From positions 79,847 through 143,846 of the forward strand of contig JAVHXV010000004.1 of NCBI GenBank assembly GCA_031119475.1: 64,000 nt of DNA. Reading direction: 5' to 3'. The translations under genes were made by a program, and so were the position numbers. Shown piece after piece: positions 1 through 64,000 of the stretch. This DNA comes from Pedobacter sp. Its GTDB lineage: Bacteria > Bacteroidota > Bacteroidia > Sphingobacteriales > Sphingobacteriaceae. The notes beneath the pieces are model-generated. The model saw nothing but the letters and a program-made list of their open reading frames with translations. It did no database searches and was not told where the DNA came from. Numbering within the stretch: position 1 is the first letter of the stretch; each line of letters starts with the position of its first letter.

Positions 1-10
1 GAATGTTCTA

Positions 11-234
11 GTCTTCGACAGGCTCAGACTGACATCCAAATTCATTTAAACTTAACCTGTCACCCTGAGCCTGTCGAAGGGCAGGGTTCAATCAGCAATG
101 TGGCTTCGGATGTTAAGTCTTCGACAGGCTCAGACTGACATCAAATGAGTTGACTGACACTTGATGAGTTCAGACTGACACTCAAATTCATTTAAACCTA
201 ATCTGTCACCCTGAGCTTGTCGAAGGGCTGGGTT
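11..234. repeat. REP-like inverted pairs, duplicated about 58-bp unit
   Basis: Four copies of one palindromic word are present. Positions 11-36 and 117-142 carry TTCGACAGGCTCAG, and 57-82 and 203-230 carry its complement (CTGAGCCTGTCGAA or a one-base variant). They form two potential hairpins. The segment from 31 to about 88 recurs at 177-234 with few changes, so the unit has been duplicated at a distance of 146 bp. A related pair lies near 15828-15880. This is the downstream flank of glgC and no gene is seen in it. Such repeats are dispersed in many Bacteroidota genomes. Confidence 0.8.
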
Positions 235-252
235 AATCATAGGAACAAGCGC

Positions 253-1524
253 TTAAATTACTGTACCATTGGCAATGGTTACTCCTTTTTTGACCACCAC
301 AATGCCATCCTTCACCACATAAAGCCCATAGTCGCCTTCTTTTAAATGGCTGCCGCCATTGATGCGCACATCGTTTCCAATCTTGCAGTTTTTGTCGACA
401 ATGGCATTATTGATATAACAACGATCTCCAATCCCCAATAGCGGATGTCCAGCAGCATTTTCTTCCTGTATTTCGTCCAACGTTTGGTAATGGTCGCTGC
501 CCATGATGTAGGAGTTTACAATGGTCGTACCTTTACCAATGCGCGACCGGATGCCGAGCACAGCGTGTTCTACCCGACTGGCCTGGATGATGCAGCCTTC
601 GGCCACTATGGTCTTTTCTAGGGTAGTGCCCGAAATCTTGGATGGTGGCAACATCCGCGCCCGCGTAAAGATGGTGTGGGCACTATCGAACATGTTGAAC
701 ATCGGGATTTCGTCGGTAAGACCAAGGTTGGCCTCAAAGAAGGAGGAAATGTTTCCGATGTCAGTCCAGTATCCTTCATATTGATAGCTCAATACCTTAT
801 GGCTGCCCAATGAACGCGGAATGATCTCCTTTCCAAAATCCTTTTCTTCGGGATTTTCGTTCAGCATTTTAATGAGCACTTCCCTATTGAAGATATAAAT
901 GCCCATAGAAGCCAAATAATTTCGGCCAGACTGTTTCATCTCGCTTCCGGTATCAGACGACCAATCTGGCAGCAGATCTGATTTTGGCTTTTCGATAAAG
1001 GAAGTAATAAAACTTGCTTCATCTGTTTTGAGGATACCAAAATCGGTAGCATCCTTTGCATTGACGGGTATGGTAGCAATGCTGATTTCGGCATCGTTAT
1101 CAATGTGCGCTTTCAACATTTCCTTAAAATCCATCTGGTACAACTGGTCGCCAGACAAGATCAGGATGTAGTCGAATTCGTGGTTGACGATGTGGTGCAT
1201 GCACTGTCTAACCGCATCTGCAGTCCCCTGGAACCAGGTTGGGTTTTCTGGCGTCTGCTCTGCTGCCAGGATATCGACAAATGCTTTTGAAAAATGACTG
1301 AAATGATAGGTATTTTTGATGTGCTTGTTGAGCGAAGCAGAGTTGAACTGGGTAAGTACAAACATCCGATGGATGCCTGAGTTCATGCAGTTGGAAATAG
1401 GGATATCGACCAGACGATATTTCCCTCCGATGGGAACAGCGGGCTTCGAACGCGTTTGTGTAAGTGGAGACAACCTCGATCCCTGGCCACCGCCAAGAAT
1501 TACACCAAGTACTTTTTCGGTCAT
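253..1524 (-). CDS. glgC: Glucose-1-phosphate adenylyltransferase (ADP-glucose pyrophosphorylase)
   Basis: The enzyme makes ADP-glucose from ATP and glucose-1-phosphate, the committed step of bacterial glycogen synthesis in the cytosol. At 423 aa it has the normal GlgC length. The N-terminal nucleotidyltransferase fold shows the GGGxGxRL loop at residues 11-18 and GDQLYQMD at about 125-132. A FIEKP sugar-binding motif lies near 177. From about residue 295 the pattern fits the C-terminal left-handed beta-helix. The start is an ATG lying 6 nt after the glgA stop, so the two genes form an operon in the order glgA-glgC. No branching enzyme or phosphorylase lies nearby. Confidence 0.97.
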   Translation of the reverse strand: MTEKVLGVILGGGQGSRLSPLTQTRSKPAVPIGGKYRLVDIPISNCMNSGIHRMFVLTQFNSASLNKHIKNTYHFSHFSKAFVDILAAEQTPENPTWFQGTADAVRQCMHHIVNHEFDYILILSGDQLYQMDFKEMLKAHIDNDAEISIATIPVNAKDATDFGILKTDEASFITSFIEKPKSDLLPDWSSDTGSEMKQSGRNYLASMGIYIFNREVLIKMLNENPEEKDFGKEIIPRSLGSHKVLSYQYEGYWTDIGNISSFFEANLGLTDEIPMFNMFDSAHTIFTRARMLPPSKISGTTLEKTIVAEGCIIQASRVEHAVLGIRSRIGKGTTIVNSYIMGSDHYQTLDEIQEENAAGHPLLGIGDRCYINNAIVDKNCKIGNDVRINGGSHLKEGDYGLYVVKDGIVVVKKGVTIANGTVI

Positions 1525-1530
1525 AACTGA

Positions 1531-2940
1531 TTATTTTAACTGGTATAAATCAATATATTGTTGTGCAGCACTGTCCCATGAGTGATCGAGCGCCATGATA
1601 AACTTACGAATTTCCTTCATCTTTTTTTGGTTGAGATAAAGCGCATAGGCCCGGCCAATGGCATGGACCACATCCCAGATGCTGGTCTGGTCATGACAGA
1701 TCCCAAAACCTCCGTCACCAATGTCAATAACAGTATCTTTCAGACCGCCTATGCGCCTTACGATTGGGATGGTACCGTATCTAAGCGCATACATCTGGTT
1801 CAGTCCACAAGGTTCTACCCGCGATGGCATCAGCAGGAAGTCGGCACCAGCGTAAATCTGGTGGGATAACGACTCGTTATATCCGATATAGGCATTGTAG
1901 TGGCCTGGATGGTGCTGGGTAATTTCATTCAAACGGTCTTCAACCCCAGGATCGCCCGACCCCAGCATCAGGATATTGATTTCCCCCTGGCTTTGGGCAA
2001 GCGCCTGATAACAGATCTCTGGCAAAAGATCGGCCCCTTTTTCGTCCACCAGACGACCGATAAACGTAAACAGGGGCTTGTTGGGATCAAGGTTAAACAC
2101 CCTGCACAGCTCTTCTTTATTTGCTTTTTTTCCAGATTCAACGGTCCTGCTGTTAAAATTCTTGAATAGCATTGGGTCCTTTTGTGGATTCCAGACTTCG
2201 TTGTCGATCCCGTTCAAAATTCCGGCCGATTTTCCACGTTCCTGTGCCAACAAATTCTCGAGGCCATTGGCCACATGGCTGATCTCGTCCAGATAGCTCG
2301 GAGAAACAGTAGTGACCCTCCAGGCACATTTGATCGCTGCAGCCAATGGATTGATCGCTCCTCCCCAATCCAGCTTGCTCGAGTTCCACAGGTCGTAGGG
2401 AGGCAGGTAATATAATTTATCCCAACCAAATTGTCCCTGATATTGGGCATTATGGATGGTGAGCACGGTAGGAACCTGATTGAGTTTGGTATAATTGAAG
2501 CAATTGCCCATCATAAAGGGGATCAGCCCTGTATGGTGGTCATGGCAATGGACCACATCTGGCAAGTGTTCCCATTGCGCCATCCAATCTAACGCAGCAA
2601 TCTGGAAAGCAAGGAAACGCGATACGTCGTCATGGTATCCGTAAACTTTTTCGCGATCCAACAGTCCAGCAATGTGTACCAGATAAAGATCAAATCCCAA
2701 TTTATTGGTCAGTTCACGAAAAATCCTGACCTGATAATTGGTAAAGTCCAGTTTGACCCAACCATCATATACCACCTCAAATTCATGCTGCTGAAAGAAT
2801 TTGGTCTGATAGGCAGGGATCACTACCTTGGCCACATGGCCCAATTTGTTCTGGTATTTTGGCAGTGCACCGACAACGTCGCCAAGCCCGCCGACCTTGG
2901 CCACCGGATAGCACTCTGCACTAAAATGTATAATTTCCAT
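1531..2940 (-). CDS. glgA: Glycogen synthase (ADP-glucose type, GT5)
   Basis: This GT5 enzyme transfers glucose from ADP-glucose to the growing alpha-1,4-glucan. The KVGGLGD substrate-binding motif (Lys15) sits near the N-terminus. The C-terminal half carries the EPCGLNQMYALRYGT segment with the conserved Glu typical of the retaining GT-B fold. Length (469 aa) is normal. It is the first gene of the glgA-glgC pair. Its upstream region (2941-3403) contains an 11-bp repeat block and an 18-nt inverted repeat that could affect expression. Confidence 0.96.
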   Translation of the reverse strand: MEIIHFSAECYPVAKVGGLGDVVGALPKYQNKLGHVAKVVIPAYQTKFFQQHEFEVVYDGWVKLDFTNYQVRIFRELTNKLGFDLYLVHIAGLLDREKVYGYHDDVSRFLAFQIAALDWMAQWEHLPDVVHCHDHHTGLIPFMMGNCFNYTKLNQVPTVLTIHNAQYQGQFGWDKLYYLPPYDLWNSSKLDWGGAINPLAAAIKCAWRVTTVSPSYLDEISHVANGLENLLAQERGKSAGILNGIDNEVWNPQKDPMLFKNFNSRTVESGKKANKEELCRVFNLDPNKPLFTFIGRLVDEKGADLLPEICYQALAQSQGEINILMLGSGDPGVEDRLNEITQHHPGHYNAYIGYNESLSHQIYAGADFLLMPSRVEPCGLNQMYALRYGTIPIVRRIGGLKDTVIDIGDGGFGICHDQTSIWDVVHAIGRAYALYLNQKKMKEIRKFIMALDHSWDSAAQQYIDLYQLK

Positions 2941-3091
2941 AAGTGATTAAATCGAAGTCAAATTAGGGATTTTATTAGAGAAGTAGAAATAGCGGAGGGC
3001 GAACAGCGGGGAGCGTTCGGCGGAGGGCGGAGGGTGTGAAGCGTTCAGCGATGGCTTAGCTTATAGGCAAGTTCGTACCAACAATGCAATG

Positions 3092-3192
3092 AGTCCAGTA
3101 TAAGTCCAGGTTAAGTCCAGTGTAAGTCCAGCTTAAGTCCAGGTTTTAACTGATAAATTGTGGAGTTAATCTATACTTACACTGGACTTAAC
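3092..3192. repeat. Five 11-bp direct repeats plus an 18-nt inverted repeat upstream of glgA
   Basis: The word AGTCCAGNNTA repeats five times head to tail at 3092, 3103, 3114, 3125 and 3136, with exact 11-bp spacing (the last copy ends differently). The stretch 3110-3127 is perfectly complementary to 3175-3192, so a hairpin with an 18-bp stem and a loop of about 47 nt can form. The rest of the 2941-3403 gap holds purine-rich AGCG-type words (2990-3060), a terminator at its right end, and no convincing ORF. An 11-bp period is close to one helical turn, which would suit a protein-binding array, but no binder is known. Confidence 0.8.
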
Positions 3193-3333
3193 ATGGAGTT
3201 ATAGTCCAGTTGGTATATCGTTGTTTCAAACAAGACCATATGATAACAGTTAAGTTCAAATACCCTAAATGATACAAGTAACAACACAAGGGGGATGCAA
3301 GGCAACCCTATCGTTTACAAGTAACTAAGGGTT

Positions 3334-3376
3334 TAAAAAAGAAACGCCCAAACCAGAACGATCGGGGGGCATTTCT
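3334..3376 (-). terminator. Intrinsic terminator downstream of the first SUMT gene
   Basis: Read on the minus strand, the stem AGAAATGCCC / GGGCGTTTCT (one G-U pair) is followed by a run of six T. It lies 28 nt past the stop of the SUMT gene at 3404 and should separate it from glgA. Confidence 0.75.
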
Positions 3377-3403
3377 AACCAAACAAAAAAATATAGATGA
3401 GTC

Positions 3404-4204
3404 CTATAAGTATTCTTCCTGAGCCATGATGGCATAAAAATCCCTGATGGCATTAAACTGGGGATGCAGGGAAACCACATTGCCAAACACTAACAAGGCA
3501 GGCGAAGCCAGTTTTTTCTCGATGATCAGCTCTTCGATCGTATCTACAATACCGACCACTACATTCTCTGAACTGGATGATCCATTTTCGATGACCGCAA
3601 CCGGTAGATCAGCTTTTCCTTCGGTCTTAAAAATTGAGGCGATGGCCGCAATCTTCTCGATGCCCATCAACACTACGATTGTTGCATTCGATTTGGCCGC
3701 CACATACAGGTCGGGAGAAATTTCGCCTACTGCATTGGTACCTGTTACCACCCAAAAGCTTTCGCTCAGGTTGCTGTATACCATTGGGATTTTCTGTAGC
3801 CCCGGTACACCTAGCGCACTAGAAATACCTGGGATGATCTCCGTTGGAATGCTGTATGATTCGGCAACATCGATCTCTTCAAATCCACGGGCAAAAACAA
3901 AGGGATCGCCACTTTTCAAACGGACCACATGCCCGTAATTGAGGGCATAGTCGATCATCAATTTGTTGAGGAGTTCTTGTGAAAACGATTCGTCGCCAGA
4001 TCTTTTCCCAACGTAGACCTTGATGGCCTGCTCTGGCGCATAATTGAGCAATGCTTCATTTACCAGCGCATCATATAAGACCACATCGGCAGACTTCAAA
4101 GCTTTTACGCCTTTTAAGGTCAACAGCTCTGGATCACCTGGTCCAGCTCCTACCAAAGTTATCTTCGGTTCTATCGTCGTTTTTTTGATCTTGCTTGCAA
4201 TCAT
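3404..4204 (-). CDS. cobA: Uroporphyrinogen-III C-methyltransferase (SUMT), copy 1
   Basis: SUMT transfers two methyl groups from SAM to uroporphyrinogen III, giving precorrin-2, the precursor of siroheme. The SAM-binding VGAGPGDPELLTLKG segment lies near the N-terminus and GDPFVFARG follows at about residue 100. The reading frame is open further upstream to a TTG at 4228, but the -7 box at 4231-4238 would place the transcript start at about 4226, so the ATG at 4204 (266 aa) is preferred. A close paralogue lies at 10073-10849. This copy sits downstream of the cys operon with its own promoter and terminator. It may supply extra precorrin-2 when sulfite reductase is induced. Confidence 0.92.
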   Translation of the reverse strand: MIASKIKKTTIEPKITLVGAGPGDPELLTLKGVKALKSADVVLYDALVNEALLNYAPEQAIKVYVGKRSGDESFSQELLNKLMIDYALNYGHVVRLKSGDPFVFARGFEEIDVAESYSIPTEIIPGISSALGVPGLQKIPMVYSNLSESFWVVTGTNAVGEISPDLYVAAKSNATIVVLMGIEKIAAIASIFKTEGKADLPVAVIENGSSSSENVVVGIVDTIEELIIEKKLASPALLVFGNVVSLHPQFNAIRDFYAIMAQEEYL

Positions 4205-4230
4205 CTCGCCGTTCTTTATGTTCAACAAGA

Positions 4231-4263
4231 CAAATATACAATAAAATCTATAGAATTAGTAGT
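4231..4263 (-). promoter_or_regulatory. Promoter with shared cys-type operator upstream of SUMT copy 1
   Basis: The minus strand carries TATATTTG (4238-4231), a perfect TAnnTTTG -7 box, preceded by ACTACTAATTCTATA (4263-4249). The same two blocks occur upstream of sulfite reductase (13215-13244), with 14 of 15 and 11 of 11 matching bases and 3 bp less spacing. This suggests one regulator for both, plausibly the Rrf2 protein encoded at 13263-13700. The identity of the binder is inference. Confidence 0.65.
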
Positions 4264-4279
4264 ATTTAATTTAAAAAAA

Positions 4280-5503
4280 TTAATTTTCTGCTTTTTTATA
4301 CTTTAGAACGTGTTTTTTGTAAATCCTGCTAAGGGAGAAAAAGCGTTCCAGCACAATGAGTGCGATGGTAGGTAGCAGTACAAACTTGAACAGGCCGAAC
4401 TTGAGCAGCACAAAACCAACAAGCAGGATCAGCCTGAAACATTCGAGGTAGTAGATCCATTTCATCTGTTCCATGAGCGCGCCACAGTTGATCAGGGTAA
4501 GCAGGATAAAGCTGGAGATGAAAAAGCAATCCATGCCATCCAGGCCCTTAAAAACTGCAGTCATATAAGTTAACAGGATAATCGACACGGCAATCTGCAG
4601 GTTCAAATAGTTTTTAAACTGAAAGCGATAGCTGATCTTTGGTCGATACTGGAGATATTTCTTTTCGATGGCAGGGCGTATCTCCTGATCAAGCAGGGCC
4701 GGATGGCCAAAAACAATCTTCAACCGCTGTTTTAGTCCGCTGGCCCGCCGTACTGATTCCAATATTTCCAGATAATAATGAAAATGTTGCCATAAGAAAC
4801 TATAGCTCTTGATGGGATGCGTAAGACCGTATGTTGGCTTTTCCTCTTCGACCTGAAAAGTACCAAAAAGCTTATCCCAAAAGGTAAACACATCGCCATA
4901 ATTTTTGTCGAGGTATTTCTCGTTGCTGGCATGGTGTACGCCGTGCAGCGAAGGCGTAATCAGGATGTGTTCTAGCCAGCCCAGTTTGGGGATCAGTTGG
5001 GTGTGCGTAAAAAAGGAATACGCTCCATGTACCGTGAGGATCACGGCAACCATGACCGGGTCAAACCCGAACCACGGCAATAGGCACCAGAAAAATCCCC
5101 TGACCAATGCCTGGATGGTGGTAATGCGTGCAGAAACGGTAAGGTTAAACTCTTCGCTCTGGTGGTGTACAATATGTGCTGCCCAGAAAAAATTGACTTC
5201 ATGGCCAAGCCGATGGTACCAATACCAGACAAAATCGGTGGCCAAGATGAGCAAGATCCAGACCCACCAGGCATGTGGTATTTCAAATAGCGCATAGTGC
5301 CGATGGATGTAGCTGAACAAGTCATAAAAGCTCGCTGCGATAAATAGATTGAGCAGGCGTTCGGCAATGCCGATGCTTACATTGGCGACAGAACTTTCGT
5401 ACCTGAACACAGCGGTCCGCGTCAACCTCCGAGCAACTGCCCATTCCAGATAGAGGAATAGAAAAAATCCGGGTATGGCGAAGGCCAGGTAGTTGATCGG
5501 CAT
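4280..5503 (-). CDS. Sterol desaturase / fatty acid hydroxylase superfamily membrane protein
   Basis: This is a diiron membrane hydroxylase candidate. It shows the three histidine boxes of the family: HRLGH (His97, His101), HIVHH (His110-His114) and HGVHH (His187-His191), counted from the ATG at 5503. Hydrophobic segments flank the boxes, and several more lie in the C-terminal third (about residues 300-385). A TTG one codon upstream is also possible. It starts 12 nt after the cysN stop, so it is probably the last gene of the sulfate assimilation operon. The substrate is unknown. A hydroxylation step in sulfonolipid or sphingolipid synthesis would fit the sulfur context but is not shown by the sequence. 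Confidence 0.85.
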   Translation of the reverse strand: MPINYLAFAIPGFFLFLYLEWAVARRLTRTAVFRYESSVANVSIGIAERLLNLFIAASFYDLFSYIHRHYALFEIPHAWWVWILLILATDFVWYWYHRLGHEVNFFWAAHIVHHQSEEFNLTVSARITTIQALVRGFFWCLLPWFGFDPVMVAVILTVHGAYSFFTHTQLIPKLGWLEHILITPSLHGVHHASNEKYLDKNYGDVFTFWDKLFGTFQVEEEKPTYGLTHPIKSYSFLWQHFHYYLEILESVRRASGLKQRLKIVFGHPALLDQEIRPAIEKKYLQYRPKISYRFQFKNYLNLQIAVSIILLTYMTAVFKGLDGMDCFFISSFILLTLINCGALMEQMKWIYYLECFRLILLVGFVLLKFGLFKFVLLPTIALIVLERFFSLSRIYKKHVLKYKKAEN

Positions 5504-5515
5504 CAAAAATGGTAA

Positions 5516-6763
5516 TTAAATCGCTTCCCTGAACATGAGCGCGCCAACAGTCAGGTTGGTCCGGCCATCGATGAGGATAGCGGAACCAGTGGCCCTATTT
5601 TCATGATACAGGTCAAACGCCAATGGATCTGCCGTTTTTAGCACTACACGGCCAATGTCATTGAGCTTAAATTCATCGGCGGCATGTTTTTCCAATGTAT
5701 TGATGTCGACCTTATAAACGACTTCATCAATCTTACAGCGCGTGATCTTACTGTTATGTTGGATAAAATAGGTCAATGATGGATCCAGCGATCGGGTATC
5801 CATCCAGCACAGATCGGCAGCAATGGCCCTTGTTTCTGAGGGCAGTGCAGATGAATGGACCAAGGTATCGCCACGGCTCACGTCTACATCATCATTCAGG
5901 TGGATGATTACCGATTGTCCGGCATGCGCCTCCTGAAGATGGTCTTCAAAGAATTCGATCTTGCTGATGGTGGTACTGTTTCCCGATGGCAGTATGGTAA
6001 CCTTGTCGTTGACCTTGAATGATCCGCTCAATACGCGGCCCGCATATCCCCTGTAATCGTGCAGCTGGTCGGTCTGTGGACGGATTACCCATTGTACGGG
6101 CATCCTTGCTGGCGAGGCCTGTTCAATCCCATCGGTGTCTACCTGCTCCAGGAAATGCAAGAGGCTTTCGCCTTCGTACCAGTCCATCTGTGCGGAAGAC
6201 TGCACAATGTTATCACCTTTTAACGCACTTACAGGTATATAATTTACGTTCTGCAATTTCAGGTTTTCGGCCAGGGCCTTATATTTTTCGATAATGGCAT
6301 TAAATACGGTTTCACTATAGGCTACCATATCCATTTTATTGACACAGACTACAATGTGCTTGATGCCGAGTAAGGATACCAGATAAGAATGGCGGATGGT
6401 CTGTTCTACCACACCATTCCTGGCATCGATCAAGATGATGGCCAAATTGGCGGTACTTGCCCCTGTAACCATATTACGGGTATATTGAATGTGGCCCGGT
6501 GTATCGGCTATAATAAATTTTCGCTTACTGGTCTGAAAGTATTTATAGGCCACATCAATAGTTATACCCTGTTCCCTTTCGGCACGAAGGCCGTCTGTTA
6601 GGATGGCCAAATCAATGGTACCATCATCATTTTTTCGGTTCGATCGCTGCAGGGCCTCCAGTTGGTCTGCCAGGATCGAATCTGTATCATAGAGCAGGCG
6701 ACCGATCAAGGTGCTCTTTCCGTCGTCTACGCTTCCTGCTGTAAAGAATTTTAGTATGTTCAT
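5516..6763 (-). CDS. cysN: Sulfate adenylyltransferase GTPase subunit (CysN)
   Basis: CysN is the GTPase subunit that drives CysD-catalysed activation of sulfate to adenosine 5'-phosphosulfate (APS). It has the EF-Tu-like G motifs: GSVDDGKST at residues 10-18, DTPGH at 87-91 and NKMD at 142-145. These are followed by beta-barrel domains. At 415 aa it ends without a fused APS kinase (CysC) domain, and no cysC lies nearby. That agrees with the APS-type reductase encoded at 7857. It follows cysD after about 70 nt. Confidence 0.96.
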   Translation of the reverse strand: MNILKFFTAGSVDDGKSTLIGRLLYDTDSILADQLEALQRSNRKNDDGTIDLAILTDGLRAEREQGITIDVAYKYFQTSKRKFIIADTPGHIQYTRNMVTGASTANLAIILIDARNGVVEQTIRHSYLVSLLGIKHIVVCVNKMDMVAYSETVFNAIIEKYKALAENLKLQNVNYIPVSALKGDNIVQSSAQMDWYEGESLLHFLEQVDTDGIEQASPARMPVQWVIRPQTDQLHDYRGYAGRVLSGSFKVNDKVTILPSGNSTTISKIEFFEDHLQEAHAGQSVIIHLNDDVDVSRGDTLVHSSALPSETRAIAADLCWMDTRSLDPSLTYFIQHNSKITRCKIDEVVYKVDINTLEKHAADEFKLNDIGRVVLKTADPLAFDLYHENRATGSAILIDGRTNLTVGALMFREAI

Positions 6764-6833
6764 GTGTAATAGTTTGGCGTAAAGCGCTAAGCGTATGGCA
6801 ATTCATACCAACACCCATGCACCTATCGCGTTA

Positions 6834-7742
6834 TTAAAAATACCCGCCTTTTTTTCTGTCCTCCATCGCGGCTTCAGAAACCTTGTCGTCCATTCGGGCA
6901 CCACGTTCAGAGATTTTCGATTCGCTGATTTCCCTGATGATGTCTTCGATCTGATCCGCATCTGATTCGACGGCTGCTGTACAGGACATATCCCCCACTG
7001 TTCTGAAACGAACTTTTCTACTGGTCACCACATCTTCATCATCCATGTTCAGGAATGGAGAAGCAGCCATCAATTGTCCATTTCTGGTGATGCATTCGCG
7101 GTAATGGGCAAAATAAATGCTGGGCAGTTCTATATTTTCCCTTTTGATGTAGTTCCACACGTCGAGTTCGGTCCAATTGCTGATCGGAAAAACCCTGACA
7201 TTTTCGCCCTTGTGGATTTTTCCATTGTAGCTATTCCACAATTCCGGGCGCTGTCTTTTTGGGTCCCATTGTCCAAATTCATCCCTGACCGAAAAGATCC
7301 TTTCTTTTGCCCTTGCCTTTTCTTCATCTCTCCTGGCTCCGCCTATACAGGCATCAAAGCCGTTTTCGAGAATGGTGTCTAACAAGGTAACGGTCTGCAG
7401 GGCATTGCGGCTTGCATTTTTACCGGTCTGCTCAATTACCTTACCTTCATCTATCGATTTTTGTACCGATCCTATGATCAGTTTCTCGCCAATTCTTTCG
7501 ACCATTCGGTCGCGGTAAACAATGGTTTCCTCGAAATTGTGTCCGGTATCGATATGCACCAATGGAAATGGAAATTTCCCAGGCCGAAAGGCCTTTTCTG
7601 CCAGTCGCACCAAGGTAATCGAATCCTTTCCGCCTGAAAATAACAGCGCAGGCTTTTCAAATTGCCCCGCTACCTCACGCATGATGTGGATGGCTTCTGC
7701 TTCCAGTTCGTCTAGGTAGTCTAAATTATAATTGTTGTTCAT
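6834..7742 (-). CDS. cysD: Sulfate adenylyltransferase catalytic subunit (CysD)
   Basis: This is the PP-loop ATP pyrophosphatase-type subunit that adenylates sulfate. SGGKDS occupies residues 36-41 and the length (302 aa) is standard. It is followed by cysN with a 70-nt gap and preceded by cysH with a 114-nt gap filled by TTCTTTG-type repeats. All are on the same strand, so one operon is likely. Confidence 0.96.
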   Translation of the reverse strand: MNNNYNLDYLDELEAEAIHIMREVAGQFEKPALLFSGGKDSITLVRLAEKAFRPGKFPFPLVHIDTGHNFEETIVYRDRMVERIGEKLIIGSVQKSIDEGKVIEQTGKNASRNALQTVTLLDTILENGFDACIGGARRDEEKARAKERIFSVRDEFGQWDPKRQRPELWNSYNGKIHKGENVRVFPISNWTELDVWNYIKRENIELPSIYFAHYRECITRNGQLMAASPFLNMDDEDVVTSRKVRFRTVGDMSCTAAVESDADQIEDIIREISESKISERGARMDDKVSEAAMEDRKKGGYF

Positions 7743-7787
7743 TAGAAATGGTCATTAGTCATTGGTCACTGTGCAGAGCGCTAAGCG

Positions 7788-7855
7788 CTTTGCTCTTTAT
7801 TCTTTGTTTCTTGTTCTTTGTTCTTTGTTCTTTGCTCTTTGCTCTTTGCTCTTTC
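7788..7855. repeat. TTCTTTG / GCTCTTTG word repeat between cysH and cysD
   Basis: The cysH-cysD gap consists almost entirely of about nine imperfect tandem copies of a 7-bp word (TTCTTTG, GCTCTTT). Similar words appear at 28490-28545 and 54405-54450. It lies inside an apparent operon, so it would be transcribed as a purine-rich stretch. Confidence 0.75.
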
Positions 7856-7856
7856 A

Positions 7857-8582
7857 TCATTCCTTACCTGCCACCACTTCTTCTGCGGTATGGTGCAATC
7901 CACATTCCTTTTTGCTTTGGTCTTCCCACCACCATCTTCCCGCACGGAAATCTTCGCCGGGCTGTACGGCCCTTGTACATGGCGCACAACCGATGCTGGG
8001 GAAGCCCCTATCATGCAAGGTATTGTAGAAAATGTTATTCTTCCGGATAAAATCCTTGACCTCCTCCAGGCTCCAATCAAAAATGGGATGGAATTTGATC
8101 AGTTGGTTGCCTTCGTCCCATTCCAGGTCATGCATATCTTCGCGGTTTGGGCTCTGCTCGGCCCTAATTCCAGTAATCCAGATTTGATTGCCCTGTAACG
8201 CCCTCTTTAAAGGCTCAATTTTACGGATGTGGCAACATTGCTTCCTGTTCTCCACCGACTCATAAAAACTGTTCGGCCCTTTCGCATTGACCATGTCCTG
8301 TAACAGTTCATGTTGTGGATAATAGGCATAAATTGGCTGGCCATAATTTTCGAGTGTCCTGTTCCATACGTAATAGGTTTCTGGGAAAAGGCGCCCTGTC
8401 TCTAGGGTAAAAACCTTGATCGGAATGTGGTTGGCAAAAATCAGGTGGGTAATGACCTGGTCTTCCCACCCAAAGCTGGTACTGAAAACCACCCTGCCAG
8501 AAAATGCTTCGGCCAGGTATTGTAATTTCTGGACGGGGTCTAGTCCCGATAGTGCCTGTTTAATTTCGTTCAACTCCTGCAT
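7857..8582 (-). CDS. cysH: Adenylyl-sulfate (APS) reductase, CysH family with Fe-S cysteines
   Basis: This enzyme reduces activated sulfate to sulfite with thioredoxin or glutathione. The catalytic cysteine is in ECGLH (Cys227). Two additional pairs, Cys116-Cys117 and Cys199-x2-Cys202, are the CC...CxxC signature of [4Fe-4S] reductases that act on APS instead of PAPS. The absence of an APS kinase in the locus supports APS use. At 241 aa the length is normal. It starts 1 nt upstream of the siroheme/permease fusion's stop region and is cotranscribed. Confidence 0.93.
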   Translation of the reverse strand: MQELNEIKQALSGLDPVQKLQYLAEAFSGRVVFSTSFGWEDQVITHLIFANHIPIKVFTLETGRLFPETYYVWNRTLENYGQPIYAYYPQHELLQDMVNAKGPNSFYESVENRKQCCHIRKIEPLKRALQGNQIWITGIRAEQSPNREDMHDLEWDEGNQLIKFHPIFDWSLEEVKDFIRKNNIFYNTLHDRGFPSIGCAPCTRAVQPGEDFRAGRWWWEDQSKKECGLHHTAEEVVAGKE

Positions 8583-8583
8583 C

Positions 8584-10089
8584 TTACATCAATTTTAAGA
8601 TAAACATGACCACACTCCTGAGGCTCACTGCCATAACGATAATGCCAACGGCAACCATAATGGTCTTGGCCGAAATCTTATTCGAAACCCTCGCAGCAAT
8701 GGGCGAAGCCAGTGCACTGCCAATGATCAGGCCTACTACCGCTTCCCAATACCTGCCGCCCAACATGGTAAAAAAAGTAAGTGAACTCAGGGTAGCGATA
8801 AAAAAACGGCTGATCTTTACCGTTCCCAGGGAGAACAAGGGATGACGCCCACCAGCAATTAAGCTCGACAAAACGATAGACCCCCATCCCCCGCCAAAAG
8901 CGGCATCAATAAAGCCCCCAAAAAAACCGAGTGCACCTATCTTTTTTATTTTTTTTGTTTTCCTTTTCCGCTTGATGTTAAATGCCTTGAGCAGGATGAT
9001 CGTGCCTAAGACCAAGGTATAAACGCCGACTACGGGCTTGGTGTATTGGCTATAATGCTCGAGCGAGGAAAGCAGGTACGCTCCAATCACCGCACCGATG
9101 ATGGCGGGGATGATCAAAATCTTGAACAATTTCCAGTTTACGTTCCCCATCCTGTAGTGCATCCAGCCGGCAATCCCATTACTGAGCACTTCTGAAATGT
9201 GGATGGCCATACTTGCCGATGCCGGCGGCAGTCCCATGGCCAACGAAAAGGAAGCTGATGTTACCCCATATGACATGCCAATGGCGCCATCAATCATGGC
9301 AAAAACAAAGCCTGCTCCCAAGAACCAATAAAATAAGGGGTCGATATGAACTAAAAAAGATTGAAATTCAGGCTCTGTATTCCATAAAGTAAATCCGACC
9401 GAAACAATAAATACTACGAAGACCAGCCAGATCAGCCATTTAATATTAGCTTCTAAGAAACTTTTTTTCGGATTAATTAAACTCTCTGTAACCTTATTTA
9501 ATTTTTTAACTTTTGTCGCAAAATCTCCATTCAAATTCTGCCTTAACAAACTCATGTTCTGCAAGGTGACATCGAGCTCATCGGGCAGGTTTTCGTTAAG
9601 GATCTGTTTAAGCCTTTTGGCGATGGTGGGCGATTTTCCATTGGTCGAAATGGCAATCTTAAGGTCTCCCTTCTGCACGATGGAGCCCAAGTAAAAATCA
9701 CATAAGGCTGGCTTATCGGCCACATTGATCAGCAATCCGCGCTGATGCGCTGCTGTTCTGATCTGCTCATTGAGCTCAGCGTTGTTTGACGCCACAAAAA
9801 CAAGATCAACATGGTCTAAATCTGACACGCTGAAACACTTTTGGAAGAGCTGAAGCTTTGGAAATTTACTTTCCAGTTCCAGAATTTCTGGATGGATGGT
9901 TTCTGCCACAAGCTTGACCTCCGCTTCCTGACTATTGTTGACAATCGCGTTCAGTTTTTCCAGCCCAACGTTTCCGCCGCCCACAATCAAGGTACGCAAC
10001 TGGTTCAGCTTGATAAAAACTGGGAACAGCTGGTTGCCTTTTGTTTCTTCCACAAAAGTTTCCTCGTTCTGGTTAGGCAATGGAAGCAT
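8584..10089 (-). CDS. Fusion: siroheme synthase N-domain (precorrin-2 dehydrogenase) + TauE/SafE-type permease
   Basis: Residues about 22-205 match the Met8/CysG-N fold. They contain the VGGGNVGLEK NAD-binding loop (36-45), the NVADKP segment with its conserved Asp (about 125), and ISTNGKSPTIAKRL (147-160). This domain oxidises precorrin-2 to sirohydrochlorin and may insert iron. From about 213 to 501 the protein is hydrophobic with seven to nine predicted membrane spans, matching the TSUP (TauE/SafE) sulfite/sulfate permease family. The start ATG at 10089 overlaps the end of the upstream SUMT gene by 17 nt. The permease half could be the sulfate importer or a sulfite exporter, and no other sulfate transporter is visible in the locus. 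The fusion places cofactor synthesis at the membrane. Confidence 0.9.
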   Translation of the reverse strand: MLPLPNQNEETFVEETKGNQLFPVFIKLNQLRTLIVGGGNVGLEKLNAIVNNSQEAEVKLVAETIHPEILELESKFPKLQLFQKCFSVSDLDHVDLVFVASNNAELNEQIRTAAHQRGLLINVADKPALCDFYLGSIVQKGDLKIAISTNGKSPTIAKRLKQILNENLPDELDVTLQNMSLLRQNLNGDFATKVKKLNKVTESLINPKKSFLEANIKWLIWLVFVVFIVSVGFTLWNTEPEFQSFLVHIDPLFYWFLGAGFVFAMIDGAIGMSYGVTSASFSLAMGLPPASASMAIHISEVLSNGIAGWMHYRMGNVNWKLFKILIIPAIIGAVIGAYLLSSLEHYSQYTKPVVGVYTLVLGTIILLKAFNIKRKRKTKKIKKIGALGFFGGFIDAAFGGGWGSIVLSSLIAGGRHPLFSLGTVKISRFFIATLSSLTFFTMLGGRYWEAVVGLIIGSALASPIAARVSNKISAKTIMVAVGIIVMAVSLRSVVMFILKLM

Positions 10090-10849
10090 AAGGTTTGATC
10101 AAAGATTTAAATGATGGATGAAGGGAAACAACTTCACCAAATATGAGCAGCGCAGGAGCTTGTACCTGTTCTTTTTGAGCCTGCTCGACAATATTTTTTA
10201 CCGTACCAACAATTAACTTTTCATTGGCCGATGAACCGTTCTGAACCACCGCAGCAGGCAGGTCAGCTTTTCCTGCCGCTTTGAACAGCTCCACAATTTC
10301 GGGCAGTTTTTTTAATCCCATCAGAATGACGACGGTAGCGTTTGATGTGGCAGCCTGTGCAATATCTGCCGAAAGTTGGCCTCCGGAAGTAGTGCCCGTA
10401 ATGACCCAGAAGCTTTCGCTCATGCCGCGATGGGTAACTGGGATCTGCTGAAGTCCCGGCACACCAATGGAGCTCGAAATCCCGGGGATTACCGTCACTG
10501 GAACACTGTACGAATCGGCAAAATCCAATTCTTCATAACCCCTCCCAAAAACAAAAGGGTCGCCACCTTTTAGACGCACCACGTGGCCATAGTTAAGGGC
10601 ATAATCGACCATAAGCCGATTGATGGCGTCCTGTTCAAAGGCGTGTTCACCAGATCTTTTCCCTACATAGATTTTAATGGCAGCCGATGGGGCAAAATCC
10701 AACAACGTCTCATCGATGAGCGCATCGTATAAAACTACATCAGCTGTTTGCAAGGCCTTTACCCCTTTCAGCGTAAGCAGATCTGGATCGCCCGGTCCGG
10801 CACCCAACAGCGTAATTTTTGGTATGATTGATAATTTATCTGTATTCAT
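10073..10849 (-). CDS. cobA: Uroporphyrinogen-III C-methyltransferase (SUMT), copy 2
   Basis: This is the second SUMT, 258 aa, clearly similar to copy 1 at 3404 throughout (KITLLGAGPGDPDLLTLKG at the N-terminus, GDPFVFGRGYEE at about 100). It provides precorrin-2 for the dehydrogenase domain of the next gene, with which it overlaps by 17 nt. It begins 1 nt after the sulfite reductase stop. The tight spacing suggests coupled translation of sulfite reductase and its siroheme cofactor enzymes. The two copies differ most at the termini. Confidence 0.95.
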   Translation of the reverse strand: MNTDKLSIIPKITLLGAGPGDPDLLTLKGVKALQTADVVLYDALIDETLLDFAPSAAIKIYVGKRSGEHAFEQDAINRLMVDYALNYGHVVRLKGGDPFVFGRGYEELDFADSYSVPVTVIPGISSSIGVPGLQQIPVTHRGMSESFWVITGTTSGGQLSADIAQAATSNATVVILMGLKKLPEIVELFKAAGKADLPAAVVQNGSSANEKLIVGTVKNIVEQAQKEQVQAPALLIFGEVVSLHPSFKSLIKPYASIA

Positions 10850-10850
10850 G

Positions 10851-12935
10851 TTAAGCTAAGGCCCTAATGGCACTGATCTGATTTAAAAATTGTTTGGCCT
10901 CATTTAAATATTGGCGGGCAAAATCTGCAGCAGGCTCATTTTTATTGATTTGGAGCACCAATTCATTGAATGTGGTCGGCAGGACGATTTCGCCAGTAGA
11001 TACGAACTGGATATCGAATTCCTTGATTACCCCAACCTGTGTACTGCTATTGATCCCTTTATCCAATAACAAGGATTTTGCAGCGCTGACCATTACGCTA
11101 TAGGCATGATAAATGGCATCTGCATAGGCATGATTGGCGAAAGCCTGTTCTGCCCAATTCAGTTTTTCTTCGGCCTCAAACAACAAAGTAGCCACCAGAT
11201 CGATCACAACGCCCGCACATTCGCCTACGCCAATGGCTGTTTCAAAAGTCTCCTCATGGCCCCAATCCACAAACTCTTCGTTTTTGAGGGCGGTAAGATC
11301 TGCCAACGGCTTCAACAGTTGATAAAAATGGTCTTTTCCCTGGCGGTCGTAATACGCATGGAAATTTTCATCGGCCAGGCCATTTGCCTTAAAATCGCCC
11401 AACACCTTGTGCAAAACCTGTGGGGCCCTTTTAGAAGGCACTTTGATTACCCTTTCGGCCACACGGCCAACACCATTTCCTACCGTTCCTCCCCCCAGCA
11501 TCACCTGAACCGCTGGCACGACCTTACCATCGGCCTTGACCGAACTGCCATGAAAACCGATCTCTGCCAGGCCATGCTGTCCGCAACTGTTCATGCAGCC
11601 GCTGATCTTGATCTTGATATTTTTTTCATAGATGAGCTCTGGATAATCTTCATAGATCACTTCTTCCAGTACTTCGGCCAGGGTCATGCTATTGGAAATG
11701 CCTAAATTACAGGTATCCGTACCCGGACAAGTGGTGATATCGGCGAGGCTATCAAATCCGGCATCTGCCAAACCGATTTCGAATAAGGCTTTATACAATG
11801 AAGGGAGGGCATTTTCTGCCACAAATTTTAATAGCAGTCCCTGGTTTTGGGTCACACGGATTTCATCGGCCACAAAAGGTCTGATTGCCGCTACAAAGTC
11901 CCGCGCCTGATCTGTTTTGATATCACCAAGCTGCACCTTGACATATACGCCATAAAAACTTTCCTGTTTTTGCTGGAAGACGTTAGTTGCCAGCCAATGC
12001 TGATAATGGAAAGTATTTTCGATGGATACGGTCGGAAAATCCTGTGTAAATGGATAATTGGGATTTGGCACAGCAGTGCGGTCAACTTTAAACGATTTAA
12101 CTTTGTTCGCTGTTCTTTCTACCGCTACCAGGCGAAGTACTTCTTCAAGTCCAATTTTTTGTACCAAATATTTCAAGCGTGCCTTGTTCCGGTTATTGCG
12201 TTCTCCATGGCGATCAAATACCCGCAGCACCGATTCGGTAAAGGGAATCAGCTGATCTTCCGGAAGAAATTCTTCAATCGGCGCTGCCAAAAATGGTTGG
12301 GCACCCAAACCTCCAGCAAATAAGACCTTGAAGCCGCGTTCACCTTTGGCATTGATTTTTGGGATGAACCCGAGGTCATGGATATAGCTAAAAGCCGAAT
12401 CCTTATCGCTCGATGAAAAGGAAATCTTGAATTTTCTGCCCATTTCCTGACAGATTGGATTGCGCAAGAAATAAGCAAATGTAGCCTGGGCATAGGGAGA
12501 AACGTCAAATGGCTCATCTGGATCGATGCCGGCAGTTGGCGAAGAAGTTACATTGCGGACGGTATTTCCACAGGCCTCCCGCAGCGTAATGTCTTCCTGT
12601 TCCAATTTCGCCCAGAGTTCTGGCGTACGGTCCAAGCTTACATAATGCAATTGAATGTCCTGGCGGGTGGTGAGGTGCAGGTTGCCGCTTCCATATTCAT
12701 CGGCAATATCGGCAATGCGCAAGAGCTGTGTAAAAGTCACTTTTCCAAAGGGCAATTTGATGCGGATCATCTGTACCCCGGGCTGGCGCTGCCCATAGAT
12801 GCCCCTTGCCAGGCGAAGGCTCCTGAACCGTTCTTCATGGATTTTACCAGAACGAAAATCATGGATCTTTCTCTCGAGATCGATAATGTCTTTCGCTACA
12901 ATTGGATTTTCTAATTCTGTTCTAAAACTCTCCAT
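10851..12935 (-). CDS. Ferredoxin-type sulfite reductase hemoprotein with extra C-terminal HEPN-like domain
   Basis: This is a siroheme- and [4Fe-4S]-dependent assimilatory reductase, sulfite to sulfide, of the NirA/Sir family. The paired half-domains span about residues 1-550. The cluster ligands are Cys403 and Cys409 (CPGTDTC) and Cys447 and Cys451 (CMNSC). A nitrite reductase cannot be excluded from sequence alone, but the cys operon context favours sulfite. Residues about 566-694 are not part of the normal enzyme. They form a helix-rich segment rich in Ala and aromatic residues resembling the HEPN fold, without the Rx4-6H RNase motif. It is the first gene of the operon, after a leader of about 275 nt. 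Confidence 0.92.
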   Translation of the reverse strand: MESFRTELENPIVAKDIIDLERKIHDFRSGKIHEERFRSLRLARGIYGQRQPGVQMIRIKLPFGKVTFTQLLRIADIADEYGSGNLHLTTRQDIQLHYVSLDRTPELWAKLEQEDITLREACGNTVRNVTSSPTAGIDPDEPFDVSPYAQATFAYFLRNPICQEMGRKFKISFSSSDKDSAFSYIHDLGFIPKINAKGERGFKVLFAGGLGAQPFLAAPIEEFLPEDQLIPFTESVLRVFDRHGERNNRNKARLKYLVQKIGLEEVLRLVAVERTANKVKSFKVDRTAVPNPNYPFTQDFPTVSIENTFHYQHWLATNVFQQKQESFYGVYVKVQLGDIKTDQARDFVAAIRPFVADEIRVTQNQGLLLKFVAENALPSLYKALFEIGLADAGFDSLADITTCPGTDTCNLGISNSMTLAEVLEEVIYEDYPELIYEKNIKIKISGCMNSCGQHGLAEIGFHGSSVKADGKVVPAVQVMLGGGTVGNGVGRVAERVIKVPSKRAPQVLHKVLGDFKANGLADENFHAYYDRQGKDHFYQLLKPLADLTALKNEEFVDWGHEETFETAIGVGECAGVVIDLVATLLFEAEEKLNWAEQAFANHAYADAIYHAYSVMVSAAKSLLLDKGINSSTQVGVIKEFDIQFVSTGEIVLPTTFNELVLQINKNEPAADFARQYLNEAKQFLNQISAIRALA

Positions 12936-12990
12936 AAAATAGGGTTACAAGGCAGTTATTAATTTATTTGCAGTTTGTAGTTATTAGTTT

Positions 12991-13200
12991 ACAGTTCTGG
13001 ATGCTTAGTATAAATTCCGTAAAAGGATCCTTTTTTAGTTCTTGGTTTTCAGTTGGCAGTTTACAGTTTTGGATGCTTAACATAAATTCTGTAAAAGGAT
13101 CCTTTTTTAGTTCTTAGTTTAGGTTTACTCTGAAACTGCTAACTAAAAACTATCAACTGATAACTAAAAACTGTTAACTGTTAACTATCAACTGATAATT
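12991..13200. repeat. 72-bp direct duplication and TTAACTG words in the sulfite reductase leader
   Basis: The segment 12991-13045 recurs at 13063-13117 with only about five mismatches. Each copy contains the palindrome AAAAGGATCCTTTT. Positions 13118-13200 are filled with AACTAAAAACT / AACTGTTAAC words that can pair among themselves. The whole block lies between the Rrf2 stop and the sulfite reductase start, downstream of the promoter at 13215-13244, so it would be in the 5' untranslated leader. No ORF is seen in this gap. Confidence 0.7.
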
Positions 13201-13214
13201 GTCGTCCAGTCTAG

Positions 13215-13244
13215 CAAATATACAAAGTATATAGATTTAGTAGT
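13215..13244 (-). promoter_or_regulatory. Promoter with cys-type operator for the sulfite reductase operon
   Basis: The minus strand reads ACTACTAAATCTATA (13244-13230), then TATATTTG (13222-13215), a perfect Bacteroidota -7 box. The pair is nearly identical to that upstream of SUMT copy 1 (4231-4263). The conserved 15-mer overlaps where a -33 element would lie, so it could be a repressor or activator site. Confidence 0.65.
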
Positions 13245-13262
13245 TTATTTTTTGAAATTTTT

Positions 13263-13700
13263 TTATTGCAGGAGCGGATTGAACTCTTCCCTTTCGATGA
13301 TGCTGGCGATACTAGTTTCGCTCAAAACCTTCAGCGTAGCGTCTCTAACATCGATAAATGCCTTACGGATACCACAGGTAACTTCATCGTGGCACTCGTC
13401 GCATTTGTGGTAAAATTTTAAGCTGGCACAGGGCACCATGGCAATGGGGCCGTCGGTAATCCGAAGAATATCTACCAAATAAATATCTTTTGGATCTTTG
13501 TTGAGGCTATAGCCGCCACCTGCCCCTTTCTTGCTATAAAGGTAGCCCGCATTACGGAGATCGAGCAAAATCTGTTCAAGAAATTTCTTGGGAATATGCT
13601 CCTCCTCTGCAATGCGCGCAATTTGCATGGGCGGTTGGTCGCGATTTTTTCCTAAAATAACCAATGCTTTGATAGCATACTTCGTTTTCTTCGACAGCAT
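13263..13700 (-). CDS. Rrf2 family transcriptional regulator
   Basis: This 145-aa protein has an N-terminal winged helix (SKKTKYAIKALVILG opening, GGYSLNK wing) typical of Rrf2, the family of IscR, NsrR and CymR. Four cysteines within about 35 residues in the C-terminal half (CASLKFYHKCDECHDEVTC) could bind an Fe-S cluster. The ATG at 13700 is chosen over a TTG three codons upstream. It is encoded immediately upstream of the sulfite reductase operon on the same strand. It is the natural candidate for the regulator of the shared operator, responding to cysteine or Fe-S status. The effector is unknown. Confidence 0.9.
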   Translation of the reverse strand: MLSKKTKYAIKALVILGKNRDQPPMQIARIAEEEHIPKKFLEQILLDLRNAGYLYSKKGAGGGYSLNKDPKDIYLVDILRITDGPIAMVPCASLKFYHKCDECHDEVTCGIRKAFIDVRDATLKVLSETSIASIIEREEFNPLLQ

Positions 13701-13769
13701 ATTGAACAAAAATAATAAAAAGATGGAAGATGTGAAATAGTCTTCAGTCGAGAGCCCAGAGTCGATAGC

Positions 13770-13826
13770 TAGTTTGCAGTTCTTAGTTCATAGTTCACAG
13801 TTCGTAATTCATAGTTCCTAGTTCAA
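13770..13826. repeat. AGTTC-word repeat
   Basis: Five to seven imperfect copies of a 10-bp word (AGTTCTTAGTTCATAGTTCA type) occur between the Rrf2 gene and the aminopeptidase gene. The following 13860-13960 stretch consists of GCGCTT / TTTGCGCT words. Confidence 0.6.
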
Positions 13827-13968
13827 ACATGAGCGAAGGATTTCTAAACAAACATTTACGCCATACTTTTTACGCCTAACACTTTGCGCTTTGCTCTATG
13901 CCCCTTACGTAAAGCGCTTGGCGCTTGGCGCTCTGCTAATTTTCCCTATTTTTTCCGACCTTTGTGCC

Positions 13969-15744
13969 ATGACTTTCAAAGAAAAATTAAGTGCGATCCG
14001 TTTGCAGATGGCTGCCGATGGCGTTGCGGCCTATATCATTCCATCTGCAGATCCGCACATGAGCGAGTATCTACCCGCCCATTACAAATGCATCCCTTTT
14101 GTGACCGGATTTACGGGTTCGGTAAGTACGGTTGTCATTACCCCAGATTTTGCAGGATTATGGACAGACTCGCGATATTTTGAACAGGCCGAAGCACAAT
14201 TAAAGGACAGTGGCTTTGAACTGGTCAAGCTCAAGACACAGGGAATGCCCGAATATATTACTTGGCTGGCCGAAAAACTCCCCAACAAAGCGAGCTTGGC
14301 ATTCGATGAAAGTTTGGTTTCTGTCTTTTTAGGTGAACTTTTACGCCAGCAACTGGCTTTTAAGGGCATCCAGTTCCATCATCATGACTACCTGGGCCCA
14401 ATCTGGGAAAATCGCCCAAAACTGCCTTCAAATCCTGCTTTTTTAATCCCTGAAGCAGTTGTTGGCCAATCGTTACAGGAGAAGTTAAGTGCTGTTCGCC
14501 GGGTTATGGACCGCCAACATGCTACTGCTCACCTGATTTCTTCATTGGATGATATCGCTTGGCTATTCAACCTGCGCGGAGCAGATGTACAGTTCAACCC
14601 TGTGGTATTGGCCTTTGCCCTTATAACTGCCAATCAGTGCACTTTATATCTTCAGCGCAGCAAATTTAGCGAGGAAGATCTCCATACCTTGGCAACAGCC
14701 GATGTCACTGTTTTAGCTTATGATGCGGTGGCACAAGACCTGCAATATTTACCGGCAGAAAGCTCCCTGTTGCTTGATCCGAGAAAAAATTGCCTTGCAC
14801 TTTATCGACTGATCCCTACTTCCGTGATTAAAATATTGGATGCCAATCCTTCAACGGGGTTAAAAGCCAAAAAGAACGCGGTTGAAATTGCCAACACGCG
14901 CAATACCATGATCAAGGACGGCGTAGCCCTGACCAAATTCCTAAAGTGGATTGATGATCAGGTTGGCCAGCAAGAGATTACCGAAATTTCTGCAGCAGCT
15001 CAACTGCGTGCTTTTAGGGCTGAACAGGAAGGATTTATTGGCGAAAGTTTTAACACCATTGCTGCCTATAAGGCCCATGGCGCATTGCCACATTATGGCA
15101 GCACGGCGGAAAGCAATGTCGCGCTTGAAAAAGATGGACTGTTCCTGGTCGATTCTGGCGGACAATATCGATATGGCACCACAGATATCACACGGGTTAT
15201 TCCGTTGGGCAACATTACCGATGAGGAAGCCACCGACTATACCCTGGTCTTAAAAGCCATGATCAACGGCTGTAGGGCACGCTTCCCTAAAGGTACTTGC
15301 GGTTACCAGATCGATGCCATTACAAGAAATTCCATGTGGGAACATGCACTTAACTACGGCCATGGTACTGGACATGGTGTCGGCTTTTTCCTAAACGTGC
15401 ACGAAGGACCGCAGATTTTTAATCCATCTGCCACAACGGTGCCCATTGAGCTGGGCATGATTACGTCCATCGAACCTGGAATCTATCGCCCTGGCAAACA
15501 CGGTATCCGCATCGAAAACCTCGTACTGGCCGTTCCAGATCAATCCAATGCATTCAATGAGTTTTATGCATTTGAAGCACTGACCTTAGCGCCCATCGAT
15601 ACCACTTTGGTGAAGAAAGAACTTCTGGAAAAGGTACAAATTGATTGGTTGAACAACTATCACGAAAATGTTTATGCCAAGCTCAGTCCCTTTCTAGATG
15701 CCGAACATCAACAATTTCTGGCCAAAATGACAACAGCACTGTAG
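13969..15744 (+). CDS. Xaa-Pro aminopeptidase (aminopeptidase P, M24B)
   Basis: This metallopeptidase removes an N-terminal residue before proline. It has two creatinase-like N-terminal domains followed by the pita-bread domain. The metal ligand sets are visible: DSGGQYRYGTTD, the His in HGTGHGVG, the Glu in SIEPGIY and the Glu in RIEN. The ORF is open upstream to 13891, but that stretch consists of the intergenic GCGCTT word repeat. The ATG at 13969 starts the conserved sequence and gives 591 aa, the usual length of this eukaryote-like form. No signal peptide is kept with this start, so it is probably cytosolic. Confidence 0.93.
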   Translation: MTFKEKLSAIRLQMAADGVAAYIIPSADPHMSEYLPAHYKCIPFVTGFTGSVSTVVITPDFAGLWTDSRYFEQAEAQLKDSGFELVKLKTQGMPEYITWLAEKLPNKASLAFDESLVSVFLGELLRQQLAFKGIQFHHHDYLGPIWENRPKLPSNPAFLIPEAVVGQSLQEKLSAVRRVMDRQHATAHLISSLDDIAWLFNLRGADVQFNPVVLAFALITANQCTLYLQRSKFSEEDLHTLATADVTVLAYDAVAQDLQYLPAESSLLLDPRKNCLALYRLIPTSVIKILDANPSTGLKAKKNAVEIANTRNTMIKDGVALTKFLKWIDDQVGQQEITEISAAAQLRAFRAEQEGFIGESFNTIAAYKAHGALPHYGSTAESNVALEKDGLFLVDSGGQYRYGTTDITRVIPLGNITDEEATDYTLVLKAMINGCRARFPKGTCGYQIDAITRNSMWEHALNYGHGTGHGVGFFLNVHEGPQIFNPSATTVPIELGMITSIEPGIYRPGKHGIRIENLVLAVPDQSNAFNEFYAFEALTLAPIDTTLVKKELLEKVQIDWLNNYHENVYAKLSPFLDAEHQQFLAKMTTAL

Positions 15745-16045
15745 GACAACGAGTTGGTTGTTTGGTTGGTTGGTTGTTTGGTTGTTTAGTTGGTTGGATT
15801 GCTAGATCGTTAAACGGTTAGATGGAATGTCACCCTGACCTGTAGAAGGGTAGTCTTCGACAAGCTCAGACTGACACTCATCGATAGGAATACCCTCATA
15901 GACTATGCGTTCTGCGCTATGTTCCATGCCCTTCAACTTTGCTCTTTGTGCCATGGTTGACCTCTGCGCTCTGCACTCTGCTCTTGATACTTGCTACTTG
16001 ATACTTGCTACTTGATACTTGCTACTTGACACTACTTGCTACTGT
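15745..16045. repeat. Composite intergenic repeat: TTGG words, REP pair, CTTGATACTTG words
   Basis: This repeat-filled part of a 477-bp gap has three sections. GGTTGTTT words occupy 15750-15800. A REP-like inverted pair related to the one at the window start lies at 15828-15880. A run of CTTGATACTTGCTA in four tandem copies occupies 15985-16030. The remaining part of the gap (16046-16221) is AT-rich and presumably holds the promoter of the next gene. No ORF is seen. Confidence 0.7.
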
Positions 16046-16221
16046 AACAAAAATGTTGTGTTTTGTGGACACTTTTGATTAATGTCCCATATTTTAAAGA
16101 ATTGTTAATATTACGTAAATCTGTATTTAACTCACTCATGCACAGTATCTAGCGATATCGGGATGCAAATATTCGCGAACGGCATTTTTTTTGTTTTTGT
16201 TAGAATCTAATTCCATTTATC

Positions 16222-16896
16222 ATGAAAACAAAAACTAACAAATTCATTCTCAGTGCTGTATTGGGTACAGCATTGATGGTTTCCATTTCTTCCTGTAAAA
16301 AAGACCGTGACGATATCGGAACATCAGGATCAATTACTTTTGCAAACACTGTTGAAGGGTCGGCTGCACAAGACACGTATGTAGACGATTCCAAAACCAA
16401 TTCTTCGGGCCTGGCCTATGGCAGCGCATCTGGAAATGTAAGTGTGGCAACAGGCAATAGAACCATCGCTTTTAAAAATACCGGAACTGCCACCGCTACG
16501 GCTGCTGGAACAGTTAATGTTGGAGAAAACACTTCTACCACAGTATTTTTGGTTAAAAACACCGATGGTTCATTGGCAATAAGCAGTTATGCCAACGACA
16601 ATGCCTCGGTTAGCGGTAAGGCCAAAGTAAGGTTTATCAATGTTGCGCCATTATTGAGCAGTACTGTCAATGTGCTGACTTCTACAGGAGCCTCCCTGGT
16701 ATCGGCCCTAAGCTTTAAGGTATCGTCTGCTTACCAGACCATTGACGCCAATACGGCACTTAACGTAAATGTTTCGGGCTCTTTGGAAACAACCGCCATT
16801 GCAGGCAGCGAATTCCAGGCCGGAAAAGTGTATACGGTCTGGTTCGACAACAGCACGACTACAAAAGTGAAATACCATGTGATCGTACACAACTAA
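16222..16896 (+). CDS. DUF4397 lipoprotein
   Basis: This 224-aa predicted lipoprotein has a basic, hydrophobic N-terminus and a lipobox ending in Cys at about residue 25 (SISSC). The body shows the two beta-rich halves of DUF4397: a first segment to about residue 115 and a second beginning AKVRFINVAP, a phrase typical of the family. DUF4397 proteins are surface or periplasmic proteins of unknown function, common in Bacteroidota. It is a single transcription unit with its own terminator. Confidence 0.85.
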   Translation: MKTKTNKFILSAVLGTALMVSISSCKKDRDDIGTSGSITFANTVEGSAAQDTYVDDSKTNSSGLAYGSASGNVSVATGNRTIAFKNTGTATATAAGTVNVGENTSTTVFLVKNTDGSLAISSYANDNASVSGKAKVRFINVAPLLSSTVNVLTSTGASLVSALSFKVSSAYQTIDANTALNVNVSGSLETTAIAGSEFQAGKVYTVWFDNSTTTKVKYHVIVHN

Positions 16897-16917
16897 AAAT
16901 GAATGTATCAATTTTGA

Positions 16918-16944
16918 AAGGTGGCCCAAAAAGCCGCCTTTTTT
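16918..16944 (+). terminator. Intrinsic terminator of the DUF4397 gene
   Basis: The stem GGTGGC / GCCGCC with one G-U pair is followed by TTTTTTATTT, 22 nt after the stop codon. Confidence 0.8.
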
Positions 16945-17086
16945 ATTTAAATTTGCCCTGTTCAATCCCCATTGTCACAACAAAACGAGTACCCTCAGCA
17001 TGGTATAGACCAAAATGGTTTGATACTTGCACTTGAACGAATTTTTAGGACCGAACAGTCCAATGATCATATAGGTGACCATTTTA

Positions 17087-17503
17087 ATGAAATTTTTAGC
17101 CCTGCCCTTAATTTTCTTGCTCTACCTTTTTTCTACTGATGCCCATGCAACTTATTATGCCTGCAATACGGGAAATTACCTCTATCCCAATGCTACCGGA
17201 GGCTTAAATTCAAGTGGCGATCCAACCTATTACAACTCCAATCCCATTACCATTCGTTGGTGGGACCAAGATCCGAACTGTGGGATATTGAATAGTAAAA
17301 TTAAGGCCAGGAGCAGCGGCGATGACAATTGCCAGGTTGTTGGGGGAGCTTGGGGCGTAATCTATAGTTATAACCCTTCCGACAACAGCTGTGTACCTCT
17401 GCCTATTGACGATTATATCCCAATTGTGGTCATCTTAACAGCGCTATTGGGCGCATACCTGATCAGAAGACACGTTTCGTTCAACGAAAATTTCAATGGT
17501 TAA
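17087..17503 (+). CDS. Small secreted protein with PID-type C-terminal sorting tail
   Basis: This 138-aa protein has a signal peptide (about residues 1-22, ending AHA). The middle is Asn/Gly/Tyr-rich with five cysteines. The C-terminal tail consists of PIDDY, about 15 hydrophobic residues (IPIVVILTALLGAYL), an Arg-Arg pair and a short polar end. That tripartite tail resembles PEP-CTERM/PID-CTERM-style sorting signals, but no exosortase or sortase is encoded in the window. The ATG at 17087 is preferred to a GTG four codons upstream. Its stop overlaps the opposing gene's stop by two bases. Function is unknown. Confidence 0.7.
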   Translation: MKFLALPLIFLLYLFSTDAHATYYACNTGNYLYPNATGGLNSSGDPTYYNSNPITIRWWDQDPNCGILNSKIKARSSGDDNCQVVGGAWGVIYSYNPSDNSCVPLPIDDYIPIVVILTALLGAYLIRRHVSFNENFNG

Positions 17504-17961
17504 GGCGATTTGACGCAATCTCCTTCTTCAAATACAAACCTACCTTTTGTATAATCTACAGGCACTTTTTCATCAAAGTAGGCCGAACCCCACACCATGG
17601 CAATCTCCCCCACGCCCATCGTCAGGTTGCCCCTATGTTTTAGAAAAGCAACTGGATTTCGGTACCATTTATCAACCTTGTTGACCTTAAAATCGTAATG
17701 GCCTTTGAGGGTATCTCCATGGATATAACCTTTAATTTGCCCATCATATATCTTCTTTTGACTAACATAATTGATTTTGAAATAACCAAGTATTTGCTTT
17801 TTTGAAGTATCTACAGTAAGCCATGCGGTATCTCCGTTCGAAATGGCACGGTAACAGACCGTAAATTTTTCATCCATTTGCTCAGCGATGGTTTTTTCCC
17901 GCCGGCATCCAGCTGCCATGGCCAACAACAAGATTAGTACGATATAACAGGTCGATTTCAT
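17500..17961 (-). CDS. Small predicted lipoprotein
   Basis: This 153-aa protein of unknown function has a lipoprotein signal: basic start, hydrophobic core, and Cys at about residue 18 (AMAAGC). The frame is open upstream to 18084, but the ATG at 17961 directly precedes the signal peptide. The body is Lys-rich and contains a YIHGDTLKGHYDFKV segment, as in small lipoproteins predicted to fold as beta-barrels. It faces the preceding gene tail to tail, with overlapping stop codons (TAA at 17501-17503 against TTA at 17500-17502). Confidence 0.72.
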   Translation of the reverse strand: MKSTCYIVLILLLAMAAGCRREKTIAEQMDEKFTVCYRAISNGDTAWLTVDTSKKQILGYFKINYVSQKKIYDGQIKGYIHGDTLKGHYDFKVNKVDKWYRNPVAFLKHRGNLTMGVGEIAMVWGSAYFDEKVPVDYTKGRFVFEEGDCVKSP

Positions 17962-18258
17962 CTTTCTAATTTTATATAAAGATAAGCAATGTGGCGGCAT
18001 ACCCGATATTATTCCCAACCCTGCATGCACATTCCCCAAAATCCAATCTGCAACGCCCCTTTGATTCCCCAATTTTCCCCACATTGCTATGTACGCATAA
18101 TAAACATTATTGATTTTGGCACAGCAATTTTTTAAAGAAAAAGTTATCCAGTAAACTCAAAAGGCTATTTATTAGCCTGAAGCAATATCCTCCTGATGAT
18201 AATTTCCACTGTTGGCATTTTGATTGTCTAGGTAATGTAGAGCATTAATAAGAATTTT

Positions 18259-18384
18259 ATGAACAGATTATCCTCATTTCTACCGACCAATTTTTCAAGA
18301 GCTAAAGGCGCAGCCCTTATTTTTATGGTATGTGCAGTTTATGCCTATTGTTTGCTAAGCTACGTACTCAGTACTGCCCCATAA
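18259..18384 (+). CDS. Single-TM miniprotein (41 aa)
   Basis: A short ATG-started frame encodes 41 aa. A polar N-terminus (MNRLSSFLPTNFSRAKG) is followed by one hydrophobic segment of about 20 residues with two Cys (ALIFMVCAVYAYCLLSYVL). No homologue is recognised. It is paired with another one-TM miniprotein 71 nt downstream, on the same strand, in a gap with no larger ORFs. The repeated layout argues that at least one is real, but proof would need conservation or proteomics. Confidence 0.45.
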   Translation: MNRLSSFLPTNFSRAKGAALIFMVCAVYAYCLLSYVLSTAP

Positions 18385-18455
18385 TTGCAGATACTATTCA
18401 GTACGATTGAACGTTTAAATATCAACTAACCAAATAACGAAAAGGAGATCAGGCC

Positions 18456-18575
18456 ATGTACATTATCAAACCTAACCCAGCCTTAAAAACGACAGCAATG
18501 AACATCTTGGCTGTTACAGCCATTGCTTCAGCTTTTGTCAGTTTAATCGCGATGGTCTATCTTCATCTGATTTAA
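18456..18575 (+). CDS. Single-TM miniprotein (39 aa) with good ribosome-binding site
   Basis: A 39-aa frame begins with MYIIKPNPALKTTAMNI and continues into a hydrophobic helix (LAVTAIASAFVSLIAMVYL). AAAAGGAGA lies 9 nt upstream of the ATG, a strong Shine-Dalgarno match that is rare in this genome, which supports translation. No known family is recognised. Confidence 0.55.
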   Translation: MYIIKPNPALKTTAMNILAVTAIASAFVSLIAMVYLHLI

Positions 18576-19119
18576 CAATTTTGGCAGAATCTGCATTGCG
18601 ATTAAATTAGATTACGCAATCATTAGGCAGAGCAAGATCTATTTTGTCATCCGATGCCTATCGGATTCGAGCAGAGCGAGAAATCTCTGATATCATTTAA
18701 CAAACAATCTTTACCTCTCGCTATGATTTCCTTACCTTTATGTAAGCCATTTCTAGGTGGTGATCCTACTCAGCCCAACTTGGGTTGCTAACAATTTCCT
18801 ACTTCTTTCAAGTCCACACCAAGTCTATGTCATGTCCACACTAACAGGCCAGTATCTTCATTGCTCCATCGATGTTGCTTCGAAGTTGAATGGGGGAAGG
18901 TTTTAGGAAAGTTCGGTCTACATTCGATTGGGAACGGCTTGTACCGAAGTTAGTACGACCAGTGTACGCATCAACAAGCTGTTTGATCCTTACAAAGAAA
19001 GTCAACCCATAGGCAGCTAAAATTCGCATGACAAACAATTCCCGACTACTTTCGTTTAAGATTGGTGAGTATCGACATGAAAAATAGGACCTATCCGCAG
19101 GAACAAAACGTGATTAAAA
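18576..19119. other. 544-bp gap without a convincing gene; REP-like hairpin at 18648-18698
   Basis: Positions 18649-18698 contain ATCCGATGCCTATCGGAT (a perfect-arm hairpin) followed by a CAGAGCGAGAAATCTC word, similar to the repeat at 28411-28443. The rest is of average complexity. A minus-strand frame at 18841-19038 (65 aa) has no recognisable domain and no ribosome-binding site and was not called. A promoter for the next gene may lie near 19050-19100. Confidence 0.5.
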
Positions 19120-19575
19120 GTGCCTCGTTTTGAAGAAAGTGCTGGTTTTTACACCACAAAACAGCGCAGCAAAACGATGTCGAAGATTAGGGGAAAGAAC
19201 AGCAAGCCCGAATTATTGCTCAGGAAAGCCCTTTGGGCAAAACACATCCGCTTCCGTATCCATCGAAAAGACTTGCCTGGCAATCCTGACCTTGTGATCG
19301 ATAAATATCAGCTTGCGATTTTTGTAGATGGCGATTTTTGGCATGGCTATGAATGGAAGGCCCGGAAGCCCAAAACGAACCAACATTTTTGGATCCCCAA
19401 GATTGAACGCAACATGCAACGCGATCAATTTGCCAATCAGCAGCTTACAGAAATGGGCTACACCGTGATGCGTTTTTGGGAGCACCAGATCAGAAAAAAT
19501 TTACAGGCCTGCATCAATCAAGTGATGCTTTACCTAGAAGCCGCACGCTTGGGCAGGATACCGGTAAAGGACTGA
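19120..19575 (+). CDS. Vsr-like (very short patch repair) endonuclease
   Basis: This 151-aa protein has the Vsr opening (KQRSKTMSKIRGKNSKPELLLRKALW) and the PGNPDLVI segment holding the catalytic Asp. In place of the classical HGCFWHxHxC stretch it has DGDFWHGYEW, so the first His and the zinc-binding cysteines are absent, although the Phe-Trp-His core is kept. GTG at 19120 is the only start downstream of the in-frame stop that preserves the conserved N-terminus. No cytosine methyltransferase is adjacent, so its repair role is uncertain. Confidence 0.82.
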   Translation: MPRFEESAGFYTTKQRSKTMSKIRGKNSKPELLLRKALWAKHIRFRIHRKDLPGNPDLVIDKYQLAIFVDGDFWHGYEWKARKPKTNQHFWIPKIERNMQRDQFANQQLTEMGYTVMRFWEHQIRKNLQACINQVMLYLEAARLGRIPVKD

Positions 19576-19953
19576 CTTAGGGAGATTTTGAGAGGTGAGA
19601 GGTGAGAGGTGAGATGTGAGATATTAGATAAAAGACTAAAGATTAAAGACTACAGACTAAAGTGCAGAGCGCTGAGGGCTAAGGTCAAAGCGCAAAGACA
19701 GTTGCCTAATGTAGCTACTGCAAGGCTTGGACACTTCGACTCGTGAACTTAATCATCGGACCTCGGGCTTTCCGGCATTAACTGGGCTTTTGGACTATTG
19801 GACTTTTGGACTCCATCTTCAGACTTCGGACTTTCAGACTTTCCGACTTTATCCATGGACTTCTGGACTCTTGGACTCCCATCTCTCGACTGGACTCTTA
19901 CCCAGCCAAACAATCCCACCCAAAGCTTGTTTTACCTTAAAATACAATAGCTT
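19576..19953. repeat. Intergenic word repeats: GAGAGGT, GACTAAAG and GGACTYTTGGACTCC families
   Basis: The gap before ku holds three successive word families. GAGAGGTGAGAGGT occurs at 19590-19625 and GACTAAAGATTAAAGACTA at 19630-19660. A family around GGACTTTTGGACTCC and CTTCAGACTTCGGAC fills about 19780-19905. The last family recurs at 29971-30290. No ORF of substance is seen. Confidence 0.7.
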
Positions 19954-20727
19954 ATGAGATCCATTTGGAAAGGTTCAATTGGCTTCGGCCTGGTCAATAT
20001 TCCCGTTAGGTTATATTCTGGTGTACAAAATAGTGGTCTTGATTTGGATATGCTCGATGAGCGAGACCATCATAAGATCAAATTTCAGCGGATCAATGAA
20101 GAAACCCGTAAGGAAGTTCCTTATGATAAGATTGTAAAAGGCTATTTTATGTCTGATCGCTATGTGATTTTAGATCAGCACGATTTTGAAGAGGCGGCAC
20201 CAGAGAAAAATAAGATCATCGAACTTGAAAATTTCGTCGATATCGATGAAATCAATCCAATCTACTACGAAACATCTTACTATACCGAGCCTGAAAAGCA
20301 AGGTACGAAAGCCTATGCCCTCTTGTTAAGGGCCTTAGAAAAATCTAAAAAGGCTGGCGTAGCCCGCTTTGTGCTACGGAACACTGAAAATCTCTGTGTC
20401 ATTCATCCCATGGATCATGTTATCGTGATTACCAAGATCAGGTTCCAGGAAGAGATCAGGAGCATGGAGGACATCAAAAAGGTGACCAGTGTGGAGATCA
20501 GCAAAAAGGAAATGGATGTGGGCATGGCCCTGATCAAGCAATATACCTCTCCGTTTGACATTTCTGCCTTCAAGGATGAATACCATACGGAGCTGCTCCG
20601 GATCATCAAGGCCAAGGCCAAAGGAAAACATCCGGTAGTGAAGAAAATGAAACCTAAAAAAGCAACCAGCGACAACCTTTACGACCAATTGATGCAAAGT
20701 TTGGGGGGAAGTAAGAAAAGAGCGTAG
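19954..20727 (+). CDS. ku: DNA end-binding protein Ku
   Basis: Bacterial Ku forms a homodimer ring on double-strand break ends and recruits LigD for non-homologous end joining. At 257 aa it is a typical minimal Ku. It opens with the family hallmark IWKGSIGFGLVNIPVRLYSG, continues with the Ku core, and ends in a basic tail (KKMKPKKATSDN..., GGSKKRA) typical of DNA-interacting Ku C-termini. ligD lies about 0.6 kb downstream on the opposite strand, beyond the PncC-like gene. Confidence 0.96.
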   Translation: MRSIWKGSIGFGLVNIPVRLYSGVQNSGLDLDMLDERDHHKIKFQRINEETRKEVPYDKIVKGYFMSDRYVILDQHDFEEAAPEKNKIIELENFVDIDEINPIYYETSYYTEPEKQGTKAYALLLRALEKSKKAGVARFVLRNTENLCVIHPMDHVIVITKIRFQEEIRSMEDIKKVTSVEISKKEMDVGMALIKQYTSPFDISAFKDEYHTELLRIIKAKAKGKHPVVKKMKPKKATSDNLYDQLMQSLGGSKKRA

Positions 20728-20750
20728 GGAAATGTTTAGTTGTGTGTTGA

Positions 20751-20784
20751 TGAGTTGTTTAGACCGAATCACCTGAACAACTCA
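20751..20784. terminator. Hairpin between convergent ku and pncC-like genes
   Basis: TGAGTTGTTTAG (20751-20762) pairs with CTGAACAACTCA (20773-20784) across a 10-nt loop. A further copy of the right arm lies near 20813-20826. There is no long T run, so it may act as an RNA-stabilising or bidirectional end structure instead of a classical terminator. Confidence 0.5.
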
Positions 20785-20844
20785 CCAAACAATCAATTCT
20801 ACATTCTTAACCTAAACAACTCACCAAATCATCGCCTTTACAAT

Positions 20845-21324
20845 TTAATCCAAATGTCTGGCCAACGCTTCGGCGGTGTGATAAACAGTTTTGAGGATGA
20901 TTTCTTCTGGTTCTCCATCAAAGATCAGGCGTTCTGCAAAAAGTTTGTTGCCCCGATAAAGAGCATAAATGAACATGGTACCTACAGGTTTTTCTGGGGT
21001 TTCACTTCCTCCTGGTGCGGGCAATCCGGTTACGGCCACATGGATATCTGATTGGATGAGTTTGCTGAGCCCTTTGGCAATGGCCGCAGTTACCTCCATC
21101 GATTCGGGCGTGCATTCATCGATCAATTCTTTCGGAACCTTCAGGTGCTCCTGCTTTAAACTGGCATCGTAGCAGACAAAGCCACCTTTGAGAAACTTTC
21201 CTGCATTGGGTACCATCGAGAACTCAGCAACCATACGTCCGGCAGTAGCGCTTTCCACAAAGGAAATGGTTAATGCTTTCGCAATGAGTATTTCGCTGCA
21301 TTTAACAATATCCTGATTAAGCAT
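20845..21324 (-). CDS. pncC: CinA C-terminal domain protein (PncC-type NMN amidohydrolase)
   Basis: This 159-aa stand-alone CinA C-terminal domain has SFVESATAGRM near the N-terminus (family SxESxTGG), the GGFVCYDASLK segment, and VTGLPAPGGSETPEKPVGT. Members deamidate nicotinamide mononucleotide, recycling the NMN released by NAD-dependent DNA ligases. It overlaps the ligD stop by 8 nt, so the two are cotranscribed, linking NMN salvage to DNA repair. Enzyme activity is inferred from the family. Confidence 0.88.
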   Translation of the reverse strand: MLNQDIVKCSEILIAKALTISFVESATAGRMVAEFSMVPNAGKFLKGGFVCYDASLKQEHLKVPKELIDECTPESMEVTAAIAKGLSKLIQSDIHVAVTGLPAPGGSETPEKPVGTMFIYALYRGNKLFAERLIFDGEPEEIILKTVYHTAEALARHLD

Positions 21325-24001
21325 TTTCTTCTTCTTCTTTGTCTGTATAGTTTTTGATCACTTTTTTAAGGTCGATCCCTTTGCCTAAAACTGGTAAAAA
21401 GAGATCGCCCACCTTTTCGATACGTTCGATGGCATTGAAGATCGTAAAATCTTTCATTTTCAATCCTTTCTTAACTTCATCCCATTCCAATGGCATCGAA
21501 ACCGTTGCCCCTGGCTTAGGCCGGACGGAGTAAGGTGCCGCAATTGTGGCAGAAGCACGATTTTGTAGGAAATCCAGGTACATCTTACCCTTACGATCTT
21601 TTACCGCACGCTCTAGACTGGTGTATTTTGGCAGCTCACGATGCACCAAGGTGACAATGATGCGTGCAAATTCCTTTGATTGTTCATAAGTATATTTTGC
21701 ACCTAGCGGAATGTAGATGTGCAGACCTGTAGATCCACTGGTCTTGCAATAGCTGGGCACACCCATGTCGTCCAAAATCTGTTTGGTTACCTGTGCTGCT
21801 TCGATCACCTGATCAAAAGAATTTTTGTCTGGATCAAGATCGATGATACACCAAGTGGGATGGTCAGGTTTCTTGATCGTGCTGTTCCAGGGATTGATTT
21901 CGATACAGCCCAAACTTGCCATGTACAATAAAGTAGCTTCGTTGTTGCCCAACAGGAAATGTTTGTCCTCATCGCTGTCATCAGTATGGTAGAGATAGGT
22001 ATCCATCCAATCGGGCACCTTTCCGGTCACGTCTTTCTGATAAAAGCTTGGCCCGTTGATACCTCCCGGATGCCTGTTCAAAGATTGGGGCCTATTTTTT
22101 AGGTAAGGCAAGATGTAGGGCGCAACCTGATAGTAATAATTGATCATTTCCCTTTTGGTGATCTTCTCCACGGGCCAATAAATCTTACTCAGATTGTTAA
22201 ATTTCAGGTCGTGCCCGTTAACTTTTTTAACTTGGGTTTCTTCTTTCGGATTGAGCAATGTTTTACGTTTTGCTGCTTTATCGCCCCTTGGCGTGAGATA
22301 TTGAGCTTCCAGTTCCTTGCCGGTTATTTCTTTTGTACTTGCTTCTTTTTCCAAAACTACCTCCTTTGCATTTTTATCATCGCGCATACCTTCAAAAGAA
22401 GGATGTCGCATCACACCATCACTGGTCATTTCTGTATAGCTCACTTCGCAGATCAGCTTTGGCTTGAGCCAAGTAGCCGTAGCATGGGGCGGATTTGGCC
22501 TAAACCTGCTTGGCTTGTTGATGTCTGGTTCACTTGCAAATTGCGGACGGTCTACAATCAAGGGTTCAAATTGTGCCAACATCTCTTTCTGGGTCTTGAT
22601 GTTAAATCCCGTCCCAATCTTGCCGGTATAGATAAATTTGCCCTTTTCAAAAACACCGACCAAGAGCGCGCTGAATGGTTTACTGGTATCGTCATTTTTG
22701 GTAAAGCCACCGATCACAACTTCCTGGCGCTTGTTAGATTTGATTTTTAGCCAGTTGCCGGTCCTGCGGCCAATTTCATAAATGCTATCCTTGCGCTTGG
22801 CCATAATCCCTTCCAATCCCATTTTCTTGGCCGCAGCCAAAAATTCGGTTCCAGAAGTATCAAAATCCTTGCTCACCTGGATCAGCGAATCAGTTGGTGC
22901 AATCTTCTTCAGCAACTCCCTGCGCTCAGTTAAGGGCAATTCCTTCACATCATGCCCATCATACCACAAAATATCAAAAATATAGTACAGCAGTTCTCCA
23001 TCAGCCTCGCTCCTCCAGTTCTGGAGTGCCCCAAAATCGGCCATGCCATTCTCCTTGACCACCACCACCTCTCCATCCACAACCGCACGCACGCCCCAAG
23101 CTTTCAGCGCATTATAAACTGGATAAAACTTTTCGTTAAAAGATTTATCATTTCTCGATTTGAGTTCTATTTCTTTTTTATCCATGAATGCGACCGCGCG
23201 ATAGCCATCCCACTTGATTTCATAGAGCCAGTTGTCATCGTCAATGGGCTGATCGACCAACGTGGCCAACATGGGCTCGATCTTGGTATAAAAAGATTGT
23301 TTGTGCAACTTATCCAGCTTCGGAGCCTTAAGTTTTGGTGCTTTGGCTACCTTTACTTTCTCCGCTACTTTTTTTACCGGATCGGCTGCTACTTTTTTTT
23401 TATTGTTTTTTCCGTAGATGTTGGTCGAAGTTTTTTCGACCTGTTCAATGGTTTTTTTGGAAATGACAGATTTATCTTTTTCGGTAATATCTGAAGTAGC
23501 GGCATATTTATCCTTATGTTTGATCAACAGCCACGAATTTTCGGCCATGCCATGTGTTTTGACCAGGGCATACTCCCCTTTTAGCTTTTTGCCATGGAGT
23601 ACCACTTTCACTGAACCTTTTTTAAGTTCGCTGAGCAGGTATTTTTCCTGTTCCTTTATCCCTTCAATATCTTCAATGGTCGTGTAGGTTCCTTCGTCCC
23701 AAACAATTACCGTTCCGCCGCCATATTCGCCTGCGGGAATGATGCCTTCGAAATTGCGATAGTCATAGGGATGATCTTCCACCATCATGGCCAGTCGTTT
23801 TACACTGGGGTCGGTAGACGGCCCCTTTGGTACGGCCCAACTTTTAAGTACACCGCCCATTTCCAATCTAAAATCATAATGGAGATGTGACGCGGCATGT
23901 TTCTGGATCACAAACCTCAGCTCCTTACCGGTACCTTTTCCGCCTTCAGGTTCTGTGGTTTTATCAAATGATCTTTTCTTTTTATAGGCAGTTAAACTCA
24001 T
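21317..24001 (-). CDS. ligD: Multifunctional DNA ligase D
   Basis: This is the ATP-dependent end-joining ligase that works with Ku. Domain order is 3'-phosphoesterase, ligase, polymerase. The phosphoesterase spans about residues 5-165, with QKHAASHLHYDFRLE. A Lys/Pro-rich linker follows at about 170-235. The ligase spans about 240-540, with nucleotidyl Lys263 in EIKWDGYR. The polymerase/primase domain spans about 600-890, with CIIDLDPDKNSF and SGSTGLHIYIPL. The ATG at 24001 (894 aa) starts the conserved sequence. The frame is open a further 30 codons, but the extension has no family match. It is divergent from the SDR gene. Confidence 0.96.
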   Translation of the reverse strand: MSLTAYKKKRSFDKTTEPEGGKGTGKELRFVIQKHAASHLHYDFRLEMGGVLKSWAVPKGPSTDPSVKRLAMMVEDHPYDYRNFEGIIPAGEYGGGTVIVWDEGTYTTIEDIEGIKEQEKYLLSELKKGSVKVVLHGKKLKGEYALVKTHGMAENSWLLIKHKDKYAATSDITEKDKSVISKKTIEQVEKTSTNIYGKNNKKKVAADPVKKVAEKVKVAKAPKLKAPKLDKLHKQSFYTKIEPMLATLVDQPIDDDNWLYEIKWDGYRAVAFMDKKEIELKSRNDKSFNEKFYPVYNALKAWGVRAVVDGEVVVVKENGMADFGALQNWRSEADGELLYYIFDILWYDGHDVKELPLTERRELLKKIAPTDSLIQVSKDFDTSGTEFLAAAKKMGLEGIMAKRKDSIYEIGRRTGNWLKIKSNKRQEVVIGGFTKNDDTSKPFSALLVGVFEKGKFIYTGKIGTGFNIKTQKEMLAQFEPLIVDRPQFASEPDINKPSRFRPNPPHATATWLKPKLICEVSYTEMTSDGVMRHPSFEGMRDDKNAKEVVLEKEASTKEITGKELEAQYLTPRGDKAAKRKTLLNPKEETQVKKVNGHDLKFNNLSKIYWPVEKITKREMINYYYQVAPYILPYLKNRPQSLNRHPGGINGPSFYQKDVTGKVPDWMDTYLYHTDDSDEDKHFLLGNNEATLLYMASLGCIEINPWNSTIKKPDHPTWCIIDLDPDKNSFDQVIEAAQVTKQILDDMGVPSYCKTSGSTGLHIYIPLGAKYTYEQSKEFARIIVTLVHRELPKYTSLERAVKDRKGKMYLDFLQNRASATIAAPYSVRPKPGATVSMPLEWDEVKKGLKMKDFTIFNAIERIEKVGDLFLPVLGKGIDLKKVIKNYTDKEEEENA

Positions 24002-24170
24002 TTTTTTACGGTTTAAATAGGGACGAGAATTGGATGGTAAACAAACACCAAAGGAGATTGTTCGAAAGTGAAAAATTTTCCGCCTCAGCAAGCTCCTTAT
24101 GTTTAGTAACTGGAATTGACATTCGCTAAACTTTTTCCTTTCGCCAGTGTTTGTCTACAAAAGCTACACT

Positions 24171-25073
24171 ATGGGAAAGATCAAAAAACAGGAACCACCA
24201 CAAAAACCAGATCAAAAATATCCAGCGCCACCATTTCCAAAGCAGAAGCAGGAAACCCCGGGAACCGAACGACGTATGCAGCCACTGGCCGACCACGGTG
24301 AGGAATCGTATGTTGGAACAGGCAAATTGAAAGGTAAAAAAGCAATCATTACAGGAGGAGATTCTGGAATTGGAAAGGCCATCGCCATCGCTTTTGCACG
24401 TGAAGGAGCAGATGTTTTGATCAGCTATCTGAGCGACGAAGAAACCGTAGATGCCAAAGACTCGGCAAAATATGTTAAGGATGCCGGACAAAAAGCCATC
24501 TTGGTTAAAGGCGATATCAGGAAAGAAAGCCATTGCCAAAAGATCATCGACAAGGCAGTGGCTGAGTTTGGCCAGATTGATATTCTTGTGAACAACGCCG
24601 CTTTCCAGATGGGCAGAAAATCCTTAGCCGAAATTCCATCAGAAGAATGGATCAAAACTTTTGAAACTAATATCCATGCCATGTTTTATTTGAGCAAGGC
24701 CGCTGAGCCCTATATGAAGCCTGGCAGCAGCATCATTAATACGACATCTGTGAATGCCTACAATCCGACACCAGTCTTATTGCCCTATGCGGCAACCAAG
24801 GGTGCCATACAAAATTTTACCGCCAACCTAAGTCAGATCTTGCTTACTGCCGGGAAAGGGATCAGGGTAAATGCTGTAGCGCCCGGCCCTATCTGGACTC
24901 CATTGATTCCATCTACCTTGCCTGATGCAGATACTTTCGGAAAAGATACGCCCATGGGCCGTCCCGGACAACCAGTAGAAGTTGCACCAGCCTACGTATT
25001 TTTGGCATCAGAGGCCGCAAGCTATATTTCTGGCGCAACGTTGCCTGTAACCGGAGGTAGGATTACGATATAG
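24171..25073 (+). CDS. Stress-type short-chain dehydrogenase/reductase
   Basis: This NAD(P)-dependent SDR has a Pro/Lys-rich N-terminal extension (about residues 1-45) typical of the YghA / general stress protein 39 group. The Rossmann motif TGGDSGIG starts at about 60, NNAA follows, and the catalytic Ser...YxxxK appears as YAATK. The ATG at 24171 (300 aa) is chosen over an upstream non-ATG start. The substrate is unknown; aldehydes or sugar alcohols are typical. It sits in the Ku/LigD stress block, divergent from ligD. Confidence 0.92.
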   Translation: MGKIKKQEPPQKPDQKYPAPPFPKQKQETPGTERRMQPLADHGEESYVGTGKLKGKKAIITGGDSGIGKAIAIAFAREGADVLISYLSDEETVDAKDSAKYVKDAGQKAILVKGDIRKESHCQKIIDKAVAEFGQIDILVNNAAFQMGRKSLAEIPSEEWIKTFETNIHAMFYLSKAAEPYMKPGSSIINTTSVNAYNPTPVLLPYAATKGAIQNFTANLSQILLTAGKGIRVNAVAPGPIWTPLIPSTLPDADTFGKDTPMGRPGQPVEVAPAYVFLASEAASYISGATLPVTGGRITI

Positions 25074-25131
25074 TTGGTAGTTCTTAGTTGGTAGTTTATG
25101 GTTTTAAATCACTTATAATCGGTGTAATCAT

Positions 25132-25290
25132 ATGATGAAAAAAGAAAAAAAACAAACCACCCAATCGGGCGATGCCAAAGGAAAGGCATCATTTGATCAA
25201 AATGGACAAGGAGCTGCGCCAAAATACGGCCAAGCGGGCGATAAGCCTAATGAGTCAGGAGAGAAAGCAGATAAGCGGAAGAATGGTTAA
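25132..25290 (+). CDS. Small hydrophilic, disordered protein (52 aa)
   Basis: An ATG-ATG start encodes 52 residues that are almost all Lys, Gly, Gln, Asp, Glu, Ser or Ala (for example QSGDAKGKASFDQNGQGAA), with no hydrophobic core. The composition resembles small stress or desiccation-related proteins. It follows the stress SDR gene by 58 nt on the same strand. No family is assigned. Confidence 0.55.
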   Translation: MMKKEKKQTTQSGDAKGKASFDQNGQGAAPKYGQAGDKPNESGEKADKRKNG

Positions 25291-25400
25291 TTGGTTGATT
25301 GGTTAATTGTTAAATTGTTAAACTGGTTAACTGACAACAGATAACTGTCAAATGATAACTGTTAAATGATAACTGTTAACTAAGAACTGATAACTGTAAC
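25291..25400. repeat. TTAACTG / TGATAACTG word repeat
   Basis: Alternating words TTGGTTAATTG, AACTGTTAA and GATAACTG fill the gap after the small ORF. They run into the reading frame of the response regulator on the other strand: its last six codons (QLSVLS) and stop are made of this word. Related words occur at 13118-13200. Confidence 0.7.
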
Positions 25401-25750
25401 AGTCGCTTTACCCTGGCTACCAGGTCATCGATGTCAAAAGGTTTGCTGATAAAATCGTCAGCATCATTTTCCTTTCCCTGATAGGTAATGTTGGTATTGG
25501 CCGACATGAGCAGCACTGGAATATGCTGGGTGGCTTGGCTTTGTTTTAGGCCGGCACAAATTTCTACCCCATTTCCGTCTGGCAACATGATATCGAGCAC
25601 GAACAGATCGGGCAAGCTGTTTTGGATGTGCTGCTTAAATGTGGTGGCATTGGCGAAGCTCTTCACCTGAAGTCCTTCGCATTCAATGATATATTCTACC
25701 AACTCCCGAATATCGTCGTTATCCTCTACGACATAGATCATCTTATCCAT
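25376..25750 (-). CDS. Single-domain response regulator (CheY-like receiver)
   Basis: This 124-aa receiver has acidic residues Glu9, Asp10 and Asp12, phospho-acceptor Asp53 in FVLDIMLPDG, and Lys near position 104 in ISKPF. There is no output domain. The ATG at 25750 fits the receiver start, and an in-frame upstream start is less likely. Its C-terminal residues come from the intergenic word repeat. It is divergent from the Rieske-FAD gene. The cognate kinase is not identified. Confidence 0.88.
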   Translation of the reverse strand: MDKMIYVVEDNDDIRELVEYIIECEGLQVKSFANATTFKQHIQNSLPDLFVLDIMLPDGNGVEICAGLKQSQATQHIPVLLMSANTNITYQGKENDADDFISKPFDIDDLVARVKRLLQLSVLS

Positions 25751-25858
25751 ATTGCTACAAAGATTGCTACGAAAGTAAAAAATATAATCATCGCGCAAAA
25801 TAAAAAGCTAAAACCATTTGTCTATCCTCCTGTTTTCACCCTAATAAATCGAAAAGAT

Positions 25859-27409
25859 ATGGGCAAAACAACAAAAAATACAATTGCCAGAGATACTTTC
25901 ACGGCGAGTGTATGGCAGGAAATCGAGGAGCAACCAATTGTCGGCAACACCAAGATTAGTGATGAAGTTTATGACGCGCTTATCGTAGGTGCAGGGATTA
26001 CCGGAATTACTACTGCCCTTTTGCTCCAAAAAGCAGGTAAAAAAGTTGTGGTAGCAGAAGGGAATACGATCTTATTCGGTACAACAAGCGGCACATCTGC
26101 ACACCTCAACACTTTTTTTGATGCCACATATCCCGAAATTGAAAGTGGTTTTGGTGAAGAGGCTGCAAAATTGGTGGCCCGTGCCGGAAAGGATGCCTTA
26201 AAACAGATCAAGGACTGGATAGCGGAATATGAAATCGACTGTGATTTTGAGCACAAGGAAGGTTACCTGTACTCACAAAATGAGAAGGAAACAAAGCAAT
26301 TGGCCAAAATCTTGGAATCTTCACAAAAGGTGAATGTCAGCGTGGAGGAAGTTGATGAGAATGGCGTACCGATCGAATTCGAACATGTGCTCAAATATCT
26401 CGGTCAGGCACAGTTCCATCCAGTAAAATATGTGCTCCGGCTCATCGAAGTCTTTCAGGGACTAGGCGGCATCATTTTAGAAAATACATTTATCCGTTCA
26501 ACAACGTTGGATGACGACAATATCCACACCGCTAAAGCTGATTCTCTTAGCATCAGGGCAAAAAACATTGTGTATGCCACGCACATTCCGCCAGGTGTCA
26601 ATTTATTGAGCTTTAGGTGCGCCCCTTACAGGAGTTATGTACTTGGCGTTAAACTGGAAGATGACAATTATCCGGATTGCTTGGCCTATGATATGCAGGA
26701 GCCCTACCACTACCTCAGAACCCATGTCATTAACGGTGAAAAAATCTTATTGATCGGCGGCGAGGACCATAAAACAGGTCATGGTGATCCTGCGACTTCA
26801 TTTCAAAACCTGGAAGACTATGCCAGAAAATACTTTAAGGTAAAGTCTATCCCCTACCAATGGTCGGCACAATATTATACGGCTGCTGACACTTTGCCGT
26901 ATATCGGCCAGATGCCTGCTGGAGAAGATCGGATATACATTGCTACCGGCTTTAATGGCAATGGTATGCAGTTTGGTACGCTCAGCGGATTGATCATAGC
27001 TGATCTGATCTTGGGCAAAGAAAATATTTATGCAGACCTGTTCAGTCCGTCGCGCATCAAGCCTGTTGCTGGTTTTACAGAATTTGTGAAAGAAAATGCC
27101 GATGTGGCCTATCATTTTATCGCCGATCGGTTTGCGGCAGAAGAAATTGAATCACTTGGGGAAATTAAGCCTGATGAGGGGAAATTGATCGATTTCAAAG
27201 ACCAAAAATTGGCTGTTTATAAAGATGTCAATGGGAAGGTCACGGCCTTAAATCCGGTCTGTACGCATGCCAAATGTATCGTCAACTTTAATTCAGAAGA
27301 AAAAAGCTGGGATTGCCCTTGCCATGGGGGAAGATTTGATGTGTATGGGCATGTGCTCACTGGCCCGCCCCGCCACGACCTGCAGCAGATTGACCTCACG
27401 AAACCTTAA
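25859..27409 (+). CDS. FAD-dependent oxidoreductase with C-terminal Rieske [2Fe-2S] domain
   Basis: This 516-aa protein has a D-amino-acid-oxidase-like FAD domain (dinucleotide motif DALIVGAGITGITTALLL at about residue 40, ATGFNGNGMQFG near 360). A Rieske ferredoxin domain follows from about residue 440, with ligands CTH and CPCH (CxH...CxxH, 15-residue spacing). This fusion is found in many bacteria and its substrate is unknown. It is the first gene of a run with the KTSC and Nei-like genes (gaps 9 and 12 nt), pointing to a role alongside stress or DNA repair. The long upstream extension of the frame is not coding. Confidence 0.92.
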   Translation: MGKTTKNTIARDTFTASVWQEIEEQPIVGNTKISDEVYDALIVGAGITGITTALLLQKAGKKVVVAEGNTILFGTTSGTSAHLNTFFDATYPEIESGFGEEAAKLVARAGKDALKQIKDWIAEYEIDCDFEHKEGYLYSQNEKETKQLAKILESSQKVNVSVEEVDENGVPIEFEHVLKYLGQAQFHPVKYVLRLIEVFQGLGGIILENTFIRSTTLDDDNIHTAKADSLSIRAKNIVYATHIPPGVNLLSFRCAPYRSYVLGVKLEDDNYPDCLAYDMQEPYHYLRTHVINGEKILLIGGEDHKTGHGDPATSFQNLEDYARKYFKVKSIPYQWSAQYYTAADTLPYIGQMPAGEDRIYIATGFNGNGMQFGTLSGLIIADLILGKENIYADLFSPSRIKPVAGFTEFVKENADVAYHFIADRFAAEEIESLGEIKPDEGKLIDFKDQKLAVYKDVNGKVTALNPVCTHAKCIVNFNSEEKSWDCPCHGGRFDVYGHVLTGPPRHDLQQIDLTKP

Positions 27410-27418
27410 CCAGACCAC

Positions 27419-27619
27419 ATGCCTTCTACCGTAATCGACCATTATGAATACGACGAAGTTTCGAAAAATCTGCTGATTACTTTCGTAACGGGCATGGTCT
27501 ATTGCTACAAGGATGTCCCAATACCTATTTACAAGCTATTTAAGGGGTCAATTTCAAAAGGAAGATATTTTAACTATCACATTAAAGATAAATTTCAATT
27601 CGAAAAATTGAACGACTAA
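27419..27619 (+). CDS. KTSC domain protein
   Basis: This 66-aa protein consists only of a KTSC domain: MPSTVIDHYEYD start, GMVYCYKDVP, and SKGRYFNYHIKDKF at the end. The domain is named for lysyl-tRNA synthetase C-termini and small stand-alone proteins, and its function is unknown. It sits between the Rieske-FAD and Nei-like genes with very short gaps, so it is cotranscribed with them. Confidence 0.85.
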   Translation: MPSTVIDHYEYDEVSKNLLITFVTGMVYCYKDVPIPIYKLFKGSISKGRYFNYHIKDKFQFEKLND

Positions 27620-27631
27620 ATCAATAAGCAA

Positions 27632-28363
27632 ATGCCAGAAGGACCATCGATAGTCATCTTAAAGGAACTTGTAAACGAGCTGCACTTGGAAGGAAACGAA
27701 ATCAAAGAGGTAACAGGCAATACGAAACTGGATAAGGATCGTCTGCTCCATCAAAAAGTTGTTGAATTTAAAAGTTGGGGCAAGCATTTTCTGATCTGTT
27801 TTGAGGATTTTGTCCTGCGTGTCCATTTTATGCTGTTCGGCTCGTATAAAATCAACGAACAGAAAGAAACCCCGCCCAGGATTGGACTGATCTTTAAACA
27901 TGATGAACTGAATTTTTATGCCTGTTCACTCAAATTTATAGAGGGCGACCTAGAAAAGACCTATGATTTTGAGGCCGATGTAATGGCTGATGAATGGAAC
28001 CCTAAAAAAGCGATCAAAAAATTAGCGGACCATCAAGAAGAGCTGGTGTGCGATGTATTGCTCGATCAGCAGATTTTTTCTGGCGTGGGCAATATCATTA
28101 AAAATGAAGTGCTGTATCGGATCGGTGTAAGTCCGCTGAATAAGGTCGGTCAAATTCCTGCTAAAAAGTTGGCCGAAATGGTTAGTGAAGCCAGAAATTA
28201 TAGCTTTGATTTTTTGCGTTGGAAAAAAGAATATACCCTTAAAAAGCATTGGCTTGCCCATACCAAGAAAACCTGTCCGAAAGGACACCCCATTATCAAA
28301 GAATACCTTGGCAAAACCAAACGCAGGACTTTTTATTGTACGGTGTGCCAGAAACGATATTAA
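27632..28363 (+). CDS. Fpg/Nei family DNA glycosylase (endonuclease VIII-like)
   Basis: This base-excision repair glycosylase/AP lyase acts on oxidised bases. The mature N-terminus would be Pro2 (MPEGP), the catalytic nucleophile, with Glu3. A helix-two-turn-helix segment is seen as FSGVGNIIKNEVLYR. The C-terminal zinc-finger-like part has CPKGH ... CTVC, so one position of the usual four-Cys finger is His. At 243 aa it is a short member, as common in Bacteroidota. Confidence 0.9.
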   Translation: MPEGPSIVILKELVNELHLEGNEIKEVTGNTKLDKDRLLHQKVVEFKSWGKHFLICFEDFVLRVHFMLFGSYKINEQKETPPRIGLIFKHDELNFYACSLKFIEGDLEKTYDFEADVMADEWNPKKAIKKLADHQEELVCDVLLDQQIFSGVGNIIKNEVLYRIGVSPLNKVGQIPAKKLAEMVSEARNYSFDFLRWKKEYTLKKHWLAHTKKTCPKGHPIIKEYLGKTKRRTFYCTVCQKRY

Positions 28364-28544
28364 GCGCATGGAGCGGAGCGCATAGGGCAAAGACGGAAAG
28401 CTTAGCGGACTTGTCATCCTGAGCAAAGCGAGGAACCTTTGAACAAAATACTCTCCTTTCTCCCACAGGATTACAAGTCTGCTTAGCTCTTTTATCTTTT
28501 GTCTTTGCTCTTTTATCTTTGCTCTATTGTCTTTGCTCAATGCC
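28364..28544. repeat. GCGCAT words, REP-like element and CTTTTATCTTTG words
   Basis: The gap between convergent genes holds TTGTCATCCTGAGCAAAGCG at 28411-28430, continuing to 28443 (a widespread Bacteroidota dispersed repeat, related to 18649-18698). A CTCTTTTATCTTTG word run follows at about 28480-28540. Confidence 0.65.
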
Positions 28545-29138
28545 CTACCTGACCAATCCTTCTGCCAATAACTTCCATTGCGGATAAGAAAACCCGATTT
28601 TGGCGCCAAAGGCGATCAATTTATTTCTGAGCCGGTCGAACAAATGGCCTTCGGGGTTAGCGAGTTCATTTCTTCCATGGATTTCTGCCAGAACCTGATG
28701 ACCTCTTTTGATGACCTGAAAAGTAGAACTTGAACGGTTTGAAAAGAAATGGGCAACGGGCCCGAAAGGTTTTTGTGGGTGTGGTGCAGGCCTGACGGTC
28801 ATGCTCAAAATTTGTTCTTCAGCTTTGGTCTGTTCATCGATGCTTACAATAGTGACCCAATCGTATCCCTCCCCTTGCATGCTTCCAGGTCCTGGTATAT
28901 TGATCCGGATAAAATCATGCACTTTCGCAGGGCCAATAATTTCTTGGTTTTTGGCATTGATCAGCTTAAAAGTGGTTGATGGCAGGCCACAGGTCTTATC
29001 CCAATTGTTTACATCCAATAGTCGCTCTTTTGCATGTTGATAAAAGGTAGTTGATTCTTCTGCCTGCTCAAATCCACGCTCCGCAGCAACATCAAATTGC
29101 TTTCCCTTTACCTGTGCGGGAACAAATAATTCATTCAT
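28545..29138 (-). CDS. Conserved hypothetical cytosolic protein (197 aa)
   Basis: No domain is recognised. There is no signal peptide or membrane span. The sequence is of mixed alpha/beta type, with an acidic N-terminus (FDVAAERGFEQAEESTTFY), a central GPGSMQGEGYDW segment and a C-terminal part rich in Arg/Lys. Normal codon use and an unbroken 197-codon frame from an ATG support a real gene. It is convergent with the Nei-like gene and divergent from the DUF6766 gene. Confidence 0.75.
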   Translation of the reverse strand: MNELFVPAQVKGKQFDVAAERGFEQAEESTTFYQHAKERLLDVNNWDKTCGLPSTTFKLINAKNQEIIGPAKVHDFIRINIPGPGSMQGEGYDWVTIVSIDEQTKAEEQILSMTVRPAPHPQKPFGPVAHFFSNRSSSTFQVIKRGHQVLAEIHGRNELANPEGHLFDRLRNKLIAFGAKIGFSYPQWKLLAEGLVR

Positions 29139-29265
29139 ATCCCCTTAACACTAAAGTGAAAAGTTTGTTGACGAAAAAAGCAAATGATAAACATAAAAGT
29201 TTTAAAACATTCTTTTCAGACAAATGTTGGATGTACATCATTTACATTGACTAAATCTGCTAACC

Positions 29266-29937
29266 ATGGCAAATGATAAAAACAGCTATTCCTATTGGTA
29301 TAGGAATGGTTTAACCTTAGTTTTTGTAATTCTCTTTATGGGCACATGGTGTGCCCAGGCCCTCACCGGATTCAACGTACACAACGAAGCGCTCCAGGAA
29401 AACGGAAAAGCGCTGCTCAGTTTTTCAGATTATCTCTGTTCGGGACATTTTATTTCCGCCACATTCGAGAATTTCGAAAGTGAGTTCCTGCAGATGTTCC
29501 TATATGTATTGTTAACCGTAAAACTGAGGCAGATTGGCTCTGCCGAATCAAAGTCGCTGAGCGAAAAGGAAGAAGTAGACCGCATGCCAAAAGCCGCAAA
29601 AGATGCTCCTTGGCCAGTTAAACAAGGAGGCTGGATCTTAAAACTTTACCAAAACTCCCTATCGATCTGCTTCGGCATACTTTTCTTAACCAGTTGGGCA
29701 CTCCATTTTTATGGCAGTTGGCAGGATTATAACATTGAACAGCGCATAAAAGGTCTGCCCCAAGAAACCCCAATCGCCTACATCTGCAATGCCAATTTCT
29801 GGTTCGAAACGTTCCAGAACTGGCAAAGTGAATTCCTATCGGTAGCCAGTATCGTATTTCTCACCATCTACCTGCGCCAAAAAGGCTCACCTGAATCTAA
29901 ACCAGTTGATGCGCCACATATGGAAACCGGGAAGTGA
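29266..29937 (+). CDS. DUF6766 membrane protein
   Basis: This 223-aa membrane protein is built of two similar halves. Each has a TM helix, a short periplasmic stretch with a Trp/Phe-rich SGHF...ENFESEFLQM or ...QNWQSEFLSV motif, and a second TM followed by LRQxGSxESK (residues about 85-95 and 205-215). This matches DUF6766. The function is unknown. The internal duplication is visible by eye. It lies in the stress block and has its own start. Confidence 0.85.
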   Translation: MANDKNSYSYWYRNGLTLVFVILFMGTWCAQALTGFNVHNEALQENGKALLSFSDYLCSGHFISATFENFESEFLQMFLYVLLTVKLRQIGSAESKSLSEKEEVDRMPKAAKDAPWPVKQGGWILKLYQNSLSICFGILFLTSWALHFYGSWQDYNIEQRIKGLPQETPIAYICNANFWFETFQNWQSEFLSVASIVFLTIYLRQKGSPESKPVDAPHMETGK

Positions 29938-29955
29938 TTTATGGGTTGAATTGCC

Positions 29956-30290
29956 AGAGAGAAGTTCATTTTGAGTCCAGGAGTCGAGGAGTCCAAAAGT
30001 CCATTTTTGATGGTCGGGAAGTCCGGAAGTCAGAGGTTTGGCGGACTAGAGTTGAATGCTAGAGAGAAGTTCATTCTGAGTCCAGGAGTCGAGGAGTCCA
30101 ATAGTCCATTTTTGATTGTGGGGAAGTCCGAAAGTCGGGGGTTTGGCGGGCTAGAGTTGAATGCTAGAGAGAAGTTAATTTTGAGTCCAGGAGTCGAGGA
30201 GTCTAAGAGTCAATATGAAATTTGAACCATGGACTCTTGGACTCATGGACTTCTGGACTCCATCTTCCGACTTCCCAACTCCAAAAACAT
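29956..30290. repeat. 105-bp tandem repeat (2.6 copies) with an inverted relative at its end
   Basis: The unit starting AGAGAGAAGTTC at 29956 recurs at 30061 and 30166, exactly 105 bp apart, with few changes. 105 is divisible by 3, so an open frame of 35-residue repeats exists, but it begins with TTG and is probably not translated. Positions 30229-30290 carry degenerate copies of the same words in the opposite orientation (GGACTCTTGGACTC), so large hairpins can form. The related family is at 19780-19905. This fills the 393-bp gap. Confidence 0.85.
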
Positions 30291-30330
30291 TCCTTCTCAT
30301 GAAAGTGTTATAGAAGAAAAAATCTACCAT

Positions 30331-30702
30331 ATGTTAAAACCTATCGAAAATCTGCCACCTTATGTGTTTGGCGTAAAGGCCAGCGGCGAGGTTACGGCCG
30401 ATGACCTCAAAAATGTGCTGCTCCCCGGCCTAGAGGATTTGGCCAAAAACTACAACGAAATTTATTATTTGCTCGTATTGGAAACCAAGGTCGAGAATTT
30501 TACTGCTGGTGCCTGGCTACAGGATGCAAAAGCCGGTGTAAAACACCTCACCCAATGGAAAAAAATGGCCATCGTGAGCGATCAAAAAGCGGTAGAGAAC
30601 TTTACTGATGCTTTTAGCTATATCTCTCCAGGGGAGGCAAAAGGATTTGCACTCGACGAACTTGATGAAGCTATCGCTTGGGTTAGTTTAAAAACTGAAT
30701 AG
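30331..30702 (+). CDS. SpoIIAA-like (STAS-fold) protein
   Basis: This 123-aa protein belongs to the SpoIIAA-like/DUF3478 group. It opens with MLKPIENLPPYVFGVKASGEVTADD, continues with an alternating beta/alpha pattern, and shows WKKMAIVSDQKAVENF. Members are stand-alone STAS-fold proteins of unclear function, often in stress loci. The ATG at 30331 starts the conserved part, and the longer frame upstream runs through the inverted repeat and is rejected. It is the first of three closely spaced genes (2-nt and 12-nt gaps). Confidence 0.82.
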   Translation: MLKPIENLPPYVFGVKASGEVTADDLKNVLLPGLEDLAKNYNEIYYLLVLETKVENFTAGAWLQDAKAGVKHLTQWKKMAIVSDQKAVENFTDAFSYISPGEAKGFALDELDEAIAWVSLKTE

Positions 30703-30704
30703 GA

Positions 30705-31145
30705 ATGGGACTGATCAAAAATTTAACCGCTGGTTTACTAGGTTCACTGGCGCTAAACCTGCTCCATGAAACACTCAGGAAAAACAATACCAATGTTCCT
30801 AAGATCAATTTGCTGGGCGAAGAAGCACTCAATAAGACACTGATTGGCATCGGACAGCCGCCCATTACCGATGAAGAGGAATTGTACAAGGCAACACTTA
30901 AGGCCGATCTGATCAGCAATGCGGTTTATTACAGCATGATCGGCGGCAAATCAAAATACATTTGGCCCAAAGCTGTGCTGTTTGGATTGGGAGCAGGATT
31001 TGGAGCACTTAAATTGCCAAAACCACTTGGCCTTGATCCTGAGCCGGTGGATGAAACAGAACAAATGAAAGTATTAACGGTAGGCTACTATCTTTTTGGC
31101 GCTCTGGTGACCGGATGGGTACTCAAAAAATTATCAAAATCTTAA
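30705..31145 (+). CDS. Hypothetical membrane-associated protein (146 aa)
   Basis: No domain is recognised. The N-terminus has an amphipathic/hydrophobic stretch (LTAGLLGSLALNLLHE), with hydrophobic segments at about residues 85-102 (a Gly-rich LFGLGAGFGAL) and about 125-140. It starts 2 nt after the SpoIIAA-like gene and precedes the PNPOx-like gene, so cotranscription is likely. Confidence 0.72.
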   Translation: MGLIKNLTAGLLGSLALNLLHETLRKNNTNVPKINLLGEEALNKTLIGIGQPPITDEEELYKATLKADLISNAVYYSMIGGKSKYIWPKAVLFGLGAGFGALKLPKPLGLDPEPVDETEQMKVLTVGYYLFGALVTGWVLKKLSKS

Positions 31146-31157
31146 AACACTACAACG

Positions 31158-31715
31158 ATGGAAAATAAAGAATCACGCGATAGCTCGAACAATACACAAG
31201 ATACCAAAGACCATATTAAAAGCCTTGAAGGTGCCGATGCCCTAAAAAAACTGAAGGAACTGGCTAAAAGCGCAGAAAACTGTTTCTTCTGTACCAACAT
31301 CAAAACCGGACTTCCATTGTCTGTACGCCCCATGTCGGTACTTGACATCGACGATTCTGGAAACTTATGGTTCATGAGCCAGAAAGACAGTCATAAGAAC
31401 GCAGAAATTGAAGCAGATCCTTTTACGCATCTCTTTTTTCAGGAGCATAAAAATTCAGGCTTCCTGAACATCTATGGAATAAGTGAAATTGTTTACGATC
31501 AAAAGAAAATCGAAGAACTGTGGAATCCCCTGTTAAAAGTCTGGTTCCAGGGAGGGAAAGATGATCCCAACATCAGCCTGATCAAAGTAGAACTAACCGA
31601 TGTCTATTACTGGGATACCGTGCATGGAGAAGCCATTGCCTTTATCAAAATGGCAGCCTCTATCATTACTGGCAAAACAATGGACGACTCTGTGGAAGGA
31701 AAGTTGGATATTTGA
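31158..31715 (+). CDS. Pyridoxamine 5'-phosphate oxidase-like general stress protein
   Basis: This 185-aa split-barrel flavin-binding protein is of the general stress protein 26 type. An N-terminal charged helix is followed by CFFCTNIKTGLPLSVRPM, LWFMSQKDSHKNAEIE and FLNIYGISEI, phrases characteristic of this group. These proteins bind FMN or FAD and are induced by stress, but their reaction is undefined. It is the last gene of the 30331-31715 run. Confidence 0.88.
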   Translation: MENKESRDSSNNTQDTKDHIKSLEGADALKKLKELAKSAENCFFCTNIKTGLPLSVRPMSVLDIDDSGNLWFMSQKDSHKNAEIEADPFTHLFFQEHKNSGFLNIYGISEIVYDQKKIEELWNPLLKVWFQGGKDDPNISLIKVELTDVYYWDTVHGEAIAFIKMAASIITGKTMDDSVEGKLDI

Positions 31716-31737
31716 GGTAATGGTCATGATGTCATTG

Positions 31738-31815
31738 ATCATGATCATTGTTCCATTGTTCCATTGTTTCATTGTTTCATTGTTTCATTGCTCATTGTTC
31801 CAATGATCATTGGTC
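31738..31815. repeat. CATTGTTC word repeat
   Basis: About eight copies of an 8-10-bp word (CATTGTTC, CATTGTTTC) are flanked by the palindromic GATCATGATCAT and AATGATCATTGG, between the PNPOx-like and GH130 genes. Confidence 0.7.
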
Positions 31816-31865
31816 AGTCGTCAAAGCTAAATCAACATTCTTATTAAGAAACAAATTCAATCTAG

Positions 31866-33341
31866 ATGAGACTTCCAATCGAAAGAAAGCACGTCAAAGT
31901 TTATCCAGACCCGAAGCGGGTAATTGCCAGGTTCTTTTTTAATGGTGATGAACGGGGCAAAATTGTCCTTTCAAAAGTGATGGCCTTAAATGAAGAACAG
32001 GTTTTTAATATACTTTCTCCGCTATTGCAGGAATATTCAAAACGGCACCGGAACATTACTAAAATCCTTAATCGGCATTGTAAAAAGCTGAAAGGCCTCT
32101 TCGAGCAGATGGGTATCGACTATACCTCGCTTTCCATGCACCGAAAACTGTTGATCGGTTCCTATTTTACGCATGAATATTCGATTGAATCGGCCGCATT
32201 TTTTAATCCTTCTATCATTGAAGATCCTGATCAAAGGGAATTGGAAGATGGCGAAAAACGACTGATCATCAGTTTTAGGGCGGTTGGGGAAGGACATATT
32301 TCTTCCATTGTATTCAGGCGTGCCCTAATTGACCGGAACAACAACATCACCGTCATCCCGGTAGGAAATTATATTGATGAAGCCGAGGTGATCCGCAACG
32401 CTACCTATAATAAAAAATTGTTTTTAGAAAAGGGGCTAACCTCACTGATTGGTGAAGATGTACTCTCGGAGCTGAACAGCAAGCTTGAGGATAAATTCGA
32501 TTACCTGACTCTTAAAAAAGTAATTGCAGAAATGCAGGAAGAAGAGCCCGATCCGGCAAAAGACGTAGAACTTGAAAAAGTGCTGTGGCTATCTGATTCC
32601 TACTATGAGATTATTTTCTCTTTGGATACCGATATTTCTGATCGGGTAATCTTTCCGATTTCTGAATTTGAGCGAAAGGGAATAGAAGATGCCCGATTTA
32701 CTAAATTTATTGGTGACGATGGATCGATTACCTACTATGCGACCTATACGGCATACGATGGGCAAATCATTATCCCTAAATTATTAAAGACCAAAGACTT
32801 TTACGATTTTACGGTTGGCCCATTATTTGGCGCGGGCGCACAGAACAAGAATCTTGCCCTGTTTCCACGCAAGATCAATGGCAAGTATGCGATGCTATCA
32901 AGGATCGATGGGGTAAACAATTACATCATGTACTCTGATAAGATCAATGTGTGGGAAAATCCGATCAAATTGCAAGAACCTACCTACAGTTGGGAATTGG
33001 TGCAGATCGGCAATTGCGGCTCTCCAATTGAAACAGAAGATGGCTGGCTGATCATTACGCATGCCGTTGGACCGATGAGAAGGTATTGCCTGGGTGCGAG
33101 CCTGCTTGACCTGAATGACCCAACAATTGAAATTGGCCGCTTGGAAGAGCCCTTACTGATCCCAAATCCTGATGAACGCGAAGGCTATGTGCCCAACGTG
33201 GTATATTCCTGCGGCTCGATCATCAATAATGGCCAGTTGGTCGTACCTTATGGTTTATCCGATTATTCCTCATCGTTTGCTACAGTAGACCTGAAAGACC
33301 TATTGGAAAGGTTAAAATCTGGGCCAAAGATTAGTTTATGA
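31866..33341 (+). CDS. GH130 family beta-mannoside phosphorylase-like protein
   Basis: GH130 enzymes phosphorolyse beta-mannosides, giving mannose-1-phosphate. This 491-aa protein is of the longer type. A helical N-terminal extension (about residues 1-120) precedes the five-bladed propeller. Propeller segments include FNPSIIEDPD, GEGHISSIVFRR, and the C-terminal EGYVPNVVYSCGSIINNGQLVVPYG typical of the family. It is convergent with two glycosyltransferase genes. The combination suggests a sugar polymer or oligosaccharide that is both made and phosphorolysed in the cell. The linkage cannot be read from sequence. Confidence 0.9.
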   Translation: MRLPIERKHVKVYPDPKRVIARFFFNGDERGKIVLSKVMALNEEQVFNILSPLLQEYSKRHRNITKILNRHCKKLKGLFEQMGIDYTSLSMHRKLLIGSYFTHEYSIESAAFFNPSIIEDPDQRELEDGEKRLIISFRAVGEGHISSIVFRRALIDRNNNITVIPVGNYIDEAEVIRNATYNKKLFLEKGLTSLIGEDVLSELNSKLEDKFDYLTLKKVIAEMQEEEPDPAKDVELEKVLWLSDSYYEIIFSLDTDISDRVIFPISEFERKGIEDARFTKFIGDDGSITYYATYTAYDGQIIIPKLLKTKDFYDFTVGPLFGAGAQNKNLALFPRKINGKYAMLSRIDGVNNYIMYSDKINVWENPIKLQEPTYSWELVQIGNCGSPIETEDGWLIITHAVGPMRRYCLGASLLDLNDPTIEIGRLEEPLLIPNPDEREGYVPNVVYSCGSIINNGQLVVPYGLSDYSSSFATVDLKDLLERLKSGPKISL

Positions 33342-33393
33342 TAGCGCAAAAGGCATGGGGCAGAGCGTAAGGCGTATAGCGTAGAGCGTAAAT

Positions 33394-34401
33394 TTAATGC
33401 TTTAGGATTTGCTGATAGCATTGGAGATAGCTTTCGGCCATTTTTTCTTTGGAGAAATTGGCGACTGCATGTTTCCTACAGCGGTTTCTATTGATGTTGT
33501 GCAGTTGGTAAACCCTTTCCACAGCTTCGTCGACGGTGTCGACCAAAAATCCGGTTTCACCTGTGCTGATCAATTCGGGCATCGCGCCCCTATTGAAGGC
33601 AATAACGGGTGTACCGCACATCATGGCTTCGGCCACAACCAGGCCAAAGGGCTCGTCGAATAAAATGGGATGCAGCAGGCCAAGCGATTTCCCCAGCAGC
33701 TCGTTTCTTTTTTTGGCATCTGCTGGACCGATGAACTGGATATCCTCATCTAAAAATGGTTCAACCTTTTCTTTAAAATAGGCCTGGTCTTGGATTATTC
33801 CGGCAATGATCAGTTTTCGTTTTGTTCTTTTGGCGATTTCGATGGCGGCCGCCGTTCCCTTATGGGGATGTATCCTGCCCAGGAATAGCAGATAATCTTC
33901 AGCCTTTGCTTGAAAAGTAAAATCTGATGTTTTGATCCCATTATAAACTGTGGCAAGATAGTTTAAATCTGGATGCCGATCTGAATTGCTGATGGAGGTA
34001 TAAGATGTATGATCGTTGTACTTCTGATAGACCGGTACGATTTTAGGCGATGAAAAACCATGTATGGTCGTCACCATCGGGGTGTTGATCAGTTTAGCAT
34101 AGGTTAAAGGCAAAAAATCAAAGTGATTGTGGATGATATCAAAATCAGCAGCCTTTTCCATCACATTACTGATGTGCAGGCACTCTACCACCTTGGCGTC
34201 CAGTTCACGATCTTCTTCATACCCTACCGGGATCACCGAGTCCAGTTTTCCTTTCGTCAGCGAATCGCCTGTAGCGAATAGGGTTACCTCCATTCCCAGA
34301 TCAACTAAACCTTCGGCCACGTTGGAGGCTACCTGTTCCCAAGGCCCATAGTGTTTTGGTGGCGTTTGCCAGGCTATGGGCGATAATATGGCTATTTTCA
34401 T
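33394..34401 (-). CDS. Glycosyltransferase family 4
   Basis: This is a 335-aa GT-B fold transferase. The N-terminal half begins with MKIAILSPIAWQTPPKHYGPWEQ. The C-terminal nucleotide-sugar domain shows FLGRIHPHKGTAAAIEIAK and EPFGLVVAEAMMCGTPVIAF, the EX7E-type motif of GT4. It overlaps the upstream GT4-fusion gene by 4 nt, so the two are translationally coupled. Donor and acceptor are unknown. Confidence 0.92.
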   Translation of the reverse strand: MKIAILSPIAWQTPPKHYGPWEQVASNVAEGLVDLGMEVTLFATGDSLTKGKLDSVIPVGYEEDRELDAKVVECLHISNVMEKAADFDIIHNHFDFLPLTYAKLINTPMVTTIHGFSSPKIVPVYQKYNDHTSYTSISNSDRHPDLNYLATVYNGIKTSDFTFQAKAEDYLLFLGRIHPHKGTAAAIEIAKRTKRKLIIAGIIQDQAYFKEKVEPFLDEDIQFIGPADAKKRNELLGKSLGLLHPILFDEPFGLVVAEAMMCGTPVIAFNRGAMPELISTGETGFLVDTVDEAVERVYQLHNINRNRCRKHAVANFSKEKMAESYLQCYQQILKH

Positions 34402-36680
34402 TTATAGACCAAGCTGTATTCCTTTTTAAATCCCGATAGTTGTTGGTCGTACTTTAGGGCCTGTAATACCGTTAAATGCGAGATGAGATAGGCCAATGTA
34501 CTTTCGGCACCTTGGTTTCTGTTTACGCCACCTGGCTGAAGTCCATCTGCACAGCCTTTGGTTTCGGAATCATATAAAGGGATGTGCAACGAATTTTCCC
34601 CGAGGAACCACAGATAGCTGCTGAACATTTTTTTCATATATTCGCTTTCACGCGTAACCATGTAGGCCTGATTGTACATCAATACCATGGCCATGATTTC
34701 TATCGCCTGCTGATCATATAACGGCACTTCGCCTTCCCTACCGCGCACGTGCCAGCCATCGTTTCCGATCGGCGTGCAGGAGTTGAGGTTGAAAGTCAGT
34801 TTTTCCAGATACTTCAACGATTCGTGCGCCACTTCCCTCACTTCCAGACTTCCGGTAATTTCGGCGGTATGGAAGAGTGCCAGGGGAAACAAGGCGTTAT
34901 CGTAGGTCATGTGGTTTTCAAACCAGTGCCAATCTTCACCTTTGGTGGCATGATAAGATGCAATAAGTTTATTTGTTAAGGTATTTAGCTCGTTTAAGAT
35001 TCTTTCATCATAGGGATGTGTCCTTAAATAATAGCTCAGTCCAATGATGGTATTACAGATCCCGCGTAGGTGCGTCAATTTTTTAAAATGCGGCACGGCC
35101 TTGAAAAACAGTTCATACCCAAATTCGGCATAGGAGCGGTTAGGTGCTGCATTGATCAGGTAGCCTAATGACCAGATTGTTCTTCCGAAAGAATCATCTG
35201 TTCCCTCTTCATCCAGAAATTGTCTGCTAAAACTGAGGAAGTTCCTAAAATTGCCATCCTCCAATTGCATGTCGTGGATGTAGCTCAGGTAAACCGGCAA
35301 AAGGTTCAACGCGGTAACGTCTTTGTTCTGCTGGTAGGCCATGAGCGCCATGATCAGTGCCCTGCTGTTGTCATCTAGGCAGTATCCTTCTTTCCGATTC
35401 GGAATTCCATACTTCGCATGCTGAAAAATCCCGGTATCATCAGTTAAACGCAATACATAATCGAGCTCAAATGCCGGCATCACACTTGGATCGATGATCT
35501 GCCTTAAGATGCGTTCGCTATAATCAGGGTGCTTAATGGCCGCTTCTGCAATGGCAATGTATGATTTACCGATTTTCGGCCAACGGAGCTTTAAGCCGTA
35601 CTGATATGCATTATTTTTAAGCGCCCTTAATTTATCAGGTTGTGAAAGCAGTTCGTTGACGATCTGACCCAGTCCGGCATGGTCCTTAAAATTGAATAAT
35701 CTGCCACGGTTGTTGTCCAACAGCTCCTGTGCGTGCCAATATGGAGTAGACACCACAGCTGCGCCGGCCCCAACGGCATAAGAAAGTGTACCGCTGGTGA
35801 TCTGTGCTTCATTAAAGTAAGGCGTTATGTACACGTCGGCAGCGGTGAGGTAGTTGATCAGTTCATCTTCTTCCACAAAGCGGTTGAGGAAGACCAGGTG
35901 ATCACTGACCTGGAGTTCTTCTGCGAGCGACTTCAGGTATTCCCTATATTCTTCGCCCGAATTTTTCACGATGCCCGGATGTGTATTGCCCAAGATGACA
36001 TACACCGTATCTGGGTTTTTCTTGATGATTTCTGGAAGTGCCTTTACAACAGTTTCCAAGCCTTTGTTCCTGCTGATCAATCCAAATGTTAGCAGTATTT
36101 TTTTTCCTTTCAGCGCATCGATAGACCTGACCGGATTTACCGCAGGTGCTTCCAGATCAGGTACGCCGTGTTCGATCACCTGGATTTTCTCTTTCGGGAT
36201 CTGATAGATGGACGTCAGGAATCCGACAGCCTTTTGGCTCATCACTACAATTTTAGAGGAACGTTTGGCAATTTCCTTGATAATGGCTTTCTGTAAAAAT
36301 GTAGGCGAGTTTAAAATGGTATGCAAGATTGAAATGATCGGTTTTTCGATCTGGTTCAAAAATGGGAGCACATAGATTCCACTTTCGCCACCATAGATAC
36401 CAAATTCATGCTGCAGGATGCAGGCGTCTACATCACTTGCGTTGATAAAGTTAGCGGCTTGCTTATAATCATCCTGGTTTTGCTGGCGGATGATGTAGCG
36501 AACTTCTGGCGGATAATCGTACTCGTCCAAGTCATCGCCATTGTTCATGGCAATAACCATACTGCTTTGTGCCAAGCTTTGGTCAGTGAAGTTGGCGTTA
36601 ATGGCCTTGATCAAATTTGCGTTAAAAGTGGCCAAACCACATTCGCGGGGTGGGTAAGTAGAGATATACGCTATTTTCAT
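34398..36680 (-). CDS. GT4 glycosyltransferase fused to an alpha/alpha-toroid domain
   Basis: This 760-aa protein has two parts. Residues 1 to about 400 form a GT4 domain (start MKIAYISTYPPRECGLATFN, LTFGLISRNKGLETVVKALP, SGTLSYAVGAGAAVVSTPYWHAQE). From about 410 it has a helix-rich domain (DDTGIFQHAKYGIPNRKEGYCLDDNSRAL and many regular helices to the end), as in six-hairpin glycosidases. This architecture recurs next to GH130 genes in Bacteroidota. The second half may bind or process the glycan product. It is the first gene of the GT pair, with the promoter in 36681-36720. Confidence 0.88.
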   Translation of the reverse strand: MKIAYISTYPPRECGLATFNANLIKAINANFTDQSLAQSSMVIAMNNGDDLDEYDYPPEVRYIIRQQNQDDYKQAANFINASDVDACILQHEFGIYGGESGIYVLPFLNQIEKPIISILHTILNSPTFLQKAIIKEIAKRSSKIVVMSQKAVGFLTSIYQIPKEKIQVIEHGVPDLEAPAVNPVRSIDALKGKKILLTFGLISRNKGLETVVKALPEIIKKNPDTVYVILGNTHPGIVKNSGEEYREYLKSLAEELQVSDHLVFLNRFVEEDELINYLTAADVYITPYFNEAQITSGTLSYAVGAGAAVVSTPYWHAQELLDNNRGRLFNFKDHAGLGQIVNELLSQPDKLRALKNNAYQYGLKLRWPKIGKSYIAIAEAAIKHPDYSERILRQIIDPSVMPAFELDYVLRLTDDTGIFQHAKYGIPNRKEGYCLDDNSRALIMALMAYQQNKDVTALNLLPVYLSYIHDMQLEDGNFRNFLSFSRQFLDEEGTDDSFGRTIWSLGYLINAAPNRSYAEFGYELFFKAVPHFKKLTHLRGICNTIIGLSYYLRTHPYDERILNELNTLTNKLIASYHATKGEDWHWFENHMTYDNALFPLALFHTAEITGSLEVREVAHESLKYLEKLTFNLNSCTPIGNDGWHVRGREGEVPLYDQQAIEIMAMVLMYNQAYMVTRESEYMKKMFSSYLWFLGENSLHIPLYDSETKGCADGLQPGGVNRNQGAESTLAYLISHLTVLQALKYDQQLSGFKKEYSLVYK

Positions 36681-36920
36681 AAAGTTACAGTTAAGCTCTA
36701 TATGTGTTGGTTAACACAACCGAATAACAATAATGCTTGGCTGTTGTTTGCCAGTATGCGTAAAAGGCGTAGATTTCTCGTTTTTATGACAATTGTGTTA
36801 AAAACCGAGTATTTCTACCTGCATGTCCATAAGATAATGCGCAGAAACTGATTTCTTTTAAATGCGCACAAATGATAATCAAGGGCTTATGGGAGAAGAA
36901 ATAAGTTTATTTAAAATTGT

Positions 36921-36951
36921 TTTGGCATTTAGGTCGTGATTGCTATATTTG
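36921..36951 (+). promoter_or_regulatory. tRNA-Leu promoter
   Basis: TTTG at 36921-36924 and TATATTTG at 36944-36951 match the -33 and TAnnTTTG -7 elements of Bacteroidota sigma factor promoters, with a 19-bp spacer. The tRNA begins 18 nt downstream. The rest of the 36681-36969 gap shows no other gene. Confidence 0.75.
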
Positions 36952-36969
36952 CATCCCGCTACAAGCAAT

Positions 36970-37049
36970 GCCCAGATGGCGGAATTGGTAGACGCGCTGG
37001 TCTCAAACACCTGTGGGAAACCGTGCCGGTTCGACTCCGGCTCTGGGTA
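36970..37049 (+). tRNA. tRNA-Leu (anticodon CAA)
   Basis: This is an 80-nt class II tRNA. The acceptor stem GCCCAGA pairs with TCTGGGT (first pair G-U), with discriminator A. The D-arm is GCGGAATTGGTAGACGC. The anticodon loop CTCAAAC gives anticodon CAA, a short variable arm follows, and the T-arm is CCGGTTCGACTCCGG. One mismatch (U-U) is present in the anticodon stem. CCA is not encoded. A degenerate relative lies at 47388-47503. Confidence 0.92.
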
Positions 37050-37051
37050 CA

Positions 37052-37087
37052 GCCCCTTTTTACGCAAGTAAAGAGGGGTTTTTTGTT
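37052..37087 (+). terminator. Intrinsic terminator of tRNA-Leu
   Basis: The stem CCCCTTTTTAC / GTAAAGAGGGG, with one G-U pair, is followed by TTTTTTG directly after the tRNA. Further on, CGGTTCGA (37128-37135) and TCGAACCG (37177-37184) form an inverted pair resembling T-arm fragments. Confidence 0.75.
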
Positions 37088-37227
37088 TCAAAAACATGCA
37101 TTGCTCTTCAGAAACAAAGATTTTTGACGGTTCGATCTCCGGTTAGGGCATACGATTCACCCCAGCCGTATCTAGGTCGAACCGCTATTAAACAAACTCG
37201 GTTGATTAGATCTTTTCAGAATATTCC

Positions 37228-37995
37228 TTAATGAATAATGTAATTAATTTTAAAGCCTATAAGTGAATTCCTTATACTCGGTGCGAAAGTGAATTTGGCC
37301 AAGTTTTTTCCGCTAATCATCTTTTTCAAATAAGGATAAATAAAGTAAACTAGCTTAGTCGAAAGAATTCCATATCCTGCACCCATTACCACATCACTTA
37401 ACCAATGAACGTGGTGGTACAAGCGCAAAATACCTGTAGTAGTTGCCGTTCCATATCCAATTACACTAAACCATAGCGATTTTTCACCATACTCTTGATT
37501 CATAAATTCAGCGGCCATAAAGGCTATTGCCGTATGTGAAGACGGAAATGAGCTTATTCCCGACCCATCGGGACGCATCCTATCAATATTGTTTTTTGTA
37601 ACTGTCACCGCCGAGCTGGCCATTGAAGTAGATAACAATAGCATTACCGAACGGTCGATAAAATTATGCTTCGCTTTTAACCCTATGAGACCGAGTCCAT
37701 AAACCGCGGCAATTGGCCCATATCTTAGGTAATCATCAACTGAGCCAGAATAGCCATATTGGCCGATAGTTGAATTATTGATATATCTATCAAGCTGCCT
37801 TAAATTGCTGCTTTCTAATGAGAGCGCACCATAGCCGAGCAATGCTGTCGGCACAATAAGTTTTTTTAAGGTTTTAGGCTGGGTAGTTTCCACCTTATTG
37901 CTATCAAGAACAGAGGAATTGAGCTGTGCGCTAGCAGGAAATATATTTCCAACAGTTAAAATAGTGAGTACTAATTTCCTTCTACAGATTCCCAT
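37228..37995 (-). CDS. PAP2 family phosphatase, periplasmic, copy 1
   Basis: This 255-aa membrane phosphatase has an N-terminal signal-like segment (about residues 1-23, ending ASA). The PAP2 motifs are KNNIDRMRP, SSFPSSHT (a variant of the usual PSGH) and RLYHHVHWLSD. Candidate roles are dephosphorylation of lipid A, undecaprenyl pyrophosphate or phosphatidate. A clear paralogue lies at 43465-44268 in the same block. It is separated from the receptor gene by 70 nt on the same strand and may be cotranscribed with it. Confidence 0.9.
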   Translation of the reverse strand: MGICRRKLVLTILTVGNIFPASAQLNSSVLDSNKVETTQPKTLKKLIVPTALLGYGALSLESSNLRQLDRYINNSTIGQYGYSGSVDDYLRYGPIAAVYGLGLIGLKAKHNFIDRSVMLLLSTSMASSAVTVTKNNIDRMRPDGSGISSFPSSHTAIAFMAAEFMNQEYGEKSLWFSVIGYGTATTTGILRLYHHVHWLSDVVMGAGYGILSTKLVYFIYPYLKKMISGKNLAKFTFAPSIRNSLIGFKINYIIH

Positions 37996-38065
37996 TCCTT
38001 ATTCGTGATCCTTTTATCGTCACGAAACTAGAAGGGAAATCTGTAGGAAATCTGTTGGAGGCAAC

Positions 38066-40486
38066 CTAGAACTTATAGCTATAGCCTAGCCTGAAAACCT
38101 GTGTTTCAAGATAGTCTGTACTGTTATAGGTAAAACCGTTTCCGATGATACTTTTCTTGGTCTTTAAGGTGCCCAAAATATCTGTCCCATTCAGGAACAG
38201 TTCGCCTTTTCCTTTTTGAATCTGTTTTTTAACACCAAGATCAACAGAAAACCTGGAACCTATGGTTCCCTGAGGAATAATATCCTTCGCAAGGTAAACG
38301 CCAGAAAGCTGGATCTGTGTCTGTCCTTTCAACTTGAACATATTATTCAGCTTAAAGTTTCCAGAGGTAATGCTTTCTTCGGCTATATTATAGACCGTAG
38401 GAACTGGATATCGATTGGTAATTGTAAATGCGTTGATCTTGTTCCTATAAATGGCTGCACTGGCATTGAAAGAATACCAAGGTGTTAGTTCCTGCTGAAG
38501 AGCTATCTCTCCCCCTGTTTGGTAGCTTCTTCCAGCATTCTGAAAAATATTATAAAGGATGGTGTTGCCTGGAACCTGCGTAGCAATCCTAGTAATGGTC
38601 GCATCGATCATCTTGTGGTAAAGTGATGAATAGATATTCCCTTTTTTCCAGTTCAAACGATAGCCCACTTCGATGGTGTTGGTAAACTGTGGACGTAAGG
38701 TAGGATTACCAACCTTCAATAATTCAGGCTCATCATACTTTGGAAAGATACGGATATCAACCTCGTTGGGCCGATCTACCCTTCGGTTAAAGAATATCGA
38801 AAGTTTATTATTATCGTCAATCTTATAGGCAAGCCTTAGATTTGGGAATGGTCTTGCATAATCGTAGCCATCGCTCTGATAAGTGTTATGGTTGGGATTT
38901 ACGTCATATTGTACCTTTACGTATTCAAATCTCAGGCCAGCTTCCATTTCAAAATGATTGGTCTCCAGCACATAATTCGCATAGGCAGCGGGAATGGTTT
39001 CCTTATAATCCGCCCATCCGCCAGCATTTACATCAATGGGAGAATTGAGTCCGGGGAAAAACTGCATATCGGTCGGGATCGTTCTTCTTCTAAATTTCAA
39101 TCCCATTTCAATTCTTCCTTGTTTCAAGGGTTTAATATAGTCCAAGTTAAAATCTGCTACATGTTCATCTGATAACAGTGCGAAAGAATCTTCACCAGTA
39201 AAAGTAGGCATGATGTTGGTGAAAAAATATTTTTCATCTTCCCTGTGCCAGGTATAATTGAAACCAAGGTTAAGCAAGTGACCGGGCTGGGAAAACTTAT
39301 GCTGATAGCTGGCAGATCCGGTAACGGTATACTTTACCTCATCCTCTAAAAATTGCCACAGCCTTAAACGATTGGATAGATTGCCATTGAAATAGGGTAT
39401 ATCACCTTTGTCGATAATTTTTTCCCGATTGAAATATCCTGAAATAGTTAGGGAATTTTGTTCATCCGGATTCCAGTCGACTCCAGTTTTTACTGTCGTA
39501 TAATCAGTTGTCCTGTTCCTCTTTACCTGTTGATTAATGATTGTTCCATCACTATAGCTTCTGGTTGCAAACTCGTTGCGATTTAAAGTCTGCGTATACA
39601 AGTAATCGCCCTGCAAAAACGTATTGAGCTTGTTTTTCCGGTAATTGAGTGATAACGAGGGATTGATCTTTGGTGTAGCCTGAAACTGCGGACGAATCGA
39701 AGGAAGGTTTTCCCTTCTTTCCCAAAGCGAGCCAAGTCCAGTCGTCAATCCAACTTTTCCATTAAAGCCTTCCTGTTTGTTCTTTTTATAGATGATGTTG
39801 ATGATCCCCGCATTCCCATTTGCATCATATTTGGAAGAAGGATTATTAATGATCTCTATCCTTTCGATTGCCGAGGCGGGAATATTGTCTAATCCAGTTT
39901 GTGTACCAAAGCCGGTCATTGCATTTTGCTTTCCATCAACCAAAACAGCAACCTTATCATTTCCGCGGAGCTGGATTTTGCCATCCTGCAAGGTTACGCC
40001 TGGTAGATTCTGCATGGCCTGTAGCACCGAACCGCCAGATTGTGCCACATTGTTGCCCAAGGTGAAGGTCTTTTTGTCCATCTTATCAGAAAGCCCATCT
40101 GCGTTTGATTGACCCACAACGTTAACGGTATTCAAGGTCTGCATATCTTCTGTTAAAATAATCTCGCTTAAATCTAGAAATGCATTTAGCGAGCCTACGG
40201 TCACATCCTGACTTTTTTTCTGATAACCAATAATTGTAAATTCAAGCGCATAGTTTCCAGCTGAGAGATCTGCCAGTTTAAAACGACCTAGAGAGTCGGT
40301 AATCGTACCTGTAACAAATTTTTGGTCAGTTTTCTGTTTAACTACAACATTGGCATATTCAATTGGTCCCCTTTTCTTTGCATCCTTAACAATTCCTGAT
40401 ACTGTTACTTTTATATTTTGTGCATTGGAAAAGTATACCGTAAAAATCAATAACAAGAGCAGCAAAAATTTCTTCTTAAAAATCAT
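38066..40486 (-). CDS. TonB-dependent-receptor-like outer membrane beta-barrel protein
   Basis: This 806-aa outer-membrane protein has a signal peptide (about 1-22). A carboxypeptidase-regulatory-like domain spans about 25-110 (GIVKDAKKRGPIEYANVVV). The plug domain (about 125-235) contains GGSVLQAMQNLPGVTLQDG and RIEIINNPSSKYDANGNAGIINI. The beta-barrel ends in the aromatic FRLGYSYKF, the C-terminal signature for outer-membrane insertion. It belongs to the outer membrane beta-barrel family, which includes receptors that need not transport siderophores. No SusD partner is present. It is divergent from the EamA/two-component genes. Confidence 0.93.
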   Translation of the reverse strand: MIFKKKFLLLLLLIFTVYFSNAQNIKVTVSGIVKDAKKRGPIEYANVVVKQKTDQKFVTGTITDSLGRFKLADLSAGNYALEFTIIGYQKKSQDVTVGSLNAFLDLSEIILTEDMQTLNTVNVVGQSNADGLSDKMDKKTFTLGNNVAQSGGSVLQAMQNLPGVTLQDGKIQLRGNDKVAVLVDGKQNAMTGFGTQTGLDNIPASAIERIEIINNPSSKYDANGNAGIINIIYKKNKQEGFNGKVGLTTGLGSLWERRENLPSIRPQFQATPKINPSLSLNYRKNKLNTFLQGDYLYTQTLNRNEFATRSYSDGTIINQQVKRNRTTDYTTVKTGVDWNPDEQNSLTISGYFNREKIIDKGDIPYFNGNLSNRLRLWQFLEDEVKYTVTGSASYQHKFSQPGHLLNLGFNYTWHREDEKYFFTNIMPTFTGEDSFALLSDEHVADFNLDYIKPLKQGRIEMGLKFRRRTIPTDMQFFPGLNSPIDVNAGGWADYKETIPAAYANYVLETNHFEMEAGLRFEYVKVQYDVNPNHNTYQSDGYDYARPFPNLRLAYKIDDNNKLSIFFNRRVDRPNEVDIRIFPKYDEPELLKVGNPTLRPQFTNTIEVGYRLNWKKGNIYSSLYHKMIDATITRIATQVPGNTILYNIFQNAGRSYQTGGEIALQQELTPWYSFNASAAIYRNKINAFTITNRYPVPTVYNIAEESITSGNFKLNNMFKLKGQTQIQLSGVYLAKDIIPQGTIGSRFSVDLGVKKQIQKGKGELFLNGTDILGTLKTKKSIIGNGFTYNSTDYLETQVFRLGYSYKF

Positions 40487-40527
40487 AACATAATTATAGT
40501 GTATTATTTAAAATGGCCTTTTTCTTC

Positions 40528-40558
40528 TTAACTATATGTAATTTTAGTACATAGTTAA
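40528..40558. promoter_or_regulatory. Palindromic candidate operator between divergent genes
   Basis: TTAACTAT (40528-40535) and ATAGTTAA (40551-40558) are perfect inverted 8-mers separated by 15 bp. They are centred in the 109-bp space between the receptor and EamA genes. The OmpR-type regulator encoded 0.5 kb away is a plausible binder. No second site was found by eye. Confidence 0.45.
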
Positions 40559-40595
40559 CTGGCAAATCTGTTGGAATTTAGAAGTTGAAATCAAT

Positions 40596-41009
40596 ATGTG
40601 GAAATTTTATGCAATCCTTTCGGCTTTTTTTGCGGCCGCAACTGCAATCTTGGCCAAAATCGGTATCAAAGGAATCAGCGGAAATCTCGCTACGGCGATA
40701 AGAATAATCATCATCCTCTTTATAGCTTGGGGAATCATCTTGGTTACGGGAGAAGTCCGCGAATTAAAAACACTTACAAAGAATAATCTCTTATTTCTTG
40801 GTTTATCTGGATTAGCAACCGGACTTTCATGGATTTTCTATTTCAAAGCCCTGGAAACTGGAGACGTAGCCAAGGTTGCCCCAATAGATAAGTTGAGCGT
40901 GGCCATTGCGCTTGGACTGGCATTTTTGATCTTAAAAGAACCTATTGAAACCAAGACTTTGATCGGTGCTACACTTATTGTAGCTGGAACAATTGTTGTC
41001 ATCTTGTAG
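40596..41009 (+). CDS. Half-size EamA (DMT superfamily) transporter
   Basis: This 137-aa protein has four to five membrane helices and corresponds to a single EamA repeat: the start MWKFYAILSAFFAAATAILAKIGI, and LSVAIALGLAFLILKEPIETKTLIGATLIVAGTIVVIL at the end. Such half-size members act as dimers. The substrate is unknown. It is followed 42 nt later by the response regulator gene on the same strand. Confidence 0.88.
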   Translation: MWKFYAILSAFFAAATAILAKIGIKGISGNLATAIRIIIILFIAWGIILVTGEVRELKTLTKNNLLFLGLSGLATGLSWIFYFKALETGDVAKVAPIDKLSVAIALGLAFLILKEPIETKTLIGATLIVAGTIVVIL

Positions 41010-41051
41010 AAATACTGATTTGCTTCAGAATTTAAACGTTAATTTGCCGTA

Positions 41052-41729
41052 ATGAAGATACTGGTAATTGAAGACGAAGAGTCGCTTAGGGAAAGTATTG
41101 TCTCCTATTTAAAAGGTGAAGGCAACATTTGTGAAGTGGCAAGCACCTATTGGAATGCCATGGAGAAGATCAATCTCTATAGTTACGATTGTATTTTGCT
41201 AGACCTTACACTTCCCGGCGGCGATGGCCTTAAAATCCTTAGCGAAGTCAAAAAACTGAACAAACAGGAAGGTGTACTAATTATTTCTGCAAGGCATTCG
41301 CTTGATGATAAGCTCAGTGGGCTGGAAATGGGCGCAGATGATTATCTGGTTAAACCTTTCCACCTATCGGAACTGAAGGCTAGGATAATGGCCGTAATAC
41401 GAAGAAAGAATTTTAGCGGAAGCAATCTAATGTCCTTCAATGAAATAAATATCGACCTTTTGGCCATGGAAGTAAGGATAAAAGAGAAGCTGATTACCTT
41501 AACTAAAAAGGAATACGATCTGCTTATCTATTTCATTTCCAACCAAGGCAAGGTAATTACCAAAAATGCCATTGCTGAACATCTCTGGGGCGATGAGATT
41601 GATGTGTCCGATGATTTTGATTTCATCTATACCCATATCAAAAACCTTCGTAAAAAATTGGTAGAGGCAGGTGCTAAAGATTATATTAGATCGATGTATG
41701 GTGTGGGTTACAAATTGGAGAATGTATGA
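41052..41729 (+). CDS. OmpR/PhoB family response regulator
   Basis: This 225-aa protein has a receiver with Glu7, Asp8 and phospho-acceptor Asp51 (ILLDLTLPGG). The C-terminal winged helix spans about 125-225 (LTKKEYDLLIYFISNQGKVITKNAIAEHLWG and YIRSMYGVGYKLE). It overlaps the kinase gene by 4 nt (ATGA), so the two form a coupled two-component system. Confidence 0.95.
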   Translation: MKILVIEDEESLRESIVSYLKGEGNICEVASTYWNAMEKINLYSYDCILLDLTLPGGDGLKILSEVKKLNKQEGVLIISARHSLDDKLSGLEMGADDYLVKPFHLSELKARIMAVIRRKNFSGSNLMSFNEINIDLLAMEVRIKEKLITLTKKEYDLLIYFISNQGKVITKNAIAEHLWGDEIDVSDDFDFIYTHIKNLRKKLVEAGAKDYIRSMYGVGYKLENV

Positions 41730-42976
41730 AGTTAGCACAGCGATATAACAGAGCAAACCTGATTACCTCGTTCATTATTTTGACGATTACTGGGGTTATC
41801 TACTATATAGCGATCCACTTTATTCTTACGGGAAAGCTTGATAAAGATTTGGTTATCGAAGAGAAGGAGATCGAAGCCTACGTAAACAACTATGGAAAAT
41901 TGCCATCTCCAGGAGATTTTCTGCATCAAAAGGTAACCTATCAAAAAAATACATCTGGAAAAATTATTGAGCGTAATTTCTTTTATGACGACTTTTATAA
42001 CGAATCTGAAAAAGAAAATGAGCCGGGCAGAAGCCTGATTACAAGTGTAGATCTAAATGGACAGAACTACCAGGTAACCATTAGCAAATCTCGTGTAGAA
42101 TCAGAAGACCTGATCCAATTGATTTTCATGATTACCTTGGCTGTAACGATATTGCTGTTAGTATCGCTTTTGCTCATCAATAGGTTCGTTCTGCAGCGTA
42201 TCTGGAGCCCATTCTATTCAACATTGGGTATGATGAAAGCTTTTAATATAGCTCAAAAAGAAGAGATTAAACCACAAGTGACCAAGATTGATGAATTTAA
42301 TGAACTGAATGACTCGGCAAATGCTATGGCTACAAGGGTAAGGAAAGATTATAGAGAACTCAAGAGTTTTACTGATAATGCGTCCCATGAAATGATGACA
42401 CCATTGGCCATAATCAATTCTAAACTCGATTCTCTGCTGCAAACTGGCACTTTTTCTGTAGCACAAGGGTCAATCATAGAAGATATTTATACTGCGATCG
42501 GAAAACTTATCAAATTAAACCAATCATTGTTGTTATTGGCCAAGATCGAAAATAATCTGATTTCTGATGTTCAGAATATTGATATGCAGCAATTGGTTGG
42601 CGATAAAGTATTGCAGTTTCAGGAACTTTTTGAAAAGGATGGGCTAACTTTGAATCAGGAGCTCCAACCATTTGAAGTGAAGATGAGCAAATATCTGGCA
42701 GATATCCTATTGAACAATCTTTTCGCAAATGCCATTCGGCATAATCATTCAGGTGGAAACATTGATATTATTTTACAGGCGGGTTCGCTAACGATTTCAA
42801 ATACTGGAAAAAGTGAAGAATTGGATAACCAGCTTTTCGAAAGATTCTCAAAGTCGGCCTCTTCCGAAGGAACCGGCCTCGGATTGGCCATCAGCAAACA
42901 GATCTGTGCGCTTTATGGCTTTATCATTTCCTATCAATTCCAGGAGAATAGACATCGTTTCCTGATCAGATTCTAA
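41726..42976 (+). CDS. Membrane sensor histidine kinase
   Basis: This 416-aa kinase has TM1 at about 14-36, a periplasmic sensor domain to about 130, and TM2 at about 132-152. The HisKA region has the phospho-accepting His in DNASHEMMTPLAI. The HATPase domain has NNLFANAIRHN, and its G box reads GTGLGLAISKQ. It pairs with the response regulator by the 4-nt overlap. The neighbouring PepSY-like and PAP2 genes suggest sensing of envelope state. Confidence 0.93.
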   Translation: MKLAQRYNRANLITSFIILTITGVIYYIAIHFILTGKLDKDLVIEEKEIEAYVNNYGKLPSPGDFLHQKVTYQKNTSGKIIERNFFYDDFYNESEKENEPGRSLITSVDLNGQNYQVTISKSRVESEDLIQLIFMITLAVTILLLVSLLLINRFVLQRIWSPFYSTLGMMKAFNIAQKEEIKPQVTKIDEFNELNDSANAMATRVRKDYRELKSFTDNASHEMMTPLAIINSKLDSLLQTGTFSVAQGSIIEDIYTAIGKLIKLNQSLLLLAKIENNLISDVQNIDMQQLVGDKVLQFQELFEKDGLTLNQELQPFEVKMSKYLADILLNNLFANAIRHNHSGGNIDIILQAGSLTISNTGKSEELDNQLFERFSKSASSEGTGLGLAISKQICALYGFIISYQFQENRHRFLIRF

Positions 42977-43050
42977 ATAGCTTTAAATTGGGCTAGGCTA
43001 CAGAATTGCTACATAATCTATCGCTAGTTTTATATTAAACTTATAAAACC

Positions 43051-43461
43051 ATGAAAAAAATAGTTTATGTTATTGTTCTGCTAGCTTTTGTTGGAACAAC
43101 GAGCCAGGCACAAAAATTAAATGCTGCCAAAGTACCAACAGCTGTCAAAACAGCTTTCTCAAAAACGCATGTTGGTATTTTAAAAGTGACCTGGAGCAAG
43201 GAAGATGCAAATTTTGAAGCTGAGTTTACCTTAGATGGCAAAAAATCTAGCGAAGTTTATTTAGCAAGTGGAACCTTTTTAGAATCAGAGGTGGAGATCA
43301 AAGTTAGCGAATTGCCTGCCGCAGTTAAAATGAAACTAAAAGATCAGAAAGTAGCTGAAGCGGCAAAAATTACCAAGGCAAATGGTTCGATAATCTATGA
43401 AGCAGAAGTAAAAGGGAAAGACCTCTTTTTTGATGCTAATGGAAATGCTGTTAAGTTGTAA
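43051..43461 (+). CDS. PepSY-like periplasmic protein
   Basis: This 136-aa protein has a signal peptide (about 1-20, ending SQA). It contains two repeats resembling the PepSY-like domain: first VPTAVKTAFSKTHVGILKVTWSK, then LPAAVKMKLKDQKVAEAAKITKANG. In Bacteroidota such proteins are often encoded beside two-component systems and are regulated by them. It may bind the sensor or a metal, which is inference. It is followed by PAP2 copy 2 after 3 nt. Confidence 0.85.
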   Translation: MKKIVYVIVLLAFVGTTSQAQKLNAAKVPTAVKTAFSKTHVGILKVTWSKEDANFEAEFTLDGKKSSEVYLASGTFLESEVEIKVSELPAAVKMKLKDQKVAEAAKITKANGSIIYEAEVKGKDLFFDANGNAVKL

Positions 43462-43464
43462 TCA

Positions 43465-44268
43465 ATGGGTTTGTGGGGAAGAAAAATAACAGGTAATCTG
43501 CTGTTGCTTGCAATGGCAGCTACCTGTTCGGCGCAACAACAGGATACGACTTCTAACGTTAGGCTAAATCCTATCGCTATTAAGAATATCACTGCAGAGA
43601 TCAAACCAGATAAATTTAGGACAGTTTATTTTATTGCTCCAGTGGTTCTGATGGGCTATGGATTTGCAACCGTATATAATCATGGCGCATTAAAAGAGCT
43701 TGACCTGAGCACAAAGGCAGAACTTCAGGAAGACCATCCAAAATTTGCCTATCATGTTGATGATTATATACAGTTTGTTCCTGCACTTGCAGTTTACGGA
43801 TTGAATCTTGCCGGGATAAAAGGACGGCATAATATGTTTGATGCGTCCATGTTATATGTTACTTCGGCAGCTATAATGGGACTTTCAACACACTTTGTAA
43901 AACGTGGTGTTCATCGTTTAAGACCAGATACTTCTGGCTATAACTCTTTTCCTTCTGGCCATACCGCATCAGCTTTTGCAGCTGCCGAATTCCTTTACCA
44001 AGAGTTTAAATATAAATCTCCATGGATCGGCTATGCAGGATATTTTGTTGCAACGGCAACAGGCACATTGAGGTTGTATAACAATAAACATTGGTTAAGT
44101 GATGTAATTGCAGGGGCCGGTTTTGGCATCGCATCTACAAAACTAGGCTATCTAGCTTATCCCCAAATTAAAAAATTGATTGGTGGACATGGACACAAAC
44201 AGAATTTTACTTGTATGCCAGCGTACGAACAACATCAACTAGCATACAGGTTTACCTATAAGCTATGA
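43465..44268 (+). CDS. PAP2 family phosphatase, periplasmic, copy 2
   Basis: This 267-aa protein has a signal-like N-terminus (about 1-21) and canonical motifs KRGVHRLRP, NSFPSGHTASAF and RLYNNKHWLSDV. It resembles copy 1 (37228-37995) over most of its length, including the DDYIQFVPALAVYGLNLAGIK region. Its stop overlaps the convergent HD-domain gene by 13 nt. Confidence 0.92.
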   Translation: MGLWGRKITGNLLLLAMAATCSAQQQDTTSNVRLNPIAIKNITAEIKPDKFRTVYFIAPVVLMGYGFATVYNHGALKELDLSTKAELQEDHPKFAYHVDDYIQFVPALAVYGLNLAGIKGRHNMFDASMLYVTSAAIMGLSTHFVKRGVHRLRPDTSGYNSFPSGHTASAFAAAEFLYQEFKYKSPWIGYAGYFVATATGTLRLYNNKHWLSDVIAGAGFGIASTKLGYLAYPQIKKLIGGHGHKQNFTCMPAYEQHQLAYRFTYKL

Positions 44269-44861
44269 TTTCGAACAACAATTTTAAGGTTGTCAATATT
44301 CTTTTGTTTTTTAGCCTGTAAAACTGTTTTGCCATAAACAGTAAAATATTCATGGTTTGTAAGCATCTCCAAATTGAGCGCATTCCACTGTTCATCGGTA
44401 TAGTGCATATTCAGGCAGGTTTCCCATTCCCTGCGCAGTGAAGTTTCAAATTTTGGATAGTTTGATCTGGAAAAATGGTAGAAATCTGCATCGCACAATA
44501 CCATTTCCAAAGGAGTTTTGGGGCTTTGTGGAAACGTGGTGGCAAGTATACAGGAAGTAATCATTTCAATACGCTTAGTATCCAAACCATTATCAGCTAA
44601 AAAATCCCTTGCAATATTAACGCTCAATTGTTCGTGGCCTGCATATCCCTTAGTATAGCCAGTATCGTGAAACCAGGCGGCAATGGTAACAAGGTCAATT
44701 TCTTCAGGAGATAATCCAATATTTAACCCTATTTCTTGTGCAGCTATTACTACATTTCCAGTATGATAGGCACTATGAAAACTAAGTTGTAAACTCAATT
44801 CGTCCGCAAAAAGCGCAGTTACAAACTTGCTAGAAAGTTCAACAAGGAATTTCAGATCCAT
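44256..44861 (-). CDS. HD domain metal-dependent phosphohydrolase
   Basis: This 201-aa protein has an HD domain: the first His in SAYHTGN (about residue 32), the HD pair in AAWFHDTGYTKG, and a later His/Asp in YAGHEQLS and LCDADFYH. Many HD proteins hydrolyse nucleotides or cyclic dinucleotides, and the substrate here is unknown. The ATG at 44861 (MDLKFLVE) is preferred over an upstream in-frame start. Confidence 0.87.
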   Translation of the reverse strand: MDLKFLVELSSKFVTALFADELSLQLSFHSAYHTGNVVIAAQEIGLNIGLSPEEIDLVTIAAWFHDTGYTKGYAGHEQLSVNIARDFLADNGLDTKRIEMITSCILATTFPQSPKTPLEMVLCDADFYHFSRSNYPKFETSLRREWETCLNMHYTDEQWNALNLEMLTNHEYFTVYGKTVLQAKKQKNIDNLKIVVRNHSL

Positions 44862-44976
44862 AAGATATAAAAGATGTATACAAGGGTACACCTAGAATCT
44901 GTAGCAATGTTGAAGCATTTTGAAGTTCAGAATTTCTTTAGAATTCAAAAGTAGCTTTGGCCTTCGGCCAAAATGA

Positions 44977-46917
44977 ATGTCAGCACCAATGAACACCTTC
45001 AAAAAATTGAACACTTTATTCCAGTACAGATTTGGGCCTGTACTTCTCGCAGTAATATTGTTATGCACCACTTCCTTAATTACCAGGATTATGCTATTGG
45101 TGTATTCTTCAGCATCATTTGAGTGGAGTCTGATCAATCTTTTTAAAGTATTTTTTATTGGATTATTGTTTGATTTGGCAGCTGCATCTTATGCAATTAT
45201 TCCGCTAATTCTGTATTTGTGGATATTTCCATCCAGATGGTATGGGAAAAAACTGAACAGGATCTTGTTGATTGCCTATTTTTTTGTTGTCATCATCACG
45301 CTGCTATTCAACGCGATTTCAGAATGGATTTTTTGGGAAGAGTTTTCGGTACGCTATAATTTTATAGCGGTTGATTATCTGGTCTACACCACTGAAGTCA
45401 TTGGAAACATCAGGCAATCTTATCCAGTAAATGCGCTATTAACAATACTTATTGTTGTGTCTGCATTACTAACGTATCTATTAAGAAAAAGAATATGGGA
45501 ATCTACAACAGTTCAAATGCGGTTTGGCAAGCGCACAAAGTTTCTATTCCTTTTCTTGGTTGCTCCAATGGCTACTTACTTTTTGATCAGTCATCATTGG
45601 AAAAATCACAGCAAAAACCAGTATGTGAACGAACTTTCTGGTAACGGGATGTATGATTTTGGCTTTGCCTTTTGGCACAATCAATTGGATTACGATACAT
45701 TTTACAAGACTATTCCAATTGATAGCGCACTGTCAATTATTAGAAGGAACCTTGGATTTATACCAAATAATGAAAAAGATCAGAATACGATGAGAACTAT
45801 CACAGCTGATTCTACAGAAAAACGAATGAACGTAGTGATGATCAGCGTAGAAAGCCTAAGTGCAGAATTCTTGGGCAGCTATGGAAATACGCAAGGTATC
45901 ACACCTAATATGGATACGCTTGCAAAAGAAGGGCTTCTTTTCACTCATCTTTATGCATCGGGAACAAGAACAGTTCGTGGTCTGGAAGCATTATCGCTAT
46001 GTATTCCGCCAACGCCTGGGCAATCTATCGTAAAGCGGCAAAACAACAAAAACCTTTTCACATTGGGAAGTGTATTCAGATCGAAAGGCTATAACAGTAG
46101 ATTTATTTATGGGGGTTACGGCTATTTTGATAACATGAACGAATTCTTTTCTCAAAACGGTTATCAGGTAACTGACCGAAATGCATTGAGCGAAAAGGAA
46201 ATCCATTATGAAAATACTTGGGGCGTTGCAGATGAAGATCTTTTTACACTTTCACTCAGGGAACTTGATAAAGATTACAAAAATGGCAAGCCATTCTTTG
46301 CGCAGATCATGACCGTTTCCAACCATCGCCCCTACACCTATCCGGAGGGAAGGATTGACATACCATCCCATACGGGAAGAGAAGGTGCGGTAAAATACAC
46401 TGATTATGCCATTGGCAAATTTATCAGGGAAGCAAAACTTAAGCCTTGGTTTAAGAACACGCTGTTTGTAATCGTAGCAGATCATTGTGCATCAAGTGCG
46501 GGAAAGGTTGAACTGCCTGTAGACAAATATCATATCCCAATGATTATGTACGCTCCAGAACATATCAAGCCGGGAAAATTTGAAAAACTTGTGGCACAGA
46601 TTGATATCGGTCCTTCGATATTGGGATTGTTAAACTTTAGCTATCAAAGTAAATTCTTTGGGCAAGATGTTTTTAAAATGAAAGATGAACAGCAAAGGGC
46701 ATTTATTAGTACCTATCAAAGCTTGGGTTATATCAAGAAAAATAAGCTAGTTATTCTTGACCCAAACAAGAAATTAAGCACATTTATTCCCAATTTTAAA
46801 AGTGGGACTTCGAAATCAATTCCTGCTGAAGAATGGTTAACTACTGAAGCAGTTGCTAACTATCAATTGGCTTCCTATTTATATACTAACGGTGGCTACT
46901 ATTTTACTTCCAAGTAA
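44977..46917 (+). CDS. LTA synthase family sulfatase-fold transferase
   Basis: This 646-aa protein has five N-terminal membrane helices (to about residue 205) followed by an extracytoplasmic sulfatase-like domain. Metal and nucleophile residues are visible: Glu292 in SVESLSAE, the Thr near 330-332 in SGTRTVRGLEA, and Asp/His in IVADHCASSAG. In Gram-negative bacteria this family transfers phosphoglycerol or phosphoethanolamine to envelope glycans, and the acceptor here is unknown. Together with two PAP2 phosphatases it suggests envelope phospho-group remodelling. Confidence 0.9.
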   Translation: MSAPMNTFKKLNTLFQYRFGPVLLAVILLCTTSLITRIMLLVYSSASFEWSLINLFKVFFIGLLFDLAAASYAIIPLILYLWIFPSRWYGKKLNRILLIAYFFVVIITLLFNAISEWIFWEEFSVRYNFIAVDYLVYTTEVIGNIRQSYPVNALLTILIVVSALLTYLLRKRIWESTTVQMRFGKRTKFLFLFLVAPMATYFLISHHWKNHSKNQYVNELSGNGMYDFGFAFWHNQLDYDTFYKTIPIDSALSIIRRNLGFIPNNEKDQNTMRTITADSTEKRMNVVMISVESLSAEFLGSYGNTQGITPNMDTLAKEGLLFTHLYASGTRTVRGLEALSLCIPPTPGQSIVKRQNNKNLFTLGSVFRSKGYNSRFIYGGYGYFDNMNEFFSQNGYQVTDRNALSEKEIHYENTWGVADEDLFTLSLRELDKDYKNGKPFFAQIMTVSNHRPYTYPEGRIDIPSHTGREGAVKYTDYAIGKFIREAKLKPWFKNTLFVIVADHCASSAGKVELPVDKYHIPMIMYAPEHIKPGKFEKLVAQIDIGPSILGLLNFSYQSKFFGQDVFKMKDEQQRAFISTYQSLGYIKKNKLVILDPNKKLSTFIPNFKSGTSKSIPAEEWLTTEAVANYQLASYLYTNGGYYFTSK

Positions 46918-47062
46918 ATCGAGATATGCCTCCTGACAATTATTTCAGTTTAATCAATCCGCATGCAAAAATAACATCATTTAGTTACTGTACTGGCAAT
47001 GAAGCTATTATACCCAAATCTTCCATAAAATGGTTCGATTTCAGTACGTCCGGGGGTACATG

Positions 47063-47089
47063 GCCTCAACATTATGTTGAGGCTTTTTT
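47063..47089 (+). terminator. Intrinsic terminator before the GIY-YIG gene
   Basis: The perfect stem GCCTCAACA / TGTTGAGGC with a TTA loop is followed by TTTTTTA. It is preceded at 47031-47059 by GGTTCGATTTC ... CCGGGGGTAC, which resembles a decayed tRNA 3' end. The arrangement matches the tRNA-plus-terminator layouts at 36970-37087 and 47388-47538. Confidence 0.8.
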
Positions 47090-47101
47090 ATTTTCCAACT
47101 A

Positions 47102-47386
47102 ATGGCATCAGTTTATATTCTATTTTCCAAGAAACTAGATCGATTTTATATAGGTAGCTGTAATAATATGGCTTACCGAATTGATCAGCATCTAAACAAG
47201 AATTTTCCATTTAGTTTTACAGCTAAGACAGATGACTGGATGCTATTTTTACTCATTGATAACCTGGGATATCAGCAAGCACGGAATATAGAAATCAATA
47301 TCAAAATGATGAAAAGCAAAAAATTTATTGAAAATCTAAAGCAATTTCCAGAAATCATTAAAAGATTGACTTTAAAATACGAATAA
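47102..47386 (+). CDS. GIY-YIG nuclease family protein (94 aa)
   Basis: This is a stand-alone GIY-YIG domain: SVYIL (Tyr5) and FYIGS (Tyr16-Gly18), Arg26 in AYRIDQH, and Glu64 in QARNIEINIK followed by MKSKKFI. All usual active-site positions are present. It starts 12 nt after a terminator, and its stop codon is 1 nt from the start of the tRNA-Leu remnant, so it is embedded in tRNA debris. These small proteins are frequent in Bacteroidota and may be mobile or homing-like. Confidence 0.88.
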   Translation: MASVYILFSKKLDRFYIGSCNNMAYRIDQHLNKNFPFSFTAKTDDWMLFLLIDNLGYQQARNIEINIKMMKSKKFIENLKQFPEIIKRLTLKYE

Positions 47387-47387
47387 T

Positions 47388-47503
47388 TGGCGGACGTGTA
47401 GCTAATCTTGGGGTTACACGCGCTGTTCTAAAACCAGTGTGATGCCGAAGCTATCGGCAGGTGCCGGTTCGTCCCGATAGCTATCGGGACCGGCTCTGGG
47501 TAC
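47388..47503 (+). pseudogene. tRNA-Leu remnant interrupted by palindromes
   Basis: Blocks identical to the intact tRNA-Leu occur in order: TGGCGGA (47388), CGCGCTG (47419), an anticodon-arm-like TTCTAAAACCAGTG (47426), GTGCCGGTTCG (47461) and CCGGCTCTGGGTAC (47490-47503). The D-loop is replaced by a CGTGTA...TACACG hairpin (47395-47420). The T-loop ACT is replaced by the 18-nt palindrome TCCCGATAGCTATCGGGA (47472-47489). The 5' acceptor strand is missing and replaced by the GIY-YIG gene end. It cannot fold as a tRNA. Confidence 0.8.
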
Positions 47504-47508
47504 GTATC

Positions 47509-47538
47509 AAAGCCTTCGAGAAATCGAGGGCTTTTTTT
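47509..47538 (+). terminator. Intrinsic terminator after the tRNA-Leu remnant
   Basis: The stem AGCCTTCGA / TCGAGGGCT (one mismatch or wobble) with a GAAA loop is followed by TTTTTT. It is probably the original terminator of the lost tRNA gene. Confidence 0.75.
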
Positions 47539-47542
47539 ATGG

Positions 47543-48433
47543 TTAATTTCCTATCTCCAACTTATATCCCTTCCCATGCACATTCGTGATACGCACAGCG
47601 GGATCATACTCCAGTTTTTTTCTCAATTTTGAAATGAACATATCCAGGCTGCGGCCCACAATGACCCCTTCATCTTCCCAGATCTCTTTTTGCAGTCGGC
47701 TCCTGGAAATGGTCTCATTAGGCGATAGGGCAAAGATAGACAGCAAACGGCTTTCGGTACGGGTTAAGTCTATTGCGTTTCCATTGATGGCGAGCTGACG
47801 ATTTTGCACATCAAATAACATCGCGCCCAAATTAAAGGTATTTACCTCAGTTGCTTTGGCCAAACTTTTTTGAGGTCTGACCGACTTCAAGAAAAGGAGC
47901 CCCACAAATGCCAAAAGCGGAAGGCTTCCGAGAAGATAGCCTTTCTGTGCCGAACTCAGGCCACCCTTTTTAAATTCGATGTCAATGATGTAACAGTCTT
48001 TTGGCTGAAACCTTCCCTTACAGGCTATGATATTTTCTTTTTCGTTACTGGAAATGGCAAACCCGAAAGCGACATTGTTACTCCCACAATTCATTACTTT
48101 TACAATATAATCTCTAGTTAAATGATCTGTGGCCAACAAACGTTGGGTGGTTTCCATCAAAGCTTCGGGCTGAAAAGTGAAAGCACGCTCAAAGCTGACC
48201 TGATAATTATTATTGGCTACCTTTTTTACAGGAAGTACCCTTGACGTGCTGTCGCCCGACTGTAAAAGCAGCTCATGGCCAATCTTCCGTAACAGCACCT
48301 CCCTTCTCACCATCTCAAAATCATCACCTTCCGTCAAGGTAAAAGCTGCGCAGGTTGCTGCCAGAAACAACAATAAAAGCGATCCGAATAAATATTTGCT
48401 TTTAAATAGAAGTGGGTTCAGGCTATTGCGCAT
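47543..48433 (-). CDS. Membrane-anchored winged-helix transcriptional regulator
   Basis: This 296-aa protein has an N-terminal TM/signal anchor (about 12-32), an extracytoplasmic domain with three cysteines (to about 160) and a second TM (about 165-183). The cytosolic OmpR-type winged helix spans about 200-296 (DLTRTESRLLSIFALSPNETISRSRLQKEIW and RITNVHGKGYKLE). This is a one-component sensor with the DNA-binding domain at the C-terminus, opposite to CadC/ToxR. Targets are unknown. The start ATG at 48433 is accepted. Confidence 0.87.
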   Translation of the reverse strand: MRNSLNPLLFKSKYLFGSLLLLFLAATCAAFTLTEGDDFEMVRREVLLRKIGHELLLQSGDSTSRVLPVKKVANNNYQVSFERAFTFQPEALMETTQRLLATDHLTRDYIVKVMNCGSNNVAFGFAISSNEKENIIACKGRFQPKDCYIIDIEFKKGGLSSAQKGYLLGSLPLLAFVGLLFLKSVRPQKSLAKATEVNTFNLGAMLFDVQNRQLAINGNAIDLTRTESRLLSIFALSPNETISRSRLQKEIWEDEGVIVGRSLDMFISKLRKKLEYDPAVRITNVHGKGYKLEIGN

Positions 48434-48479
48434 CTTATTTAAATAATCTACAAAGTTTACGATTTTATTTTAAATCGAC

Positions 48480-48537
48480 CAAACTACATCTCGACACCTC
48501 AACATCTCAACACCTCAACACCTTACCACCTCAACTG
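48480..48537. repeat. CAACACCTCAACATCT word repeat
   Basis: About six copies of a 9-10-bp word (CTCAACACC, CTCAACATC) lie between the regulator and the secreted propeller-like gene. Confidence 0.65.
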
Positions 48538-49665
48538 CTACTTGACCATTTCAAAAGCCTTATTTCCATCCCCTACCCATTTGTATTTGTAGATGGTGGT
48601 CTGTTGCTGCCCGTCGGCAGATTTATCGTTGTGCGAAATATAGAAGAGGTCATTTCCCAACGGACAAAGTCCAGTGGCTCCATAGGCAAAATCATAGCCC
48701 CTGATGCCAGATTTTGGATCTTTCTTTCCCAGCTCGGCCAATGCCAATGTTTTAACCTTGAGTTGTTGGTTATTTGATGGCACCCAAGCTGAGCCAGGTT
48801 TCTTTTTTCCATCCACCACAAAAAGATCATAGTTAGGGAATTGTGACTTTGACCCACGATACACCGCCAATAACAGGTTTCCTGTAGTTGGATCATAGGC
48901 CATGTTCTGCACACCGTAACGTGAATTGCCGGTTTTTACAAAATATTTTTCCAAAGGCTTTTGCGGACCGGAGTGGTGCAATTGTTCTTGCGACAGTTTT
49001 TGGGCGTATTTGCCCATGTCGGCAACATCATATTTAAGAATCACCTGATAGTCGTTGTCGTTCCTTGTGGTGTCTCCATAAATACCATAAGCTACATATA
49101 GGTATTTTTTGCTCGATTTTGGATTGCCCATTTCTGGCGCAAATGCCACACCATCAATGCCCGAACAGGCAAAACGATGGGCTACTCCCTTATCGCCAAC
49201 TTTTACTTTTGCCATGTAATCGTCAACGGCCTCCTTAATATACACCGTGCGCAAAAGATCTTCCTTTTCTGCATTCATATCTGGCCTTACAATCCGCGAA
49301 GCATCAAAAATTGCGATATAAAATCCATCTTCATTGGCTGCCTTTCCTCCCAACTGTTTTTTGATACCTTTTCCGATCGCATCATTCTTATATTCCAAGG
49401 AACCATAAATCTTTCCATCTTCGGCAAAATCAAGATCGCCGAGGTGGCCCACAAATCCTGTAACGCTGCCGATCAATTTGCCAGAAAGATCCATCTTGAT
49501 CAATTTATCGGTAAAGGAAAAATAGACAAAACCATGAACCTGATCTACCACTACGCCCTGTACGTGCAATCCACCTTGTTTGCCGGAATAAATTGAATTT
49601 GGCAACTGTGATTTTGCCTGAATGGCAATTACAAAGACGAGCAGTACGAGCAATAGCTTTTTCAT
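48538..49665 (-). CDS. Secreted beta-propeller-like protein
   Basis: This 375-aa protein has a signal peptide (about 1-18, ending AKS). The body has repeated propeller-like strands (QGVVVDQVHGFVYFSFTDKLIKMDL, GDLDFAEDGKIYGSLEYK, GVQNMAYDPTTGNLLLAVYRG), which suggest an NHL/SMP-type six-bladed propeller. No catalytic motif is recognised. Its last codons lie at the edge of the CAACACC repeat. It is divergent from the racemase-like gene. Confidence 0.72.
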   Translation of the reverse strand: MKKLLLVLLVFVIAIQAKSQLPNSIYSGKQGGLHVQGVVVDQVHGFVYFSFTDKLIKMDLSGKLIGSVTGFVGHLGDLDFAEDGKIYGSLEYKNDAIGKGIKKQLGGKAANEDGFYIAIFDASRIVRPDMNAEKEDLLRTVYIKEAVDDYMAKVKVGDKGVAHRFACSGIDGVAFAPEMGNPKSSKKYLYVAYGIYGDTTRNDNDYQVILKYDVADMGKYAQKLSQEQLHHSGPQKPLEKYFVKTGNSRYGVQNMAYDPTTGNLLLAVYRGSKSQFPNYDLFVVDGKKKPGSAWVPSNNQQLKVKTLALAELGKKDPKSGIRGYDFAYGATGLCPLGNDLFYISHNDKSADGQQQTTIYKYKWVGDGNKAFEMVK

Positions 49666-49823
49666 TTTGTTACGATTTTTACTGTTTTAAACAAATATGT
49701 AACTTTTCGAAAGAAAAACAAACCCGACTTCTTAAAAATTAAGTTAAATACTACATTTTCAGGATAGATTCGTAAGTTTACAGCAGCCAACCCATTTGTG
49801 ATCTGACATTTATTACCTGCAAC

Positions 49824-51362
49824 ATGTACAAAATTCCTTTATGCAGCAAACTGGTTCTCTTGCTCTCTATTCTCTCCATCAATCTATTTGCACAGGGCTA
49901 TGTGATTACCGATACGACAAAGTTCCCGGTCGAAAAGGCCATCCTCCAGCAAAGGGATAATTTTTACTATGTTGATTTTAAGAGATATCCGGTTGCAGAC
50001 CGCACCTTGCCCATTGGCGTGTTCGATTCTGGAACGGGGGGGCTGACCATCTTAAATACCTTAGTCGCAGCAGACCAATTCAATAATGGCACAAAAAAGC
50101 CTGGAAAGGACAACCTTGCAGATTTTGCCAAAGAAAAATTCATCTACCTTGCCGATCAGGCCAACATGCCCTATGGCAATTATTATAGTGAGCATAAGAC
50201 CGACCTGCTGGTAGAACACATCATCAAAGATGCGCAGTTTATGCTTTCGACCAAATACTATTCGACCGCAGCGGCCAACCGATTTAGTACAGACAAACAG
50301 CAGGTAAAAGTTATCGTGGTAGCCTGTAATACGGCTACAGCTTATGGCAAGGAATACATTGAGGCTTTTGTAAGGAAAGCTGGGGTGCCAATTAAGGTCA
50401 TTGGTGTGATCGATGCCGGCGCCAAGGGGACTTTGGCTGTATTTAAAAAAGACGAAAATGGATCTGTTGGTGTTTTTGCCACAGTGGGTACCATCGCCTC
50501 AAAAGGCTATGAACGCACCATCCTAAATCTTAAAAATGAATTGGGCTATACCGGGAAGTTCCAGGTATTTAACCAAGGTGGCTATGGCCTTGCCGAAGTG
50601 ATAGATGAAGAGCCGGATTTCATCAGCCGCCAAGCTACTGCTCCGCGCCAGAATTACCGCGGACCATCGTTGCAGAGCGCCGAATACAAGATCGACAAAA
50701 CCTTGATGGATGTCTATAAATTTAACTTCGCAGACCATAAGATGCTCTGCGACAGCAAAGAAACAGACGACTGCAATAATCTACAGCTCAATGCGGCAGA
50801 AAATTATGTCCGCTATCACTTGGTGTCACTGCTCGAAAAAATTCGCAGGACCCCAGATGCACAACCGTTAAAAGCATTGGTATTGGGCTGCACGCACTAT
50901 CCCTACATGGAAAAGGAAATCAAACAAGTATTTGGCGAGCTCTACAATTACCAGAAAAATGGAAAATATATCTATCGCCCTTACATGAGCAACGACATCA
51001 AGATCATTGATCCGGCGGTAAATGTGGCTACTGAACTCCATGAATACCTTACTGCGCAAAAATTATTCAATCCCAATGGCAACATGAAGGATAGCGAATT
51101 TTATATCAGCGTGCCTAATCTGGACAATAAAAATACAAAAGCAGATCAACAAGGGCGTTTTACCTACGATTACAAATACGGCAGAAAAGCTGGCGAAATC
51201 CAGGAATATGTCAAAGTAGTTCCTTTTAGCAGGTCTAATATCCCTGCAGAGACCATTGATCGGTTTAAGACGATGATTGCGCCAACATACAGCCTCATCC
51301 AGACTTTCAGTACCAGCAACCCTAAAATGGGCAAACTAAGCGATGCCGAAAAGATAAAATAG
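49824..51362 (+). CDS. Secreted glutamate racemase (MurI)-like protein
   Basis: This 512-aa protein has a signal peptide (about 1-24, LLLSILSINLFAQG) and an enlarged Asp/Glu racemase core. The MurI motifs are kept: GVFDSGTGGLTIL (65-77), ADQANMPYGNY (110-120), VACNTATAYG with Cys168, and GCTHYP with Cys356. Both catalytic cysteines are therefore present. Normal MurI is about 270 aa and cytosolic. Here there are insertions at about 85-105, 140-165 and 270-325, and a C-terminal extension beyond 385. A cytosolic MurI is presumably elsewhere. The likely role is periplasmic handling of D-Glu/D-Asp or a peptidoglycan-derived substrate, which is inference. Confidence 0.85.
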   Translation: MYKIPLCSKLVLLLSILSINLFAQGYVITDTTKFPVEKAILQQRDNFYYVDFKRYPVADRTLPIGVFDSGTGGLTILNTLVAADQFNNGTKKPGKDNLADFAKEKFIYLADQANMPYGNYYSEHKTDLLVEHIIKDAQFMLSTKYYSTAAANRFSTDKQQVKVIVVACNTATAYGKEYIEAFVRKAGVPIKVIGVIDAGAKGTLAVFKKDENGSVGVFATVGTIASKGYERTILNLKNELGYTGKFQVFNQGGYGLAEVIDEEPDFISRQATAPRQNYRGPSLQSAEYKIDKTLMDVYKFNFADHKMLCDSKETDDCNNLQLNAAENYVRYHLVSLLEKIRRTPDAQPLKALVLGCTHYPYMEKEIKQVFGELYNYQKNGKYIYRPYMSNDIKIIDPAVNVATELHEYLTAQKLFNPNGNMKDSEFYISVPNLDNKNTKADQQGRFTYDYKYGRKAGEIQEYVKVVPFSRSNIPAETIDRFKTMIAPTYSLIQTFSTSNPKMGKLSDAEKIK

Positions 51363-51428
51363 CTAAAGAAGGGTGAATGATTACCCCTTCTTTCAACTTT
51401 TGCCGCAGGCATCCCTTCGGGACAACTT

Positions 51429-53342
51429 TCAACTTTTAACTTTTTTCTCTTTCAAAAGATCATCGTGCAGCAGTCCTTTTTTTTCCATATCGGTAATGAT
51501 GGCATCGATCGTTGCCCTGGTCAGGATGCTTTTTGCGGCGGCTATGCCAATGGCGAGGTAGCCTTGAAGTCCCCAATCTTTCAATCTGCCGATTAAACGC
51601 TGGAACATTCCCTTCTTTCTGATCCTGTATAAAACTTCGCTTTTGTTCGAGCTGCCCTCAGCCAGGATCTCTTCGTTTTGAATGTGCCTTAATATGGCCT
51701 TGATCCTATTCTTGATCTTGTTTTCCAATCCCAATAGATAGCTTAGTTTGATCTTGGGATAGCTGTATTCCCATTCTTCTACTGGCTGTTGGGTGGTATA
51801 CTTTCCGCTACGCTGGTCATGCCTCACCCTAAGATCTGGGATCAACGGTTGGAAACTTTCTCCATTTTTATCCTGATAGAGAAATTGTGACGCATTTTCA
51901 TAACCATGTTTCAGCGCAGGATTTTCTGCTGAGCAGGGAACAGAAAAATGTGCTTCCAGAAAACGTTGGCAGTTTCTTCTTCCTAGATAAAAATCATGCT
52001 TTCTGAAATCCCTGGAAAGAAATCCTCCAAATCCACCCAAAGAGCCACTGGCTATCGCATTCGCCTGGACCACATCTTCGGCGGTGCGTACGGGCATGAT
52101 CAGGAAACGGGTATAGTCATCGTTTAAATAGGCGCGCCTGATCTGTTCATCCTTCATCCGCAATTGTCCTTTCATGGCACTGATGATACTGGGCACCACG
52201 TTCTTCCACGCCCTTTTTACCACAAATGCTTCGCTTTCCTGCAGGTCATCATCAGGAAAAGGATCGATCATGATGACGGTGCTCCTAAAGTTTTTTGCCG
52301 ATGTTTCTGCCTGATAGCGATTGGTTTCAGGAGGAGCTACGCCCTGTAGTGCCAACATCTTGCGATGCCTGTCGTCCAATAGTTGCTGGGTGATTTCAAA
52401 AGGCTCATTGTTGATCAGTCCACCATCTACGTTCAGCGACAAAAAGTCATCGCCCTTAGGAAGGAACAAGTAGGAAATCCTGGGATCATTGTTACTTTCA
52501 GGATTTGCCAGCTTCAGGTTCAGGTATTTGTTCTGGAGGATATGTTTGCTTTCACGAACAAGTTGCCGGCTTTCCAGCCCAATAGGAAATGCTCCTGTAG
52601 AAAGTGCTGCCTGGGCTAATTTATCCGTATTTAAACCATAGGGGGCATTAAAGTGGAGCGGAATCCTCCCATCATCTTCTAGCTGTCCGTCTACAAGCTT
52701 AAAAAAAGCATAGTCACGATGCATGCGCATGCGGTGTTCCCTGATGCCCGATGTGGTGCTGAACTTGATGTTGTAATTAAATCCGCGCAGGTTGGTCACC
52801 GTGGTAAAAACATCCAGGTCTTTTGCGATATAACTGCGCGGATAAATATCGGTGTAGCGAACCCCAAATGCGCGATCGGCAATTTTTTTAATGAAATCGG
52901 AATTCAGGGCTGCCCTCACCTCCTTGCTCTTATTTCCATGGGCATCCTTTTCGATATCATCGGTACTGAGCAATAGTTCCATCATATCCTGTGATTTGGT
53001 TTCGGACAGGTTCACCCAGGTCTGATAAAGGGGGTTTTGTTGCATCTTCCCTTCATTGTGCTCATCCCGCTGGGTAATCGGATCAAATTGACGATGCAGG
53101 GCCGCAACGGTTAACGCTGCGGTCATTCCACCTGCAGATGCCCCACCGATGACATCGATTACGACCCGATGCGTGGGGATGCCACTCAGTTTGCCTTCAT
53201 CTTGGAGCGTTTTTGCCCGCTCCCAATGCTCCAAGGTTTCTAGCAGATAATCCATCACACCAGCTGTATAAGCGCCCGCGGATAAAGCTCCGGCCATACA
53301 GATTCCGATGTGAAAGGTTAACTCCTGATTTTGATTTTCCAT
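51429..53342 (-). CDS. Patatin-like phospholipase (DUF3376 type)
   Basis: This 637-aa cytosolic patatin has the oxyanion motif AGALSAGAYTAGV (about 17-29). The nucleophile elbow is GGASAGG (Ser69), a variant of GxSxG, and the Asp of the dyad is in LNVDGGLINNEPFE. A long C-terminal region is typical of the DUF3376 group. The family hydrolyses acyl esters of lipids. It lies downstream (same strand) of the M15-like gene, after a terminator. Confidence 0.9.
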   Translation of the reverse strand: MENQNQELTFHIGICMAGALSAGAYTAGVMDYLLETLEHWERAKTLQDEGKLSGIPTHRVVIDVIGGASAGGMTAALTVAALHRQFDPITQRDEHNEGKMQQNPLYQTWVNLSETKSQDMMELLLSTDDIEKDAHGNKSKEVRAALNSDFIKKIADRAFGVRYTDIYPRSYIAKDLDVFTTVTNLRGFNYNIKFSTTSGIREHRMRMHRDYAFFKLVDGQLEDDGRIPLHFNAPYGLNTDKLAQAALSTGAFPIGLESRQLVRESKHILQNKYLNLKLANPESNNDPRISYLFLPKGDDFLSLNVDGGLINNEPFEITQQLLDDRHRKMLALQGVAPPETNRYQAETSAKNFRSTVIMIDPFPDDDLQESEAFVVKRAWKNVVPSIISAMKGQLRMKDEQIRRAYLNDDYTRFLIMPVRTAEDVVQANAIASGSLGGFGGFLSRDFRKHDFYLGRRNCQRFLEAHFSVPCSAENPALKHGYENASQFLYQDKNGESFQPLIPDLRVRHDQRSGKYTTQQPVEEWEYSYPKIKLSYLLGLENKIKNRIKAILRHIQNEEILAEGSSNKSEVLYRIRKKGMFQRLIGRLKDWGLQGYLAIGIAAAKSILTRATIDAIITDMEKKGLLHDDLLKEKKVKS

Positions 53343-53380
53343 GAGATCAAGTTGGCATTAGATAGTGGAACGCTGAAATG

Positions 53381-53424
53381 AAAAAGCCCCAGCTCCGACC
53401 AAAATCGGAAACTTAGGGCTTTAA
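53381..53424 (-). terminator. Intrinsic terminator of the M15-like gene
   Basis: On the minus strand AAAGCCC and GGGCTTT form the outer stem, CCGA / TCGG the inner part, and TTTTTCA follows. It lies 50 nt after the stop codon at 53474. Confidence 0.72.
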
Positions 53425-53473
53425 CGAGAGCATTGATAAGGATTTGTTTTTTTGGGTGATTATCAATTCATTA

Positions 53474-54178
53474 TTAAAGAATGGCCAGGAGGTTGATGTT
53501 TTCCTTTTTCCTTCTGCACAGTTCTTTGATCATATCCATTTCTTTCATCCTGACAGCCCAGGCGGGCCGCAATTCAAATTGGGGGATACTGGTAAAAGTT
53601 TTTTGGTCAGCCGCACAGGTCAGTCCGATTGAATTGCCAATCTTGGCCACACGTGTATACAATGGCGAAATATCCCGATATACATAGGCACCAGATTCCA
53701 TTTTTTCATAGATGCCAATATCGAATACCAGACCAAAATCAAGTTGGCCCTGATCTGTAGCGGTATGTTTAGAAAGGCCAAAAGCATTTCCACGTTGGGC
53801 AGCACAGGCCATTAATTTGATGTAGATATTTTCAATTGCAGCTAAGCGGATCAGTTCTAGGGCAAAGGGAACAACTTCCTTGGTCATGCTCTGCAAAATA
53901 ATTTCATTGTGCTCTTCTATGCACGACTTTTCTTCAACCTGCTCCTGTGGCACCAAGTGGTAATAAAGTGCATCCCAAGTTCTGGATGAGGCCTGTCCAT
54001 TTACCCTAACCTTGATCTTTTGCTGAACAGCCTTAATGATCGACTCTATATTCAGGTCGTAAGGTACGGAAGCAAATAGCTGATGATAGATTGCAATCCA
54101 GGTCTTTGAAGCTGCAATACCATCAGCTTCAACGCCTACGCTCTGTTGTACGGCTTTAATCTTCTCTGAATAGTCCAT
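53474..54178 (-). CDS. Peptidoglycan-binding-like protein with degenerate M15 peptidase domain
   Basis: This 234-aa protein has no signal peptide. Two short N-terminal repeats (IKAVQQSVGVEADGIAASKTW and IKAVQQKIKVRVNGQASSRTW) match the PG-binding_1 pattern. From about residue 105 the chain follows the order of endolysin-type D-Ala-D-Ala/L-Ala-D-Glu peptidases (VanY/M15). The HxxGxAxD motif reads LDFGLVFD (Leu146 for His, Asp153 kept), and the final HFE-type ligand reads PQFEL (Gln200 for His). Two zinc ligands are lost, so the protein is probably inactive as a peptidase. The family assignment itself is moderately certain. Confidence 0.65.
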   Translation of the reverse strand: MDYSEKIKAVQQSVGVEADGIAASKTWIAIYHQLFASVPYDLNIESIIKAVQQKIKVRVNGQASSRTWDALYYHLVPQEQVEEKSCIEEHNEIILQSMTKEVVPFALELIRLAAIENIYIKLMACAAQRGNAFGLSKHTATDQGQLDFGLVFDIGIYEKMESGAYVYRDISPLYTRVAKIGNSIGLTCAADQKTFTSIPQFELRPAWAVRMKEMDMIKELCRRKKENINLLAIL

Positions 54179-54655
54179 TACTTTTAGAATAAGTTAACGA
54201 TTTCCACAGACATCTTTTTTCCGTGGTTTCCGTTAGCTAATTGACCGCTTTTTAACGGCAATTTTTAGCGTTGTTCTGCCTGATGGCACAATCAGGTAAA
54301 ATAACGGAACAAAGCAGGTAGAAATACCTGGTTAGAGGAAGAACAAAGAGGTAAAAGGTAAGAGGTAAAAGGGAAAAGGCAAAAATATAGCGTTTAGAAC
54401 TCTATGCTGCCTGCTCTTTGCTCTATGTTCTTTACTCTATGCTCCTTGTTCTTTCTTCGGACATTGTTCGGACTTTCTGCGGACAACCTTCTGAAAATGG
54501 ACGTTTATTCGAACAAACTCCGAACAAACTCCGAACGAAGTATAAGTTATTCAGCTATTTTACATCATCGCTATGCGCTTACGCTGATATTTTCCCGAAA
54601 CGCGCAAACTTTGAACCTTCAACTTTAAACCTTCAACTTTGAACCTTCAACCCAA
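54179..54655. repeat. Intergenic gap with hairpin and several word repeats
   Basis: This 477-bp gap contains a CCTGAT / ATCAGG hairpin (54279-54296), AGAGGTAAAAGGT words (54348-54380) and GCTCTTTGCTCTATG words (54412-54455). ACAAACTCCGAAC tandem words lie at 54514-54538 and CTTCAACTTTGAACC words at 54612-54652. No ORF with a recognisable product is seen. Confidence 0.65.
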
Positions 54656-55309
54656 TCAAGGTTCCAACTCCAGCAACTTGTGCTTTAGGGCATAGAGTAC
54701 CAGTCCGGCGGTATTGCGGCTGGCTGTTTTTTGGAGCAGGTTATTCCGGTGGCCTTCAACGGTACGGTGGCTCAGGTACAGTTGATCTGCGATTTCCTGG
54801 CTATTGTATTGTTTGCAGATCAGTTGGAGCACTTCTTTTTCCCTATTGGTGAGCAGATCGGAGTCTAAGGAGATTAGATTTGACCTTTTCACCAATCCCC
54901 TGCGCATGATTTCGAGCATTGGTGGTGTAAAATAAAAATCGTTTTTATGTACTTCCCTAATGGCCTGTTCTACTTCTTCCGGCTCGGCATTTTTGGCCAG
55001 GTATCCATTTGCGCCGGCCTGGATGGTCGCCAGAATAAAATTTTCGGCCTCATGGCTCGATAAAATGATTACACTGATGGATGGAAAATCCTCTTTTAAG
55101 ATTTTGAGTGCATCTAAACCATTCATTTCTGGCATAGATAGATCAAGCAGGATAATATCTGGTAAGATTGTCGCGTTTGCACAAGAATCAAGCAGCTCCC
55201 TCCCATTTGCGGCCTCAAAAACCATCGCCATCTGGTCAAAGGAATTGATGAGGGAAACCATACCTTTCCTAAAAAGTTTCTGATCATCTGCAATCGCAAC
55301 GTTTATCAT
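54656..55309 (-). CDS. NarL/FixJ family response regulator
   Basis: This 217-aa protein has a receiver with Asp8, Asp9 and phospho-acceptor Asp56 (LLDLSMPEM). The LuxR-type helix-turn-helix is at about 150-205 (LTNREKEVLQLICKQYNSQEIADQLYLSHRTVEGHR). It is divergent from a three-gene run ending in a HisKA_3 kinase at 56442, its likely partner. Confidence 0.94.
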   Translation of the reverse strand: MINVAIADDQKLFRKGMVSLINSFDQMAMVFEAANGRELLDSCANATILPDIILLDLSMPEMNGLDALKILKEDFPSISVIILSSHEAENFILATIQAGANGYLAKNAEPEEVEQAIREVHKNDFYFTPPMLEIMRRGLVKRSNLISLDSDLLTNREKEVLQLICKQYNSQEIADQLYLSHRTVEGHRNNLLQKTASRNTAGLVLYALKHKLLELEP

Positions 55310-55408
55310 AGCATCATTCGTTTTTTACTAGCTGAAAGTATAAAAAATGTTCTCCAAAACATGCAAAATGTTGATTTTTTTTTAGCTTAGTTGAAAAAAT
55401 TAAACGCT

Positions 55409-55816
55409 ATGAATCCAATTAACACTCCCACCATTCCAGTCCCTGAGGCGGTCGACAGAGTCACGCGCTTTAGAGATCAATTAATTAACCAAGTGCCCGA
55501 AGCCAATATCCCGAGGGCGGTACTCATCCCGATCAATGACCTGCTGGCCATTGTAGAAAAATATTCGGTGGTGGACGATGATGGCAACATCAGAAATTCA
55601 CTGTCGGGTGTACGGGCCTATTTTGCGGTAAAGGTAACGGATACCGATCTTCCCGATGATATAACGGCGCTCATCGTACCCGTAGACCTGAAAGGCAACG
55701 ACATCTGTACCAACAAGGTTGGCGTAAAAGACGATGGCGATGATTCGGAAATCTACGATTTCACCAAGCCGTGTCCAGACCAGTGTGATCCAGAAAGCCC
55801 GTTGTACATTCCATAA
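55409..55816 (+). CDS. Hypothetical cytosolic protein (135 aa) in two-component locus
   Basis: No family is recognised. The protein is acidic, has no signal peptide or TM, and contains a central VRAYFAVKVTDTDLPDDITALIVPVD segment. A C-terminal Asp/Pro/Cys-rich part (CTNKVG, KPCPDQCDPESP) has three or more cysteines. The ATG at 55409 is preferred over a TTG six codons upstream. It is followed after 6 nt by a membrane protein gene and then the kinase, forming one operon divergent from the response regulator. Confidence 0.75.
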   Translation: MNPINTPTIPVPEAVDRVTRFRDQLINQVPEANIPRAVLIPINDLLAIVEKYSVVDDDGNIRNSLSGVRAYFAVKVTDTDLPDDITALIVPVDLKGNDICTNKVGVKDDGDDSEIYDFTKPCPDQCDPESPLYIP

Positions 55817-55822
55817 GTAACT

Positions 55823-56452
55823 ATGTTTTTAACCTATATCGTGCCTTTAAGTATCCTGCTTCCAATTTTATTGGCATGCTATCACTATAAGGCAGCAAAT
55901 ACAGGGGAAAAATTATTGTTCTTTTACTTGGTAATATCAGGATTGATCAATCTAACTGCATTGATCCTGATATTCAACCATAAAAAGAACATGCCCCTGC
56001 TCCATCTTTATACCATTGTTGAAGCAGCCTTTTTGCTCAGCTATTTTCGTACCTTATTTGTTCAGCCGCTGATCAAAAAAATCCTGACTGCGATCATCAT
56101 CGCCTTTACCATCTTATGCATCCTGAACTTTGCATTCTTGCAGGGCGCATTTGCCTTTAACACCTATACACGGCCTTTGGAGGCCATTATGGTTACCTTT
56201 TTCTGCATGCTCTACCTTTACAAAAGTGGCTTTACGGACAATTGGCTCAAAAAGCCAACAAACTGGTTCAATATGGGCATATTGATCTATTTTCCGGTCG
56301 TCTGCATTATTTTCATCCTCTCCAATTACCTGACTTTTGTGGTCATGAACAAGGCGATGAACCACGTCGTATGGAACCTGCATGGTGTTTTTGTTTTGAT
56401 CATGTACCTGATGTGGGCCCGTGGCTTCAGTTTAATCAAAAATGATCGATAA
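55823..56452 (+). CDS. Hypothetical integral membrane protein (209 aa, about six TM)
   Basis: Hydrophobic segments lie at about 2-18, 30-50, 58-75, 85-108, 118-135, 150-172 and 185-202, consistent with six or seven membrane helices. A LYTIVEAAFLLSYFRTLF phrase is seen. No transporter or enzyme motif is recognised. Its end overlaps the kinase start by 11 nt, so the two are translationally coupled. It may act as the sensing partner of the kinase, which has only a short N-terminal TM of its own. Confidence 0.75.
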   Translation: MFLTYIVPLSILLPILLACYHYKAANTGEKLLFFYLVISGLINLTALILIFNHKKNMPLLHLYTIVEAAFLLSYFRTLFVQPLIKKILTAIIIAFTILCILNFAFLQGAFAFNTYTRPLEAIMVTFFCMLYLYKSGFTDNWLKKPTNWFNMGILIYFPVVCIIFILSNYLTFVVMNKAMNHVVWNLHGVFVLIMYLMWARGFSLIKNDR

Positions 56453-57233
56453 TATTTACCTGCTCATTTTTTATGGTATCCTGGCCATATTTATCCTGAT
56501 TACCTTCTTTTTGGTTCTTTACATCAGGAACCAAAATGCCATTTGGGAGCAGCGCAAGCTTTTTCAGGAAACTGAGATCGAGCAACAGAAACAATTGCTC
56601 AGCGCCGTAATCGAATCACAGGAACTGGAACGAAAAAGAATTGGCGAAGACCTGCACGATGAAATTGGCGGCAACCTCTCTGCACTGAAATTGATGTTGG
56701 GCACCTTAAAGCGACATGAGGGCATCCAAGACATTATCGTGCCTGCCAAGGAACAGATCGACGAACTGATCGTGAATGTCCGCAATATCTCGCATGACCT
56801 TTCGCCGCCAGGTTTATCCATGTTCGGACTTTACCATGCCATAGACAGTTTTGTGGCGATGATCAATAAAAGTGAAACCATAGCCATCAGCATTGTACAC
56901 GAGCCTTTGGTTGAAGAAAGGCTATTGGCCGAGAAATCAGAGCTTGCACTCTTCAGGATTATCACCCAACTGATTGCCAATACCATCAAACACGCCGAGG
57001 CCTCGCAGATCGAAATCGCTTTTAGGCCTATGTCCGATCGTCTGGCCATCAGCTATAAGGATAACGGAAAAGGTTTTGATCCAAGCATTTTAACAGAACG
57101 GAAAGGGATTGGCATGCAGAACATACAAAGTAGGCTGCAGATGATACAGGCAACCTATCAAATGGAGACCGGTATCAATCGGGGATTTGCAATGGAAATG
57201 AGTTTGCCTTTGGATGGTTTGTTGGTTGGTTAG
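56442..57233 (+). CDS. NarL-type sensor histidine kinase (HisKA_3)
   Basis: This 263-aa protein has one N-terminal TM helix (about 4-27) and a short coiled linker. The HisKA_3 dimerisation/phospho-acceptor segment has His72 in GEDLHDEIGGNLSAL, and a HATPase domain follows (LIANTIKHAEAS, KDNGKGFD, GIGMQNIQSRLQM). There is no large sensor domain. The last codons (DGLLVG and stop) lie inside a TTGGTTGG word repeat. It is the likely partner of the response regulator at 54656. Confidence 0.92.
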   Translation: MIDNIYLLIFYGILAIFILITFFLVLYIRNQNAIWEQRKLFQETEIEQQKQLLSAVIESQELERKRIGEDLHDEIGGNLSALKLMLGTLKRHEGIQDIIVPAKEQIDELIVNVRNISHDLSPPGLSMFGLYHAIDSFVAMINKSETIAISIVHEPLVEERLLAEKSELALFRIITQLIANTIKHAEASQIEIAFRPMSDRLAISYKDNGKGFDPSILTERKGIGMQNIQSRLQMIQATYQMETGINRGFAMEMSLPLDGLLVG

Positions 57234-57330
57234 TTGTTTGGGTGGTTAGTTATTTGGATGGTTAGTTATTTAATACTCAAACAATCAAACCATAAAACAA
57301 TCCAACCATAAAACAATCAAACAATTGGCT
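57222..57330. repeat. GGTTGTTTGG words with complementary AACCATAAAACAATC words
   Basis: The left half (57222-57270) repeats GGTTAGTTGTTTGG-like words and the right half (57278-57325) repeats CAAACCATAAAACAATC words. They are largely complementary, so a long imperfect hairpin can form. It starts inside the kinase reading frame. Confidence 0.75.
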
Positions 57331-57344
57331 TATATTTATCTGCT

Positions 57345-58706
57345 ATGAAATTTTGCTACATCTTCCTCTTGTCTTTATGGGCTTCATCGTCCTTTGGACA
57401 GTCCAACACATCAAAGCCTAACATTATCTTTGTCCTGACTGATGATCACCGATGGGATGCACTCGGCGTGGCTGGCAACAAGATCATCCAGACACCGAAC
57501 CTTGACCAGTTGGCCAATAAAGGACTTTATTTTAAGAACGCTTATGTCACCACTGCCATTTGCTGTGTCAGTCGCGCAAGTCTGCTCACCGGCCAATATG
57601 AATCGCGCCATCAGATCAATGATTTCAAAACTGACCTTTCTCCAACAGCACTGCAGCAGACCTATCCTTTACTATTGAAGCACGCGGGCTATCAGATTGG
57701 CTTTGTAGGAAAATATGGTGTCGGACTAAACCATCCGGTGCAAGAATTTGACTATTGGTCGTGTTCAAAGAAAGAGCAGCCTCCTTACATCTATCTGGAT
57801 AAGCAAGGTAAAAAGGTGCACAATACGGATAGTGTTGGACATGATATTGAACTGTTCCTCAATAAATTTGCGAAACATGGTCCGTTCTGTCTTTCTGTTG
57901 GCTTCAAGGCTCCGCACGAGCTGGATGGCAAACCACCAACTTATCCCACACAAGAACGTTTTGACAACCTGTATAAAGCGGTAACTATTCCAGAGCCCGA
58001 AACTGCACAGCCCAAATATTGGCTCAGTTTTCCTGATTTCTTCAGGACAGACCAAAATATTGCACGTGAGCGATGGAAACCTTTGTTTTCAACACCTGAA
58101 CTGTATCAGCAGACCACCAAAAGTTACTACCGACTGGTCACCGGTGTTGATGAGGTGATCGGGAAGATGATGGTACAACTTAAAAAATTGGGCATTGAAA
58201 AGAATACGGTCATTATTTTTATGGGCGATAATGGGTTCTACTTGGGCGAGCACGGCCTACAGGGCAAATGGTATGGACATGAGGAGTCGATCAGGGTACC
58301 TTTGATCGTCTATGATCCTAGGCTTCCGGCTGCAAAAAATGGCAAACAGCTTACTACGATGGCCCTGAACATTGACATTGCCCCAACTATTCTTTCTCTT
58401 GCGGGGGTGGCCACACCGACGGCGATGCAGGGGCAAAATTTATTCGATCTGATCAATGGAAAGCTGGCTAGAAAGGATTTTTTCTATGAACATACCTACA
58501 GCAAAAGCCCAAAGATACCAAATGTTGAGGGCATTGTAACCAAAGATTTTAAGTACATGAAATACATAGAGCACAACTATGAAGAGCTCTACAACATTGC
58601 AAACGATCCAAAAGAAAAAAATAACCTGGCTGGCAATCAGAAATACGCAGCCAAACTAAATGAATTAAGAAAGGAATACTTGGCCCAGAAAAAAGCTGTC
58701 AAATAA
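57345..58706 (+). CDS. Secreted sulfatase (S1 family)
   Basis: This 453-aa arylsulfatase-type enzyme has a signal peptide (about 1-19, SSFGQ). Metal residues are in FVLTDDHR (Asp33, Asp34). The formylglycine motif region ICCVSRASLLTG places Cys73 at the modified position (C-x-V-S-R, Val in place of the usual Pro/Ala). Later motifs include GDNGFYLGEHGLQGKWYGHEE and the C-terminal YEELYNIANDPKEKNNL phrase common to these sulfatases. It needs a formylglycine-generating enzyme, not seen in this window. The substrate is probably a sulfated glycan. No SusCD pair is nearby. Confidence 0.92.
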   Translation: MKFCYIFLLSLWASSSFGQSNTSKPNIIFVLTDDHRWDALGVAGNKIIQTPNLDQLANKGLYFKNAYVTTAICCVSRASLLTGQYESRHQINDFKTDLSPTALQQTYPLLLKHAGYQIGFVGKYGVGLNHPVQEFDYWSCSKKEQPPYIYLDKQGKKVHNTDSVGHDIELFLNKFAKHGPFCLSVGFKAPHELDGKPPTYPTQERFDNLYKAVTIPEPETAQPKYWLSFPDFFRTDQNIARERWKPLFSTPELYQQTTKSYYRLVTGVDEVIGKMMVQLKKLGIEKNTVIIFMGDNGFYLGEHGLQGKWYGHEESIRVPLIVYDPRLPAAKNGKQLTTMALNIDIAPTILSLAGVATPTAMQGQNLFDLINGKLARKDFFYEHTYSKSPKIPNVEGIVTKDFKYMKYIEHNYEELYNIANDPKEKNNLAGNQKYAAKLNELRKEYLAQKKAVK

Positions 58707-58854
58707 AGTTGAAGGTTCCGGGCTGAAGTTTTAAGGTTGAAATGTTGTAAGGTTGCAATGTAAGGCTGCAAGGTTGATGGTATATAGCATGATATCAGGT
58801 TCAATTTGCTAATCATGCGCAACCTACAACCCACAACTCACAACCTAAAACCTA
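58707..58854. repeat. AAGGTTG words with complementary CAACCTA words
   Basis: GTTGAAGGTT, AAGGTTGCAATG and AAGGTTGATGG words (58712-58780) are followed by complementary CAACCTACAACCCACAACTC words (58818-58852). This gives a potential long hairpin between the convergent sulfatase and hscB-like genes. Confidence 0.7.
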
Positions 58855-59367
58855 TTAGATCCTTTCTTTTAGCCGGGCAATATATTTCATGCGGTAATAG
58901 AGATCTTTGATCGTTTTAAGCTGTTCAGATTGGTCATTCCCAGCACTTGCATCATACGATTGAGCAAGCTGCTGTAAATGATCTGTCACAGTTTTTTCTA
59001 TCGCACTGATCTGTTCGGCCAGTTCCGCTTTTTTCTTCTCGTCGGCATCAAATTCCAGTTCCATCAATGCTTCATTTACCTCCATCATTTCCATCAGAAA
59101 GCCCTGCGGAAGCGTATACTGCTCGCCATCAGCCAAATGACCTGTCAGCTTGAGCACATAGCTCACGATCTGCCGTGGATCTTTCAGCAACTGGAAAGCC
59201 TTGTTGTTGAGGGTAGCCAGTTCCAAAACTTCGGCCTGCTTTTCCTCGCTTTCGTTGATGTAAAAATCTGGGTGATAGCGTTTGCTCAGTTCATAAAATT
59301 TCTGCCGAACCAATTGCTGATCGGGATTAAAACTGACAGGAATGCCATAAAATTCGAAATAGTTCAT
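58855..59367 (-). CDS. hscB: Fe-S protein assembly co-chaperone HscB
   Basis: This 170-aa J-domain protein has the DnaJ HPD motif at residues 32-34 in SKRYHPDFY. It is followed by the helical C-terminal domain typical of HscB (FLMEMMEVNEALMELEFD). HscB stimulates HscA and delivers IscU for cluster transfer. It lies 60 nt downstream of rseP on the same strand. Confidence 0.92.
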   Translation of the reverse strand: MNYFEFYGIPVSFNPDQQLVRQKFYELSKRYHPDFYINESEEKQAEVLELATLNNKAFQLLKDPRQIVSYVLKLTGHLADGEQYTLPQGFLMEMMEVNEALMELEFDADEKKKAELAEQISAIEKTVTDHLQQLAQSYDASAGNDQSEQLKTIKDLYYRMKYIARLKERI

Positions 59368-59427
59368 GGTTGAACGGTTTTTAATAGACTAGCGATGGGC
59401 GCTTAGCGACCCCAAACGTTCAGCGCA

Positions 59428-60825
59428 TTATTTGCCCAGCAGTTTTAAGATATCATTTCCAAAAGCAAATACCATTAAGCTGAGCAAGATGACAAAGCCA
59501 ACAATCTGCGCACGCTCCATGATCTTATCGTTGAGTGGCTTGCCCTTGATCATCTCTATGATCAAGAAAACGACATGGCCCCCATCGAGCGCAGGAATTG
59601 GCAATAGGTTCATAAACGCCAGGGCGATAGAAATAAGGCCTGTTAGGCTCCAGAACTTCTCCCATTCGAAAGTAGAACCATAAACCTGCGAAATGCCGAT
59701 CGGACTGCTGATGTTGCGCGCGCTTACCTTGCCGGTGATCATCTTCCAGATCCCAACAGCGTTATCCCTAAAGGTTGACCAGGCTTTGTGCGTACCAATA
59801 CCGAACGATTCAAAGAAACCATAATCAACATGTTGTTCTGGCAATTTATCAATGCTGAAATAAATTCCAACGGTACTATCTGCTGAAACTTTTGGCGTCA
59901 GGGTCAATGGTTGCCCCTTACGTTCTACTTTGATGGAAACAACCTTATTGGCTGATTTGGAAATTTCTGCAGAAAATTCATCGATATAACGAACAGGCTT
60001 ATCATTTACCGAAATTACACGGTCGCCTACTTTCATTCCTGCATCAAATGCCGGTGTTGGAATTTTTTCTTCCTTCTTGGAGAACAACCGCTTAATTCCG
60101 GCCCAGATACCAGTTTTTGGTTTGTTGATGCTGGTGTCCAGGAGACCTTCTACGGTATCGATCTTGGCACGTGCGGTCACGAATTCCTTGATGCCGTTTT
60201 TGGTAATCCCGTTCAGTACATTGTCTGGCACTTTAAGGTCAATGGCCCTACCCTCCCTCGAAATGGTTAGTTTCGGACTGCCCAATAATACTTTTGCCGT
60301 AATCAGTTCATCAAAGCGGACCACCTTTTGTCCGTTGATGGCCAAAATCTTATCACCAGGCCTGATCCCGATTTCCTTACCAATTCGGCCCGGGCTCACG
60401 CCATTGGCCAACTTATCATTTGGAACATAACTTTCGCCATAAATAAAGGTAACGAACCAAAATATAACGATACCCACAATGATATTGACGATAATACCGC
60501 CCAGCATTACGATTAGCCGTTGCCATGCAGGTTTGGCCCTAAACTCCCAGGGCTGTGCCGGCAACTTCATCTGTTCGGTATCCATAGATTCGTCTATCAT
60601 CCCTGAAATCTTGACATAACCGCCCAAAGGGAGCCATCCTACACCATATTCGGTATCTCCAACCTTGAAACTGAAAAGCTTAACGCCCCAAGCGTCAAAG
60701 AAGAGGTAAAATTTTTCGACTTTTATTCCGAAAGCACGGGCCGCTAAAAAATGTCCCAATTCATGTAAAATAACCAGTATCGATAATCCCAGCAACAGCT
60801 GGCCCGCCATAATCAGTCCGTTCAT
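59428..60825 (-). CDS. rseP: RseP-type site-2 zinc metalloprotease
   Basis: This 465-aa intramembrane protease has HELGH at residues 21-25 in the first TM. The second conserved motif, LLPIPALDGGHVVF, is near the C-terminus. Two PDZ domains lie between (the first around GRIGKEIGIRPGDKILAINGQ, the second around AFDAGMKVGDRVISVNDKP). It cleaves membrane-anchored anti-sigma factors or other envelope-stress substrates. It lies 39 nt downstream of dxr, a widespread bacterial gene pair. Confidence 0.95.
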   Translation of the reverse strand: MNGLIMAGQLLLGLSILVILHELGHFLAARAFGIKVEKFYLFFDAWGVKLFSFKVGDTEYGVGWLPLGGYVKISGMIDESMDTEQMKLPAQPWEFRAKPAWQRLIVMLGGIIVNIIVGIVIFWFVTFIYGESYVPNDKLANGVSPGRIGKEIGIRPGDKILAINGQKVVRFDELITAKVLLGSPKLTISREGRAIDLKVPDNVLNGITKNGIKEFVTARAKIDTVEGLLDTSINKPKTGIWAGIKRLFSKKEEKIPTPAFDAGMKVGDRVISVNDKPVRYIDEFSAEISKSANKVVSIKVERKGQPLTLTPKVSADSTVGIYFSIDKLPEQHVDYGFFESFGIGTHKAWSTFRDNAVGIWKMITGKVSARNISSPIGISQVYGSTFEWEKFWSLTGLISIALAFMNLLPIPALDGGHVVFLIIEMIKGKPLNDKIMERAQIVGFVILLSLMVFAFGNDILKLLGK

Positions 60826-60864
60826 ATATGTTTAGTAAGTTATATCTTTTAGATGGGTGAAATT

Positions 60865-62010
60865 TTATTTTGTTACGTGTCGACTTGCAAATATACGTGT
60901 CTGCTGGTCGGTTTCTAAATAATTATTGAGGGTAGGCTTTTCGATGAATGGGATATCCTGCATACAGGTCTCGATGATGTCGCTCATCTCCAAAAAACCT
61001 ACCTGTTCTTTCAGGAAAGCATCGACCACAACTTCATTTGCGGCATTGATGATACAAGGCATATTTCCACCCTTTTCCATGGCGATATAGGCCAATTGAA
61101 GGTTACGGAAATTTTGTAGGTCAGGCTCAGCAAAAGTCAGTTGTGGATATTTTAAAAAGCTGAACCTTTCAAAATCACTTTTTAAGCGATTAGGATAGGA
61201 AAAGGCATAGTGGATAGGCAATTTCATGTCTGGAAGTCCCATTTGTGCTTTGATAGAACCATCGGTAAACTGGACCATCGAATGGATAATGGATTGCGGA
61301 TGGACGACCACCTCGATCTGCTCGGCCTGCAATCCGAATAGCCATTTGGCCTCAATGGCTTCTAGTCCTTTGTTCATAAGCGAGGCCGAATCAATGGTAA
61401 TCTTTGCCCCCATTACCCAATTGGGGTGTTTAAGGGCCTCCTTTTTGGTAACATGGGCTAAAAAAGAACGGTCTTTCCCCCTAAACGGCCCTCCAGAAGC
61501 TGTAAGGTAGATTTTTTCGATATCATTTATATCTTCTCCGGTTAAGCACTGAAAAATCGCCGAGTGCTCCGAGTCGACCGGAATGATCTTTACACCATGT
61601 GCTTTGGCCAATTGCATAATCAATTCTCCCGCCACGACCAAGGTCTCTTTATTGGCAAGGCCGATGTCTTTTTTTGCTTCGATAGCCGCAATGGTAGGTT
61701 TCAGTCCTACAGCACCCATAATAGCCGTAAGCACCAGATTGGTCTGCGGCAGCTGTACCGCGGCAACCAGCGCGTCTTCACCGCATAGCACTTCTGTATT
61801 TGGCAAGGCCTGCTTAACTTGGGCGTAATGTTCTTCGCAGGTGATTACGACCACTTCAGGCTGGAATTCCAAAGCTTGGGCAATCAAAAGCTCCGCGTTT
61901 CGCTGTGCAGTCAGTACATCAACTTTGTACCGGGCAGGATTGGCCCTCACCACCTCAAGCGCTTGTGTGCCGATAGAACCTGTTGAACCGAGGATTGCGA
62001 TGTTTTTCAA
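60865..62010 (-). CDS. dxr: 1-deoxy-D-xylulose-5-phosphate reductoisomerase
   Basis: This is the second enzyme of the MEP isoprenoid pathway, NADPH-dependent. At 381 aa it has the NADPH motif GSTGSIG (8-14), the metal/substrate segment VDSEHSAIFQCL, the flexible-loop region SGGPFRG, and IDSASLMNKGLEAIEAKWLF. It is the first gene of dxr-rseP-hscB. A GTTGGATTG word repeat precedes it. Confidence 0.97.
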   Translation of the reverse strand: MKNIAILGSTGSIGTQALEVVRANPARYKVDVLTAQRNAELLIAQALEFQPEVVVITCEEHYAQVKQALPNTEVLCGEDALVAAVQLPQTNLVLTAIMGAVGLKPTIAAIEAKKDIGLANKETLVVAGELIMQLAKAHGVKIIPVDSEHSAIFQCLTGEDINDIEKIYLTASGGPFRGKDRSFLAHVTKKEALKHPNWVMGAKITIDSASLMNKGLEAIEAKWLFGLQAEQIEVVVHPQSIIHSMVQFTDGSIKAQMGLPDMKLPIHYAFSYPNRLKSDFERFSFLKYPQLTFAEPDLQNFRNLQLAYIAMEKGGNMPCIINAANEVVVDAFLKEQVGFLEMSDIIETCMQDIPFIEKPTLNNYLETDQQTRIFASRHVTK

Positions 62011-62021
62011 TTTAGGTAGTG

Positions 62022-62100
62022 GATGGTTAAATTGTTGGATTGTTAGATTGTTGAATTGTTGGGTTGGTGGATTGTTGGATTGTTGGGTTGGTGGATTGAT
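62022..62100. repeat. GGATTGTTGGATTG word repeat
   Basis: About seven copies of an 8-bp word (ATTGTTGG, GTTGGTGG) occur directly upstream of dxr, between it and the four-helix-bundle gene. Confidence 0.72.
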
Positions 62101-62121
62101 ATAAGTTAATCTAACCTTAAA

Positions 62122-62499
62122 CTAAAACTGTAAACGTTCATTGGTAAATTTGATTAATTGATGGAGGTCCTTTGGAAGTGCATTCAATATCATAGCTATC
62201 TCTTCATAGTCTTTTATTGTAATTAAATTTCTCATCTTGGCTTTCTCATTCCAATCAATCGACTCTTTTACTGATCCAAAACTATAATAGTAAAATTTAA
62301 TTTTATCTTTTTTATGGTACCTTCCGAAACCCTCAGCAATATTAGCTGAAATTGAGTCTGCTGCTCGTATGAATTGCTCTCCAATGGTCCGCTTCGCAAA
62401 ACTATCCCATTTTGTAATTAATTCCCATATTTTATTGCTCAACTTAAATGAATTACTATAGGCCGTAATTTGGTTCAGTTGCAAGTAATTCTTTTCCAT
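62122..62499 (-). CDS. Four-helix-bundle protein (23S rRNA intervening-sequence type)
   Basis: This 125-aa protein is of the IVS/four-helix bundle family, with typical phrases FKLSNKIWELITKWDSF, RAADSISANIAEGFGRY and IKFYYYSFGSVKESIDW. Originally seen inside 23S rRNA intervening sequences, it is common as a free-standing gene in Bacteroidota and of unknown function. It probably binds nucleic acid as a pentamer. No rRNA lies nearby. Confidence 0.9.
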   Translation of the reverse strand: MEKNYLQLNQITAYSNSFKLSNKIWELITKWDSFAKRTIGEQFIRAADSISANIAEGFGRYHKKDKIKFYYYSFGSVKESIDWNEKAKMRNLITIKDYEEIAMILNALPKDLHQLIKFTNERLQF

Positions 62500-62666
62500 A
62501 ATTATAAATTTTAAGAAAAGTAATTACTACCGTTCAATATTGATCAAATAAAATTCATATCAATTCTTTTAGCTAATTTATTTTTTTCCTGATTAAAATT
62601 CTTCTGTACAAATTAATTCTAACTCACGTTTGGCTAACAATATGACCATATAACCATTCATCAATA

Positions 62667-64000
62667 CTAAATGATATATTTTTGCAAACCTGTCGCTATC
62701 TTCCGGTCATTGCTCAGTCGTGGCACTTTATTTTGCCCGCCAAGCTTGCCTTCAGCTTTCATGTAGTTCACAAATGAATCTTTTTTAAGTGAACGGATGA
62801 TGAGTTTTTGTAAAATCTTTCCTTCAATCAGGTCAAAATAATAAATATTTTTCTGTTGCATGGCCTGGTCTACCCTATCGCTAAAGGCATCCAGGTCTTC
62901 TGGAGCTTTGGCAAATTCGACAAACCATTCGTGATAAGGCAGTTGCCCTATTGGCGGATTGACCTCTGGTGCCACGGTAAATTCTGTAATTTCTACAGCT
63001 TCTTCCTTGGCCACACTTAAAATGGCCTGCTCTACTTCCTCTCCGATGACATGTTCGCCAAAGGCAGAAATAAAATGCTTGATCCGACCTGTGACGACAA
63101 TCTTATACGGATTTTTAGCTACAAATTTCACGGTATCACCAATGCTATATCCCCAAAGGCCTGCATTGGTATTCAAGATCAGCGCATAGTTGGTGTCCAG
63201 CTCTACGTCTGCCAAGCTTAGCCGGGTTGGATTTTCATGATGATATTCGTTCGCGGGAATAAACTCATAAAACATGCCCGCATTGGCCAACAATAACAAT
63301 CCCTTTTCCTGTTGGCTGTCCTGATAGGCGATGAATCCTTCTGAAGCAGGGTAGGTTTCGATCGAATCGATCTTTTTTCCGATACTGGTCTCGATCTTGG
63401 CACGATAGGGCTCGTAATTTACGCCACCATACACAAAAAGGCTAAAGTTCTTAAAGATATCCTTGATTTTCTTGCCTCCCGTTTGCGCAGACAGCTTATC
63501 AAAATACATCTGTACCCAAGGGGGAATGCCCGAAATCAAAGTCATATCCTGATGTAAGGTTTCGGCCACGATGGCATCTACTTTCTCTTCCCAATCTTCA
63601 ATGCAGTTGGTAGGGTAAGATGGCAGCCTATTCTTTTGGAGGTACTTGGGCACCAAGTGCGCTACAATTCCCGACAAACGGCCCACGTTGATGCCATTCT
63701 TTTGTGTGAGAACAGGACTTCCCTGTAAAAAAATCATCTTGCCATTCACAAAATCGCTTTTACCAGTCTCGTGGATATAGGTCAACAAGGCATTTCGTGC
63801 AGCCTTGATGTGTTCGGGCATCGATTCCCTTGAAATGGGAATATATTTTACGCCAGAAGTCGTGCCAGAGGTCTTTGCAAAGTACTGGGGCTTGCCTTTC
63901 CACAGAACATCTGGTTCGCCGGCCACTACACGGTCGATGTATGGGCGCAATTGCTCATAATCGCGAATGCGCACCTGTTCCTTGAAATCTGCATAACTGC
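62667..64000 (-). CDS. GH3 auxin-responsive-promoter family protein (5' end outside window)
   Basis: The gene is partial: the frame stays open to the window edge (SYADFKEQVRIRDYEQL upstream of any start), so the true N-terminus lies beyond 64000. The visible part of about 444 residues shows the acyl-adenylate motif AKTSGTTSGVKYIPIS, YPASEGFIAYQD, and LNTNAGLWGYSIGDTVKFV of the GH3 acyl-acid-amido synthetase fold. In plants GH3 conjugates amino acids to hormones, while the bacterial substrates are unknown. 62500-62666 downstream of the neighbouring gene shows no clear element. Confidence 0.9.
   Translation of the reverse strand, partial: SYADFKEQVRIRDYEQLRPYIDRVVAGEPDVLWKGKPQYFAKTSGTTSGVKYIPISRESMPEHIKAARNALLTYIHETGKSDFVNGKMIFLQGSPVLTQKNGINVGRLSGIVAHLVPKYLQKNRLPSYPTNCIEDWEEKVDAIVAETLHQDMTLISGIPPWVQMYFDKLSAQTGGKKIKDIFKNFSLFVYGGVNYEPYRAKIETSIGKKIDSIETYPASEGFIAYQDSQQEKGLLLLANAGMFYEFIPANEYHHENPTRLSLADVELDTNYALILNTNAGLWGYSIGDTVKFVAKNPYKIVVTGRIKHFISAFGEHVIGEEVEQAILSVAKEEAVEITEFTVAPEVNPPIGQLPYHEWFVEFAKAPEDLDAFSDRVDQAMQQKNIYYFDLIEGKILQKLIIRSLKKDSFVNYMKAEGKLGGQNKVPRLSNDRKIATGLQKYII

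Follow-up and report, generated by a model that had tools for sequence, protein, structure and literature searches.

The window analysed here, by which we mean the whole 64,000-nt stretch of Pedobacter sp. DNA, holds what we read as a degraded example of a chromosomal cassette that is widespread and organised round a tRNA gene. The usual order in relatives is an intact tRNA, a terminator, a GIY-YIG gene, a broken copy of the same tRNA, and a further terminator. The fullest cassettes begin with a tRNA 5′ half ending in a palindrome, followed by a spacer, an intact tRNA of the same isotype, and a terminator, and continue with the GIY-YIG gene, a tRNA D-arm, a palindrome, the variable region, the T-arm, the acceptor 3′ strand, and a terminator. 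In the window, decay has reached the tRNA adjoining the nuclease gene, and 10 kb separate the cassette from the working tRNA-Leu.

The window locus and its nuclease gene

The intact tRNA-Leu(CAA) is called at 36970-37050 by ARAGORN and at 36970-37049 by the Rfam tRNA model (RF00005, 52.1 bits). The copy at 47388-47503 has 62 of 81 positions in common with it, in order, and the alignment score of 70.1 compares with a maximum of 31.2 among 1000 single-base shuffles; neither ARAGORN nor Rfam at the gathering threshold calls a tRNA here. The GIY-YIG ORF ends at 47386, one base 5′ of the start of the tRNA similarity, and the broken tRNA-Leu is thus left without its 5′ acceptor strand. Both the ordered tRNA-Leu blocks and the displacement of the acceptor strand by the end of the ORF had been pointed out in a first-pass annotation of this DNA and stand as described. 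Its heading of a broken tRNA-Leu gene needs rewording, as there is indeed a broken copy, but the functional tRNA-Leu is intact and the broken one is an extra copy. Of the hairpins it placed at tRNA loops, those in the D-loop and T-loop are there, but the count of two missed a third at 47443-47459, in the variable region. In the T-loop, the ACT of GGTTCG-ACT-CCGG is replaced by TCCCGATAGCTATCGGGA, which occurs three times in exact form in the genome of the window, twice inside tRNA-like copies. Folded as RNA, 47384-47540 (terminator included) gives z = -3.83, and 0 of 200 shuffles are as stable.

Features of the cassette and of its functional counterpart in the window
Feature	Coordinates	Strand	Evidence and remarks
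Intact tRNA-Leu(CAA), functional counterpart	36970..37050	+	ARAGORN, Rfam RF00005; 10 kb from cassette
Possible remnant, T-arm and acceptor 3′ end, of the tRNA found before the nuclease gene in relatives	47032..47059	+	Weak alignment; position in L023
Terminator-like hairpin and T-run, between tRNA-like end and nuclease gene	47062..47091	+	Sequence, fold
Gene for a 94-aa GIY-YIG nuclease consisting of the catalytic domain alone	47102..47386	+	PF01541 E 5.8e-7, alignment
Broken tRNA-Leu(CAA) copy without 5′ acceptor strand	47388..47503	+	Alignment versus shuffles
Hairpin CGTGTA...TACACG, D-loop place	47395..47420	+	Sequence, fold
Hairpin TGCCGAAGCTATCGGCA, variable-loop place	47443..47459	+	Sequence, fold
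18-nt palindrome TCCCGATAGCTATCGGGA, T-loop	47472..47489	+	Sequence; derivative at corresponding place in L023
Second terminator-like hairpin and T-run	47509..47538	+	Resembles tRNA-Leu/nuclease-gene terminator of L023

The cassette lies between 44977-46917, which we take to be an LTA-synthase-like gene, and 47543-48433 on the minus strand, presumably a regulator-like gene. A second tRNA-like 3′ end, proposed in the first-pass annotation and located at 47032-47059, finds weak backing in the sequence itself, where 42 of 500 shuffles align equally well; it is plausible only because L023, a locus from another genus, has an intact tRNA-Leu(CAA) 3′ end at the corresponding place, followed by a terminator and then the ORF. 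L023 and the window also have in common the T-loop palindrome (a derivative in L023) and a similar terminator. About 75 nt past the intact tRNA-Leu, at 37124-37141, we noted a T-arm-like stretch, TGACGGTTCGATCTCCGG (3 of 500 shuffles equally good), and the sister genome G273 has a similar one.

Two simpler readings were set aside. The palindrome as a mere terminator is rejected for these tRNA copies, because separate terminator-like hairpins follow on their 3′ side; elsewhere in the same genome some TCCCGA hairpins do resemble terminators. A group I intron in tRNA-Leu is likewise rejected, since an Rfam scan of the window at the gathering threshold gives tRNA only and thus no self-splicing intron around the nuclease gene.

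The 94-aa product matches PF01541 at residues 2-51 (E 5.8e-7), and profile searches against Pfam, TIGR, and PHROGs gave no second family and no DNA-binding domain. It retains the Y, Y-x-G, R, H, and E residues that are conserved in the family; the Y, Y, G, R, H, and E columns are invariant in a 12-row alignment that includes it and are kept in 91-95 of the 95 tRNA-linked rows described below. The solved structures nearest by sequence profile are 1zg2 (E 1.4e-10), 1ywl, and SLX1 chains, and a match to TIGR01453 lies below that model's cut-off. PHROGs gave the window protein a single weak match (phrog_14252, 0.0024, function unknown) and the Val-type protein a weak one to phrog_5123, a homing endonuclease (7.8e-4, residues 1-34). 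The window protein has no match in the phage collection (tblastn, 1e-3) and no relative in IMG/VR; one IMG/VR contig classed as viral (L382) carries a Val-type cassette at the contig end, its tRNA cut by that end. Purifying selection acts on the nuclease, with a median dN/dS of 0.17 over 35 pairs with dS of 0.2-2.5 and finite values between 0.04 and 0.24 among the 30 closest pairs.

Recurrence beside tRNA genes and isotype lineages

Searched at the protein level, 61 genomes of the family gave 33 places, spread over 19 of these genomes. Among 30 of these loci, an intact tRNA stands on the same strand no more than 260 nt upstream in 15, and a tRNA at 261-600 nt in five; four run into a contig start, and six, the window included, have none called. 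When 11 family loci were inspected at the sequence level, most showed a broken copy of the same tRNA with a palindrome past the gene and then a terminator. A scan of public contigs with a tRNA-Val-linked protein as the query supplied 80 named loci of the 106 relatives found, and Val is over-represented among them because of that query. They are mostly from Bacteroidota, with a few in MAGs labelled Ignavibacterium, Neomarinimicrobiota, Chlorobiaceae, Uhrbacteria, and Woesearchaeota and two under Actinomycetota species names. An intact tRNA lies within 260 nt upstream in 54 of the 80 (contig start, 8; tRNA at 261-600 nt, 4; none called, 14), and 70 have either a T-arm motif or a TCCCG palindrome in the first 130 nt downstream.

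A class-wide draw of 70 genomes, 69 of them with PF01541 matches, gave 112 short places from 45 genomes among the better matches listed, seven of which are less than 260 nt from a contig start. Within these listed matches, an intact tRNA lies within 260 nt upstream on the same strand in 26 and on the opposite strand in none, and a downstream tRNA is on the same strand in seven and on the opposite strand in none; the 26 linked places come from 16 genomes and cover eleven amino-acid isotypes. The 18 best-scoring PF01541 loci of the draw, which encode other GIY-YIG proteins, have no tRNA linkage. Linkage to tRNA genes therefore marks a subset of GIY-YIG genes, and it is here that the cassette differs from the UPF0213-type small GIY-YIG proteins and SLX1 structure-specific endonucleases that are the nearest solved relatives of the window protein by profile. 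The window's own genome has two other GIY-YIG loci. One, at a contig start, is preceded by a 3′ end resembling that of tRNA-Ala (isotype by eye); the other follows tRNA-Arg(CCT) and has a broken copy downstream, with CCTGCCTGCCGGCAGGCAGG inserted between D-arm and anticodon arm and a near-identical terminator on the 3′ side. In some genomes (for example G019, G012, G048, and G054), nuclease genes are repeated within 1 kb. Assembly error is disfavoured as the source of the window's arrangement, because it is found again in independent genomes.

Isotype was mapped on a tree of 71 linked nucleases, which omits rows of unclear isotype and one half of those linked to Val, and to which the window and L002 were added by hand; the alignment has few columns and many forks are weak. 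On this tree, isotype changes 28 times, as against 41-48 times in 300 label shuffles, which ignore shared descent, and without Val the figures are 26 and 32-38. On this tree, nuclease lineages follow tRNA isotype. The window protein groups with three other Leu(CAA)-linked proteins (SH-aLRT 98), of which one comes from a different family within the class. A switch of isotype is seen in an Arg(ACG)-linked gene within the Val group, the palindrome of which has TTACAA like a Val anticodon loop (by eye). The T-loop palindrome is present in L109 and absent from its relative L106 (dS 0.10), and present in L085 and absent from L080 (dS 0.25), which supports a recent gain of the palindrome in both pairs.

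Among the 24 of 26 genus genomes, the window's own included, in which tRNA-Leu(CAA) was found, a GIY-YIG gene adjoins it only in G255, where it is a truncated remnant with an in-frame stop. The distribution of the cassette is patchy, this remnant being the one decayed copy within the genus. In 23 of the 26 genomes we found the LTA-synthase-like neighbour, and of 20 such loci, only the window's has a GIY-YIG gene and the downstream regulator within about 1.5 kb. No clean empty site came out of the comparison of these 20 loci, because the pairing of upstream and downstream neighbours seen in the window is not conserved.

Broken copies and palindromes

The anatomy of the cassette was counted over 95 rows with an intact upstream tRNA, 92 of them usable for the isotype match; two genes present twice (L033/L102 and L111/L218) count twice in these, the stem, and the upstream-half counts, and the window is not included because no tRNA is called within 260 nt of its gene. 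In 79 of the 92 loci, the upstream tRNA of the locus itself matches the downstream copy better than does any of five tRNAs of other isotypes (median score 66.9 versus 22), and 13 of the 92 fail this test. Mean identity of the downstream copy is 0.18 in the acceptor 5′ strand, 0.50-0.58 in the anticodon arm, and 0.77-0.82 in the T-arm and acceptor 3′ strand. The palindromes are mostly of the form TCCCGA-N-TCGGGA. Counting TCCCG...CGGGA arms only, with an arm length of at least 6, we find 63 in the 14.1 kb downstream of linked nucleases (56 of 95 loci) versus 11 in the 192 kb of far flanks of the same loci; downstream of GIY-YIG rows without a called tRNA, some of which are cassettes cut by a contig start, there are 26 in 18.7 kb. 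Thirty-nine of the 56 mapped downstream palindromes are exact replacements of the anticodon arm. In a separate mapping of place, the left anchor was sought from tRNA position 8 onwards, and a start at 8 is there a floor. All six outer positions are paired in 40 of 44 segments at the anticodon-arm place.

Taken as a recurrent arrangement, the earlier suggestion of a nuclease gene parasitising tRNA genes holds, with junctions of GIY-YIG gene and tRNA in many genomes and isotypes. The companion suggestion, that palindromes insert into RNA loops, is borne out for the place of the palindromes and, in two pairs of relatives, for their recent gain, while a dedicated mechanism of insertion would be a further step; the place is in structured parts of the tRNA, but in relatives it is mostly the whole anticodon arm and not loops alone. 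That the stems are kept foldable does not agree with the changes in the D-stem of the broken tRNA bodies, where 17 are broken and four kept.

These same features bear on an RNA-level system, in which the nuclease or some other factor would act on tRNA, and the broken tRNA, lying in the 3′ part of the nuclease transcript with a neutral hairpin for its anticodon arm, would be a decoy or autoregulatory mimic, as in a toxin with an RNA antidote. The exact exchange of hairpin for hairpin, the paired outer positions, the isotype match of the downstream copy to the upstream tRNA, and the stable fold of the window copy with its terminator would all suit such a system, which we nonetheless regard as quite improbable. 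The acceptor 5′ strand is missing, and T-stem changes are, like those of the D-stem, not mainly compensated (16 broken, 12 kept). Conservation of an RNA fold was sought in the broken tRNA bodies through compensatory stem changes and was not found, which argues against an RNA function of these bodies. A decoy would also leave the upstream 5′ halves, considered next, unexplained, and the available text of PMC2988022 ascribes nicking or cleavage of DNA to the GIY-YIG superfamily.

In 26 of 90 loci, the intact tRNA is preceded by a second 5′ part of a tRNA, as against seven of 90 for one other isotype, and in 22 of the 90 it includes a broken half (one of these, in L082, is cut by a run of N). Eighteen of the 22, judged by eye, consist of acceptor strand, D-arm, a TCCCG-type hairpin at the anticodon-arm place, the variable region, and a few bases. 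From this sequence of parts it follows that the 5′ and 3′ halves overlap from D-arm to variable region, palindrome included, and what lies between them, the intact tRNA and the nuclease, looks as if inserted into the anticodon arm. Upstream 5′ halves may stand in tandem (six in L076, three in L100). The palindromes on the two sides of a locus are alike (mean 0.362 versus 0.167, with two of 5,000 shuffles as high, over 15 loci, L218 left out), where the upstream member is the nearest palindrome within 220 nt of the tRNA and is not always proven to be at the anticodon-arm place. In L082, a Pedobacter nanyangensis contig, several near-full-length tRNA-Val copies have the anticodon stem CCCGA/TCGGG with TAC retained; they lie beside ordinary tRNA-Val genes and are possible intermediate forms.

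The usual footprint of an integrase is a duplicated 3′ tRNA part beside an intact tRNA, and the downstream copies fit it. The cassettes might thus be remnants of ordinary integration at tRNA sites, as in integrase-type islands with attachment-site duplication, with the nuclease gene retained by chance. We consider this very unlikely. The stretch from tRNA to broken copy is only about 0.4 kb and recurrently carries the same nuclease family, broken halves with like palindromes stand on both sides and overlap from D-arm to variable region, and no integrase was seen by eye among the ORFs of 44-50 kb.

Palindromes also occur apart from linked nucleases. The pattern of palindrome plus T-arm was found at 44 places in 21 of 197 genomes, versus two control matches; 30 of the places, examined further, are 25 distinct loci, and 15 of the 25 have no linked nuclease within 900 nt. 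TCCCGA hairpins elsewhere number from 0 to 98 per genome, and there are intergenic palindrome copies. At L294 (G085:C31:24200-25000), two TCCCGA...TCGGGA hairpins lie in a partial 23S rRNA gene (Rfam LSU_rRNA_bacteria, 678.5 bits), apparently at variable helices, the helix places being assigned by eye. In the window's own genome, another palindrome, CCTGCC..., is found in tRNA copies, and a tRNA-Leu(TAA)-like 5′ fragment with TCCCGATAGCTATCGGGA in its D-loop stands just upstream of an intact tRNA (L295, G000:C1:2300-3300). At L306 (G000:C12:125-144), a 5′ fragment adjoining an intact tRNA resembles tRNA-Thr (isotype by eye), and CCTGCCTGCCGGCAGGCAGG separates its acceptor strand from its D-arm. 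Tandem tRNA-Lys 5′ copies (isotype by eye) in which TCCCGATTTTTATCGGGA or a variant takes the place of the anticodon arm are present at L289 and L290 (G081 C22 and C35), those of L290 upstream of an intact tRNA.

It is worth weighing whether two independent things have come together, namely interspersed REP-like palindromes of Bacteroidota, settling or tolerated in hairpin-forming sequence, and small nuclease genes that ride duplicated tRNA regions, the nuclease having no role in making the palindromes. The 15 loci of 25 without a nuclease, the two hairpins in the 23S rRNA gene, the CCTGCC... palindrome in tRNA copies, and the intergenic copies all agree with this. The strong concentration of palindromes downstream of linked nucleases relative to the far flanks does not, nor do the alike palindromes on both sides of a locus or the finding that, in the window's own genome, four of the seven copies of two exact palindromes lie in tRNA copies. 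On these grounds we think such a coincidence unlikely, while giving it some weight.

Comparison with SegB and a possible mechanism

RAYT transposases with REP/REPIN sequences pair a small DNA-acting enzyme with short palindromes dispersed in the genome. The cassette is like them in that a small DNA-acting enzyme is accompanied by short palindromes also present elsewhere in the genome; it differs in having a GIY-YIG rather than a tyrosine transposase domain (PF01541 is found in the window protein, and the RAYT, or REP-associated tyrosine transposase, domain is absent) and in that its palindromes are concentrated in tRNA copies and have variable loops.

A closer comparison is with SegB of phages T4 and T6, a free-standing GIY-YIG homing endonuclease that, in the available text of PMC13096335, cuts inside tRNA genes, with its nuclease activity required for the amplification of a tandem tRNA-Tyr and segB unit. 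As the route of tandem amplification, that text proposes that the 5′ region of the tRNA recombines with the 3′ region of segB; it reports no favoured tRNA isotype and gives RAWTSGAAC as a preference motif. On the other strand this motif is close to a common T-arm sequence, a stretch that the T-loop palindromes interrupt, which is suggestive only. The cassette is similar to what is described for SegB in having a GIY-YIG nuclease beside tRNA genes, without an intron, and a junction of nuclease and tRNA comparable to the one proposed there. An adjoining tRNA is found in relatives of the window; the window's own adjoining tRNA is decayed and its intact one is 10 kb away. The differences from SegB as that text presents it are that the cassette is on bacterial chromosomes and encodes a single-domain protein of about 80-95 aa, that cleavage of tRNA genes is an observed property of SegB and a presumed one of the cassette nuclease, that cassette lineages are isotype-bound where SegB favours no isotype, and that the cassettes have palindrome-replaced anticodon arms on both sides. 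It looks as if the cassette works like a SegB-type element, yet it lacks the DNA-binding domain and does not belong there by sequence.

On balance we favour, with some confidence, the reading that the cassette is a SegB-like, free-standing homing-type chromosomal element that duplicates or spreads a unit of tRNA and nuclease. In most loci the nuclease 3′ end is fused to a tRNA without its 5′ strand, and it is this junction, of the SegB kind, that leads us to the homing-type reading. Cleavage, mobility, and the origin of the palindromes in this element are steps that we infer. The nuclease would break a tRNA gene in or near the anticodon arm, and repair through tRNA homology would duplicate or transfer the unit, which would supply its own working tRNA, so that the host would survive. 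The copies left over at the flanks, having lost the anticodon arm to a palindrome, would no longer be cuttable, and the palindromes would mark, and perhaps protect, these disrupted copies. An element of this type that carries a working tRNA would explain why lineages stay with one isotype.

Several observations weigh against the homing-type reading. The protein is a bare catalytic domain without a DNA-binding domain of the I-TevI type, the intact tRNA of the same cassette retains the presumed target, and 15 of the 25 loci with palindrome and T-arm have no nuclease within 900 nt. TCCCGA hairpins elsewhere, the 13 of 92 loci that fail the own-isotype test, the lack of a match in the phage collection, the lack of a clean empty site in the genus, and the palindromes downstream of GIY-YIG rows without a called tRNA point the same way. 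More tentatively, and with rather less conviction than we give the SegB-like reading, we propose that the cassette may represent an undescribed class of minimal mobile element, one that would enter the anticodon arm of a tRNA with a same-isotype replacement tRNA and a single-domain GIY-YIG nuclease and turn the anticodon hairpin into a palindrome at both ends, repeated rounds building nested arrays of tRNA halves round one working tRNA. Among the titles and abstract openings that searches of the open-access literature listed, none describes GIY-YIG cassettes linked to tRNA genes, or anticodon arms replaced by palindromes, in Bacteroidota.

If the SegB-like reading is right, essential tRNA genes across the Bacteroidota are home to a selfish nuclease element of very small size, one that persists because it replaces the genes it breaks, and the relation between SegB and tRNA genes known from phages would extend to bacterial chromosomes. 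The exact exchange of an anticodon arm for a palindrome raises the question of how one DNA hairpin comes to be swapped for another. There would then be a natural family of nucleases of tRNA genes bound to isotype, and the palindrome-bearing tRNA fragments in these genomes would be explained.
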